Source: Parelaphostrongylus tenuis
Taxonomy: Eukaryota > Nematoda > Chromadorea > Rhabditida > Metastrongylidae
Length of the DNA stretch: 64,000 nucleotides
Assembly (NCBI GenBank): GCA_019055375.1
Contig: JAHQIW010000367.1
Coordinates: 124,001 to 188,000 of the forward strand
Reading direction: 5' to 3'
Position numbers and translations under genes: made by a program. The notes beneath the pieces were generated by a model, which saw only the letters and a list, made by a program, of their open reading frames with translations, had not been told where the DNA came from and did no database searches. Positions 1 through 64,000 of the stretch are shown here, piece by piece (the first letter of the stretch is position 1; each line of letters starts with the position of its first letter).

Positions 1-1305
1 CACGAGATAAGAGCAAGCCGATGAAGCCGACATCTGGGTGATAGATAGCAAGCAAATAACTCGTGCACGCCCTAATCTCCTTTTCAAAAAAATGGAATTT
101 AACCCTCAATGCTCATGTGCATTGATTTCGATATGTACGCTGGTGTATACCACGTATGGTGTAATTGGTTTCACTGCGCATATTTCCCAACAGTCTATGT
201 CGCCGCACCGAGCTTTTTTGCTAAGCTTTCTGTTGTAATTTGATAGTTTGTAGAGGACATGTTGTGTAAACTTTGGTAGCGAAAAGTTCTATTTATAAGT
301 GGATATGTAGGAGAAGCCGTTTTTCGAACGAGGTTACCAAGCAGAAAATTGGACGCTAACCGAAAATTATTTTATTTCTATTTGTTGTAAGTCAATCACT
401 GATACATATACAGTATACGGGTATAAAATAATATTGAGAGAGATTTGGTTTAAGATGCAGAATACTTCCACATTCTAACAATTTTGTTTGTTTATATAAT
501 GGATCATAGTGACACGTAGTAGATGGCATCGTACAAGCCATTGTTACACACGGAGCGATAGAATGGAATCTCTTTCTTCACAGACAACCCTGTTACTACA
601 TATCTGATCTATATGCTCTGCATGGACTTGCAAAATTATTGTTTCACTGCTTTTATAGGGGTATACTATCCTTTTAGCAATTTCAAATCCGCAGAGATGG
701 GAGGCTTGATCAGCTCTGAACGCGAGACCGAATTGAGGGCTAAGTGAGTAATGCAGGCACGCCTGACCCCTGCGATATACTGAAGTTAATAACCAAATGA
801 GAATTTGGCGACATAATAGGGAAGTAAAATCACGTTTAGAGAAAGATGATGCTTAACATCGTTGTATTTTTCAACAGTGTGTTCCCTTTCTCTAAAGATC
901 CAACCAAATATGTGCACAAAAACGATAGTCATAACTATTGAATTTTCGATTGCTGGAATGACTACAAAGAACACCTTAACACATTGCCGGCTGTCGATTG
1001 GAGCATTTGATTGGAACGCAATATTTATGCGCACCGAAATCAGCCAACATTTCCAGTGGGTCCACTGGACTCTTTTGGATCATCGCTCCATTGTTTAGGG
1101 CGCAGATAGGAAAAAGGAAAAAAAGAAATTTTGGGCAAGAAAGGGGAAATAGTCATTGGCAGATTTGAAGAACTTCCAATCCTGCATGGACACTGTAGTG
1201 TTTACACGGTGCGGTATGCACCAGCGCTCTCTAAACCAGATGATAGTCTGCTCTGCGATCACCTTTTTCTGCGATGTATTTGGCATACGATATAAGGCAT
1301 CAATT
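1..1305. other. Stretch without recognisable gene
   Basis: AT-rich DNA. The short open frames on both strands show no domain, no splice-site framing and no codon bias. I see no RNA gene or clear repeat here. Confidence 0.5.
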
Positions 1306-1309
1306 TTGT

Positions 1310-1665
1310 CTGCAATCAACCGTCAACAGGTTTGGTCTGATAAGCGCATTTCGACATAGAACCCAGTTAAGCTAACAGCTACTGAATATATATAGTCTTC
1401 AAACAAAATTCCATTTTACCTCTTTTATAGCAACAGCACGATGTTATAACTACATATCAATTAATAGGAAATTAAATGGAAAGCTTTCAACCTTAAGCGG
1501 TGAACCCCCATCTCATTCTGGAACATGCTGACCACTGTCAGAAAGCGTTCTAACTAAACATTCTTATCGATCACATATAGCCAGTATCTGCTAGCGTAAC
1601 TGGGTTCAATGCCGAGATGTGCTTATTGAATTGATCCCACTGACGGGTGGTGGCTGACAGCATCG
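1310..1665. repeat. Inverted-repeat element, family F
   Basis: The segment at about 1315-1400 recurs as an imperfect reverse complement at about 1565-1660. Both arms hold the word GAACCCAGTTA followed by GCTAACAG or GCTAGCAG. A third related single arm lies at 10095-10190. The arms are separated by about 165 bp without coding capacity. This is probably a non-autonomous foldback transposon or the remains of a retroelement terminal repeat; the class is not determined. Confidence 0.5.
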
Positions 1666-1709
1666 ATATCTTATATTGCAGACAGTGTGATGGCAGGACA
1701 AGAGCTCTG

Positions 1710-2125
1710 GTAATGCAATTGGTTGAGAATAGGTGGGGGAAAAGTTTTGAAAACGCTTGTAACTTTTTTGGGTGTCGGCCTTTTTTTGTGTTTTTAGGCT
1801 CATTTGAAAGCCCGTCTGCTCCCGCGTTGATTTGATATATAGTTTATCTACTTATTTCAGAATGGAGTCAACAAGCAAGCAAATTCGCCCCAAGCCAGAT
1901 TGCTGCGTTCACTCGCCACCGTTGCATTTGAACCCAACAACCATTCGTGCACCAACAACAACCTAACTTGCTCGCTTGTTAACTTTATTCTGAAATAAGC
2001 AGATAAATTATATACCAATCAACGCGGTAACAGACGAGCTTTCAAATAAGCCTAAAACACAAAAAATGGCCGACATACGAAATAATTCACAAGCATTTTC
2101 TCAGAATCTTTTCCCCAACCTATTG
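1710..2125. repeat. Foldback element with arms of about 160 bp
   Basis: The left arm (about 1725-1880) and right arm (about 1965-2125) are imperfect reverse complements. Shared blocks include a TTGTGTTTT/AGGCT segment, CGCGTTGATT and TTATTTCAGAAT. The loop of about 90 bp has no coding capacity. The left flank (about 1695-1725) resembles the 5' half of SINE family B and the right flank (2126 onward) its 3' half, so the element appears inserted within a SINE. Confidence 0.6.
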
Positions 2126-2275
2126 CGTGCTCACGGAAGGGGTGAAGTGCGAGTTCGATTCGTCTGAAGCCGAGAGTTTTTGCATATCACTCAACATTAC
2201 TGCATATCTATACATCGTGTATGTAAGCATCATACCACCGCTACAGCGATCAAATAAAAGAAATTTCGGTATGAT
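2126..2275 (+). mobile_element. SINE family B, 3' half
   Basis: Contains the B-box/T-arm-like part of a tRNA (GTGCGAGTTCGATTCG), then the family B body (TTTTGCATATCACTCAACAT) and the tail with CATCATACCACCGCTA. The 5' A-box half appears to lie on the far side of the foldback element, near 1695-1725. Confidence 0.65.
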
Positions 2276-2279
2276 TTCA

Positions 2280-4620
2280 CTCTTAGTTGGAAACATTTAT
2301 TTGCATTGAAGCGTTAGAGCTAAATCAATGTATAACACGGCTTCAATCGAAATACAGCACCAAAGTCAGTTCAAATCTGAAAATCGCCGGAAGGTGATAA
2401 AGCTTATCTGAAAGTCAAAACACAGAAAAGGCATTGAAGAAACTTTTCAAAAAAAGACAACTTGCAAGGTGCCTATGCAGTACTAACTCGTCGCGACACA
2501 TTAAAGAATGTGCACTCTTGATTGTGATTAAGAGACGAAAGAAATCAAAAGGAACAGAAATTATGCGATGGAGCAGAAAGGCAAATTTTTGTGCAATACT
2601 TTAGAATATATAGATCCTTGCCTACAAGCTTTAGGCTTTTTTATTTGATGACCGAGGGTCACCGCACTGCTCAGTCACGCAGTGTATCATAGTACGATTC
2701 TATAAGCGATGCGCTAGTGCGATCGCTTCCTCAGTGCTTCCTTACAATTGATCTAATGAACGCTTCAAGAAACAGCTTAGTTCGGCTTCCTTCGAAATTG
2801 CAACGGAAATCGTATAGATAAGTAGTCTAGGACATTCATGAAAAAGACGGAATCATCAAGCAGCGACCGAACGAGCACGTGATTCAAAAGCTTCGTGAAG
2901 GATGAGTGAGAGGAAGGTATCGAATAAATGAAGTTCTGGGATTCGCGCATTAAGTTGTGAATCACGGGCGGTATAAAAGTCAAGTTCTAGAAGTAGTCTA
3001 ATAAATAAACAATTGAATAGCGTGAAGAAGATTTATTCGTGACTCTCATGAAAAGGGCTGCTGTAATCAAGTCTGTCTTGATTCCGTTAAATTTTGCTTT
3101 GCCTCTGATCGGTACATCAGTTTTTTGTGGAACAAAAATTTTCTGGAGTAACTCAAACGCTTTTATCTCAGCAATCCAACTCTATGACACTCCTCCAGCT
3201 ATGAGGTTGATGAATGATTTGTAATCTCACTACAAACGAGATTTTCCGCTCTTCTTTTTCTTAGAAAGAACTTTCCAAGTTTCTACACACCTATCGGTTG
3301 TATTGTATTGGTCAAATTTCCAAAATCATTGTTCACATAAGCTTGGGATATCCCTCGTTTTCGATTGATGATAGGTTGCCTTTCTAATTTGATTGTTTAT
3401 TACGGCGGTGCGTTTGACTTGTCAAGTTGACAACTACCAATATATTAGATTGTTAATATTAAGCTCACTAGAGCAGTTGAATGTTGTAAATGAGAGCGGT
3501 GAAAAAGAACAAGCGGCAGTCGTAAGCAGGTTAGTGGCCAGAAGGCGGCCAGAGACGAAGTTTGGTAGACAGCTTGAATAGTTCGATCCGATACGAGTTT
3601 TCAGTTCATTTAATTGGTAGGAAGAGTATTTGTTATGCCATAACAAAGGTCTGATGTCGGTCGGTGGCTCTAATTGACTCTTCATACGGTGTTGGTAGAA
3701 ATGGATAAAGCGTAAGACTTTTCATTGTTGATCTATTCTGAAGAATAGGAAACACATTTGTCTTCATCAAGCGTCGTGTAGGTGAGTGAACGCTGGTCAA
3801 TATAATAGTGCCTGAAACCCTGCCAAGTCTGATTTTTATTCCCCCTGACAGGTCTGGTATAAGCTCGTCTGCGACTGAACTCATAAACGCGTGTATAGAG
3901 CTATCATCGCACCTCTGAGCACTGCACAACGCGCATCAACGGAGAAATGAAGCCTGTCATGAAATCAAATAAAGTAGTAGGTCAAATCCGTGTTGAAAAC
4001 AGATTTTATTCATTAATTTGCTGCAGTGGAATGTGGAAGAAAGCGAGAATGTTTAAGCACTTAACTGTATAGAAGAATCCTTAACTCAATACTTACTTGA
4101 GAACCTCATTAACGATGAACCTCCATTTTTTTTACCATTTACGAACTGTGCCATAGGCGTCCGCACTTCTCCTACGCCCTGTATTATCTATAAGATGTAG
4201 CGTGCTCTGTCATATTTCTTGCAAAAATTGAGTAATTACGATTTATTTGGTTGTAAATGGTAATGGACGAAAAGCAATATGGTGACCTTTTGTTCGCCCA
4301 TTACCGAGAGTTTAGTCGATTGCTTGTCTTTTCTCCCCTGAGGTGTTATCACCTTCAAGTTTAGTTTATGCAAGTTTTTGAGAGATGCGTGACCACACTG
4401 CTTGTGTGAATATTTGAAGCACGGAGATGAAATACCTTTAAAAGATAAGACCCCTCTTTCCCTGGCAATTAACAGCTCCCCGAATGTTAATTAAGTTGCG
4501 TTTTCGAAACACTCATAAACGTAGCATTCGCACCTCATTTCTCTTGAAGAGTCGTGGCGTTGCCTTACTAGACTGTGGCGCAACGAAGTGTCCTCATTCG
4601 CTTATCTCTTTATGTCTTTT
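2280..4620. other. Stretch without recognisable gene
   Basis: Only chance-length open frames occur. No motif, RNA gene or clear repeat was recognised. The segment just before 4620 is pyrimidine-rich and ends in an acceptor-like TTTTAG. Confidence 0.45.
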
Positions 4621-4622
4621 AG

Positions 4623-4778
4623 TTGTTTTGTGGTGGGCAATGCCCGCCGGGTGACGTAACTCAGCCACCAAAGACGGCCGCCTTCACTCCGGGTCACGTA
4701 GCCCACCGCCATCATCGCCACACAACCACCATCTCTCACGACCTGCCAAAACCTCCACCGGCAGTCCAGCACATTACC
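4623..4778 (+). CDS. Candidate proline/histidine-rich exon, possible alternative 5' exon of the bZIP gene
   Basis: A 52-codon open segment lies between an acceptor (TTTTAG ending at 4622) and a donor (GTAAGC at 4779). It encodes FCGGQCPPGD, a run with several histidines (HRHHRHTTT) and a proline-rich end (LPKPPPAVQH). Only this frame is open and both borders are phase 0. It could therefore join the phase-0 acceptor of the bZIP exon at 6336, skipping the ATG exon at 5147. Proline-rich N-termini are usual for PAR-type bZIP proteins, but no homologue is recognised. Its base composition is clearly richer in G and C than its surroundings. The link to the bZIP gene is inference; it could belong to another transcript. 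Confidence 0.35.
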
Positions 4779-5146
4779 GTAAGCCTACTTGTATTATTCT
4801 GTATTTCCCAATACTACTACATGTCCATACTCAAATGTTTCTCTTTCTAGGTTAACCTGCTATTACGAAGTGTGAAATTGTCTGAAAACAGCATCAAATT
4901 GTACCGTGATATTCTCCTTATTATTATATTCACTATCACTCAGCTCGAGCTTCTAAAGATTTTAATTTTTTGGATATTCTAGCCATAAAGGTCTGCGACC
5001 TTCTGACGACACTCGATCGGATTTCCTAGCGACTACTGTATTCTGGCGTATTCCGTCCACTTTTCACACCCATATCATTTTTGTAATTCTCGATATTCAA
5101 GTTACTTTATATGATCTTGATGATTTAAGGTTGAAAACCAGTGGAG

Positions 5147-8100
5147 ATGTCATCTGATATACATCAAATGGGTAATTTTTACGACGCAACAACACAGCAA
5201 AACGCCTTCAGAGCAATGAGTCAGATGTGGCAAATGGATCAGTATCAACAGGGATACAGCATGAAAGATGCTCCGGTCAGTGCTAATTATGGCGTGGAGC
5301 AGCAAGGATCAGAATAAGGGCCATAATGAGTTAATAAATGAAGTCTGCTACACCACTGAAGCACTTCTAACGATATTTCCTCGCTCTTTTAGTCGTCTGC
5401 TCTAAATATTCTCTTCGTTTGCTTCAAGAATTCAAGCTGTTAACAATCAAGTTATAATTGATTTTTTGTATTCAATGAAAACAAAAGAGATCTAACGGCA
5501 TGTAGGAAATTGAACTAACAGCTGAAAGGCTCAGAATATACGGTAAGAATGGTTGAATTCACCTTAATTATCAAACTGAGCATATTAGAAGTTTCATATT
5601 TATTCGCATGATCTTGGAATATTACATATATTTCGAACCGACCATTGGTTTCATTCGAAGCAATGTTTTCCTCTTATTAGTCCGATTTCGCGTCTGATCA
5701 TCTACTATACACATCCACTCGTTTATAGCCATTTTCCGTTAAATTTAGCTAAGTGAAAAAACGAGACTACTGCATCTTGCGGCTCCACCAATGTTCGTAA
5801 ATCATCGGAGAGAGTTACACAAACATTCAGCGAGAGAAATGCTCACTGACTATCCGAAAGCTGGCAAAGCATTTATTTTATGGTTTTACACGGCCCGTAA
5901 TTGCAGTCTTCAAAATTTTTACGTGCTGATTCAGCTGCTTCAGAATTCCTTTTTTAGGAATGTCCTAGAATGCTGGATCAGACAATTAATATTGCAATCT
6001 TGTAGGTAGCCGAGCTGGGACATTCCTTGAGCATTCAGTGATTGACTGCAACAGAGTGTGTGGGGAAAGGATCAAACCAGAGCTTTGTTTATCACCTTGC
6101 TTGTCGAAACACCACACTACTAACCCCGCGTTACCCGCCACAAATTGGTAGTAGAAGTGCTTTAAATTACGACAAATATAGATTCTTCGGTGGAAATGCT
6201 CTCTCCAGAATAATTACGAGTCTTTAATTTACTCGGTTTGCCATTGCACCCCATGCAGCGCTTGAAATGCCATCTGTCAGACTATCTTTCCTATGCGCAG
6301 GTTGCATTCACAGTCCAGAGTAGAGTTCATTTCAGCAATCGACAAGCATCCCACATCCATTCGCCAACTTTGCTCAGCAGCTTTCCTCGATCACACAGAC
6401 AATGAAGGAAGTGCCGACAGTCCCCAAGAAGAAACCGAATCCGGTGCCTGTTGAGCTGAAGGACGAGGTAAATTGTATTCAAATTGGCAGCGTTGAGTAA
6501 AGCATTTGCTATTATATGCTATTGTAGCTATCAAAATTACTGCATGAACCTTTTAAGCGTTTTCCTTCAATGGAGAAAACTCAATCAAAGTGGGTGTCAG
6601 AGACGTCCTGAAAACATGGGTTTTGGTAATTCAAAAATTCTTTTAATGATATCCAAATTCCTTAATTACTCGATTGATGTTGTCCTGGAAAAGCTTATAT
6701 GGCTATGCCGTCTATATGACTGAATTATGTGAAATAAATGATAAATTCTTAAGAAAATGATATGGAATCCCTGATTTATATTGATTTCAAGTTTGTAACC
6801 AATTAAAATTTCAGAATCACTCTTTATTCATTATTGACAATAAACTTTACAATAAGAACTTTATAGGCATGTAGTCTAGGCTTACTACGAACGTCGAAAA
6901 CGCAACAATGAGTCCGCTCGGCGATCGAGAGAGGCACGAAGACAGAAAGAGGACGTAAACTTCAGAAAACTCGAATTGGTGCAACAGGTGTGGAATGGTT
7001 CGACCTGACATAGTAGACGTTAAAAAATATGCGTACAAATGCACAAGTAATTTTTGAACCTGGTCTTAGTACCGAGCGAAACCTATGGACAGATACGAAA
7101 AGACCTATGAACATATTTACCAGTTTGACTAGCCATGAACTGAGCTTAACCAAGCCTTGCATCGATCCGGGTTGGACACCGGTCGTACAAAGCGAAAAAC
7201 CACAACTAAATAAACATGAGCTTATCCATCGATTGGCGCTCAGCTTTTGTTTGAAACAGCTGAATAATGCGTAGATTTTATAGTGAGATTTTTCGTTTAT
7301 TGAATTGTGATCCTTCTCTCAAAGAAATGCTGAAAAATGGGTTCTTCTTTCTACGAAAACCTCTCAGTGTTCAGAAATCGTATCATGTCGCGACGCATGG
7401 TATAAATAAAATAAAAGATGAATTTTGGCTGTACTATCTACTCTGCAAGTCTTTACCATCATCCCAATGAGTTCATGATTGAGGCCGAATTATTATATTT
7501 TACGCTCGCATTTGAACTACTTGAAGATATTTTGCTGCCTCTATGTACACCTGATCCTCAATCATATGCTGAGTCATCGTTGCTGGGACTGTTCCTAGAC
7601 GTGAAATTGAAATGTGCAGCATAATTTTCATCCATCTAGTAGCGTATCCCAACTAAGAAAGGGCTTGACAAGCTCATTTGAAAGCTCAGAGAAGAGCAAA
7701 GAAATCTGTGAAATTGTTGTTTTCTGCCCTTGTTGCAGCCACATAATGGCAAAATGTCCTTTTATACACAGAGGCAGCTAGTGCTAGAGGTCGCGACTCA
7801 TAGCGCTCCGTGTGGAGATTATCTTGAGACTCCAAGGGAAAAACAGGCCAACCAATAGCAAATTAGCTCCGTAACACACTCGAGACTTTGACGCAAACAA
7901 CGCCAGATGGTAAAATAACAAGTGATGAAATTTTAGGCCGTACAGAACGACCATGAAACTAGATCAAAATAATGTTCAGATTATTGAATGACCCCTCAAT
8001 GGGAGGTGTAAGCTGCAGTATTTTTCTTAGACGTATCTTTCGCACGTAATCGTTGCCCATAATGGCGGTGTGATGAAAGAGGGATGATACTCGCGTGGGC

Positions 8101-10725
8101 GAATTTCGAGAGTCCTTTTTCAGTGCAGCTAATTGACGGCAGAAACAAAATAATCCGCACATTTCATCGATAGTCGCCCATGATAAAGCGTGAATCTCTT
8201 GAAACGACTACACACTATTTCTATGTGCACTCGACGTCAGCCCTGCTCATTGTGTGACCGGCCCACCTAGATCTTACTTTCGACGTGTATTTCATAAAGT
8301 CAAAAATAAAATAGCTTTGACAAGTCCGAACTATGCGGTTAGGTTAGACGTTGTATGACGCGCATATTATTTACGCGCTCTTATGGGTGGTGTACAGATT
8401 TTTCGATGTGGTTGAAGTATCAATCCAGTGGTTGAAGTACCAATCCAGATTTCGGTTGCACATAAGAGCGTTGAGAAAACAGAGTCGGAAAGGTGAGTGT
8501 GAAGTTTTCTACTCGTTCGTTAGTGGGCCGTTTCTTTGAGAGGGCACAACAAGAAGCGTGTTGCTGTCTTCGCTTTGCGCAGTTTCTCTTTCCTGTCCAA
8601 GGTATACGTGCAACATGGTCTGTGTTTTTTCTACTACACACTCCGACTTGTCTATCTTTGCACTATAGGTTTCTATGGGCTAGGTTTCTTACAATTCAGC
8701 TTTTCCTAAATTATTTGAGTATCATCTTTGATCAGCTGACTCACGGAGGAAAACGCGATGGGGCCAACACAACAAAGATATGACAAGAAGTCACTATCGC
8801 TCATACTCTTTTCACTTCCGTCGAGCAAATTCATTATCTACAGTAATATGGCAATCATTGAAGTAAAATATTCTCTCCTTTTTAGACCTCTTTTGCTACG
8901 GGAATGCCAACAAGGAGTGCAAAATCTGTATCAGCAGCAGTCAGCTAGAGTTGTTATGCAGACAGTCGATAGAATATAATTTGTTTCAACATTGCAAAAT
9001 GTCTTTTCATAACCAGAAAATTTGGAGTCCAAAAAAATGTAGCTTATAATATCAGCAGACTCCTATTACTCCAGTCTGACAATGTAACGAGCTTCCTCGG
9101 AACCTCTTGATATGAGCGATAGCATAATTTACTTAACTGATATATTGGGCGGTGCTTGAAAAAGCTGCTTCGACCATTCCTCATGTGCAGGGAAAATTTT
9201 TCATGAGTCCCTCCATTGACTTGGTGCTTTACTCTTCAATGTAAGGTGTCATAGATTGCAAGAAACGCATATAATTAGAAGCCTCTCAGCATCTGGAAAG
9301 ACAGTTGTAACTATGTATTGAGCTGTATCTTTTGTAATACTTCATAGCTTCTTAGACATAAGATCGAAGAATGTGTAGTGATATTTTCCCACGTAGATCT
9401 TCCAATTCGAGCAGGGTTGGTGGAACAGAAGAGGTTGTCAGGAGTTTTCCGCCATGCATTAGATCACCAAGGCACTAGACGAAACATTGAATTCGCAGAG
9501 ATTCCTCAAAGTTTTTCCATGCTGGTTTCTTTATTTCTTGCTCTGATTCTGACAGTTTCTCTCCTGTACCAACACAAAGCTCTTATGAAAATCTTCCACA
9601 AACATTATAATGCCGGTTATGACAAATGAATCACAGTAAATTAGGTTTTACTTTACTCTTATTTTAGAACCAATCTATTGTTGTAGTGGAGTTGCCATCT
9701 GAACTTCTTTTCAAAGATTTGTCGAGAGTTAGGTACAGTTTAAATTGTCGGACAAGTAAGTAGTGCTTGGTTGAGTCTTTCTTGATCGATAAGTCATCTG
9801 AGATCGGTTTTCGCTGAAAATGTCAACTTCACATACATCTGTTCTTCTCCTTGAAAGATAATGATTCTTTATAACTTATATCTCTCGAGTACTTACACGG
9901 TGAAGGCAATGATCGAAAAAGTGGCAAATTCACAGCACGACGATGATGCAAAGAAAAAGATCTTTCGTTTGGGAGTACACCCAAGAGCACTGAATGATCT
10001 GATATATTTAGAACTTAAGCGGGAGTTGAAGCTGCGTTCATCCTTAAGGGGTCTGCTGATCGTTAATTTTTGAGAGCCGCGTTCTGCTAGCACTCAGCTA
10101 GGAATCGTATCAGCAACCAACCGTCAACGGGCTTCGTGTCGTAATCACATTTCGGCGTAATGCGGAGCAGGAAGTAGCCGGACTTTACATCATAGTCTTG
10201 TTCGTGTTTTGATTTCCAGTGAAACCCAGAAATTTCATCATCAGTCATCGTTGTTCTAGAACGAGTCCATGTGGTTGTAGAAGCTAATTTCTGCATGATG
10301 AGGCCACATTTTTTCCCTAGATTCCCAAGTCAAGAGAGCGGGGACTTTCTTCAGTTTGTCGCGATCAATGTTAGAATTGGACAGTCAAGAGAGAGTCTCT
10401 CACCCTGTGATTGGTTAGCTGCCATATCGTCCATGAATCCTAGTAATGGTTCACTCTTAGTCGGAGGTTGGAAATGTCGAGCTTCTAAGTTTGAAAGACT
10501 TTGATAGAAGGGAAGTATACTTTGTCCTGTACGCCTTAGTATGATATCAACTATCACCCCCGCGCCACAATGAAGCAGCATACTATTGGTATAGGAGAGA
10601 TGAAATCATAATTCTGAATAAAAAATTTTTCTGGGAAACAACGCACTAAAAAAACACTTTTTCAGGATAATATTCGACTGAAGGCTGAACTTCAAAGAGT
10701 AACTTATGGAATTGGAGCGACTTAA
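5147..10725 (+). CDS. bZIP transcription factor, PAR/CES-2/ATF-2-like, spliced, zipper frame apparently broken
   Basis: Exons read: 5147-5275, 6336-6467, 6880-6987 and 10666-10725, all phase 0 with consensus splice sites, giving 142 aa. Exon 1 starts at the ATG and is rich in Q and M. Exon 2 ends in KKKPNPVPVELKDE, the conserved lead-in of PAR-type bZIPs. Exon 3 encodes the DNA-binding basic region (YYERRKRNNESARRSREARR). Exon 4 continues the zipper (DNIRLKAELQR). The spacing from the basic region to the DN pair equals that of HLF-type proteins. The family binds DNA as dimers in the nucleus and controls transcription, for example of cell-death genes by C. elegans CES-2. In exon 4 the frame stops at 10723-10725, while the +1 frame from about 10702 continues zipper-like (LMELERLKYMAAVQ). 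This suggests a one-base frameshift by mutation or sequencing error, or a splice at GTAACT (10699) to an unseen exon. The 3.7-kb last intron is unusually long. Confidence 0.8.
8408..8447. repeat. Short tandem duplication, 2 x 20 bp
   Basis: A 20-bp unit beginning GTGGTTGAAGTA is repeated immediately with one mismatch. It lies in the last intron of the bZIP gene. No function is apparent. Confidence 0.85.
10095..10190. repeat. Single arm of inverted-repeat family F
   Basis: Resembles the arms at 1315-1400 and 1565-1660: CAACCGTCAACGGG, then CACATTTCGGCGTAAT, in the same order. It lies in the last intron of the bZIP gene. Decayed and non-coding. Confidence 0.45.
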
Positions 10726-11403
10726 ATATATGGCCGCAGTTCAAGGCGTTCAGCTGTGGAAATATGTTGATAACATGATTCCAATAGCACGTGCTTCAAC
10801 TGTCGAGCAAACTTGTTCATGTTACGGTATCATTCACGAGTATCGCCAACGATCGTTTATGTTTGTGTTCACTTCGTGAAAACTTCTTGTCTTAGTCTTA
10901 AATGCGCTCTTGCCTTTCATGGTATTGTATATAGGTCTAATGTTCTTGAAATGGAGCTTACATATCTATCTTTTTCAGTGGTGTTAAATCCAATAAACAC
11001 AAGCTTGAATTTATGGGTACCTCGTACTTAAGAAGTGTGTTATCCGTGGCACAGTATCTATTAAAATGGTTTTATGTTTAATTATGAGTGACTTTCTGTG
11101 GAGCTTCGATAAAGGCTTCGATTGACCCTTTTGAGTCGACTAGAGTTTCTTTAGCCATTTCAGAGTTCTGTGACGGACGCCAACAATTTTGTATAACAAT
11201 CTACTCATAACTGTGTACCAGAAATGCGAACATCTCACCTGACGCAAGATCAGTCTGAGTATCTCGATAGGTTTTTTATTGGCACATTGTACCTTGACAG
11301 CCTATTATAGTTTCTTCCATTTTTAGGGGTATGGCAAAAAATTTGAGAAAGTGTATTCTTATAAAAACTGCTAACTTCTATAATGTCGCTACAACATTAG
11401 GTA

Positions 11404-11506
11404 AACGTAATGGGCGGATATCCTAGAGATAGTGAAGTCGTTCATTACAAACACAGTGCTGATCCGAAACCGCACTTAAACTCAAAGTTTCCAGTTTTTT
11501 TCCAGG
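11404..11506 (+). CDS. Weak candidate exon
   Basis: After an acceptor-like TTAG (ending 11400), an open segment begins MGGYPRDSEVVHYKHSADPK and runs about 30 codons to a CAG followed by GTATTG. Its composition is protein-like and it lies downstream of the bZIP gene on the same strand, so it could be a 3' exon of that gene. No homologue is recognised and the linking frame is unknown. Confidence 0.2.
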
Positions 11507-11759
11507 TATTGATTCTTTTTTCTAGAAATTGTGTTAAAAGGACAAAAACTAAAATCCTTTACAGAATTTGTTGCTACACTCTATTTTTTATTTGATGTAC
11601 ATCACTATTATACTGTAGCTCCCTCCGCACTTTGGAAGACTACAAAGAGCACTGCAGTTTTGTTGAACAGCTCAGCGAGGGATACATTCAGTGAAGTATA
11701 TCTGCCACGTGGAGGCATTCCATTCTATGTCTTCACCAACGTATAGTTAACCGATCTCT

Positions 11760-12510
11760 AATTGCTCGCGTCGGAAGTCTATCACCAAACACCATGCTCG
11801 ACCACGTCTATGTTTTCTCTGTTTTTATAAGAACTGCAACTTCTTTGTTTTCATAGCCTTTTGGACTACATATATGTGCTTTGAGGCAAGAAAATGGCAG
11901 ACATGGAGAGATAGGTGGGAGGCAGCACGTGCTTTTGTTTTCTAATCATTCTTTGAAAATGAAGGTCAAAAACTTGGTAAGAACTTTGAAGAGCCACCTT
12001 TGACAATAAAATTATGGTCGTTTTTGAATTTTTTGATCTCATCTCCTTTCTGCTATACTAGAGAATCATGAGTCAAGGGAAGCGATGATGAGTTATGCAT
12101 AAAATTTGGAACATAAGAATACCTGTTAGACATCCGATGACTTACTATAACATGGTCGCCTGAGTTATGAAACCCTTCAATGACAGTTTAGCACATCCAG
12201 CAATAACGATGCTTTCCAAATTTGTACCTCATCACTTTATAACCCGCCACGACTGAGAAGAGTCTCACCATATTTGCTTCATTCTAATATGAAGGTTATG
12301 GTGTAAAGTTCTTTAAATATCTTCCTAGAGCCGTAGTTCCTCATTAGCATTGAAGCCACCAATGGTTTTTCCAAAACAGTGATTTTCCTCTTAGAAGTTC
12401 TCCTTATATTGATCACCTCAACATCGTCTTAACAGTAGCTCAGAGTTGGTGCACAGACGACAAACACTGGCTCAGCTACCATTCAAGCTATTCATCAAAA
12501 ACTTCTCAAC
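11760..12510. other. Stretch without recognisable gene
   Basis: AT-rich intergenic DNA; I see no gene, RNA gene or structured repeat in it. Confidence 0.4.
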
Positions 12511-12514
12511 CAAT

Positions 12515-12745
12515 GCTCTTGCGTTTATAGCGCGGTGATAGAGGTGCTGAATAGTCTTTATATATACAGTGGTTATATACACGGTCGCTGGTTCGATTGC
12601 TAGCTTAGGTTTCACCAAGGCTTCCATCATTCCGCATCGATAATCTGATACCTGACTTGTCTGGGAGTGTAGTAGCACTGATGTGATAACTCAGCAGGCC
12701 ACCACAAGTCATTGCATTGGTTTGATATGCATTCATTCACCTTTA
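12515..12745 (+). mobile_element. SINE family A, decayed copy
   Basis: A tRNA-like head (GCGCGGTGATAGAGGTGCTG, with a B-box-like GGTTCGATT near 12590) is followed by the family A body: a CCAAGGCTTCCATCATTCCG version of the conserved CCATCCATCC block, GACTTGTCTGGGAG, AGCACTGA, GGCCACCACAAGTCATTG and GCATTCATTCACC. The order matches the better copies at 45998-46305 and 58190-58495. Confidence 0.75.
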
Positions 12746-13017
12746 ATAAATGATTTTTGAAGTCATATGCATGCTGTAATCCTCAGGTAGGAACGCCAAG
12801 AGTTCAAAATTTTTTTCACAGATAGTTTCCTGAGAACCAATATAAGCAGAACTGGCTTGCAACTTCAAACTTCATCAATACAGAAAGTAGTCTATAGCAT
12901 CAAGCACACAGTCATCACTTCTACTCCTGTCTGTAGATGTACTCTTCATCATCAAGCTCAACTTTTTATTCCTGGGCAAATGTATTCGATATGCATCCTG
13001 ATGGCACATTTATGCCT

Positions 13018-13353
13018 TTCGTGAGATTTTTGGCACTTATACAGTGCAATACACGTGTTTTGGCCTTGACATCCTCGCCAGATGCACAGCAACCTTCGTC
13101 TGAGCCAATCCCTCTCAAGGGGCACCTCGTTACATAGAGTAGTCGACGAAGAACGCGTTACACCGTGTGTAATGTGAAAATCCTCTTCACCCACAATAAC
13201 ATATCACTGTGTGCCCAGTGACATGATCATCAGTGGTGGAGCTTCATCGAAACGGATTGGCTCAGACGAAAGGTACTGTGCAACTGACAAGGCTGTCGAG
13301 GCCGAAACACGTATATTGCCTTGTATAAGTGCCCATAAAAGATCTCATGAAAG
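13018..13353. mobile_element. Inverted-repeat element with decayed hammerhead-like cores
   Basis: The left arm (about 13018-13135) and right arm (about 13248-13353) are imperfect reverse complements, both containing GGCACTTATACA/TGTATAAGTGCC and TCTGAGCCAATCC/GGATTGGCTCAGA. The right arm on + reads stem I GTGCAA (13278-13283), core CTGACAA (13284-13290), a GGC/GCC hairpin to 13303, GAA, an ACACGTAT stem III and then TTGC pairing back. The left arm on - (about 13087-13036) gives GTGCAT, CTGGCGA, a hairpin, AAA and the intact palindrome ACACGTGT. Each copy has one or two core changes, so both are probably inactive. A related single copy lies at 51490-51610. Confidence 0.6.
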
Positions 13354-13754
13354 GCTTAAAACATGCTTTCAAGATGTGCTAATTTTGAGCGAGGTTTTAA
13401 AAAACGTCGAATATAATTGTATTCCATATCATGGGAATTGAAATTTGTAAACAATCTAAATTCGGAAGTACCAACTTCCTATACGAAAACTCAAAACAAG
13501 TATCTCAGACTGCTTTCGTTCTTTACAAAATCCCATTCGCAGATTCTCTGTGCCAATAGCGAAGCACTATTATTCAAATGCTATCTTAGATCAATGCGAA
13601 AAATCTCGTCGGTGTTTGAAATGCATCGATTTCAGTACATGTTTCGTGGTCCAAGACAACATTAGCAGTAGTAAGTTGTCTGACCATGAAAATTGGAAAC
13701 CATCGAAGAAATCACAATAGTTTCACTAGAGAAACCTCACTGCTTTTCATAACA

Positions 13755-13880
13755 TGATCATTTGTGAGCTTGATTTCAAATCACCTGTATCACCTGTCGT
13801 CCCGTTGATCGTCGAGTGACTCGAGCGGGTACCAGCAACTCTTCCATTTTTCCCTATCGCGTGCAAGAGTAGCCCAGTGT
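13755..13880 (-). repeat. Dispersed repeat, family D
   Basis: Reverse complement of the segment at 29160-29250. Both contain GTCACTCGACGATCAACG preceded by a GGTACC(C/G)GCTC block and a GATAGGGAAAAATG block. Non-coding here; probably part of a transposon seen in more than one copy. Confidence 0.6.
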
Positions 13881-13884
13881 AGAA

Positions 13885-15535
13885 GAAGAAGATTTCAAAT
13901 ACTGCAAGGAAAAACAGCAGAAGTTGCATACTGTTTTTCTATATATTATTTTTCCTTCCTTTTTGATACGTTATATCCATGAAAGTCATAAGCCATATAG
14001 AATGTATTTAGGAATAGCAGAATGCTTCATAAACTGTTGCAATATAAAGGTTCACTAGGGAACTAAAATGGAGAAAATCTAACTAATTTCTACTTTTAAT
14101 ACCTTAGGCGACGCAATCAGATTTCTTCGATATTTTTTCAGTTTCATAATGAATTACATGTACTCTCGAATTTTCATTCCATTAATTTTCTCTTCATCGC
14201 ATGGGAAATTTGGTCATTCAGAAAGGAAAAGTGTCACTTGGAAAATTGACTTTTCAGCACTGGGCATTTGAGTATTTAAAGATTTCAAAACTCAAAGCAT
14301 TTATTTGACTACATCAAATGAAGTTACATAGTCTCAGAGTAGCAATGAACTCTGTCTGAATGTTCAAATAAAGTTTTACAAACTTAGGGTAGCAAAGAGC
14401 TCTGGCTGAATGCCGAATAACGCTCCAGTCAGGAGCCACTTTGCAGTTGCAACAAGGACACCCATACTAGAAAGGAATTTGAGCACTTCGCAAAATTGAG
14501 AGTGTCTAAGATTTGAGCGCCATCATAACGATTTATTTCTAACTTTTTACTACCGCCTGCATGCTACAAGTAAGACAGAAAAAGTGTATGCAATGTTATA
14601 TCGACTAGTCAAGCACCATTTGAACATCATTATATGTAACTATTCTATTTCAGCATTCTGAAGTATTATGATATTCTGATGATGATTGAATTTATTTGCT
14701 TTTTTCTTCGAATTTTCATAACTGGAAAGTGCAGAATGGAAGTACTGGTTGAATTGATTACGGTTGAGAAAATTTTTTGAAACTGAAATACGTCAATCCG
14801 TTATATTCCTACAATCTCACTGGTTTTCTCTAAGACAACTTGAGATCGAAAACTTCCATTTTGTAAATGCCATGTTCATATTGAATGGTTTTTACAAAAT
14901 TTTGAACGTAGCGTGATGAGTAAAACTTAGTATTCTTTCTATGATCTGCCATTTGCGGATACCCAACAATTCGTGCATTCGACTCGCATCCTCGTATTCA
15001 TCCTCCACAGAACTCTTTGAATATTTCGCGACTGGTTTTGACAGCTGCTTCAGGATTTCGTCTCCCTAATGAATATTGTGGTCGATACGATTTTCCATAC
15101 GATCTTGAGGAATGCCGTGCTAGGTTGTCGCTATACATCTCCCAAAAGGATGAGGCGTGAGGAGGTAGCGCAATGCATAGTGGTGTGGAAAGCAAATTTC
15201 GGCCCCTCTCCAAGCGCTTTCCGGCAAGTCCACATGGGAGCGCCTTACCTCGGCTATTCCAAGATCTCCTAGAAAGAGGCGTCTCGATTCTAGACCTACT
15301 TTCTATTTCATTTGTTTATCTGCAACTGCGATCAGTTAGGCTAAAAAGTCGCAGTAGAAAACTAAAACGAGTTATATTCTGTCTTTCAGCCAAGGATACT
15401 AAGGAAAACGCTGCTGTAAAAAGTCATAAACTTCACAGCGTTTGTGAAAAAACTGAACTTATTGCTTTCCCGTTTATACCCTTTTAGTGTAGATAGTTCA
15501 GAGTATCTGAAGTCTATATGATGTCAATGTTGAAG
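13885..15535. other. Stretch without recognisable gene
   Basis: AT-rich, with no supported gene. A moderately GC-rich patch near 15060-15290 has overlapping open frames on both strands but no recognised domain; it may be an old transposon fragment. Confidence 0.4.
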
Positions 15536-15539
15536 AATA

Positions 15540-15665
15540 AGGGGATGAACCCTCAGCATTGAGCATCCGCTGAGGAAATGCCATATATTCGACTCCATTC
15601 CGCACCACCGAGCTAACTGAATGCACATTCGCCCTATACAATGACTTGCATGCCACGTGGCGCCG
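15540..15665 (-). mobile_element. SINE family A, 3' fragment
   Basis: Only the tail half remains, in reverse: CAGCATTGAGCATCCGCTGA, TTCGACTCCATTC, then ACAATGACTTGCATGCCACG. These match the order in the copy at 21884-22186. The tRNA-like head is missing. Confidence 0.6.
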
Positions 15666-15669
15666 GGCG

Positions 15670-18020
15670 GAAGCAACGACTAATTTCAATTTCAATGCTT
15701 CTTTCAAATTTTACACTACCCGACATAACATATTGCGCGGATTCCAGTACTCATTGCATTTCATTCAACTCCTTATATCAGTGAACTACGAAGGCCTCGA
15801 AATTTTGCGTATGGAATCGGCTGCCTATGGAGGATTTTTAGTCTTTATGCACGTCGTTGAAAACTGATCGATCCAATTATACCTGAAATCAATTCTACCT
15901 GAATTCTACCTGAATCGTTGGAATCACCGAAAACTTACGCTATGAAGTAGTTACTGATATTCTAAAAGAAGGACTCTATCATAGAAACATAGACATCTAC
16001 ATAGAGCACTGGTCAGAGGTGGACCCGTTTTTTCATTTGTTCTCAGATAACCAAAAAGAACATTGGAAAAGTCTGATATGAACGTACCAACTACGAAGAG
16101 AGTGGAGGCACGTTTAGTCGGAACGGGTTGAATTAGAGCTCAGCGCGTACTGAACAACTTTACTATTACTGTTTTTGTTACCCAGCGAATGAACTAATAG
16201 AGTCGTATAAGGGTCTCAATAAAGAACGCATCGTCGCTTAAAAAGGTTTCGTATATGCAATAATTTAGGATACAAATCCAAAACTTTTTCTATGATACAA
16301 AGAAGAAGTTTTTACTAAATACTAAGCGCGGCTGAACAATACCCTAACATCACTTACATTTCACCAAATCGTTTTCTTTTCGCTCGAAATATGTGTATAA
16401 CGTGCTCGATTGAACGGAATTTTTTGCCAACAGCCCTATTACCACAGATTGCTTCCGTCGTGAGTACTCCAGTTCGTCCTCAACTTTGTTTCTGCATGTC
16501 ATTCTATGCCAAATATATACAGAGAATAATAAGTGTATCATTGCCTTCAAGCCCTTGGATGAGTAAATTGGCGTCGCAAGTACATGGAGACTTCTGAATC
16601 TTTTCTTTACTTGAAGTACATATGAGTCAAAATATACACCAAAATATCAAGCAAACAATGTGCTTTTCACAACTGAGAGTATAAATTAGTTCAAGACAAA
16701 GATTCCCTACTTTTTTGAGAATGACACGAAAACCCAGCATTTACAAGACTAGGAGAGTTAAGGCGAATATCGGGAAACTGACTCCATAGGTTAGCAAGTG
16801 AATCGAGGATGTTGTTCAAAACATCTGTCGTATTCATTTTAGTGCACTACGCTCATTTACTCACTACGCTTCCTTCACGATTTTTTTTTTTGGTTCGACA
16901 TTTCTGCTTCCTACAAATGTGATGTCTCATAATTTCTTTTGCAATTCGACACTTTTGCTTTATTTGTTATTTATTCAGAGAAATCAACTAATCAAACACT
17001 ACATAATGGTCGATGATGAACAATTACTTGTTAGAGAAAAACTGGATGGCTTCCCCCTAGGGAGAATGAGATTGACAACCAAAGAAGTCGATAAGGTCGT
17101 TTTTGAGCTGGTTTTACTCTTCCAATTTGTTCACTCTCAGATGCTGCTTCAGGGCACCGAATCTGATTGGGAATCATCAGGGCTATATGGTGGATGTGAT
17201 ACCGTAGACCGGTGCAGTTTCTCCAAAATGTGACGAGTCGACTCTGCAATGTGAGCAGTCGAGCGTTATCCTGGTAAAGGGCGAAACTGAGTCTTCTCGG
17301 ACGTCTCTCGCACTGCTGCGGCTAACTTCAGAGTTGGTCCCCGTATGCGTTGGCAATGAGTGTCTGCCTATTGTCAAGCAGTTCCCAATGCAGCATGACC
17401 TGTCAATCGAAACCTGAAGCTATCTTCACGATCATGAAACTTTTGCTTTGATTAAGCTGACTGTTTTGGCTACTAGTACTGGCCATATATTCTAGTGTCC
17501 TGCTAGTTTCCTAAGTGTCCTATCACCTTACTAAAGCTATTACAACAATCTCCATTATACCATAGTCTACTGGAAATAACCTAATCTGAATTAGAAATAA
17601 GAACTGAATAAAACAAGTGCTAACGAAATTACGACACGTCCAGTTAAATTCATAGTCTTCTCACCACAAATATTGAGCCAAAGAAAGGCGAATTTATATA
17701 CAAATAAGGAGAAGGTGGCGTAGAGTTCCCTCGTTGAGCAGATAGCCCAACCTAACCAGCAACTGATTCGACCTCACTCTAAGCCTACTAAGTTTCTCAT
17801 CCCTCTTAGATTGGAACATTGGTAGTAGAAATCTGAGATATTCTGACTACTTGTAATGCTTATGAGAATGGCCGAAAACCACTATCCCAGATACCATAAG
17901 GAATAAATTTGGAAAGCATCGAACAATATTCATATAAAACACGAAGAAATCAGGTAGCAGCTTAACCAAAGCACAAAACAACTTCGAAGACTTTCGTGGA
18001 TGACATTGCGAGAAAACGAA
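15670..18020. other. Stretch without recognisable gene
   Basis: No gene supported. Open frames near 16350-16600 and 16920-17380 overlap on both strands and lack domains or splice framing. Confidence 0.4.
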
Positions 18021-18134
18021 TAGATTACAAGAACTAATCCATTGAATCGACTGTTTCTAAAACCTCGTAATAAACATTCAAAATCAAATCCAAAAAAAGA
18101 ATGTTTTTAGCCTAAAACGAGGTTGGTACGCCAA

Positions 18135-18180
18135 GGTCATACACCGGTGTTTCGGAGGTTCGTCCTCCTCGTCAGTGACC
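18135..18180 (-). ncRNA. Hammerhead ribozyme motif (left arm, minus strand)
   Basis: Exact reverse complement of the motif at 18586-18631, hence the same three-stem fold on the minus strand. It would be transcribed away from the element's centre toward the left flank. Confidence 0.8.
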
Positions 18181-18585
18181 GCCGCCCCACATTAAGCCCT
18201 GCATTGTAGCAAGAAGGGAGGCGTATCTGGTATGTGGTGATGGCATGGTGTACAATACACTGGTCCATCACCATCAGTCGATGGTTTCGGCTGGTAGACC
18301 AAAACTAATCCATTGAATCGACTGTTTCTAAAACCTCGTAATAAACATTCAAAATCAAATCCAAAAAACCAACATCGTTTTAGGCTAAAAACATTCTTTT
18401 TTTGGATTTGATTTTGAATGTTTATTACGAGGTTTTAGAAACAGTCCATTTAATGGATTAGTTTTGGTCTACCAGCCGAAACATCGACTGATGGTGATGG
18501 ACCAGTGTCATTGTACACTATGCCATCACCACTTACCACATACGCCTCCCTCCTTGCTATAATGCAGGGCTCAATGTGGGGCGGC

Positions 18586-18631
18586 GGTCACTGACGAGGA
18601 GGACGAACCTCCGAAACACCGGTGTATGACC
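18586..18631 (+). ncRNA. Type I hammerhead ribozyme motif (right arm)
   Basis: Read from the sequence: stem I strand GGTCA (18586-18590), core CTGACGA (18591-18597), stem II GGAGG/CCTCC (18598-18602 with 18608-18612) closed by loop ACGAA, core GAA (18613-18615), stem III ACACC/GGTGT (18616-18625), position-17 base A (18626), and stem I return TGACC (18627-18631). All pairs are Watson-Crick and all invariant core bases (CUGANGA, GAA, H17) are present. Predicted cleavage follows A18626. Stem III is a perfect palindrome without a loop, as in Penelope-like and retrozyme hammerheads that may act as dimers. Activity is inferred, not shown. Confidence 0.85.
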
Positions 18632-18689
18632 CTGGCGTACCAACCTCGTTTTAGGCTAAAAACATTCTTTTTTGGATTACAAGAACTGT

Positions 18690-19800
18690 TGGGATCGGCA
18701 TAGCAAGAAATGTGATGTCACATCATATAATAACGAAAATTTCTACATAACCCATAAAAGGCTATACGGCACAAGTTCGTTTGCCTTTAAGTTCACTGGA
18801 GATAATGTTCTTGGGAAGAAGGACGCTACCTGTGGTATTTCCACAAATTTGTTTACCTAAACACGTGCTCGTACAGTATACCTCATTTATGTTTTTAACA
18901 CAACCTTTTTAATGAGGAAAAATTTTACTCTGAAAAGAATTAACCCAGCGCTCAAAACTGTATCTGTTTGTATCTTTACAATCTGCATTTATTAAATAAA
19001 ATTCAAACTTTTTATATACAATCTACACTTGTTGCGCAAAATCTACACTTTGTAACTTCTGCCCCATAAGATGTTTTCCGGTGGTCGGAATGAAATTCTA
19101 ATGAGTCCTCAACCAAGGCAGTTCAATAATACCTATGAAATGTAAACGCATTTTTCACTACTCAAAAGCTGTCGATTTCAAAGAATGTCTAATCTCCTGT
19201 ATGCATCTGTACGTATCTTTCACAACTAGATTTCAAATTGCAGCATAAGAAGTTGCCTCCTCCTGCTGTCTCCCCATTCTAACAATTCACAAAAATGTAT
19301 TTTAACTTTGCATTTGAGAGGAGATGGTTTATACATTCCAAATGACCAACATCAAAGATCCCTTGGTCATAAAGTAATTCGCTCGTTGAGCACTCCCCCT
19401 GACCCTCACCGTAATTGCCGTAGTTCTCCGACTCATTCTCTTCAAAGAAGCGAATCACTTGTTTATTAAATTCAGCACCATCATTTTCTTCTCATTCAAT
19501 CCTTTATGAGCAGTCACTCGAAAATGATGTTAAACTCGTCTTCTGACGACATGTCTTAAGCGTGTGAATCTAATTCTCGGCTAGTAATTGGTTTTTACTA
19601 CCGTCCCACTGAAGACCACATCTCGATTGACAGATAAAAAAATTTGGGGAATCTTTTACGAATGTTGCGAAAACGATCATCAAATCCGTTATCATTCTAG
19701 CCGAATGGCGAGCGAGTTACTCTTTTTTAATCTTTATCACAAGGTACAACATGTACCGAAGAAATATGAGAGGCTTCAACAGAACACAAACTTTAGAAAC
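18690..19800. other. Stretch without recognisable gene
   Basis: AT-rich; no gene, RNA gene or clear repeat seen. Confidence 0.4.
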
Positions 19801-19807
19801 CAAAATA

Positions 19808-20106
19808 AATGGATAAAGCTCTCGGCGTCGATCAAGCCCATAGGATGCGCCGTGCATTCGCTTTCAATTTTCAACTTCTTTGAGGTGATTGAATGCATAT
19901 CTGGCCTATGCAATGACTTGTGGTGGCCTACCGCTGAACCCGAGTGAGTGCTGCTTATCCTCCCAGACAAGCCTGAGACCAGTCTGGTACCAATTTACCG
20001 ACCCCGAAGGGATGGATGGCTAGGCGAGCTATGAGCGCGAGATCAAACCATTGAGCTCGTTTGCGACGCAGAGCACCTCGAACCACTGCACCACATGCGC
20101 TCTTAG
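19808..20106 (-). mobile_element. SINE family A, near full length
   Basis: Reverse orientation. The tail side starts AAGCTCTCGGCGTCGATCAA, then TTGAGGTGATTGAATGCAT, GTGGCCTACCGCTGA, CCCGAAGGGATGGATGG. The tRNA-like head ends at GCGCTC near 20100, with a B-box remnant (GAGCGCGAGATCAAACCA) and an A-box remnant (GAGCACCTCGAACCACTGCA). Confidence 0.85.
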
Positions 20107-20571
20107 AAACTGAATCATAGGACGGAAATGAAGAGAAAAGGGTCAGGCCTATTATGAGGTAATGAGACGCAGCAGACGCTTTGGTTTTCATGTGCAGAGC
20201 CAGCGTTGAAAAAATTTCGTAACATGTAGCAAAAAACATTGTTGCTTGCTCAACACCTATTTCTTCAAGCCAGTGGCACGAATTAGAAACCCCAGATCCA
20301 GTGGTCAGACTTAACGCATTCAATAGACATGAACTTTTGTAATTTCTCTTTCAACGTAGAATCATCAGTGGCAGTGGGCCGAAAAAGAATGAAGGTTTTC
20401 TAGCACGAATTAGTTATTCTACTACACTTCTTAGGAGTTCTCACTGATGGGCTTGCAGGAGGCTGTAAACACTTATTTTGATGTTGTATGACTAATGTTT
20501 CAGTCTTCGCGCTCTTCCACTGTAAGCGGAGATCCAAATGAATAAACCAAATCCAAGTCCATTAAAGTGGT

Positions 20572-20655
20572 ACCTGTAGCGTAATGGTTAGGGGAGCTCT
20601 GAAACGCACACGTGTTCGATCAAGCGATGCTCCATGGTTCGATCCCGGACTCAAA
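20572..20655 (+). mobile_element. SINE family A, head-only fragment
   Basis: tRNA-like A-box (TAGCGTAATGGTTAGGGGAG) and B-box (GGTTCGATCCC) regions, followed by CTCAAAGCCCACC as in the family A head. The body is absent. It could alternatively be a diverged tRNA gene, but an extra segment between the boxes argues against a functional tRNA. Confidence 0.5.
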
Positions 20656-20659
20656 GCCC

Positions 20660-21635
20660 ACCTAGAATTCTATTGCTTCGGGATTCAATTGTATCGGATC
20701 TGTCTGCGAGAATACTTACACTGACTTGTTATAATGGTACGCCACCGCGAGCATTATAAAAGCCAGATGATCACTTTTAACTATACCTAACACATTAGTA
20801 ATCAACCAATAACAGTGTGGCTGGCTAGCGGATTAAATTCATCATTGATATTTCGTTTTTGCCAAGCGAACTATTTTCTTGAGCCTAAAGGAGCTTAAGG
20901 GGCCTTAGAACTGATTTTATATTGACAGTCAGTGCTTTCATGTACACTACAATGTCCATAGGATTCACCAATGTGTTAATGAAGTCGAGAACATAGCGCA
21001 TATATTAGGGATTGATCAACACCAGAAAGCCTAATCCTTCTTGGCTCGTTAGAAATCATTCGTCGTCTTCGTTTCTACAGAATGAGAGCATATGTAATTT
21101 GTTCAGATGGGATGATAATTGGATCTATCCTAGAAAACTGATCTGAAATCTAACGAACACTGATTTATCTGATATCCGAATAAGCTCGATGAAATTATAA
21201 TAATCGTAACCAATCCGCTTCTTAGTGCACTCAAACAAGATGGAAAGAATTTCTTGATTCACCAATCATTTAAACTTTCGGATTATAAAACCTATTGATT
21301 ATTTCAATTTTCCTGTATCTACTTTAACGCTAATATTTCTTTCCAGTGCTCTACTATTATGCATCATTCCACAGCTCATTTTATGTAGTACACCATGATA
21401 TCCTGCTTTCAACGAGTCGACATGACTACTAACAAAATCCAGCCGAAAGTAGTAATGGAGTGATAATCAAAACTTCCAAAAAAAAAAATCACATTATTAC
21501 GAGCGAATTATCGTCAAGATGCATGTTTCTTTGAGATGGTGGGCTGCCGACCATCCTTATTCAGCTTTGTGACAGCATGAACCAGCAGTTCCAACCCAAC
21601 AATACAGGATTTTTATCAAGGAAACATTGCGATAA
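20660..21635. other. Stretch without recognisable gene
   Basis: No supported gene or repeat, apart from a short A-run near 21480. Confidence 0.4.
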
Positions 21636-21639
21636 AAGA

Positions 21640-21715
21640 CCTCGTAGCACAGTGGTAGTGATGCCGTTATGCTATCTACTGAAGCTCCGGGTCGATCGTG
21701 TTCTGGCCCACTTAG
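21640..21715 (+). other. tRNA-like fragment
   Basis: CGTAGCACAGTGGTAGTGAT resembles a tRNA A-box and CGGGTCGATCGTG a B-box, about 55 bp apart. There are no convincing acceptor or anticodon stems, so it is probably a SINE head remnant. Confidence 0.35.
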
Positions 21716-21883
21716 CCCATCATACGTCTGGAGTCGGAACGTCTGTAACAGAGCTGTCTGTAACGAGAACAATTCCTCTGACAACGTGGGAACGCCACAG
21801 CACCACTGCTAATTCGAAATGCAGAGAAAATCAGCTCGACCAGCAATCATCGGCATTTACGACGAGAGAATCGAGAAGGAAGA

Positions 21884-22186
21884 ATAAAGCTCTCAGCGTT
21901 GATCATTCCCTAAGGGAGGCGCTCCACGAATTCGGCTCCATTCGTAACAACGTTTAGATGTGATTGAAAGTATACTGGGCCTTTACAATGACTCGCTGTG
22001 ACCAAGCGATGTGTCGAGTAAATGCTGCTATTTTTCCAGGCGAGTCTGGTACGAAACTATGGAACCGAGGGAGATGGAAGACCTGATGAACCTTGAGCGC
22101 GGCATCGAATGATCCACCATCGAGTGTTCGATCACTTGTGCTTCGCAGAGCACCTCTAACCATTACGCCACACGCGCGCTTGCATT
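21884..22186 (-). mobile_element. SINE family A, near full length
   Basis: Reverse orientation. The tail side begins AAAGCTCTCAGCGTTGATCA and the head ends CGCCACACGCGCGCTTGC. On the minus strand the head reads TGGCGTAATGGTTAGAGGTG followed by CTCTGCGAAGC, a good pol III A-box. The spacer between A and B boxes is longer than in a real tRNA. Confidence 0.8.
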
Positions 22187-22647
22187 TTAGTGATGTAAAT
22201 AAATAAGTAAATGAATCATAACGATCATACAAGATCTTCAAAAACGCTATTCCCCTTGACAAGCGATGCAAACACAAACATCTCAACTGAAAATCGTTCC
22301 AAATAAGCCTATGGTTTCGAGAAAATTTCAATCGCGGAACAACTACGAAGCCAAAAGATCTAGTAAACTTGAAATCAAAAATCATCTATAAGATCGATCG
22401 CCGTCGTGCTGATAAAGCAGGGGTAGTAATGCGCCCATTTGGTGCGTGCAAGGCCGTGGTTCTATCGAGCAGCAAGGTGATCCATCCCTCTGGAGTGAAG
22501 ATGTCTCTAGAGTCTTCTGGGATCAGCTTGCTCCCTGCAATCCACGAAAGCCGACACGACTGTCCTCGACGAAGACCGGTGACAAGAGGCTTTCATGGAC
22601 AGCTGTGAGCAGCATCAGCTCTTCCATTGTATGGGAAAAGGATAGAG

Positions 22648-22922
22648 GATAAAGCTCTCGCCGTTCATCGCCTCCTGAGGGATCCGTCATGCACTAGTCT
22701 TTAATTTTTAATCCTGTTTGAGGCTTTTTAATGACTCACGGTGGCCTCCCAGTGTATCGAGTCAGTGCTGCCTACAATCCCGGACGAGTCCGGGAACAGT
22801 GGGGCACCAATTTGCTGATCCCGGAGGGGATTCATGGCCTGGTCAGTCTTGAGCACGAGATCGAACCATTGACCTTATGTGCGGCGCCGAGCACCCCTAA
22901 CCACAGAGCCACGCTCACTGCT
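22648..22922 (-). mobile_element. SINE family A, near full length
   Basis: Reverse orientation: AAAGCTCTCGCCGTTCATCG, GGTGGCCTCCCAGTGTATCG, GGCACCAATTTGCTGATCCC, then GAGCACGAGATCGAACCATT and GAGCACCCCTAACCACAGAG at the head. It abuts the GC-rich block that follows. Confidence 0.85.
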
Positions 22923-22929
22923 TGCTAGT

Positions 22930-23705
22930 TGCAGGCAAAGTGGACATCGGTGGTCCCGATACGATGGCAACCGTGACGCGTTTTGACGACGCGACGCGGC
23001 TGCATTTTCCGCATTCGGCGGCTCTGATTGCTAGCGTCACTCACGGGCGACTGGAGCATCGCTATCATTCGTCATTCACTCTCAATGCCATTGAGTCCAA
23101 CCCGGGCTGTGCTTTCCAGCTGCCCTATGGGTCATGTTACCATGTGGGTCAGGTAACCCTGTAGGTCACTTGACCCTATGGGTCATGCTGTCTGTTTACT
23201 ACTTTGTGCCTAACGATTTCATCGTTATCCTCCTCGAGATCAGTTGTGTCTGTGATAGTTCGCGGTGCTTCGCTCCGATTTCGGCGTACGTGACGTCAGC
23301 AGATAAGGCGCCGCCGTTGCCGCCGTGGAATGACCCGCCCCAGATCTAGTCCATCCTTCGAGGGTCTCGCGTAACCCAGTTGCCCTCTCCTTTACCCCAG
23401 TTACCTATCCTAGTCCCCTCTCCCTGGCCTGCATGTCTGTCCAGTCCGAAAGAGAACGATCTGATGACTACTCGAGAGTGCTAATCGATCCAGTGGGCGA
23501 TGTTTTTCGGCTAATCTAACGTCGTGCTCAGTGCTCACTGCCTCCCGCTCGTGGGCGCTCTTATCTGCTTCCTGTTGTGTCGTCGCCGACGTTTCTAGCG
23601 TCGAGCGCGACAATTCTATTGACGACGATGATGACGACGGAAGCGGCATTTGATGGTCTCCGTCTCTCTCTCTCTCCCTGCGAGTCTCCAACGAGTCATT
23701 CAAAT
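22930..23705. other. GC-rich, CpG-rich block, possible promoter or first-exon region
   Basis: Markedly richer in G+C and CG dinucleotides than its surroundings. An open + frame follows a TTGCAG at about 22935 (containing MATVTRFDDATRLHFPHSAA), and an open - frame spans 23703-23410 (serine-rich, charged, low complexity). Neither has a recognised homologue or confirmed splice partner, so I call no gene. It also holds a cluster of nuclear-receptor half-sites at 23129-23185. Confidence 0.4.
23129..23185. promoter_or_regulatory. Cluster of five nuclear-receptor-like half-sites
   Basis: GGGTCA at 23129-23134, 23146-23151 and 23180-23185, AGGTCA at 23163-23168, and TGACCC (reverse) at 23171-23176: five in 57 bp. 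AGGTCA/GGGTCA is the standard half-site of nuclear hormone receptors. The cluster may equally be a decayed tandem repeat. No adjacent gene is established. Confidence 0.35.
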
Positions 23706-24254
23706 TAGCGTTCTATCCTCAAGGTCACAGCGGTTTTCTATTTACTATTGAGGTCGATTGCGCCTTCTTTCATTGGTAGTATTCGAAACTATATATTTAT
23801 TCGTGCAGATCAAAAGTTCTCAGCGACTCTAGCGACTTTCACGATCAGACTCTGAGTGCTACCAACGTTCCCATAAGGTCTGATGGAATGTTTCAAGCTT
23901 TTGAAGAGGTCTGGTTTAGGCAGGTCGGTGCTATACGTAGGCTTCGCTGATTTCCCATCGCACGCCTCATCAATACCGCATGCCCTGCGACTCACCTCTG
24001 CTTGCTGCTATCAGCAACGGCGCCGAAGAAGTGCCACTCTGCGGCAAGTGAAGAAATTACTTGATGTTGCGTTTCTCAGAGTGATTGATTGTCGATTGCA
24101 TGAATACGTCTGATACGCAAGCATATATGTCAATACCTTCCAATCGACTATTTTGAGACCTTGTTCAAAAAATGCAACATAGTCCGATAGATTGTTCTAA
24201 GGTTCCCATAAGGATTTCTCCTTCATATTTCCTCCGTTATTCCATTGCTCTTCT

Positions 24255-24390
24255 AGCTGTTGTATGATGTAATAACTGTATAATCGTTATATGGAGTGAT
24301 ATGCAAAACTTTGAAGCTCAGGCGGGAATCGAACTCGCATTCCCCCCTTTCCGAGAGCCCGTGCCAGCCAATTGCGCCAAGGAGGCATCT
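24255..24390 (-). mobile_element. SINE family B copy
   Basis: Reverse copy: GAGTGATATGCAAAACTTTG body, CAGGCGGGAATCGAACTCGC (B-box complement), then a head ending AATTGCGCCAAGGAGGC (A-box complement). tRNA-like T-arm pairing is visible. Confidence 0.8.
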
Positions 24391-24889
24391 CGTACCACTT
24401 CTTCTGCGATACGGGGGTTTTTCTGATAATTCAGCGCATACCAAGAGGTTGATATGTAAATTTTCGTCTTTCTCAGAGCTGATGATTCAGGCCGATTGTC
24501 CATAGTCGTTCGTGCTCGTTGTGATCTTCTCGCTTTCGCTGTCGTTCCAATCGAGGCTTCTTTCGTGAAGCACCACCACTCGAATGAAAGATCGATCTCA
24601 CTCGGTGATGATATACAGAGCGGTTGTTGATGTCATTTATTGCCCTTTGACTATATTTTCTTTTTGTTTCTCAGCGGGCAATTCATCTTGGAGCAGGTGG
24701 TGTCGTTATCTGTTGGCACGAAGCTCAGTAATACTCTGAAAATCGATTTTTCTTTAACCTTGGCATTGCTAATCAATAACTGCTTCTTTTATGACTCAGC
24801 ACATACCACGAGATTGACATATAAACCCTATTCGGCTAGCGTCTCGACGTCTTCGTCTCCTTCATGTCGTCCGTTTTCGGATGGATTGC

Positions 24890-25035
24890 CACCTATTAGA
24901 AACCGGAACAGATTATATCCAATGATGTTGAGTGATGTGCAAAACTTTGACGTCAGGCGGAACTCGAATCCGCATTTCACTCTTTTAGTAGCGCGTACTC
25001 TAACCAATTGCGCTAGCGACGCCTGTCTTGCCACC
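24890..25035 (-). mobile_element. SINE family B, well-preserved copy
   Basis: On the minus strand the head reads GGCGTCGCTAGCGCAATTGG, then TTAGAGT, a variable middle, and GCGGATTCGAGTTCCGC (T-arm with B-box), then CTGACGTC and the body GTTTTGCACATCACTCAACA. The acceptor-like ends GCGTC and TGACG can pair. This is the best reference copy for the family. Confidence 0.85.
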
Positions 25036-25214
25036 GCTCTTTCTACGCTAGGAACAAAATATTATCAACGAGCAATCAGTACCGTCAACAATCGGCCTGT
25101 ATCCGCTCGCTTGGCAACGACGATGAAAATTCTGCCCCTCCCTTTATATCTTATCCGATATAAATAATACACCCTCAGTACCTCGAATTGCCACACAAGT
25201 TCTCATATTTACAG

Positions 25215-25485
25215 TGCACAGCGTGCTAATGAAGACTCCGCACCGCGCCGCTGCACATGCGGTTGTGAGCTAAAAACAGCTCACATCGTTGTCAACGGGA
25301 TATCTAAAATGTCGCCGAGTGAAGTTCTTCTGAATGGTTTTCCACCACAAGATTTCGATTTGAACGAAGCGAAGACAAAGACAAAGACAAAGACGAAGAT
25401 TACAACGAGGAGAAGCGGTTCTGCGCTGAGCAAGGGACTCGGATCCTCTGTGAATTCTGAAGAGGACGAAAATCTCGAAAGTTAA
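25215..25485 (+). CDS. Candidate terminal exon of an unidentified gene
   Basis: A strong acceptor (ATTTACAG ending 25214) is followed by an open frame to a TAA at 25483-25485, about 90 codons. Features are a cysteine pair motif (CTCGCE), MSPSEVLLNGFPPQ from an internal ATG at 25309, four KT dipeptides in a row from a GACAAA-type tandem repeat, a basic stretch (ITTRRSG), and an acidic end (SEEDENLES). It looks like a disordered C-terminal tail. No upstream partner exon was found. If translated alone from 25309 it would be 58 aa. Function unknown. Confidence 0.35.
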
Positions 25486-25849
25486 CCGAGTAAAATCTAC
25501 TTGTCAACCTCGCTATCGGCTTAATCAATAAGGAGAATGATTGATTATTTATGCTGAGGTCGAAGGAATGTCGGTTTTCTTCGAAGACTATCCATCATTA
25601 GAAAAAAATGGCTGTAAATACTTAGGTATTTGAGCCCTTTCAAAAGGTAGTGATCTCATCAATTTTCAAAGTATCTTCTTCTTATTAATTCCCTTGAGCA
25701 GGAAATTCCGAGAGCACGCTTAGGCTTAGGTTTGGGTTTAAAAAGTGATGGGACCATAATTCTGCGTTAGCGTGAACATCTATGGGGTTGGCAAGAGATT
25801 CTTCAGACTTTTCCATTCTTCTCAATTATCTTCAATGCTTCTAAGTTTT

Positions 25850-26350
25850 TGTTTGCACTGTCGTGTAGAGTAGCTTCTTGCGGTTATTTCAATATATAAC
25901 ACTTATGCGTTTCAGTTCAAAAGTTCGACTTTCTATAAACCTCGGCATAATCAACTGATATATGAAAATCGAGAAAACTTATCTTGATTAGCTGACGCGA
26001 GGTTGCTAAAGTAAAGTAGTCTCAGTAACTCGCCTGACGTTTTGGCAACCCGCCTTCTTCAGAGCCTGCGTTTGTTCTAAGATGGAGCTTTTTTCGAGAG
26101 TAAAAACAATTTTTGATGCTTCACGAGCACCGTCTGAGTTCAAGCGCTGCTTTGGAACCTTACGATACCCGTGTAGCATCAACGATCGTTTTTGCTCTCG
26201 GGACAGTTACATCATGAAACAAATATATAAATGTTGTATATCAAAATAACCGCATAAAGCTGCTCTCAACGACAGTGGGAACAAAAACTCAAATGCATTA
26301 AAAATGATCAACAAAAACGAAGAAGCCCGGAAAATTTCTTGCCAACTCAA
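25850..26350. mobile_element. Foldback element family E, copy 1 (interrupted)
   Basis: Ends are inverted repeats: left GTAGCTTCTTGCGGTTATTT (from about 25870) against right AAATAACCGCATAAAGCTGC complement (about 26245-26270), both with TATATAACACTTAT-like words. The inner segment GATGGAGCTTTTTTCGAGAG onward also matches copy 2 in the first intron of gdi-1 (63065-63690). The left arm is split by a separate insertion at 25913-26066. Confidence 0.65.
25913..26066 (-). mobile_element. Short ribozyme-like insertion with 7-bp target-site duplication
   Basis: The 154-bp segment is flanked by TGCGTTT at 25906-25912 and 26067-26073, and its removal restores the left arm of family E. On the minus strand it begins GGCTCTGAAGAAGGCGGG and continues TTGCCAAAACGTCAGGCG. 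This is a CTGAAGA-hairpin-AAA-ACGT-C pattern like the decayed hammerheads of the Penelope-like element at 39902-41003. It is probably a truncated terminal repeat of that kind of element. Confidence 0.6.
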
Positions 26351-26461
26351 TATTTTCGTGCTATGGTCTTTCACTCATTGTGTAAAGCTTTTACTTACTT
26401 GAACATCGTCATGCTCAAATATACATTGTGTTGCATTGTAGCATAGAAAGAGTGATGGCAC

Positions 26462-26600
26462 ATTGGGCGTCACTAGTGCAAGGGTTAGACTTCAAGCTCC
26501 CGGACAGAGTGAAATGCGGGTTCGAGTCCCGCCTGACGCAAAAGTTTTGCACATCACTCTATATCACTGGGTATTCATATTCTGTATTTCTAACGACGAC
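26462..26600 (+). mobile_element. SINE family B, well-preserved copy
   Basis: tRNA-like head: GGGCGTCACTAGTGCAAGGG (acceptor and A-box), T-arm GCGGGTTCGAGTCCCGC with perfect 5-bp pairing, and CTGACGC pairing with GCGTCA of the start. The body AAAGTTTTGCACATCACTCT follows. The anticodon arm is degenerate, so it is a SINE rather than a tRNA gene. Confidence 0.85.
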
Positions 26601-26689
26601 GTACGAACTCTGGCTTTTTTGACGTGTGCGACCAGGAGCCCAAATCTGCGGGTCAAGTCTCCGTGAATTCCTCATTTTTACCACTTTTT

Positions 26690-26820
26690 AGCGGTGTTAT
26701 AATGTTATAAATGTCCATATAAAATTACTGAGTGCTACGCAAATCAGTCGAACACAGGCGGGAGTTGAACCCGCGTCCACCTCTACCGCGGGCGCGTACT
26801 ACCGGTACGCCACCAATGCT
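26690..26820 (-). mobile_element. SINE family B copy
   Basis: Reverse copy: CTGAGTGCTACGCAAATCAG body, CAGGCGGGAGTTGAACCCGC (T-arm complement), then GGTACGCCACCAATGC at the head. It forms a head-to-head pair with the + copy at 26462-26600. Confidence 0.75.
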
Positions 26821-27064
26821 ATAGCTTTAATGCCACTCCTTCTGTTGCGGTGTACGTGAAACGCGGGTTCTGCTCTTGTCCGGCATCGAATATCCTCCTA
26901 CCATTCAATACTCTTGGATCTACGGGTTTGAATTTTTATCCTTTTATGGCCACGATTTACCCTTTTGCTTTGGCTCTCAAAGTCCATTCTAAGCCTTTTT
27001 CCTATTTTTATAAAGAGTCTTACTTGTTACAGATCACAGAATACTCAAAAGGGTAAGTATAAAG

Positions 27065-27345
27065 GATAAAGCTCTCGGCGTTGATCAATCCCTGAGGGAT
27101 GCGTCATGCGCTCCTCTCCAATTTTTAACTGTTTGAGGGGATGAATGCATGTCTGGTCTTTACTCTCGGTGGCCTCCCGCTGGACCGAGTCAGTGCTGCT
27201 TATCCTCCTAGATAAATCTGAAACCTGTCTGGTATCAATATACCGACCCCGAAGGGATGGATGGCTTGGTGAGCTACGAGCGCGAGATCGAACCATTGAC
27301 CGACCCTATGCGCGACGCAGAGCACCTCTAACCACTGCGCTACTT
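27065..27345 (-). mobile_element. SINE family A, near full length
   Basis: Reverse orientation with all conserved blocks: AAAGCTCTCGGCGTTGATCA, TTTGAGGGGATGAATGCATG, GGTGGCCTCCCGCTGGACCG, ACCCCGAAGGGATGGATGG, GCGCGAGATCGAACCATTGA, GCAGAGCACCTCTAACCACT. One of the most complete copies. Confidence 0.9.
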
Positions 27346-27574
27346 TCCTATCTGCAGAATACATAGTAATTGAAATGCGATGGCTAGCAATGCGGTGCTT
27401 TGTTGCTGTGAAAGGGTTAGTGACTAGTCTTATGGTCGTTGATAGCTTGCTTTCGTGTTCTACTAGCAGCGGAAAGCTTCCTTCATGGGAAGCTTGGGTT
27501 AATCTTGCTTGGCCTACGTGGCCTAGAGAGATCTGTAATAGTCCTATGGAGTCTCGTGGAAGAGTGGCGAAAGG

Positions 27575-27730
27575 GGGAACTCCGATAGTGCAGTGATTAG
27601 CACGCGTCCTCAGAAAGGGTGAGACGCGGGTTCAGCTCCTGCCCGAGGTTCAAAGTTTTTGCTTAATATTCGACTTTTTTTGATGGACAGTAGCGACATT
27701 ATACCACTGCTCAAAAACGGTTAAGTAGGC
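27575..27730 (+). mobile_element. SINE family B copy
   Basis: Head CCGATAGTGCAGTGATTAGC (A-box) and GCGGGTTCAGCTCCTGCC (B-box/T-arm), then CAAAGTTTTTGC and a tail with ACCACTGCTCAAAAACGGTT. Confidence 0.75.
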
Positions 27731-27959
27731 GAATTTCGTATCGATTTTATTTCCTCGCATTGTCAGAGGTTTCCAGTTAGTTATCTGTTTGTTTGTTTGC
27801 TTGTTTGATCTTCACTCTCTGACTGCTTCGTTCTTCACTTACGTACATTTCATGTGGTCGGTTGATCGTGTTGTGCTTCTTTCAGCAATCTCGATCCCCT
27901 GTAAGTTCTCTATACTATTCTAGGTTTTTTTCTGTTAGAAGGAAGGAAATGAAGAAACG

Positions 27960-28345
27960 ATCTTTTTTGCTGGACAAGAACTTTTTTTAAGAGTGTTAGT
28001 AATCAATCGAAAGCTTAAATCTCAAGCTACCGCGCTACGAGCTCGTTTGAAAAAAGTATCCTATAGAACTGTAGCACTGGATAAAAAATTTCGTTTCGCA
28101 CGCGCTCTACCTTAATCACGTTTATATTTCGCTGGATAAAGTCTTTCCTCAGGTCGCTAGTGATCATTCGATAGCTCAAATCTCAAAGAATTCAAAAATA
28201 CGTTCGCTTCTCAAAAAGGCTCTACACAACGCTGTAGCAAAAAGAAAAGTTTTGTGTTCCACACACGCGTATTTCTCGCGGAATAGGACTTTCCACTTGA
28301 TCTATACGTAACCATTCGATAGCGTAAGTTCCGACGATTCCAACG
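27960..28345. repeat. Repeat family C, two direct units
   Basis: Units at about 27965-28135 and 28140-28345 share, in order, AAGTCTTT/AAGAACTTT, GTTAGTAATCAATCGAAAGC or GTGATCATTCGATAGC, CTCAAATCTC-like words, a CTGTAGCA word and a TTCGCACGCGC-like word. Further units lie at 28675-28790 (reverse), 29865-30160, 32840-33060 and 33225-33425 (reverse). Non-coding, about 170-200 bp each, class unknown. Confidence 0.55.
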
Positions 28346-28674
28346 TTATGCTTGTTTTCTGTAAAGACCATTTCATTGCAGTGTAGCAGCAGAAATAAAA
28401 TCGAGTTTCACATACGCTGCACATTTGCTTGTCGGCTGGTGTGTGTGTTGGCCGTGGATCGATACGCGATCGATCGATCGCGCTGGCGCGACTCTCTCTG
28501 GTTTGCGATTTTCGTCGCTGATTTTAGGATTTTTTGTCCGCTTTGAAAAACAAAACTTGAGATAAATACACGCTCATGTGTTTTTTGTGTTTCTAACGAA
28601 TTATAAGCGTGATGAAAATGAAAGCGCTCGGGAATATGAAACATAATTTGGTTTTGAATGCTAGAGTGCTATCA

Positions 28675-28790
28675 AAAGGCCTTTTTAAAGAACGAGCACG
28701 TAGCGCAGTAGGCCGAGAGTCAAGCTGTCGAATGATTACCAACACTTTTATGAAAAGTTCTTGTCCAGCGAATGAGATCGTTTCTTATCA
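28675..28790 (-). repeat. Repeat family C, reverse unit
   Basis: AAGGCCTTTTTAAAGAACGA, CTGTCGAATGATTACCAACA, ATGAAAAGTTCTTGTCCAGC: the reverse complement of the order in the units at 27965 and 32840. Confidence 0.5.
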
Positions 28791-29159
28791 TTTCTTTCCG
28801 TCTCACAGCTAAGAACCCCATTTTGTCATTCTAATTCCATTATCCGATTGTCGTAGATTTTCCGTCTGTTTCCCGCTCTTGTGAATATGTCGTGTTCTTT
28901 GCGATCTTTCGTAATCTGTCCATCAAGTGTTTGGTACGCATAGGAAAGTGGTTTGATGAGTCAGATTTGTCATGCTTCCACCACTTCGCTTTCGCAATCA
29001 GTTGAATCTTTGGTCGTCTTGTCGTTGGTCGTCGGGAGATTCGCATTCATAGATGACACTTATAGACCTGACCCTCGTTTCCCTACGTCAAGGGATTCTG
29101 TGGACTGGCCTCATCCCTTCTTTCCTTGCATCGAAAAAGTCCATTGGATCACACTTGTA

Positions 29160-29250
29160 CATGATAGGGAAAAATGAATGTTTCAGTGGTACCGGCTCAA
29201 GTCACTCGACGATCAACGAAAATGCTGTAAATACAGATGGATAATCTTGA
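29160..29250 (+). repeat. Dispersed repeat, family D
   Basis: Second copy of the repeat at 13755-13880, in opposite orientation; see the shared GTCACTCGACGATCAACG word. Non-coding. Confidence 0.6.
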
Positions 29251-29609
29251 GGTTCAAGAGTAGGGTGTTTTTAGTTTTGCACTCTACATGCAATCACCGG
29301 CTCTGGGTTTCTTGATGTGGGATAAAGAAGGTTCACTGATCCTTGTGAGTATGATTTTTTCAGTACAGCAGCGATTCGAATCACTTTGTCGGCCACAAAC
29401 AGATCGAGGACAGCCATTTACTTAATTGCAGACATAATTGACTGAGTCGATGTCAAGAGTAGATTCTGCGCATTTCGAAGCACAATCATTAACTTACGCA
29501 GTAGGAATACATTTACCAGTAGACGGAGAGCACAGAGATCATTTAGGCTCAGAAAAGGCTGGCTGTTGTCCACTTGAGTCCGGCAACATCTTATTGTTGC
29601 TTTATAGGA

Positions 29610-29800
29610 TTATAGATCCGATGATGTTGAGTGATCGCAGAACACAAGCTCCGGTAGTTCAGTGGTTAGCATGCGGTCCCGGAGAGGGTGAAACGCTGGT
29701 TCAACTTCCTACCACTGAGGCCCAGAGTTTCACATATTACTCAACACCATTGAATATTTATTTACAATATCATATCACTGCTAAGAAAACGGTTAAATAA
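29610..29800 (+). mobile_element. SINE family B copy
   Basis: Head AAGCTCCGGTAGTTCAGTGG with TTAGCATGCGG (A-box) and ACGCTGGTTCAACTTCC (B-box), body GTTTCACATATTACTCAACA, tail ATATCATATCACTGCTAAGA then AACGGTTAAATAAAAG. It is preceded by GATGATGTTGAGTGATCGCA, which looks like the end of another, inverted copy. Confidence 0.8.
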
Positions 29801-29864
29801 AAGAATTGGCGCCGATTAATCCTTTGTGAACGATGAGGGTCATTTTGACCCTCAATTTTCGAAG

Positions 29865-30160
29865 GTCTTTTTAAGCTCTTTGTCTAAAATTTAAGTAACC
29901 ATTCGAAAGTCGAAAGCGCGGGGATTCCACACTTTGCTTGGTTCTCAAAAAAAAATCCCTTGTAGTTCGTTGCAGCATTGGAAATGTAACTATTTTTCAC
30001 ACTTCGTTTGCATTATTTGCTTAGCTGAAGTCCGTGGATCGTTTTTATCGCACCACCTAGGCTCATTCGATAGCCCAAATCTCGGCAAATTCGAGATTTA
30101 AACTGGTCATCAGAAAGGTTTTCATAGTGCACTGTGAGATCGAAAATAAAATTACGTTTC
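29865..30160 (+). repeat. Repeat family C, two degenerate units
   Basis: Two units with AAGTAACCATTCGAAAGTCG and TAGGCTCATTCGATAGCCCA as the shared core words, each followed by a TTCTCAAAA- or CATCAGAAAGG-like word and a TTTCACACTTCG- or TTTCTCATTCGG-like end. Confidence 0.5.
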
Positions 30161-30185
30161 TCATTCGGAGTTTTCTTTGCAGACA

Positions 30186-30300
30186 TATATATATATATAT
30201 ATATATATACATAGATTAATATATATATGTATGTACATATATATATATATATTATATATATATGTACATATATATGCATACACATATACATATATATGCA
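30186..30300. repeat. AT/TATATG microsatellite
   Basis: Nearly pure alternating TA with interspersed TATGTA and TACATA words. It explains the spurious tyrosine/isoleucine-rich open frames on both strands. Confidence 0.9.
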
Positions 30301-30309
30301 ATAAAACTA

Positions 30310-30540
30310 TAGAACTTGCAGAGAAAATCATGTTTTTATCAGAGTGGTACAAGGAATCCAAAGTTTTCCGGAAAAGGGTAAAAATTTCAGTATGCCGTGC
30401 AATCATTTTTGAGCCACGCATGTCAGTGGTCTGTTAAACAGGGCTGACTCAGACTACTTAAGGATAAAAATCTTTGTTGAAGAACGAAATTCGCGCACCA
30501 CTCGCGAGATCGACCTTGCTGCCGTCCGCGAAGGGTTAGT
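30310..30540. repeat. Dispersed repeat, family G
   Basis: Resembles 36955-37100 in the second intron of rho-1: GAGAAAATCATG.., AGAGTGGTACAAGGAATCCA, a TTTTCC-G-AA block, CGCACCACTCGCGAGATCGA, TGCCGTCCG. Same order and spacing in both. Non-coding. Confidence 0.5.
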
Positions 30541-31261
30541 GTGAGATTGCTTTTGATCCACGTTAACCCCGTCCCCATCCCCCTACGCCTACCCATCCCC
30601 ATCTCCGTTCACGTCCACGTCCACTATCTGGGAATACGCGCCCCGTGTGCCCGCCTTATCTAATTCAGCTCGTCCTTTTTTTAACCGATACTCTCTCATT
30701 CTATCTCGTTCCGTCGTCCATTCATCTATCTAGTAATTGAAAAGTACGTTTTTTTTTTTGCTAACTCGTTAAGCGCCCCATCGTCGCCATTTTCCCCTTA
30801 AATTCAAACACTGATGTCCTTCTCAATGCTTTTCTCACTTGTTTCACCGTTGTTTCGTATTCTTACGAGATTGATTCCATTGAACAAAGTTCCACTTCTT
30901 AAAGCCTCCTAACTGCTAAGCTTTAGAATTCTCTGTGGAAAGGGGAATGGGCTAATTACTTTGAATTAGTGACATTATTAGGTGGATGTGATGATTAAAA
31001 TATTGCTTATATTGTAGAGATCATCCAAGAGCTTAGAGTAGCGGTACATAAAAAGCGAGGGCGCGTGCTACCGCTGCACGCGCTTGAATGAGCCTTATGA
31101 CGTCATGCCTCTTCAAAAAAAAAGCGGGAAAATATTAAGAATTTGAATTGTTGTTATCGTTCTGCTAACGCGTTCTGATTAATACACTCCTCATATATCG
31201 GCAATTTTACCGAATCAATATCACCAGGAGCGAGAGATGCGTGGTAGTTATTGAAGAGCTC

Positions 31262-31500
31262 GAAAAAGCTCTCGGCGTTGATTAATTCCTATGGGATGCG
31301 CCATACATTTGACTTCGTCAAGCATCGCTAGAGCTTATTGAATGGGTATCTGACCTTTACAATTACTCACAATGGTCTACCGATCTATCAAGTCAGTGCT
31401 GCTATCCTCCAGACAAGTCTGGTCAGTTCGCTAACCCGAGGAGAGATTATAAGGCTTTGCGAGCCTCGGAGACGCAGTCGAAACCACTGTGCCACTCCAC
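31262..31500 (-). mobile_element. SINE family A, decayed
   Basis: Reverse orientation: AAAAGCTCTCGGCGTTGATT, GGGATGCGCCATACATTTGA, TACAATTACTCACAATGGTC, AGTCAGTGCTGCTATCCTCC, then GACGCAGTCGAAACCACTGT. Several internal deletions. Confidence 0.75.
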
Positions 31501-31559
31501 GAAAACCTTGGCATATCTGGCCCATCTGCTATTTATTCACTCACATGAACTTCGATATT

Positions 31560-31960
31560 TGGACTGCCCGTCTTCAGTGATAGTGCATGCCTCAGAACAC
31601 GGAAACTGTGCTGGTTCAACTGTTTTGTTCCCTAGAGTACCTAGGTAAGCCTAGCCAGGGCTTCCTCAGGTCGTCACCCCATTAGAGTAGTCGCCGGCCT
31701 TTAAGAGAATACCCCCTTGTGACTAATAGCTACCAATACGGCAGTTATTTCTCATACGTTTTACTCTTAGCTGGGCTTTGCCGGTGGAAACGTCGGACTC
31801 CTCAGCTAGGGTGGCGCTGCTGGGGTGTTGAACCCCACGCTGTACTTCGCAGTCTGACAATTGAGAACATCTCTAAGCCAGGCGGGCGGCAAACCTTTTG
31901 GGAGACTATGTTACCTAGGCGAAAAATTAGGTATGAGAGATTGAAGGAGAGGAGAGGCGG
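31560..31960. other. GC-rich, locally self-complementary block of unknown nature
   Basis: Contains several local hairpin-capable words (CCTAGGTAAGCCTAGC, GGGGTGTTGAACCCC, CTGGGCTTTGCCGG) in an unusual order. It resembles the structured 5' region of a retrotransposon more than a gene. The open frame through it (31719-32039) has no recognised domain. Confidence 0.3.
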
Positions 31961-32159
31961 CAAGTCTGGACATTCGATCTACATGCATCTCACTTCTTGC
32001 GTGGATATACTACGTGTTGAGACGAGAAGTGATTATTGAGCTAGTTTTCTAGAATTATTTGATCTCGTCCTTTAATTGGTTGAGAATATCTTCCTACTGG
32101 TCCTGATGACGTCATATATAATCTATATAATGCATTTTTTTCTTATCTCACATTATCCC

Positions 32160-32765
32160 TCCGTCATCACATCTATTTCATCGATCCCAGCCAGCACTTT
32201 TTGCATTCGATTCGCTTATCCTCGGACTCGTCCTCTACAAAGGTCGTCAACATCTCGCCTGTCGTTTAGGTTGCGGCTTGAAGATTTTGTTTTCGTTAGG
32301 AAAATCGCAGTTTGCTGGCCAAGTCTGTTCTTCTTGCAATGTTGGAGCTTTAGCAGAGCTAGGTTGTTCTCATGTAATTGTCACAGAGAGCGTTGGCGAG
32401 GTCGTCGGCCGAACCAGCAGCTCTTGCTACCTGATGGCTCTCATCACTAACCGCTAAGCTATCCTAATTTCCTTCCCTTATTATACACTGCCCGTCTCCA
32501 CATTTTACTGTGCGGATCCTAGCACGTCTAACATTGATTCGTTTCCTAAGATATATCCTCGACAAAGGTCTTCGATCATTTCATGTGGCATCGACTACTG
32601 CTTGCGGATTTTTTTTGCAGTGCTGTAGAATGCTAGTGGTGAAAATTTCCTTGCAATTTCAAAATGGCAAAGCTGAGTTGTTGATTGCAGGAGAGTGTTG
32701 GGCGGAGGGGTTGAACGAGTATCTTGCTTCCTGATGGCCCTCACCATTAAATGTTCAAGCCACCC
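32160..32765. repeat. Diverged tandem duplication, about 320-bp unit
   Basis: Segments at about 32210-32450 and 32525-32755 share, in order, CCTC(T/G)ACAAAGGTC, TTGCGG, a TTTGCA(A/G)TG word, AGCTGAGTTGTT/AGCTAGGTTGTT, GAGAG(C/T)GTTGG and CTTGCT(A/T)CCTGATGGC. Frames are not conserved between copies, so it is not coding. Confidence 0.5.
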
Positions 32766-32839
32766 CTCTCCCTCGTCTCGTCCCCACTCGTACTCTTATA
32801 AAATAGCTAGGGCTCTTCGGCTAATATTCGGTCATGAGG

Positions 32840-33425
32840 GGACAAATAAAAAACCAATTTCATCCATAGGAGAGGAACTTCTCATAAGAGTGTTGGTACT
32901 CATTGGAAAGCTGAGGCTTGAGGCTACAGCCCGACGTCGTCAGTTTTTGAAAAAGACTTTGACGTTGCTACAGAAGAAGATTTTTTGCGTTGCAGGCGCG
33001 CATATCTCTCGAGGGACAAAGCTCTTTGTTTGAACTACTAGTAATCATTTAGTAGCGTAATCTTTTTTGATACCAACGGACACGTTTATTGGCGAGAAAC
33101 CCCTCTGCTCACACATGCGAAGTCAACTTATTTTACCTGCTGCGCTGCAGAGAAACGGCCATTTGAGGACATAAGCACAGCTTTGGAATCAGAAACGACT
33201 ACGCTATCGAATGATTATTAATAGTCCAATGATAGAGCTTTGTCCGGCGAGAAATATGCGCGTGTGCAACGCAAGAAATCTCCTGTAGCAACGTCAAAGA
33301 AAGGCCTTTTTGAAAACCGGCGACATGGGGCTGTAACCTGAAGTTCCAGCTTTCGAATGGTTACTAACACTCCTATGAAAAGTTCTTCTTCAGTGAATGA
33401 GATTAGTTTTTCATTTGTCCCCTTA
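32840..33425. repeat. Inverted pair of family C repeats
   Basis: The unit 32840-33060 is matched in reverse by 33225-33425: GGGGACAAATAAAAAACCAA against the complement of TTTTTCATTTGTCCCC, and GTTGGTACTCATTGGAAAGC against CTTTCGAATGGTTACTAACA complement. The spacer is about 160 bp. Together they form a foldback structure. Confidence 0.6.
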
Positions 33426-33439
33426 TAACCTCCAAGAAC

Positions 33440-33703
33440 CACCCTTGGCGTTGATCGGTCCCTGAGCGTTTCGGCTCCAATTTTGACGTTCATTCGAGGT
33501 TATTGGATGCGTTTCTGACTCGCGGTGACCTTCCGCCATATTGAGCGTGTGTTATCCTCTCAGGCAACTCTGAGACCAGTCTGGTACCGCTATGCTTGTC
33601 CCGGAGAGATGGATGGTTAGTGAGACACGAGTGCGAGATCGAACCATTGACCGACCTTGTGTGAGACTCAGAGCAGCTTCAGCCACTGCGCCATACGCAC
33701 TCG
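33440..33703 (-). mobile_element. SINE family A copy
   Basis: Reverse orientation: TTGGCGTTGATCGGTCCCTG, TTCGAGGTTATTGGATGCGT, GAGACCAGTCTGGTACCGCT, GCGAGATCGAACCATTGACC and AGCCACTGCGCCATACGCAC at the head. Confidence 0.8.
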
Positions 33704-33784
33704 TATCCTCCTTATACTTGTTGGGCAATCGATCAATCGATCACTGCCTTCTGCAGTTGAAATGTTGGTCTTCGTCATAGTCGC

Positions 33785-35190
33785 CATTACTCGGCTTTAG
33801 GAGGGGCGATCGCTGGTGGGGATGAGGATGATAGGCGAGCCGAGCCGCCCGTCCGTGGTGTCCGTCCCCCTGCGCTCGTGGTTTGGTGGCTGATGACTGG
33901 CTGCGTGGCCGCTGAATGGCAGCAGACGGCGATGACTCGAGTGCATATCGATCGATTGTGTCGGTTGCTCGGTAGGGCGGGTGCGGGCGCCGCGGCGGCC
34001 AGCAGCGTCCGGCCGTCCGTCCGTCGTGGATGTGTCATTCCTTCGGGTGGGGTCTTGCCCGGGAGGATTTGCAACGATTTCATCATCCGCATTACTCATC
34101 GCCGTCTCTTAAGTGTCTCATCCAGACCCTTCTCGGCTTCGTCCCACTCTCACACTCAGGTGTCTATTCGAGATCAATTCGTTGCAGGACCCACTGAGGG
34201 CTAGCGGTTCGTTACGGTTTCTCGTGGGTCAGGATAGTTTTCCGCTTGGACTTAGGTTAGGATGAAGCTTTGAATATGTTAGAATTTCTTAGAAATACTG
34301 ACGTCATCCGGAATTTTCACTCTTGATCTAAATGGTTTAGTTTTTTAGTGAATTTTATGAATCAGTCGTTTTTTTCTAGACATTTTCGAAATGGTCTACG
34401 GTCATACGGGTGGTCGCAATTAACGTGGTTTTTATGGACTTGGGTGGACCCGACCTGACCCGGGGCGATTTCCGATCGCACTCGGGAATTTATGTGCCCC
34501 TTATCATCTTTCCTTATTGAATCGCATTGCTGTTTCGAATGTTTGAATGCTGTGTTTCGAGGACGATGACAGGAGGTGCGAGGGTTTTTTGAAATCCCCG
34601 AGAGGCAGCGATCATTCATTCATTCTTTCTGTTGTAATCGCGCGCTCCGTCCGTGTTCTGTTCACTCTGCTCTTCTGCGAACGATTGTCGATATGACGAA
34701 AGGAAGTCTCATCGTACGATTCCCGGTTGTATTCTGAGTTATAAGCCTTCATTCCCCCCTTATAAAACTCGTCGAATCGTCATGAGGTTCCTGACAAGCC
34801 CAGAGACTCAGAATCGGACTCAGAGAGTTGTCGTGAGGTCGTGAGGGCTTCCTGATTAACCCAGGTGATTCATAGAATCTCCATGGGCACTTCCTGACAA
34901 GCCGTCGGCGGCCCCTGTTTTGTCATCATTGTGGGTGGTGATGGTGGTGGTGGTGCAGAGTTTGTTTTTCTTTGCCACTCTGTCATCATTCAATTCGTTT
35001 GAAACTGTGCAGTCAATCGGTTGTTGTAATGTTTTTATACCAAAATAGCTGGCTGATCTGATCGTATAACGATCCAAAGATCGATGACAATGGAGAGCTC
35101 TGATCTGTTGAATGTCGCGGTTGTTTCGATTAGACGCTCGTCAAATAAAGACGTATGTCTCACTTCTGATCAGAAAGATATATCTTACTA
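33785..35190. other. GC-rich region between repeats, no gene established
   Basis: 33785-34100 is strongly GC- and CpG-rich. On the minus strand an open frame of 100 codons starts at an ATG at 34099 (MSNADDEIVANPPGQD) and is hydrophilic with many R, T, P and H. It could be a first coding exon of a minus-strand gene, but no good donor or partner exon is seen. The remainder (34200-35190) has no supported gene. Confidence 0.3.
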
Positions 35191-35194
35191 AACC

Positions 35195-35345
35195 GCTTTT
35201 TAACAGATCTATAATGTTACGAACATATGTTGGATAATATTGAACGATATGCAAAACTTGACCTAGGGCGGGAATCGAACTCGCATAATTTTATCCGTTC
35301 TAGAGGCGCATAAAACGCACTCGCACTATCGAGGCTGCTGTACTA
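35195..35345 (-). mobile_element. SINE family B copy
   Basis: Reverse copy: AACCGCTTTTTAACAG tail, AACGATATGCAAAACTTGAC body, AGGGCGGGAATCGAACTCGC (T-arm complement). The head is degenerate. It lies about 250 bp upstream of the rho-1 start. Confidence 0.75.
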
Positions 35346-35542
35346 TCACTGTTTCCGCGATACCAAGCTATCGACTTGTCAGCATCTTGTATTTCTCCAT
35401 ACTTTTTTCTTTCTGAGCATCTCGCTCTTGAGTGGAGTTAGATAGTTTTTTTTTCTCTATTTTTTGCGTTTTGTTCCGTTTATTTGCTCATATCGATCGC
35501 TGTTTCCATAATTGGCAGTCGTATTGAGAGCAATTGATAAAG

Positions 35543-35552
35543 GAACTTTCAG
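35543..35552 (+). promoter_or_regulatory. Probable trans-splice acceptor of rho-1
   Basis: GAACTTTCAG ends at 35552, 40 bases before the rho-1 ATG, with no good donor immediately upstream. In nematodes such a site near the start codon is usually where the spliced leader is added. Inference from position and consensus only. Confidence 0.45.
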
Positions 35553-35592
35553 GGATTCTGCACGGGTAGTCCCTCCTCGTTAGATAGTAATT

Positions 35593-39057
<3,465 letters not shown>

Positions 39058-39479
39058 TAGAATGTTTGTCTGCTTTTTTGCTTATACTGAACTCACCTAC
39101 GCATCACTGAGTGCAGCGTTTTCCTTTTCTTTAAATTTTCCACGAGGCAGAGCCATCGTTTTCCGAATGCTCCCGTGTAGCTGTCCTAAACTTCGTTCCT
39201 CTCTCTACCGATCTGCCAAGGTGCTGCCCGCACTAGCTATCGGCTGTTCGAGATCGAGTTCCTGATCATCTATATATGATCATCTGTGCTCCAAATTTAC
39301 TAGAAGGTATTCTGTCAGCCGATATCGTTTGTTATATCATTACTGGCCTCTTATTATGGTTTTGTTCATTACTTACTGATTATTTTGTAATGTTTAGATT
39401 GTTGCATTTTGCACTTTAAGAAAACCACATTTCTCTTATAACTTTATTGAGATAAATAATTAATTTTCCATTGCATCTG

Positions 39480-39900
39480 ACAAGGTTGTTCGACATCAAA
39501 AATCCTTATCAGGAGAAAAGGAGAACTAGAACAGTCGTTCAAGAAGTTGTTCATCTGCCTTGTGAGGTATGGTCACAGTGAGATCTGCGTTCTAAACAAC
39601 TTTCATTTACTTTTGTGGAACAAGCAGTCGCGGTTTTTACAACATTATATTTTATTGCACTTCTAAAAAGCCTAAAAAGTTTTTTTTAATGTTAATGTGC
39701 GACAGCATTGAGTAACCTTTTTAGTATTGTTTCTCAGTATGTGATAGAGATTCCGGTCCAACACTAATCTACATTGAAATTCCATAGATAAAAGCAGTAT
39801 AATTTTTGCAAAAAAAAAGGATGGTGGTACTTCTTCTAACATTTCCCAGCACCGACTGTCTATTCATCTCGGCATGCTCCAATATAATTCCTGATTTACT
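39480..39900. other. Downstream of rho-1, no gene
   Basis: AT-rich DNA between the rho-1 3' end and the Penelope-like element; nothing recognisable. Confidence 0.45.
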
Positions 39901-39901
39901 T

Positions 39902-41003
39902 CTTTAAGTCAAACACGAGATGTTATATTGAACATTATTTGACAGCTGACGTTTTGGCAGGTCGACTTCATCAGAGCCTGGAAAGGTCAAATTGTCCGCA
40001 ATCCAATCGGTCAAACACCTTCATTACTCCCTTAGATTCACCAGACCTAGATTTCAATCGCACCAAGCATAAAATCATCTCGCAACATACCGCTTTTTTA
40101 TATGTGTTCCACTGAATGATTCAAGTGGAGACCACCGGAAGGAGATCACATAGTAATGCACCTTACCCATCAAATCAACAGTCATATACACTGAGTCAAA
40201 TCATGAGTGATAACGAGGCATTCTTCCCTGCGGTTTATAGTTGGATTGGTGGTGTTAATCCAGTGTGCTTCCACGAATTTTCGCGTTGATGTTTTTTGTT
40301 CCTGCGCAAGCATGCTGACTGCGATCTCAAAAATTGGTCTCTGTATATTGAAAGATTGTAAAATATGTCCTAACGGCAGAGATGGTGATTGCATGAGCGT
40401 AGGCAAAGTCTACCTAATCTTTTGCAAAGCGTGTAGCGACAAATATGTTGGCGAGACGGGTAGGCCGCTCTATGCCGGCGTAAAACACCTAGCTGACAAG
40501 CGTCTTAATAGATGGAACACCCCGCTAAGGACGTTTAGAAAACAGAAACACGACCTAGTTGATTTTGCGGTCGAAGGCACCATCCTTGCGCTGGAACAAA
40601 AAAATCAGCGCGAAAAATTCTGGAAGCACTTTGGATTAACACCACCAATCCAACTATAAACCGCAGGGAGGAATGCCTCGTTATCACTCGTGAAATGAGT
40701 CAGCATATGAGACTGTTGTTTTGATGGGCAAGGTGCATTATGAGCCTATGTGATGTCCTTCCGCTCATCTCCACTCAAATCACTCAGTGGAGCACATATA
40801 AAAAGCGCTGAGTATGCTGAGAGTTGATTTTCTGCCTGATACGACTGAAATTTAGGTCTGGTGATTTTTTCTAGGGTATTAATGAAGGTGTTTGACTGAT
40901 TGGATTGCCGACAATTTGACCTTTCCAGGCTCTGAAGAAGGCGAACTGCCGAAGCGTCAGCTGTCAAATAATGTTAAATGTAACATCTCGTGTTTGGCTT
41001 AAA
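39902..41003 (+). mobile_element. Penelope-like retroelement remnant with long inverted repeats
   Basis: Left arm 39902 to about 40315 and right arm about 40590-41003 are imperfect reverse complements of about 410 bp, from CTTTAAG(T/C)CAAACACGAG at the outer ends inward into the coding region. The unique centre carries a GIY-YIG endonuclease frame. Near both outer ends there is a hammerhead-like motif: at 40935-40965 on + CTCTGAAGAAGGCGAACTGC then CGAAGCGTCAGCTG, and on - in the left arm CTCTGATGAAG..CCTGCC..AAAACGTCAGCTG. An endonuclease domain together with ribozyme-like terminal repeats and partial inverted copies is characteristic of Penelope-like elements. The reverse transcriptase part is missing. 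Confidence 0.75.
40207..40659 (+). CDS. GIY-YIG endonuclease domain fragment of a Penelope-like element
   Basis: The domain lies in the C-terminal two thirds of a 150-codon frame. It has a cysteine-containing linker (CILKDCKICPNGRDGDC), then VYLIFCKACSDKYVGETGRP, the GIY-YIG core with the catalytic-type R after GETG, and a KHLADKR helix. In complete elements this domain sits C-terminal to the reverse transcriptase and nicks the target DNA for insertion. Here the N-terminal 35 or so codons are the inverted copy of the 3' end and are not real protein, so the true domain starts near 40310. The frame is intact to TAA but the element as a whole is truncated; it is probably not expressed. Confidence 0.75.
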   Translation: MITRHSSLRFIVGLVVLIQCASTNFRVDVFCSCASMLTAISKIGLCILKDCKICPNGRDGDCMSVGKVYLIFCKACSDKYVGETGRPLYAGVKHLADKRLNRWNTPLRTFRKQKHDLVDFAVEGTILALEQKNQREKFWKHFGLTPPIQL

Positions 41004-41009
41004 GAAAAA

Positions 41010-42430
41010 AATTAGAAAGAAAAGGATGGACAAACACGCATGGTTTTTCAAATTCCTAATGATTTCTAAGGGAAAAAGTACTTGACTGAAGTGAAAAGAA
41101 ATAGAATTGAAGTATAGAAGAAGTAGGTACAGCAAAATCTCGAGAAAGTGTACGAACGCTCCTATTTCCAACACAGACCGCTTTTATCTATCTAGTCTTG
41201 GGGTATTACTTATATGGGGCCAAATTTGTTCGGTGGCAATCGTCAGACGTCTGGGTTCGAATCCATGAGGGTGTCATTTATGAGTACCATGAATTGTTTT
41301 CGACTTGTAAAGGCGGCGGAAATGAATCATATGCACATCTGGTTATTTTCCAAAATGCTGTCTTAGGTGACAATCACGTCTTATGACATCGCTATGGTCC
41401 AGAATTCGTAAACAACTTTCGTGAAGAGTTTTCGAAGCAAACGTAAGAAAGTTTGGAAAGATAGCCGCGATGATTTCTCGCTCACTTTTTTTTGGACATA
41501 ATGACCTTGCGTGGGGCCTACTTAGTCTCAAATCCTTGTTCTTAACGCCATGTTGGCATATAAGGTGTGAGAAGTTTATGAGCTTATAACTTCTAGGATG
41601 TAGTTTGTTCTGGTCCTGGAACTGTTCCTGCTGGCATGATTCAGACCGCAAGTCAAATTTTACAAGAGTCGTATGCTTGCCCTTCAACAGAAATTTCGGT
41701 GCCTTTTTATGGTTAAATTCATAGGAAAGCAAAACGAGAAAGAAAGCCTTTTCTTTTCATTTATGAAGGTATAGTTAGTTATCTATGTTCGTTCATCAGC
41801 GTTAATAATGGGACATAAATTTACCGAGAGTTTTAACTAACACATTTTTTCACAAAGGCTTTTTGATCCTGGTCGCAGTAGTTCCCTTTTCTACCTGCAT
41901 CGATATAAATCTTCCTTCATAGCATCCGATATTTTTCGTCGCCCTTGTCAAGTGTGTTACGATCAGACAGTTGTGTTAGAATAACGATCTGTGCATGAAG
42001 AACTGAGGCGTAATCGGCCGAGTTTCATGAGAACTTAGGGGTCCTTGGTTAGACTTCCTCAATACGCTTCACATAGGGAGGGGAGAGGAGGGGGAAATCC
42101 CGTTCTGTTCTTTATGTTCACGTCATATGTTAGCTTTTTGCATTGAGCAATGACATTTCTCAGCATGCAGGAAAAGTTTAAATTACGATTTGAACCATCG
42201 AACGGACGTGATCTTTTTCACTAACCTTTCTATTGAGGCGTTGAACTCTTGGCTACGCTATTAACATTTTGTGAAAAGAGCTGCTCTTTGTGAATAACGA
42301 GGACATCGTCATCTAATTAGCATACGTCGGATTTTTCCGCTTTGTCTCTCCCATGACAACACTATGTGACGTTCAGCAGGTTTTGTGGTGACGTGCTGTG
42401 GTCGGGACTAGTAAGTGATCCTTGTACCAG
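41010..42430. other. Interval between Penelope-like element and urocanase exons
   Basis: The last coding exon of the minus-strand urocanase gene is expected here but was not identified. A tRNA-like patch lies at about 41215-41285 (CTGGGTTCGAATCC B-box-like). Open frames are otherwise chance. Confidence 0.35.
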
Positions 42431-42439
42431 AACGATAGT

Positions 42440-42440
<1 letters not shown>

Positions 42441-42493
<53 letters not shown>

Positions 42494-42538
42494 GTGTATA
42501 TATGGATATATGTATATATAGATGTAGATATATAATTA
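42441..42538. repeat. TA microsatellite
   Basis: Pure TA from 42441 to about 42484, followed by TATATG/GATATA variants. It lies just downstream of the last identified urocanase exon. Confidence 0.9.
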
Positions 42539-42579
42539 TTGATAGTACTTGCTTAATAGAATGTACTTTTGCATCTTAC

Positions 42580-45500
42580 CACTTCCTGTGCTCTCTTAAT
42601 CGCCTCTTGTGCTTTTTCATTACCCGACCAGCTACGCCGTGCCACTCCATTAGAGACATCCCATTGAAGCATAGCTCGAGCACGGTGGGCTGCTTCCTAG
42701 ATGGACCACGATTGTTCCATATATATAGAGAAATTCTAAGTGAACATGCATGTGATAGTGATGCAGCATACAATAATGATCAGACTGAAGATCTTCCAGA
42801 TTCGAATAGTTTCAAAGGCAATGAGCGTAAAAGGACATGAAGTTGGAGGGTCAGACGAGAGGGAAGCCGTAGGATAAAGGAGATAGTGCGATGGACGCAA
42901 GGACATAATTACTATTTCATTGACAAGACTTTGGTGGGTTAAAAGTGTAGTTACAGATGATTTTACGATAATCTATGCTGTCACACTATAAAAAATTGAA
43001 GTGTCTGCTGGTGAATAGACGTAACGTTGATAAGTTCTAGCTTTAACTTTACTTGCAAAACATTTTTAGAAAACAATCCACTACATTGAGGATGTCGAAT
43101 GAAGGGGGGACCATCTCGGCAAAACTACTCTCTTGGATTGACATCGTTTTGGCATTCCTTTTTCGAGACATGGGGAGTCGACAGGTTTTCCGCTCAAACG
43201 CTCTTTGCATAATTTCGTTTCAATTCCTTATCACATGGTAGTTTTCACTCCTTTTCTTGCAAAGAGTTTACCAGTCGGTAGCCCATTCGACATTCGAGTT
43301 TTCGCTGAGCGTATAAATTGAATTTAGTCAGTACACGTGATATATATTATTGTGCTGCCCATGGTCTTCTTAACCATTTTCTAGTGAGTTCTGCTTTTCA
43401 TTGACTCCACGCTACATATTGCTACAAAACCAAAACCTTGTTGAAATGAATCAATGACTGACCTTTCGATACAAGACATTTTCTTCACTGAATTATCAGA
43501 ATGGACCATATTTTTGGCTTGTATTCTTACCTCGGATCCATCGAGAACCATTCCGAATCCTCCGTTGATGACATCACCCCATCCCACACCGCCCCCATTG
43601 TGCAGTGACACCCATGTCGCGCCTCGGAATGAGTCACCTAAACAGTGAGTGTTCTTCAATCGTGAAAAAAAAAATGGGAATGAAAAGGTCATCAGAATAA
43701 TGGAAAACAGAACTTTTGGACTTTAACTTCAATTTCAGATTTCGAACACCTTTGCACAATCGAGCTAATCAAGGCTTCAAAATATTTTGCTCTTATTCAT
43801 CCCTTGCCTACTCAACACTGCACATAGACTGTAGTCCTTGTTAGCTCAGTGAGTCAAGTGGTCGCAAATATTCTGCTAACAAAAGTAACAAGTTATTGTC
43901 TCAAAAAATATACTGTGCTGTCGGTGTTAGATGCATCCATTATTCTTATTGTGTAACGCGACCATTATATTCCTACAACAACACGAATACTACCTATGGA
44001 GTTATCTTGAGTTGGAAAATTCTCTAACATATATTTACTTAGAATAAGGTGTAGTAGAAGGCCATTAAGTGGTAAATCACTGAAAGCTCATACCAATAAC
44101 ATTCTGAACCGCCATATCGGCCGTGTACGCACTACCATCAGTGATATTAGACGTCTCACGAAATGGCGAATCAGTTCCGGAGACATCGTGATGATCTCGT
44201 GAAATGACGATAGGGGCCTTTAAAGACAAAAATATAACCTATGGGTTTCATTCTAGTCACAGATGAAAAAGATTTTTGATTTCGTTGTGTTCAAACCTCA
44301 GCTCTTATAGCTTTTAGGCTTGAAATCTGTCTACATGAGAGCACCATGCTTTTTGTTGTCGAACTTATTAAACTGCTAAAGAGCATTTGAATGCAGTTGA
44401 CACTCGAGAAGCAATAACGATTGAAATCACGTAGTCCTTTTTTTTTTCTTGTTTTTTTGGAAATCTGTGGGTACCGTGCAACGCTTCTACTTTCGGCTTT
44501 TTTTGCTTGCACCAAATAGGACTGGCTTTGAATTGCTTACTTCTGGCATTGCAGTCTCAGAGTCGATGACTCTAGTATCTAAAAGATTGAAGGTTCCTTT
44601 ATACATGCCTTCCTACAAGCAATCATCAGATCGTGTACCTTTTTCATCTCAATTTGTAGTGTATTGTTACCGTGAAGATGTATTAAGTTGTAACTTTTGT
44701 CGTGTTCCATGCACGACTCATTTTCAGAATCTTAAATGAGGCCATTTCTCTTCGCTTCATATGAATCTTGCTTACATTTAGAGAGGTTATCTACGGACTT
44801 TACTCTGCGTATCAATAAAAAAGAGATGTAGTTTTCGTGCATAAGTTTGCAATGAATTTGAAGACAAAAATAAAAATGAGTAGTGGGATTTTGCTTTTGT
44901 TCTAATTAATCCTCGTGCATTGGATATGCTCAAGTGTCGAAACAGTGAACGAGAATCACATTTCCGGTTCAAAAATATGTTGAGCATCTAACAGCAAAAA
45001 GTATCCATAATTTCTTCTGTATGATTTTTTTTCCTTACATATGAGAAATATTTATTCTTTCGATTTTACAACATCTCTTCATATAGTTTCTCGTTCTTTT
45101 TCGGTACGGTCTTCAAACTGTGAATGAGTCACGAACAATTCAGTGAAGGTCAATCAATGGAACTTTGTGACAGAGCTGCTAAGGGATGTTTTGTACATTG
45201 AATTTCTTTTCGAACATCTACTACGTGACGTGATGATCCGAATGTACTCTCCGCATCAATGCAGTAAGTGAGTGCCATGTGAACGAACACAGCATTTCTA
45301 ACACAAGGAACGCTGTCGGCTTGTTCAAGTTAACGAATAGCATCGCGTGTAACAAATAAGACAACCTCAACGAAACCACTTTTTTGCGATGTTCGAAACA
45401 TGTCTCTTTGTCTTTTCATGAGGATGAAAAGCATGAAGTATAAGCGTTCGATGCTGTTCAATCGCTAAGGGATGCGCTATGCATTCGACTCCACTAGGTA

Positions 45501-47518
45501 TTGAAAGTGATTGAATGCATGTCTGATTGAAACAGTGACTTATGTTGGCCTATGATGTATCAAGTCAGTGCTTTTATCTCAGAAAAGTCCGATGCAAGTT
45601 GTTGACGTGGGAGGAAGAAGTTTCGAGGGCTCACTTCGCAAAATCGAACCAACGACGACACGCCACGTAGGGCACATTTACTCACGGTCCGTTGGTTCTT
45701 GAGGACGGCAGGAAATCTTCTCTAGCTTTTTCATATTGAATATATAAATGTATTCTTTGTGAATTATCACTAAAATGACTAGAAATATCGTGCAAAGTTA
45801 ATGTGCAGCCTTGGTTTTTAAATTTAGGACATAGTTCACATTCGAAACTCTGGACAGGTCGTATCAAAATCATGTTATAAGATATTTATCAGTGTACGAA
45901 AATTATATGGGTTGATGTATAATCAATTAGGATTTCTTCTATTCAACCGCTTATAGCAGTGGTAAGATGTCATATATATAACCACTAATGCTCAGTAGAG
46001 GAGCGCATGTGGCGTAGTGGTTAGAGGTGCTCTGCGTTGCAAACGAGCTCAACGGCGCGATCTCGCGTTAATGACTCACCAAGCCATCCATCCCTCCGGA
46101 GTCGATAAATTGGTACCGGACTGGTCTCAGACTTGTCTGGGAGGATGAGCAGCACTGACCCGGTTCAGCGACAGGCCACCACGAGTCATTGTAAAGGCCA
46201 GTTATGCATTCAATTACCTCAGACGAAGTTAAAAATTGAAAACGAATGCATGACATATCCCTTAGAATTTGATCAACGTCGAGAGTTTTATTCTTTAGAG
46301 CTTTCAATGTTGAGTGATATGTAAAAGTTTGAAGGTCAGACGGATTCGAACCTGCATTTCAGTCTTTCAACGGACACGTGCTAACCATTGCACTACCACG
46401 CTCCTATATGGATTGAACTCAAACATTTTACCTATTGTGATGATGTTACTCCGGCAGCATTCATAGACGAACTCGTATTCAATCTTACATCAAGAAACTG
46501 TTCAACTTTGACTAACTTACAGATACTCTTTGACTTTTGACAGCTTCGTTGAAAGCCAGTGCGAGTGCAATTCGCCCTTCTTGATCAGAGTATAGAATTC
46601 TGGCTTGACTTCCGACAACAAGACGGTTAGCAGCTGCACCTTCAACCCACTTTTTATTGTCGTGGTACTGCTGGCGTACGTGACTCGGTACTGCAAAAAG
46701 GCAGTTGTGCGACTAAACAATTTGGACATGAAAGCCACTAAATGATCAGCTATCAAACTTTTCTCAGCACCCTATCGGGTTGATAAAGATGTGCTTATGA
46801 CTACCAATAAGTCCAGAATTGGTAATCAATGACCATTTATTCTTGATGCAAGCAAACAGGTGACATTAGCAGAACCGAAGAATGATGACGCTTCATGTCA
46901 GGACACCAATGAGCCAATCTATGCATAAATCAGATGTTCGTTTTTTAGATCGTGTAGTGACTCAAAAGTGCATGCATTTCCATTTGTCTTTTCTATGATG
47001 GATCCGACTATTGCTTAGTTACGCCTTGCTGTTGAAATCACAGTCGTGACCGTCCAATAGTTGTCGTGAAAACGAATAATGTGTCTGTCCAGATTGATTT
47101 CGTATATCTTGGCACCCTTGATCGCTAGAAATTGTTGTAATTTTGACTTCTCTCTCACTTCTGAGGTCAGAATAGGATGTTCTCTGTCCTCTTATTACAG
47201 ACCCACATCTTTAATGTTTCCATAATCTCTACAAGCCGCTTGCTTCTTTCTGCCAATCTCTGAAGTTAATTCTATTATCACTTGACTTCTCGATGGGCCT
47301 GAGCAGACCAAAGTGTAATTAGGATAAAATTCAATCGAAAACTCCAATAACTGCTGGCAGTTCTTCACTCCTTATCGGGTTTCCGGATTGAAATAACTAA
47401 CTTGCTCGATCTTAGGAATCACCTTTTGTTGCACATCTGAGCCCGATAATTGAGGTGATTAATCGTTGACAGAAAACAGGTGTAATTCTATGTGTACATG
47501 CCTAATATTGTTAATTCA

Positions 47519-47576
<58 letters not shown>

Positions 47577-50500
47577 TATATGCATTTATTTATTCGTATT
47601 CCTGCATGTGAATATTTGTAATTATCTAGGTTAAATCTCACCATCATCTTTCATAAGACTGTCGATCACTTCACATGAGATCTTATCCGTCTGTGCAAGA
47701 TCTTCTGCTTTTTGAGAGGTGCACACCCAGCGGAATGGTCCGAAACCCATAGAGAAGATGTCGCTGAAATTAAAGAAGCCATTAGTCTATTACTATTCAC
47801 CGATGTGATATTCGTTGTTGAAGATTGCATTGAAGCAACAAACTGTGACTTCTGCTTGAGATTAGAGTTTATGATTGCGACCCAATCCACCTACAGCATT
47901 ACACAGTAATCATATAATTTTAGTCAACGGAGTTTATGCAGTATTTATGACCACAACCTTTTCGCAAATGCTATTATGCTTCTAGGACCACCTTTATGGA
48001 CAACGGTGTTGGAAGCTTTGACGAAATGAAAAAATAAGTTCGGACCTCATGGATTGTGAAAACGCACCATCCATGCTTCCAAAAAAGGTATCATTTGAAC
48101 CAGCATAAGCCTCAGATATCTAAGCTCGACTGTGACTGCGAGTTAAACGCAGTGCTACTTACTATCTTCGAAAATCATCCACATTACTGAGTAGTAGAAG
48201 TTTCACGGCTGGGAAATCTCTCAGATTTTGCTATATTTGTTTAGTTCTGCTAACAATTTTGAGTCTTTTACTAAGGATAACTTCGATGGCCTTCATTTTC
48301 CTCCGTTCTCAAATACTTATTTAGCCTTCTTATTTTGCCCTACATGAAAAAAAGTGATGCACTATGGCTTTGTAGCTCGACTCTTACCCCATGATATCTT
48401 GCATATAGGACGGATATCTAAACGTTTTATTGTCCTTGGCCTGCGGATGGAGCATATTAGCTCCTGCTCGTTCACACTCCAGCAAAAATGCATTGCCGTA
48501 ATCCCAGAAGTGCATTCCTCGAGCACACAGCTTGTCAATAGCCGCAATTTGACGAAGAAGGCTGAAACATGTGACGATAATGGGAATTTTTCTGAGGTCT
48601 TCGAAAGTTGGGAATAATTACTTGCCTGTTCTGGACCAGTTTTTTGAAGCGCTCCGGCTCATCGGTCATCATCGTGTTCGCTTCCTCTACACTTACGTCC
48701 ACCGGATAATAGCCACCCAAAAATGGATTGTGCAATGATGTTTGGTCGGAGCCGAGATCCACCAAAAGTTCCGGTTCTGCCGCCAAACGCTCCCTTTGAA
48801 ATTATTTTATAGATTAATAGTAACATAAAAATGTTTATTTTTGAGATACATTGAAGAAAACTCTCACGGTTTTCACCTCATACAATTGAATTACCCTAAT
48901 ATAAATTTTTTCCACTAGTTTAATTTTTAAGCTTTGAAATTCGCAAGTAATTGTATAACACATTGACAAATATGTTTGCTAAGACAAGCTTCAACAAAAT
49001 TCAAATTTCATGCCTTTTTAACTCGCGATAATGTTTCTGTTTGGGGAAGAACGAAAATAGAAAGCTGTTTGAGCTGCTTTTTGCATGGTGAGTTTGATTA
49101 TGGTGATATATATATGTATATATATATAGTCATTCAATAATTTTGAACTAACAATGTGAGCAAAGCTGAACATTATCCGCATTGAGAATCAAATGGAAGT
49201 CATATTAGTTTAAAACTCACCACAAGTCTACCACATTTCCAAGATAACCTATACTGATTGTCTTTTTCTGTTTTCTAAACTTTCTGATGAGCTCCACAAT
49301 TTTGCTAAGATCACATGAATATTCGTCAAGCCAACCCTGGTTGTACCGTTTCATAAGGGCGTCAGAGCATACCTAAGCAGAAAAAATGACACCCTTACGA
49401 TTTTCACCATTTGATGTGACGTAATAACAGGAAACCTGAGCATCTTTCTTTGTTTTCCTGGATAACGAAAATTACAATAAATTTGAAATCACCTCAGCAA
49501 CCACGGAAATGCAGCCGGCGATACTGGAGGCTTTCGGCTGAGCTCCGCTCATTCCACCTAGCCCAGCCGTGACAAAAACTTTACCAGCAAGGTTTTCAAC
49601 ACCGAGATAACGTCGTCCGGCATTCATTATTGTGATCTGAATTTGAAAGCAGTGCTCATTTGAATCAGTATACCATATTCTTGATAATAACGTTATAGAT
49701 AATTTCGAAACGATCCAAAATTCAAAATTCTGCTCTTCGGTGACAAGTTTTCTTTGTCCAAGAAATATCAAAATCCTGTGATTGCTAATTCACACATTTG
49801 ATTATCGAAGATCCGCCTTAATTTGAGGTTTCCAATTTTTTTTTATAACCTGAATTTTCTAGATGGCATTCTCTTTAGTCGCAGTGCTTTCAACAATAGT
49901 AAGCAACAATACTACGACAACTGAAAACCTGAGTCCGCCAATATTAATTTTTTGGAATTGACTTCCTCGAGAACCTTCCAGCAAAAATAATATTAATTTC
50001 TTAGTAGCCTAAAATAGTTTTATTTCACAACAGAAAATTCCCACCGTTGTGCCGTGAACAATTCCTTGAGGGCCAATATAGCAATAACTTCCAGCTGTCA
50101 TTTGACCATATTGTGTGACACCGATAGCGAACAACTTGTCGTATAATGACTTTGTGGAAAAATTCGGAATCATCTGAAAAATTCAATTAGTGGCGATTTC
50201 GTGTCCTATATAAAAACTTCCTCATTATTTTCATCATTACTGGTCTCTGCAATTCAAATACAATCGCTATAATATTTGGAAGAATGAGTGTAAAAGAAAT
50301 ATTCAGAATAAACTCTCAACCATATACCATGCCGTTAGTTATAGTTACTCTTGGCGCGTCTGCATGGCTCGGAAATAGCCCCAAAGGATGCCCGGAGTAG
50401 ATGACAAGAGTTTGCTGAGAAGACATTCGAAGCAAATAGAGAAGCACCAGACGAAACTGTAACCGAATCATCAATGAATTGAATCCCGCTCATTATTTCA

Positions 50501-50905
50501 TTAGTCAATTCACTAATGAGTCCTTGAAATGTTTATTTACAAGAAAAGAAGCGTATGATATTTGTTACCTGTATCCAGTTGCTGAAAACTTGACCATTTC
50601 CACCGTAGGTGACTAGTTCTTGTGGATATTGAGCTACTTCTGGATCAAGATTGTTAAGAATCATCAGGATGATCGCCGCTGCTTGCTGAGACTTAGCAGG
50701 GATTTCTGACAACGGTGGAGCCTAGAAATAATACCAACTGGTCAATGGTATTTTCTCTAAAGTTGCTTCATACCTTTAAATGAAAATTCGGCATGAATCG
50801 GAAAGCATAAATGTGTCCGTACAGTTCCAATTCCTCGACAAATTCTTTCCCCAGAATCTCGTGATGTTCTTTGGGAATATAGCGCAAGGCATTGCGCACA
50901 GCCAG
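42580..50905 (-). CDS. UROC1: Urocanate hydratase (urocanase), 13 exons identified, terminal exons missing
   Basis: Exons in gene order: 50905-50774, 50721-50569, 50456-50328, 50173-50045, 49636-49493, 49372-49221, 48793-48626, 48561-48388, 47763-47642, 46690-46521, 44217-44094, 43637-43531, 42696-42580. They give 607 codons with every phase consistent; animal enzymes are about 676 aa. Landmarks are VTYGGNGQVFSNW, MTAGSYCYIGPQGIVHGT, the NAD-binding GLGGMSGAQ, DLGSDQTSLHNPFLGGYYP, FWDYGNAFLLECERAGAN, SRDHHDVSGTDSPFRETSN and LHNGGGVGWGDVINGGFG. The enzyme adds water to urocanate to give imidazolone propionate, with tightly bound NAD+, in cytosolic histidine degradation. About 42 N-terminal and 25 C-terminal residues are unaccounted for. 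The intron after 48626 has a GC donor (AG|GCAAGT), required by the reading frame. The 2.3-kb intron 44218-46520 holds three SINEs. Confidence 0.96.
45441..45685 (-). mobile_element. SINE family A, decayed, in urocanase intron
   Basis: Reverse orientation: CAATCGCTAAGGGATGCGCT, TGCATTCGACTCCACTAGG, TGATTGAATGCATGTCTGAT, CAAGTCAGTGCTTTTATCTC. The head is strongly degenerate. Confidence 0.7.
45940..46412 (-). mobile_element. SINE family B split by a SINE family A insertion
   Basis: The family B tail (CAACCGCTTATAGCAGTGGT) lies at 45945-45997, and its body and head (GTTGAGTGATATGTAAAAGT, CAGACGGATTCGAACCTGC, AACCATTGCACTACCACGC) continue at 46306-46412. The intervening 45998-46305 is a family A SINE. 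The break carries an imperfect 11-bp duplication. Confidence 0.8.
45998..46305 (+). mobile_element. SINE family A, full length, nested in SINE-B
   Basis: Head GCGCATGTGGCGTAGTGGTT then AGAGGTGCTCTGCG (A-box), a B-box remnant CGCGATCTCGCG, body AGCCATCCATCCCTCCGGAG, GACTTGTCTGGGAGGATGAG, GGCCACCACGAGTCATTGTA, tail GATCAACGTCGAGAGTTTTA. Flanked by AATGCTCAGTA (45987-45997) and AATGTTGAGTG (46306-46316), an 8-of-11 matching target duplication. Confidence 0.9.
47519..47580. repeat. TA microsatellite
   Basis: Uninterrupted TA run of about 55 bp ending in AAATATATATG, in a urocanase intron. A shorter one lies at 49108-49130. Confidence 0.9.
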
Positions 50906-50909
50906 CTAA

Positions 50910-53900
50910 AGTAACATGCTCATGAACGAATCACTTCAGTCTTCTTCCAGAATAACTTTTAAAGTAAGCGAATCGAAGATTCTATGTGAAATTGCTGAGT
51001 TGAAGTTGAGGAGAATAAAAATCTCGACTCGAATAGTGTTTTAAGCAAAATCTGTATCAAGTGAGATATCACCTTGTTCCATTGGGTTATTCTCGATTAT
51101 CTCACAAGCGTAATCTGAGCGAGGAGAACAAAAATTTTGTTTCAGAAATCTCTACCGACTAATAGAATACATTTGGACGAAGGTAGACATGAGCTATGAA
51201 TCTAAAAAATGATCGCCTGCATTACCAAAGGATAACAGTCGGACCTAAAAATCAAAGTACCGAAGTTTCGTAACGGACCTAAAGGATCAATTGCACCTTA
51301 TCATAAGGTGGAAAAAATTTTCAAGGAAGCTCGTTAGTACAGCTCTTGGAATTTTAAAAAAGGAAACTTGTAGAACCAGATCTTAGTATACATATGGAAA
51401 TTGTTTTAGGGCCTCTCGTTTTTTTTTTTGCAATAAGCTGCTTAATGTCGTATCAATATTCAAAAATTTTTCTCTATTAGTAGGGGTGTATCCCCTGCAA
51501 GGGATTGGCGGAACCGAAGGCACTGTCCTACTGATGTGCCTGCAAGGGAGAAACAGCAGCTGTTTTGTACTGTATAAGTGCCGTACCAGATCTCATAAAA
51601 AGCTCAAAACATAATATCATGTTATCATATTATCAAAAATCTTCATTTGTTAGGTATAACAATTTATACATTATGATAAGAATCGCATATGAAACTCACA
51701 ATCTTTTCGTCACGATTGAGCGGACAGGGTCTTTTGGGAGCGTGAGGCAATTTCACTGCTCTCTGCTCGATCGGATATGGCGGTAATGGATTGAAGATGT
51801 CAACGGTAAGATCCGAAATTCTCATTACGAAGTGTTGCTTTCGTGAAGTAAAGTGGACGATGAAAAGATCTCAGAGACGGAACTTTTATCACATGACGAC
51901 GAATGACTCTATATATACTCTTCACTCTGGCACAAGGTGCTCTCTCTTACTGTGGCGACCTGTTTCAGCGATCATTTACCTGGGTGGTCTCACTCATGAC
52001 CATAGAGGTTACAACATCAAACGCATCCAAGCGCCTAATCAGCAGTGATATTCAATTCATAATCGAATAATGCTTGCTTATTTTACAAAGTTTTTCTTCA
52101 TACACATAAATGTACTGAGCATGCGTTTCAAAAGCTTTTTCTCTGAAGAGCGCTTCATCGCTAGACTTTAATGGTCATTCCATAGCTAAAAAAGAACGAT
52201 TTTGATACTGTGCTTGATTATGATAACTCCTACTTCGTGCACTGTAGCAGCGAAGAGCATTACGTTCTGCGCTCGAGTTATGTACGCACTTATCAGTTCT
52301 ATATGCATCAAAAACATAGGAGGATATCACAAATCCATACCGCTTAGCTAAGAGCTTTTCATAGTTACAACCTCCATAGGTGGCGATGCCACGATGATAT
52401 ACTCTTCTACTATTACACTTTGTCACGCATTTTCCTTCTTCGTCTCTAGGTTGCTAGAAATACTTCAAAAACAACTGCGCGCATCATTGCCTTATTCTCC
52501 GCTGTACTGGCAATCGTCTATCAATGTTGAAACCTGCTTTTTTAAGAAGGACCGCCTTGTGATTTGGGTTTTTACACTTATTGTCATAATCTAAGGAATC
52601 ACACATACAAGAGAAGATCTACTCTGACAACCTTTCACCGTTTCAATACTGCATGTTTAAGACACACTGCTGAAAAATTGGTAATGGATAAATTTCCTCA
52701 GCTTCTTGACTTCTCGCAGAACGCTATTTAATTTAAAAAATAGCATCAAATCTCCATGTTTTTATGGACCAAATTTTTTTTGTTTGCATTCAAGAGTAGT
52801 AATCAAACACAAATCCAGGAGAATTCAAATTCACTGCTTAGAAGTCAAACAAGATCACATTCCCTCAAATTTTCTAAAAATATAATTAACTCAGAGCAGA
52901 ATTTAAATCCCGTATGAAGAACACTAACTTAAACACCTACCCAGGCTTCGTCAAATGTTCAAGGAAAATTTGCCGAGGAATAGCAATTAATTGAGTTAAT
53001 GCAACTTCAGACGGCTTCAAAACTCCGTCAGGCAGATAGATGCTCTCATATATTTATCCAGCGTTCGATTCAATCTCTTAAACCATTCGGTCTTATAAAA
53101 TAAACAATCTCATTTATTTCCTGTATCTTAGTGATCAAGAAAAGTATCTACCATTACTTGCATAATAGATCTTTTTCCAATTGCTTGCAGCCACATCGTC
53201 ATCGTGTAGGGTATGGAGTGCTTTTGAGTTTGAAACTCAGCACACAAAAGATGTTCATCACCCCAGCAAAATTTCTGAAGCTGAGGAAAATTTACCTGTT
53301 TACAGTTAGAAGGTCAAGAGTAAACCACATTAAGAGTCACTGCTGTACTGGTATAAATCGCCTGTAATGTGGTAAAACTCACTTTAACCCACAAAGGTAC
53401 GGCGGCTTCCTGAGTAAACGACCTAAAGAAAAATTTGGCTCTGTTGAGCTGAGGACTTCTAGGTTTCACCAATGGGTCAAATCAACGATGAACTAACCTT
53501 CAAGGAGCAGGCAATGTTTTCCAGAGTCCTCTATTACCAATAATGCAGTTTGAATATGGTCCATGCTGCAAAATCCTTGTTTACTCAGTTGATTGCGTCA
53601 CGTCCAAAATCCTTAATGTCATTAATGGAATACGTTATAAACAGCTGGTAAAACACTCTTTTCAAATAGCGGACGATTGTTGCAAAGGTCCCTTTGGTTA
53701 CACCTTCTTCTCAGGCTGACTGTGCACCACGTTCTCCACTTCCTTTAGTCTGGGACATCTTCTTTATAGAAGTATAATATTGTGTGGGCCCCGAGAAGCA
53801 CATGTAGATTATGACCTCCACCCGAAAGGTGGTGATATTGTCAGCTCTCAAAGCTGTGCCTATCTACACTCTTTCTATCGCAACTCGAACTCCATATGAA

Positions 53901-55560
53901 AGAATATCACCTGCTTCTGGAAAGACCAACCAAGTATGCGCCCGCAACAGAAGTTGTGAAACCAAACAAAAGAGACTAGTAAAAAATCTCTTCGTCATTA
54001 CTTCCACACTATGGTGAAGTATGACAATAGTCTCCTGCTCATCAGGTTTGATAACAAGAGGCTGCATTCACATACACTTCGACGACATTTCTCGGAGTGG
54101 TTTGTTTTGATTTGCTTTCAATACTTTTATCTGCTTGTACATTTGCAAGTCCTCTTATAAAAGCCTCCTCTACCCAGCATTCATTATCAGCAGTGTTGAG
54201 TGTAATGTACTAGGATTAGACTTCAATCTCATTCTGTGTTCTAGCAACTCTTCATTAGAGTTGGAGATGCGTTTTGTTTGAGAAATTGGACGAGTTTGGC
54301 ATAAACTTCAAGTACCTCGATAAGCACATCACAGCTTTCGGTCCGGTCTTAATTTATTTGGTCTTAATATCATAAAAATTCTCACTGAGGATAATTTCGT
54401 CACAAACAACCTATGTAAATGATTTTAGAATTCTTTTTCAGCCTGCAGCTGCGTCGAATCTTGAAAGGCAAAAGGTGTGGATTAGATTCAGTACAGAATA
54501 ATGACACCGCGCAAGGTCTTGGTAGCACCCTAATGTTGCAAGAATGTTGTCAATTTATGCATACGCAATGAGGTTAGCAGACCTCTATGGATACTGGCAA
54601 TTTGTCATTTCGAAAAAAAAAATGAATTTCTTCAAAGAAACTTGCTGAGGACGAAGAACTTCAAGACACTTTTTATTCTCATTTCGATCTGCTATTATAA
54701 ATGTTCTTATCTTTTCCTCAAATCCCGTGGCACGTTCTAATATAGCAAATTCATATACTTTTTTTGTAGATGGCTTTCTGCAATTGTTTATAAGTGGCGT
54801 CTACTTCTCTCTCATCATTTACACAGATTTATGAGTAGGAGTTGACGACAGCGATCTTATCTCGATGAGAAGGTTGAAGATGAGGAAAGGCTAAGCGTAG
54901 TGATAGGATTTTCGAGGTGTTCATATGGGAAACAGATTGATGTACAGTCAAGCCAAGGCCACAGGCACATCGGCATAGGAGTTTCCCAAAGCGAGCGAAA
55001 ACAATTTGGTCATCTTTTTGACGTATATCACTGTTCCTGCCTTCCATCTTATGTAGGACAATCGCATGGAATTTTATGTGAACAGTGGTCTCGAGCAAAA
55101 GGCAAACATTGAGGCTTGAGGAATTGTCCTGCCATATAATAACAAAATCATGACAATCTTTATGGAGTGTCTTTCACAGCCTATTTTATTAATCTTGTTT
55201 TCGTCACGTCATGTGAAACGCGAAATTTGATTGTTTCCCACATTTGTCTCTCCGCCCAACGCCGCCACCCGGCTAGCCCATTTTGCGGATGGTGAGGAAC
55301 TTTTCCTGGTCACGAAAAAGGGTTTAACAGCGTCGAAACGGAAGCACTCATATCAACACCCTGACTCTCGCTGAGTAGACGCACCCTATATTCACCATCT
55401 GGCTGACAGCCATTGTAACTACAGTGCAATAATGCAGCATTCCTATCTATCGCTTACAGTTCAAATCGAAAGTAAACCCTAAGACCGACCCCCTTCTAAC
55501 TTCGCATTCTTCCGTTGATCACGGATTTATACGAATTACTCGATAAGGTGGATACTAGAT
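50910..55560. other. Upstream of urocanase, mostly without recognisable gene
   Basis: The N-terminal coding exon of urocanase (about 42 residues) must lie here on the minus strand but was not identified. A minus-strand open stretch at about 53047-52945 (IYLPDGVLKPSEVALTQL) has protein-like composition without recognised homology. 51490-51610 is a related single copy of the inverted repeat at 13.0-13.4 kb. The rest shows nothing. Confidence 0.4.
51490..51612 (+). repeat. Single arm related to the 13.0-13.4 kb hammerhead-like repeat
   Basis: GGATTGGCGGAACCGAAGGC, CTACTGATGTGCCTGCAAGG, then CTGTATAAGTGCC and CAGATCTCATAAAAAGCTCA parallel the right arm at 13248-13353 in order. It holds CTGATG and GAAACAG words in hammerhead-like order, but pairing is poor. 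Confidence 0.45.
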
Positions 55561-55565
55561 AAGAT

Positions 55566-56110
55566 GGTGACTCTTTGGTGGATTTGCCTTGTTCAGAGCC
55601 TGGGAAGGTCAGGTAGCCCATAAGGCAGTCAGTCAAACACCTTCGTTACTTCTAGCGAAAAAAATAACCAAACCTCGATGTCCGTCGCGTTAAGCGCAGA
55701 ACAACTTTTCAGCATACTTATAGTTTTTTATGCGTCTTCCACTAAGTTATCCAAGTGGAGACCAACAGTGCTGAGATCACATAGACTGCGTATGCACCTA
55801 TCACCTCAAAACACCACTCATTTTACACGTCATATTCATTTCGGGCTTAATTCGATGTAGAAGGTTCATTTGAAAGCCATCAGGTCTCTGCTACGTTGAT
55901 ATCCACATGGACAATTCAGTCGAAGACTCACAAAAAGCACTGAATTTGTTGAAAAGCTGTTTTTTCCTCGATGCGATCGAAAGCTAGGTTTGTAATTCCT
56001 TCTGCTGAAGTATTAGAGGCGGTTGAATGACTGGATTGTGAGCAACCTGATCACTTCAAGCTCTGAAGAAGGCGAAACCACCGTAACGTCAGCTTTTCGA
56101 ATGAATCGTG
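55566..56110. mobile_element. Second, internally deleted Penelope-like inverted repeat
   Basis: Left arm about 55566-55830 and right arm about 55880-56110 are imperfect reverse complements. They resemble the arms at 39902-41003: TCAGAGCCTGGGAAGGTCAG, GTCAGTCAAACACCTTCGTT, AAGTGGAGACCA. On +, 56055-56100 reads AGCTCTGAAGAAGGCGAAAC then CACCGTAACGTCAGCTTTTC, a decayed hammerhead-like order with an AAGCT/AGCTT outer stem. No endonuclease sequence remains. Confidence 0.6.
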
Positions 56111-56129
56111 TTATAACGACCCCGCGCTT

Positions 56130-57400
56130 CGCTTCCAAAGAAAATTTTGTAATCCATATTGAAAATATTTGGCGACGAAACACTATCTTTTGAAAGACAG
56201 TCACTTTCAGTGATTAACGAAATCTCCCGACTGGAGGCAATAAGGACGTGTTTATTGATGATAAATTCCTGTCAAATTTTCGTTTCGCTTATATCTTCAG
56301 CTCTTCCACGTGCAACAGTTGATAATCAATGAAGTAAACTAAGTGGAGAAAAAAACATGACTGTCCATAAATCGGCGAAGAATCTTTGCGTAAAAAACTC
56401 ATGGTGCGACGGTGAACGACTGGAATTGATTGGGTTCTTTGACTACAGAAACCACTTATTACGTGTAGCTTTGGAATCCAATGAACATGAATAACAATAT
56501 GGATGAGGAATTATATACAATGATGAGAGAGCTTGGGTTGCTTTTGGTCCCTCAGAAAAGCCACCAGCCAGCTAAACGACCCGAAATCCCACGCTCCTCT
56601 ATCGAATTCAATAGACTTTCTAACACTCTATTATCCAGCTATGCTTAGCTTTATACTAGACCGAGTGGAAGTTCTACGCTTCACCTTCCGACCGATTCAG
56701 TTTGAATGCTACAATAATTTCTCCTGATATCTGACCACTTACACAAGAGCAATATAATGTTTCAGAGCTGTCAAGATTCAATTGTCTTATCCACAATATG
56801 TCGTAGATACCCTAATTGAGCAGGTCTTCCTATTCTTCCTGCATATACCAGCTAGAGAGATTATCCTCCGCTGAAGTACTTTGACCAAGAAGGCACTAGA
56901 ACAGCACTCTTGGTAACACAAAACTGGGGCACATATTCTTTAGTGAACTGTGACGAACTTCAGAGTCATAGTACGGTTGAGGCCCTTTAGTAGTCTATAC
57001 AACGGCCGTCTCTCCCCTCGCAACAAGCACTTCGAAAAGTAGTTTTCTGTGAATTTTCAAATGTAAGGGTTGCGCTTGATGTGTGGCACCCAGTGCAATG
57101 GTCATTGCCATACAAGCCATTAATGGAACCAAAAACATAGGTCAAAATCCCCCTGGAACTAAAACTAGACGACAACAATCAGGATGAAATAATAGCGTTC
57201 ACGCGGACTCACTAGCCGATGACGTCCAAGTGGAAGGAAGCCCAGTCACGTCGAACGCTAAATATGAAATTGACAAGCTCCGATGATGGCACGCGATTTT
57301 CGTAACCCAATGACCACAGAAAGACGAACGCTGAACAAAGTTACTGAAAAGCCCGAAGTTCAGAAACTAATATACATTACGTCAAAAATGATTCTTGGAT
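56130..57400. other. Stretch without recognisable gene
   Basis: No supported gene; open frames lack domains and splice framing. Confidence 0.4.
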
Positions 57401-57411
57401 CAATCTTCATA

Positions 57412-57862
57412 ATGTTTTGCTGATGGCACGTGATTGTGGGTTATCACCATTTTTTATGGGCTTTGATGAGCGCGTGATGCCGCCGAAATGTACTCAAGCC
57501 ATTGACGTAACTACATCGAAAAGGCTTCAAACATTTCACAGAATTCTTGAATGTTCACAGCGAGGTCTAAAAATAGTTGATTGGGAGATAATGTCTACAT
57601 ATTCACTATCATCCACAAGCTAGCCAACGAGTGAAAAAAATGCTGATCACCGCGATTTCGCGTGCTATCACCAAACACGTCTCTCCATCCTTACTATAGA
57701 GTAGGGATGACAGTGGGGTGTGTGACTCTGACGAGGCGTGCGATACCGTTGAAACGTACTAAGCGACTGAAGTGCCATCATCGAAAGCGCTTTGAACATT
57801 TTCACAGACTATATTGAATGTTAGTAGCGTGGTTCAAAAATAGTCAATTGGACAGGAAAGTA
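57412..57862 (+). repeat. Diverged tandem repeat, about 230-bp unit
   Basis: Units at about 57415-57600 and 57640-57862 share TGCTGAT, a GCACGTGATT/GCGATTTCGCGTG word, GATGAGCGCGTGATGCCGCC against GACGAGGCGTGCGATACCGT, GAAATGTACT/GAAACGTACT, ATCGAAA(A/G)(G)GC, ACATTTTCACAGA and AAAAATAGT(T/C)(G/A)ATTGG. A third partial unit may precede at 57280. Confidence 0.5.
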
Positions 57863-58189
57863 GCTTTTACTTTATCGATTACTGCGCAGTAAATTCTTCC
57901 ATGGTCCTTCTCTTTTCCAATAATCATTAAATTGTTGGCATGTATAGCACACATTAATGTACGGATGGGATGGTATACGATACGAATACGAACTCCCTAA
58001 AGCGAGTCTTTAACACGTGCGCCCATTATGCAGTTGAGACTTTAGCAGACCTCTTATAGTCCATTCTACTGCCAGTGATGTCCATTAATTAGTTTACTTG
58101 TCACACAAGCAATCCCATCTATATTTCGCTTTTGATGAGCACTTCGTTCACTCATGAAACAGATGACTTTTTATGGTCTTCTGGTTTGA

Positions 58190-58495
58190 ACAGAGCGCAT
58201 GCGGCCCAGTGGATAGAGGTGCGCTGCGTCGCACACGAGGTTAATGGTTGGATCTCGCACTCATGGCTAACTAAGCCATCCATCCCTCAGGGGTCGGTAA
58301 AATGGTATCAGACTGGTATCAGACTTGTCTGGGAGAATGAGCAGCACTGACTCGGTCAGCGGGAGGCCACCGCGAGTCATTGTAAGGGCCAGATATGCAC
58401 TCAGTTACCTCAAACGAGATTAAAAATTCAATACAAACGCATGACGCATCCTTCAGAGATTGATCAACGCCGAGAGCTTTATCCCCTTTTATTTA
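58190..58495 (+). mobile_element. SINE family A, full length with target duplication
   Basis: Head GAGCGCATGCGGCCCAGTGG then ATAGAGGTGCGCTGCG (A-box) and TGGTTGGATCTCGCACTCA (degenerate B-box), body AAGCCATCCATCCCTCAGGG, GACTTGTCTGGGAGAATGAG, GGAGGCCACCGCGAGTCATT, tail CAACGCCGAGAGCTTTATCC. Flanked by TGGTTTGAACA (58182-58192) and TGGTTGAACA (58496-58505). Best-preserved reference copy. Confidence 0.92.
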
Positions 58496-58509
58496 TGGTT
58501 GAACACTGA

Positions 58510-59300
58510 ACAGCTGGCTCGATATGCGACCTTATTATGTCTCAGGGTACATCGACGAAGCTATCTTCGACGATGCACATAATCCTGTACGTGGCGAGAT
58601 GTCAATCCACATCTCAATAACACAGCAAAGGAACGATCCCCTAAGGAAACGTGAGCTTGCTTTCAAGCGTAGTTGGGTTCTACCAACGAACCTGCCATTC
58701 CTTACCTTCCACTACTTCATAGGTCTTCACAAAATGTCCTTCCTGATCTACCCGCTACTGATATGCTCTTCTTAGCTTCAGACAGTCCCTCGAGAACTGT
58801 CTCTCCCCTACTGATCTATCTCGAGAAAATATCACGTCGTAAGATAGCCACAGCCCTCAAATCAACTACCTCGCATCATATACTTTCTGTGAACACATAC
58901 AAATCCAACAAATTCTCAAATCTAGAATCTTTCTAGATCCAATCAGTCACATGTCCACTGATACAACTGCACTTGTCCATGCACAACTTTACTTATACCA
59001 GCGAAGCGATAGCAGAAACGACAGTACGGTCGTCTACTTCAAAATTAGTAACTTAATTCAACATAATAATAACACCACAGAAAAGAATTCAATAGGAAAC
59101 AAACACAACTGAAAAGCGAGACAACAGCTTCAGTTAACGGAGAGACAATTTACAATGCAGAGAGAGAGAGAGAATGTATGGGCCACATTAACATATAAAA
59201 AAAAAACCCTGCGACTGAATGCAGGTGATTCTACTGATTAGTGGTTAACTACAAGATTCTCAATTTCTCAACAGAAGCCTCAGAATTCCGCAACAATTCG
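58510..59300. other. Between SINE-A and the 3' end of gdi-1
   Basis: No supported gene; includes the presumed 3' untranslated region of gdi-1 near 59200-59308. A short GA run lies at about 59160. Confidence 0.45.
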
Positions 59301-59308
59301 CAGCAGTT

Positions 59309-62300
59309 CTATTCGTTATCAACAAGGCTTAGATGGGTGATTTTTGAAAAGTCGAACTCCTGTGTTGTTCCACGTTGGAAAATGTCCAGTACATCCTGAA
59401 AATGCAAGCCTTACGAAATGGAAAACAGTGGGAAATAATGACTATGGTCATTCTACACCACGTCAAGCTTATCGAAAAGCATTTCGAAAGTAAACAGAAC
59501 ATCGTTGAATTAAATCAATTCGTAACGATACACTCTTTTACACTGTGAAGAATTCAGAGGAAGGAAAACGATAAAACCACGCAGTGATTACTTCAAGAAC
59601 GATAGGAGAAAACGGCAAATAGTATCAATGTAAATCTAAGTGGAAATATCGTGCATCCTCGACTAAAAAACTAACCTTACAAGTTGTTTCAAAGTGAGTT
59701 GTGGCATCGTACGATCTCGATATAAAGATTTGTGACTCATGGCCCAAGTCAGTGGGCTCGTACATGTCCGACACCGAGATGAATCTGAATGATTTTAGCC
59801 GTAAAAAGAGCTTGAGCGGAAACCTAAAGAATGCCACAAAGCAGTCTACCACCTACTTTTCGGTTATAGTGCCTAACAGTTGAAGACCCGGCAAGATCTC
59901 AGCTTCAGGGTTGTTCGTTTCGACTGTAGTGGACACCATTGCGACAAACCATCCTTCCGGAGTAACCATATTCGTGTTTGAACAACATGAGATATAAATA
60001 TCTAAAAATTCCAAGAAAAAAAAAAACTCGTGGCTCGTGAATAAAGGTAGTGATACGTAACTTACCAAAATGTCTTCCAACTTGCTTCTGTGGAATGATA
60101 ATTTGGCATGATTTAGAGTCGTTTGTACCAGGAATGGGATGATTTAAGATACATATAGCTCGAACAACTTGACCTACTTTTTTAACCCTATCCATAGCAT
60201 ATGATGGATCGCAGTAGACCTATAACAACTCTTACAAACAATAGTAAGCAGTTGTAGATATACATCTGAAAGTACTGAGTGTTATGCAAAGCATTCGACC
60301 ACAGACAGGAGTTAAACCCCGTTTCACCCATAAAGAGGGTGCATGCTACCAATCCTATGCAAGTTCAACTCACTCCTGGAGTTTAATGCTTTACATACCA
60401 CTCGATACTCCTATATATATATTTATAACATTATAATACTCCTAAAGGCACTTAAGATAATATCAAATGACAAGAATTTCTCTCAAAAAATGAACACCAA
60501 ACTCTCAGAATGCTTTAGCACTGAACTGCTCCTCATACTGATTGAAAACTAGAAATTAGTGGCCTGTAGCCCAGCTAAATTTGAGTATCAGCGAACTCAG
60601 CCAGCTTGTTACAGAATTTCCAATCATTTGGGGACGGCATTTGATCGATCGCGCAGCGCGTTGTCAAAGACGAGCGATTTCCTTTATTTGAGTTTTTCTC
60701 CGTTTTGACAAAATTTCCTTTCTTTTTCCCTTCGAAAACTTTCCTTTCAAAAAGTTTTCTCTGTGTTACTCTGATACTCTATAATATTTCCTACACGTGA
60801 ACTTTTCGGGAATGTAAAACTCTCACGTGCGAAGAAAACTTCGAGTGCTGAACGTACTCTTCTTTTCGTTCTTACAGAGGAAACCTCGGAAATTTTAGCT
60901 TCAGAATCGTGGACATTTGAGCTATCGAGCGATCACTAAAAATCTGGCGAAGAGCCATCCACAGACCCTAACCGAGCAAACAAGACAAATCAAGTATGAA
61001 ACAAAATTTTATTTCAATTGTTATAAGGCATCAAAGAAGCTTTTTTGATAACCAACAAATTTTTTGCAATCATCGTTTTTCAAGCTATCGAGTGGTTATC
61101 AAAACTTGGTGGAGAAGCTTTGTGCGGCGAAAAAATCCAAAGAAGCAAGAATACATTTATATAATGCACTCCGTCTTCAATGGATTCATATCTACTCGTA
61201 ATATAATCAAAACGAAGTGATCACCTGCTTTCCTTTTACTGATTCTTCTCCACATTTCACACCAACAACCTTCCCATTCTCTATGATTAGATTATCGACC
61301 GGCTTATCCAACATATAGGTACCACCGTAAATCGCAGACAAACGGGCGAAACCCTGATAAACAAAGAAAAAATACCTTTGACTTCCGATGATGTGGTGAA
61401 AAACGATAGATAAAAATTTATATTAAAACACTCTAAAATACAACAGTATGTGAAGAGAGATAGTAAACGGCCACTTTTCCCGTTCCTTCACTCTTCTTGA
61501 TCAAACATAAACAAAAATTTAGTAAAATAGCATTGGCCTTTAACAATTTTTGGTCACCATCTTCTTAGTACGGAGAAATAATACCTGAGGAAGCTCGCCG
61601 AGTCCATACAACGGATAGAGGTATGGAGACCGTCCATATCGCGCCAACGAGTCAGAATAGAGACGGATCCGCTCAACAGTCGCACCAAATGGCTGGTTCT
61701 TATAGCTGTAAGTACCGGAAGTCATTCAAAAGTTCCGTCGGAAGTAGATAAAACCTCTCCACTTACTCATCATCGCGATAAAGAGCTAAGGCATGACCAG
61801 TGAAGTCAGCAGTGTTGTCGTCAAGACCGAATTTTTCATACACCTAAAACTCACATTCCTAAAAGATAACAACAAAGTCCACAAAATCACAACCGACCTG
61901 CTGCATTGTGTGAACTTCAGGGTCAAGCCCTTGCCATGTATCCGTATTTTCCCGGGCAAATGATTGAACCCAAACGAGGAACTTCTTGAAGCGACGCTTC
62001 TCGAACATCCCCATCAGGCTCGTTGACAGCGCCTCCATTTCATCAGCCGGTACTTTGTATACCTATATTACAGAATGACCGGAAAAAGCAAGAAGAGTTC
62101 AAGTGCCTTCAGTAGCTTTGCTTCGAAATCAGCTTCAATAACCCCAAAAATATGTCTAAAATATTGAGCATACCTTCCCACCCTTGTAAACATACGATCC
62201 TTCAACAGATTTGAACTCGAGATATCGAGTAACACCAGTGTGTATCAGAAGTTTCACTAAAGAACCATTGGCCATAAGGAACTTCGGGATCAAATCCACA

Positions 62301-63774
62301 TTCCAATCGCGACCACGACCCATCTCTGGTGGCGGTTTGGCGTTTGGCCCTGAATTTTCCACGAATATCCACCCGAATACAAACGAGGATAATATGAATA
62401 TAACACTTAAAGGATAAAGCTTTCAATGTTGATCAATCTTGAAGAATGCGGCATGCATCTGGCTCCATTCGTAGCATCATTTGAGGTGATTCATTGCATT
62501 CTTAGCGTTTACAATGACTCGTGGTCTCCTATCAATGTATCAGATCACTCCCGCTGTCCTCCCAGACAAGTCTGATCGTCGACGACTCCGGAGGGGACGG
62601 AAGCTTGATGAGCCTTGAGCGCGGGATCGAATGGACGACCATTGATTGATCGATTACTTGTGTGTCACAGAGTTCCTCTAATCACTGCGTGATAATAAGC
62701 TCGTAAGAAAAGTGGACTTACCCTCTTAAATCTGCAATGGAGCCTTACTGAATGTGAAAAATACGAAGGCTATAAAAACTGGGAGTACATTAAGAACATA
62801 TAAAGTCTCTTATGACCATGAACGAACCCATAAACTTCTCGTAGAGTTGGCCAAGGGGAGACAATGATGCCGACTCTCCGCCATAGTAATTGTTCCGGTC
62901 AATATGTAGAACCTTCTTGCCACTGACGGATAACATTCCAGAAATAATACACTCCTAAAATACGAGTAAAATATAATAATTTCACAGACACCATAATATT
63001 GAGCTTGCAAGGATTTTTCCGGACATTTCCGTTTCACTTGATTATTTTTCGCGTATTTTTTGTTAAGTTGTTTTCACTATCGTTCAGAGCAGTTGCTTCT
63101 TGCGGTTTCTTTGATTTATAACACTAATACATTTGTTTTAAGATGGGGATATTCTGAGAACGGAAACGATTGTCGATGCCAGACGAGTACTGCTTGGGTT
63201 CAAGTATTGCTTAGACTTTCCGCCGGATTAACGAGGCCTGGGGGGGGGGGGGGGGGCAGGACAGTTGGGATAAGCGCAATTTTGATCCTTTCAATGAATT
63301 CAAGGCTGCAAATGGAGATTTGACGCACAAGTAAGGAGCCGGTCGCCTACAAGAAATTGACGGAAAAGCCGCTTCGAATGAAAATTAGTGTCAAAGCCAG
63401 TCATGAATGTATTGAAACGATCAAAAACTGCAGCTCTTCTAAATGTTCCGTCACTCCGGACCTCGTTAATCCGGCGGAAAGTCTCAGCAGCGCTCAAAAC
63501 CCAAAAGACCGACACGTTTAACATCAACAATCGTTTCCGTTCTTGGGATGATTCCATCTTACAACAAATGTTATAAGTGTTATATATCAAAATAACCGCA
63601 CAAAGCTGCTTTAAGCGATAGTACAAGCAAAAACTTAAATGCACGGAAAATAATCCACAAAGACGAAGAAATCCAGGAAATTTCTTGGATCTAATACATA
63701 GGACCGACTTATAATGACGTCCAACTTACCTTGAGCCCCGTTCCCAGAACTATTGCATCGTATTCCTCGTCCAT
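59309..63774 (-). CDS. gdi-1: Rab GDP-dissociation inhibitor GDI-1, complete, 11 exons
   Basis: Exons in gene order: 63774-63730, 62954-62828, 62349-62174, 62062-61898, 61843-61767, 61705-61585, 61353-61225, 60219-60066, 60001-59857, 59784-59676, 59395-59309. Phases are consistent throughout and the product is 444 aa, as in the C. elegans protein. GDI extracts prenylated, GDP-bound Rab GTPases from membranes and keeps them soluble in the cytosol for recycling. Visible are the N-terminal nucleotide-fold motif [30 protein letters not shown], the Rab-binding-platform stretch [63 protein letters not shown] and the C-terminal [12 protein letters not shown]. There is no CAAX tail, as expected. Intron 1 (63730-62955) contains foldback element E, intron 2 a SINE-A and intron 7 a SINE-B. 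Confidence 0.98.
60240..60365 (-). mobile_element. SINE family B copy in gdi-1 intron 7
   Basis: Reverse copy: TACTGAGTGTTATGCAAAGC body, ACAGGAGTTAAACCCCGTTT (T-arm complement), GGTGCATGCTACCAATCC head. The arms are degenerate. Confidence 0.7.
62405..62700 (-). mobile_element. SINE family A in gdi-1 intron 2
   Basis: Reverse orientation: GATAAAGCTTTCAATGTTGA, TTGAGGTGATTCATTGCATT, CAATGACTCGTGGTCTCCTA, CCTCCCAGACAAGTCTGATC, GAGCGCGGGATCGAATGGAC. The head ends TCTAATCACTGCGTGATAA. Inserted between the second and third coding exons without affecting their splice sites. Confidence 0.85.
63065..63690. mobile_element. Foldback element family E, copy 2, in gdi-1 intron 1
   Basis: Left arm about 63065-63235 and right arm about 63440-63660 are reverse complements with scattered changes. 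Shared words are TTGCGGTT, TATAACACT, AGAACGGAAACGATTGT and TTTCCGCCGGATTAACGAGG. The centre includes a run of 17 G (63240-63256) and a chance open frame. The right flank TCCACAAAGACGAAGAAATC also matches copy 1 beyond the arm (26320-26345), so the element extends past the pairing region. Confidence 0.7.
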
Positions 63775-63804
63775 CGTTAGTTGGTTGGCAACGAACAGAA
63801 GGTC

Positions 63805-63818
63805 CTCTTGAAAGAAAA
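63805..63818 (-). promoter_or_regulatory. Probable trans-splice acceptor of gdi-1
   Basis: On the minus strand TTTTCTTTCAAG ends at 63807, 32 bases before the ATG at 63774, and no upstream coding exon is expected for this protein. This is a standard position for spliced-leader addition in nematodes. Inference. Confidence 0.45.
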
Positions 63819-64000
63819 CAGGACATCTACAGATTAAGATCGTTGGCATATTAATATAATCAATTATTATAACCGTTTGTACGGCATTTTATACAGAATA
63901 AAACAGATTCCGATATAAAAATTCATTGACTAAATTGTACAAATATCAGTTCTTGACAGCTAAGCAAGCATAATTGACAGATGTCATCGGTATCCATGAC

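Follow-up and report, generated by a model that had tools for sequence, protein, structure and literature searches.

In animals, Penelope-like elements (PLEs) have been put forward as strong or likely candidates for the enzyme that moves retrozymes (PMC7229834, PMC7761336), and a reduction of retrozymes from PLEs has also been proposed (PMC11722881). A short helix III with a palindromic tetraloop is reported for animal retrozymes (PMC7229834); other animal hammerheads are described with palindromic stems III that might let them pair into dimers (PMC3088659). Penelope elements of Adineta are described as mostly head-to-head, with duplications of 8-10 bp and a 31-bp tail (PMC3846280). At AT-rich sites, purified PLE protein, a predicted dimer, cleaves both DNA strands and extends them; an optional PLE tail of 30-40 bp sits between its two start sites (PMC11167929). 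In the same study, Anolis PLE hammerhead mutants still inserted in vitro, so ribozyme action need not belong to insertion itself.

The locus considered here is a mirrored pair of hammerhead motifs at 18.0-18.7 kb of the window, that is, of the whole 64,000-nucleotide stretch of DNA that was analysed. With good confidence, it is read as a non-autonomous, non-LTR nematode retrozyme that a PLE copied into the DNA at the two ends of a staggered cut. Insertion that started at both ends of a single cut most likely left the mirror pair as its footprint.

Hammerhead structure and conservation

The 46-nt hammerhead sequence at 18586-18631 on the + strand (predicted cleavage 18626/18627) recurs letter for letter at 18180-18135 on the - strand (feature 18135..18180, predicted cleavage 18140/18139) and nowhere else in the window, as had been predicted. 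It parses as stem I GGTCA/TGACC, the core segment CTGACGA, stem II GGAGG/CCTCC with loop ACGAA, the core segment GAA and stem III ACACCGGTGT. All three stems are Watson-Crick paired, the core is complete, and the A after stem III is hammerhead position 17. Stem III can be read in two ways: the loopless palindrome of the original prediction stands as a 5-bp reading, and the alternative is a helix of 3 bp capped by a CCGG tetraloop, itself a palindrome.

With a strict type I descriptor, the window yields two matches, which are the two hammerheads, and 100 simulated windows (64 kb each, first-order Markov) yield none, bearing out the view that a chance match is improbable. A very loose type I descriptor gives one match across the same 100 windows. 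Counting intact copies gives 368 exact matches to the 36-nt core in the 481.5-Mb assembly, 189 of them forward and 179 reverse; the control pattern, the core read backwards, is absent from it. Of 77 copies picked for their whole-unit similarity, 72 have an intact core; in a second locus set, picked for carrying the exact core, the figure is 31 of 42. The strict descriptor, the exact core copies and the 72 intact cores all uphold the assignment to type I with an intact core. Over 32 distinct hammerheads, 96.4% of stem cells are paired, against 22-39% in slid versions, and two stem pairs show two-sided base changes. Covariation is modest, with 16 of 500 shuffles reaching the percentage paired and 36 of 500 reaching the count of doubly changed pairs.

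The absence of a covariance-model score above threshold had been named in advance as refuting the motif. Across the window, 15 retrozyme loci and one PLE locus from the same genome, every Rfam hammerhead family stayed under its gathering score, a result that, taken literally, would refute the prediction. The top match aligning to exactly the 46 nt is RF03152 (RAGATH-1-hammerhead), at 14.1 bits with a cut-off of 56.3 (E 2). Matches to microRNA precursors at a relaxed Rfam threshold looked strong and were rejected as meaningless products of the long foldback. Judged on its sequence, the window hammerhead is very likely an active ribozyme.

Anatomy of the window insertion

The insertion spans 18036-18674 (639 bp) and consists of two outward-pointing arms with one hammerhead each. 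The repeat unit is non-coding, 271 nt long and 45.8% GC, and every open frame within 18036-18674 is shorter than 90 aa. Unit positions are numbered from the first nucleotide past the cleavage site. The + arm (18368..18674, + strand, 307 nt, sense outward) runs from unit position 13 round to 48 and carries + strand direct repeats at 18368-18402 and 18639-18673, spaced by 271. The - arm (18036..18367, - strand, 332 nt, sense outward) runs from about unit position 43 round to 104; its - strand direct repeats, at 18027-18097 and 18298-18368, also have a spacing of 271, and the first nine letters of the left repeat are flank. A 13-nt target-site duplication, GATTACAAGAACT, is present on the + strand at 18023..18035 (left copy) and 18675..18687 (right copy), with 4 nt common to the unit continuation in each copy. 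The outer ends set by this duplication would be reverse-transcription starts, one at 18674 (+, unit position 48, zone A) and the other at 18036 (-, unit position 104, zone B), and these are the commonest anchored positions of the two zones defined below. Aligned by eye, the arms show about a dozen differences outside the hammerhead; the computed divergence is 3.4%. A near-palindrome of the unit, TTTTAGGCTAAAA, lies near the inner junction of the locus.

For a transcript of the whole locus, the predicted fold is a hairpin (about -512 kcal/mol) in which each ribozyme is buried in its own antisense. Self-cleavage of transcripts from either strand, which had been suggested, is therefore unlikely as the function of this locus. 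Since a whole-locus transcript would hide both ribozymes, the window copy probably does not serve as a source of ribozyme, except when transcribed from within one arm.

Head-to-head insertions in the genome

A DNA search of the assembly gave 2556 candidate places, of which 40 were scored. To these 40 listed clusters (39 and the window itself) the locus sample adds 24 taken from the list of exact cores, giving 64 loci that resolved into 68 clusters. Left out were a palindromic contig (C951), the duplicates L041 and L031, and three clusters shorter than 120 nt, leaving 62 insertions, 39 of them two-armed and 23 one-armed. All 39 two-arm insertions, of which the first set supplies 24 and the second 15, have the -/+ topology, that is, head-to-head with sense outward, and the +/- (tail-to-tail) topology is not seen among them. 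This agrees with the predicted outward-facing mirror arrangement. The idea of a built-in pair does not hold, as the mirrored copies are arms of a single insertion, and one-armed insertions make up 23 of the 62. Among the exact-core matches listed, close copies on opposite strands are -/+ at 14 of 14 places (assessed by eye), seven of which lie outside the sampled set.

Arms are often longer than the unit. More than one unit is present in 41 of 78 arms, the longest having about 3.9 units, and 34 of the 39 two-arm insertions have at least one arm exceeding one unit. Arm lengths within one insertion are mostly very unequal.

Contig C951 (G000:C951:1-25453; L033, L072-L074) carries 34 near-identical units in two orientations. 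It was considered as a huge head-to-head insertion and dropped as a likely assembly foldback, because 1.9 kb of its flanks are mirrored at 98.3%. Mirrored flanks of this kind are found in none of the 39 two-arm insertions, two of which have weak inverted repeats (152 nt at 73% and 58 nt at 81%). All C951 units have a changed core base (GAA to GAG), and they are thus probably without ribozyme activity. One long C951 array with the altered ribozyme may be real, which raises the matter of how its RNA reached unit length.

Target duplications and start sites

The flanks share at least 10 nt in 31 of the 39 two-arm insertions (12 nt in 15, 13 nt in nine, 10, 11 or 14 nt in six, and 27 nt in one), compared with 0.8% of 2000 draws in a control with mispaired flanks. 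The 27-nt shared flank is an AT repeat and was not counted, leaving a credible duplication (10-14 nt) in 30 of 39 insertions and none in nine. The 30 credible duplications are 73.6% AT. At least 10 nt are also shared by the flanks of 12 of the 23 one-arm insertions; these were not used as evidence, because some, L029 and L055 at least, are repeats of the unit itself.

The 78 outer (3') ends fall mainly in two zones of the unit, zone A (44-72) with 34 ends and zone B (93-120) with 37, and seven lie elsewhere; the zone boundaries were set after inspecting the ends. Within insertions, the ends pair as A-B in 31 of 39, as A-A in one and as B-B in none, the remaining seven having one end elsewhere. 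In 20,000 permutations, A-B pairs averaged 16.3 and never exceeded 29. Overlap between target and unit at the outer ends averages 1.55 nt, against 0.43 in the control, and 38 of 60 ends are anchored.

RNA template

Of 104 arms from 65 clusters, 96 run across the sealed ribozyme cleavage site. The 5' ends do not pile up at this site, with three of the 104 within 5 nt of it and 3.8 expected. Twenty-two pairs of tandem units inside arms have a median difference of 0.5%, with outliers at 3.9% and 6.1%. Between the arms of the same insertion the median divergence is 2.1% (34 loci), and between arms of different insertions it is 6.0%; an arm's own partner is closest or tied for closest in only 12 of the 34 loci. 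Some arms, all picked by eye, halt near the other start site: short B arms (38-51 nt) do so close to A in L009, L011 and L022, as do A arms close to B in L020, L054 and L070. Endings of this kind would be expected from two copying events on a shared circle. A circular template most simply accounts for the arm data, the alternative being an uncut multimeric transcript.

The resident Penelope-like element

The genome harbours a very large PLE family, with 10254 candidates and, among the 150 listed, open frames of up to 978 aa. Many of the listed copies have long open frames and identical match scores, which suggests recent activity of the PLE. The copy L083 has an 893-aa ORF with RVT_1 (1.1e-11) and GIY-YIG (2.4e-7) domains. 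It is itself a head-to-head insertion with a 12-nt duplication, in which the right arm stops at site A' and the left arm continues to site B'; A' and B' are 40 nt apart, compared with 56 nt between A and B in the window retrozyme locus. Four PLE insertions were read at both ends (L083, C1287, C4566 and 39888-41018 of the window), and all four have A' on one side and a tail on the other. The tail ends at B' in three of them, and that of C4566 has diverged. Shared flanks of at least 10 nt are present in three of the four (12, 15 and 10 nt) and absent from the old window copy. Among the 150 matches listed, those to GIY-YIG on opposite strands within 12 kb of each other are -/+ on 12 of 12 contigs by eye, of which C1287 and C2303 are possible duplicates, their spacing being identical.

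The window copy at 39888..41018 (no strand assigned) is a decayed PLE insertion, again head-to-head with sense outward, its right end being A' and its left end the tail site B'. It includes the GIY-YIG portion of a PLE ORF remnant at 40351..40641 (+), which has a Pfam E of 0.08, below the cut-off on its own; the remnant is 73-82% identical to other genomic copies listed, and the L083 copy passes the cut-off. A protein search with the GIY-YIG fragment gave no match at E 0.001, and a PDB sequence search gave no meaningful match. A third head-to-head pair, at 55568..56094 (no strand assigned), consists of decayed PLE 3' ends. The 3' end of the PLE carries a hammerhead-like motif, GGCT-CTGAAGA-...-GAAACGTC-AGCT (L083:4892, G000:C416), which is minimal and differs from that of the retrozyme. 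The retrozyme insertion and the PLE are separate families, and the element at 18.0-18.7 kb has no reverse transcriptase/GIY-YIG ORF. The link to retrozymes and PLEs drawn in the original prediction is borne out, the resident PLE having the same insertion marks.

Resemblance of the start regions

The PLE has the order minimal hammerhead, ACCTCG, A', CGAGG (at a start codon), ACAGTCGG, B', and the retrozyme has hammerhead, ACCTCG, A, CGAGG, ACAGTCG, B. A second retrozyme subfamily consists of L058, L059, L062, L051 and L066, most of which carry ACAGTCGATCTTTTGA in the start region; four of these copies look nearer to the PLE than the window type does. Under the most lenient scoring, L058, L059, L062 and L051 compared with three PLE copies give z of 4.7-10.3 over dinucleotide shuffles, and in each comparison 0 of 400 shuffles score as high. 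As the PLE copies are related, these comparisons are non-independent tests. Real window tiles are a better control than shuffles, and the resemblance shrinks against them: among 1402 tiles, those scoring as high number 0-2 for L059, 2-3 for L058, 0-8 for L062, 1-25 for L051 and 22-381 for L066, the ranges being across PLE copies and the counts those of the most lenient of three scoring schemes, the stricter of which weaken the resemblance. For the window-type copies L042, L014 and L018, 28-678 of 1402 tiles score as high (28-548 for L042), making them indistinguishable from the tiles.

The comparison of the window unit with the PLE is equalled by 43 of 2000 shuffles, and scores as high or higher are found in 28 of 186 genomic segments, some of which may hold retrozyme, and in at least one of 42 PLE ORF segments. 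When the alignment is extended over the hammerhead, z is 1.4-4.5 in five comparisons. A joint RNAalifold fold of the PLE and retrozyme start regions yields no consensus pairs. The CCTCG/CGAGG stem is near-invariant among retrozymes, with one pair appearing as U-A in 31, U-G in four and C-G in two, and the covariation term is small; in one PLE copy ATCTCG/CGAGAT replaces that stem. The likeness of the start regions is suggestive of a common origin, and as evidence it weighs well below the insertion marks.

Other features of the window

Three genes were recognised by eye: Rho-like GTPase exons at 37132-39057 (+) and urocanase exons at 43384-50905 (-), both with single-exon Pfam matches, and the exons of a Rab GDI gene at 59856-63888 (-), with Pfam and protein search matches. 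The closest match to the Rab GDI is from Angiostrongylus costaricensis (84% identity), and all named sources among the first 56 matches are nematodes, in keeping with the nematode origin that had been proposed from the letters; the nematode is probably a strongylid. ARAGORN reports tRNA-like sequences for Pro at 26467-26540 and for Ser at 27579-27651, the latter with a marginal Rfam score too, and more tRNA-like matches are present in the retrozyme flanks of L020, L044 and L066. A dispersed repeat of about 290 bp occurs in both orientations, with copies some 68-84% alike, at 19813-20102, 22638-22912, 27064-27340, 46001-46291 and 58193-58482. Self-palindromic MITE-like repeats lie at 1728-2124, 32830-33430 and 38163-38270.

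Proposed mechanism of insertion and alternative explanations

Under the preferred reading, copying by a PLE from both ends of a staggered cut, the hammerhead would cut transcripts in vivo to unit-length RNAs, which would then be sealed into circles. The PLE reverse transcriptase/GIY-YIG endonuclease would cut AT-rich DNA with a stagger of about 12-13 bp. Both free 3' ends would prime on retrozyme RNA, one at A (about position 48) and the other at B (about position 104), and we infer that a single RNA serves both primers. Each copy may circle the template more than once. The products would join at their 5' sides, giving a head-to-head insertion with hammerheads outward between target-site duplications. 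A more specific form of this reading can be offered tentatively, at somewhat less than even chances: a single circle is primed at two fixed sites from a single staggered cut by Penelope-type copying, and the retrozyme is a trimmed PLE parasite that has kept the start-site RNA beside its hammerhead, much as a SINE relates to a LINE.

Of the alternatives, the one that survives best is a variant in which the arms come from two RNA molecules, one per strand, handled by a dimeric enzyme. The partner-arm comparison is in its favour, the own partner being nearest in only 12 of 34 loci, as is the predicted PLE protein dimer (PMC11167929). However, independent molecules predict A-A and B-B about as frequently as A-B, and in multi-unit loci the differences between arms resemble those between units (by eye). 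We regard the variant as rather unlikely.

Fold-back self-priming of one reverse-transcription product, or an antisense template, could also yield a head-to-head structure. Self-priming has been proposed for palindromic Penelope junctions (PMC3846280), and the unit near-palindrome lies close to the inner junction in the window. Self-copying predicts the same outer end on both arms, however, whereas the ends are A-B in 31 of 39 insertions, A-A in one and B-B in none; arm lengths inside an insertion are also usually very different. This route is therefore improbable.

Ordinary twin priming, with a LINE-type element as the mover of the repeat, is a still weaker prospect. Twin priming of L1 with target duplications is known (PMC2837659). 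Against it, the starts here are two internal sites of the unit and not a poly(A) end, and the resident PLE has the same two-start pattern. Moreover, L1 inversions are adjacent pieces, and the 34 of 39 insertions with an arm of more than one unit have arms that overlap in sequence.

That the motif is a chance ribozyme look-alike in a satellite would fit the negative Rfam result and is nonetheless scarcely credible, given the strict descriptor (0 of 100 random windows), the intact core in 72 of 77 copies and the pairing of 96.4% of stem cells against 22-39% in slid versions. Finally, a foldback DNA transposon (MITE) with an incidental hammerhead-like sequence would suit a window in which self-palindromic repeats are frequent (e.g. 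32830-33430 and 1728-2124), but its probability is negligible, as the arms are circularly permuted and often exceed one unit, one-arm copies occur, the outer ends are unlike between the two arms and the duplications are mostly 12-13 nt.

Comparison with known systems

That metazoan retrozymes of this kind exist and are linked to PLEs is already published; the insertion evidence was not found in open-access searches. Among the listed open-access papers, none was found to report a nematode retrozyme, the head-to-head rule, the two start sites or the start-region resemblance.

The closest described elements are the metazoan non-LTR retrozymes (PMC7229834), with which the window element shares a type I hammerhead, a non-coding unit of 170-400 nt (here 271), a GC content below 50% (here 45.8%), tandem units, target duplications of more than 4 bp and co-occurrence with PLEs. 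No LTR-like structure was seen in the retrozyme loci. The published elements are described as tandem, and the main text of that paper contains neither 'inverted' nor 'nematode', whereas 39 of the 62 insertions here are head-to-head, with two start zones.

The pLTR and minimal-hammerhead PLEs share the head-to-head arrangement, short duplications, an optional tail at one end and two starts, as described for them (PMC3846280, PMC11167929). The duplications reported for Adineta PLEs are 8-10 bp (PMC3846280), compared with 12 nt for the complete PLE copy here. Unlike a PLE, the retrozyme has no such ORF, a unit of 271 nt, a proper hammerhead stem III and arms exceeding one unit.

Two primers, and inverted copies between target duplications, are shared with L1 twin priming as described (PMC2837659). 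Unlike in L1, which is copied from a linear poly(A) RNA, the retrozyme template is continuous across the cleavage site and its arms can be longer than one unit. With the LTR retrozymes of plants, the element would share a hammerhead-processed circular RNA as the retro-intermediate; those elements differ in their reported type III hammerheads, LTRs, PBS/PPT and 4-bp duplications (PMC7229834, PMC7761336).

Set beside these systems, the insertion marks left in the genomic sequence point to PLE machinery, to its start sites and to a circular, or at least continuous, template, and they would explain palindromic hammerhead repeats as a by-product of insertion. The head-to-head, two-start pattern is a simple signature to seek in other animal genomes, and it makes the question of what moves retrozymes testable with PLE protein and a 271-nt circle.
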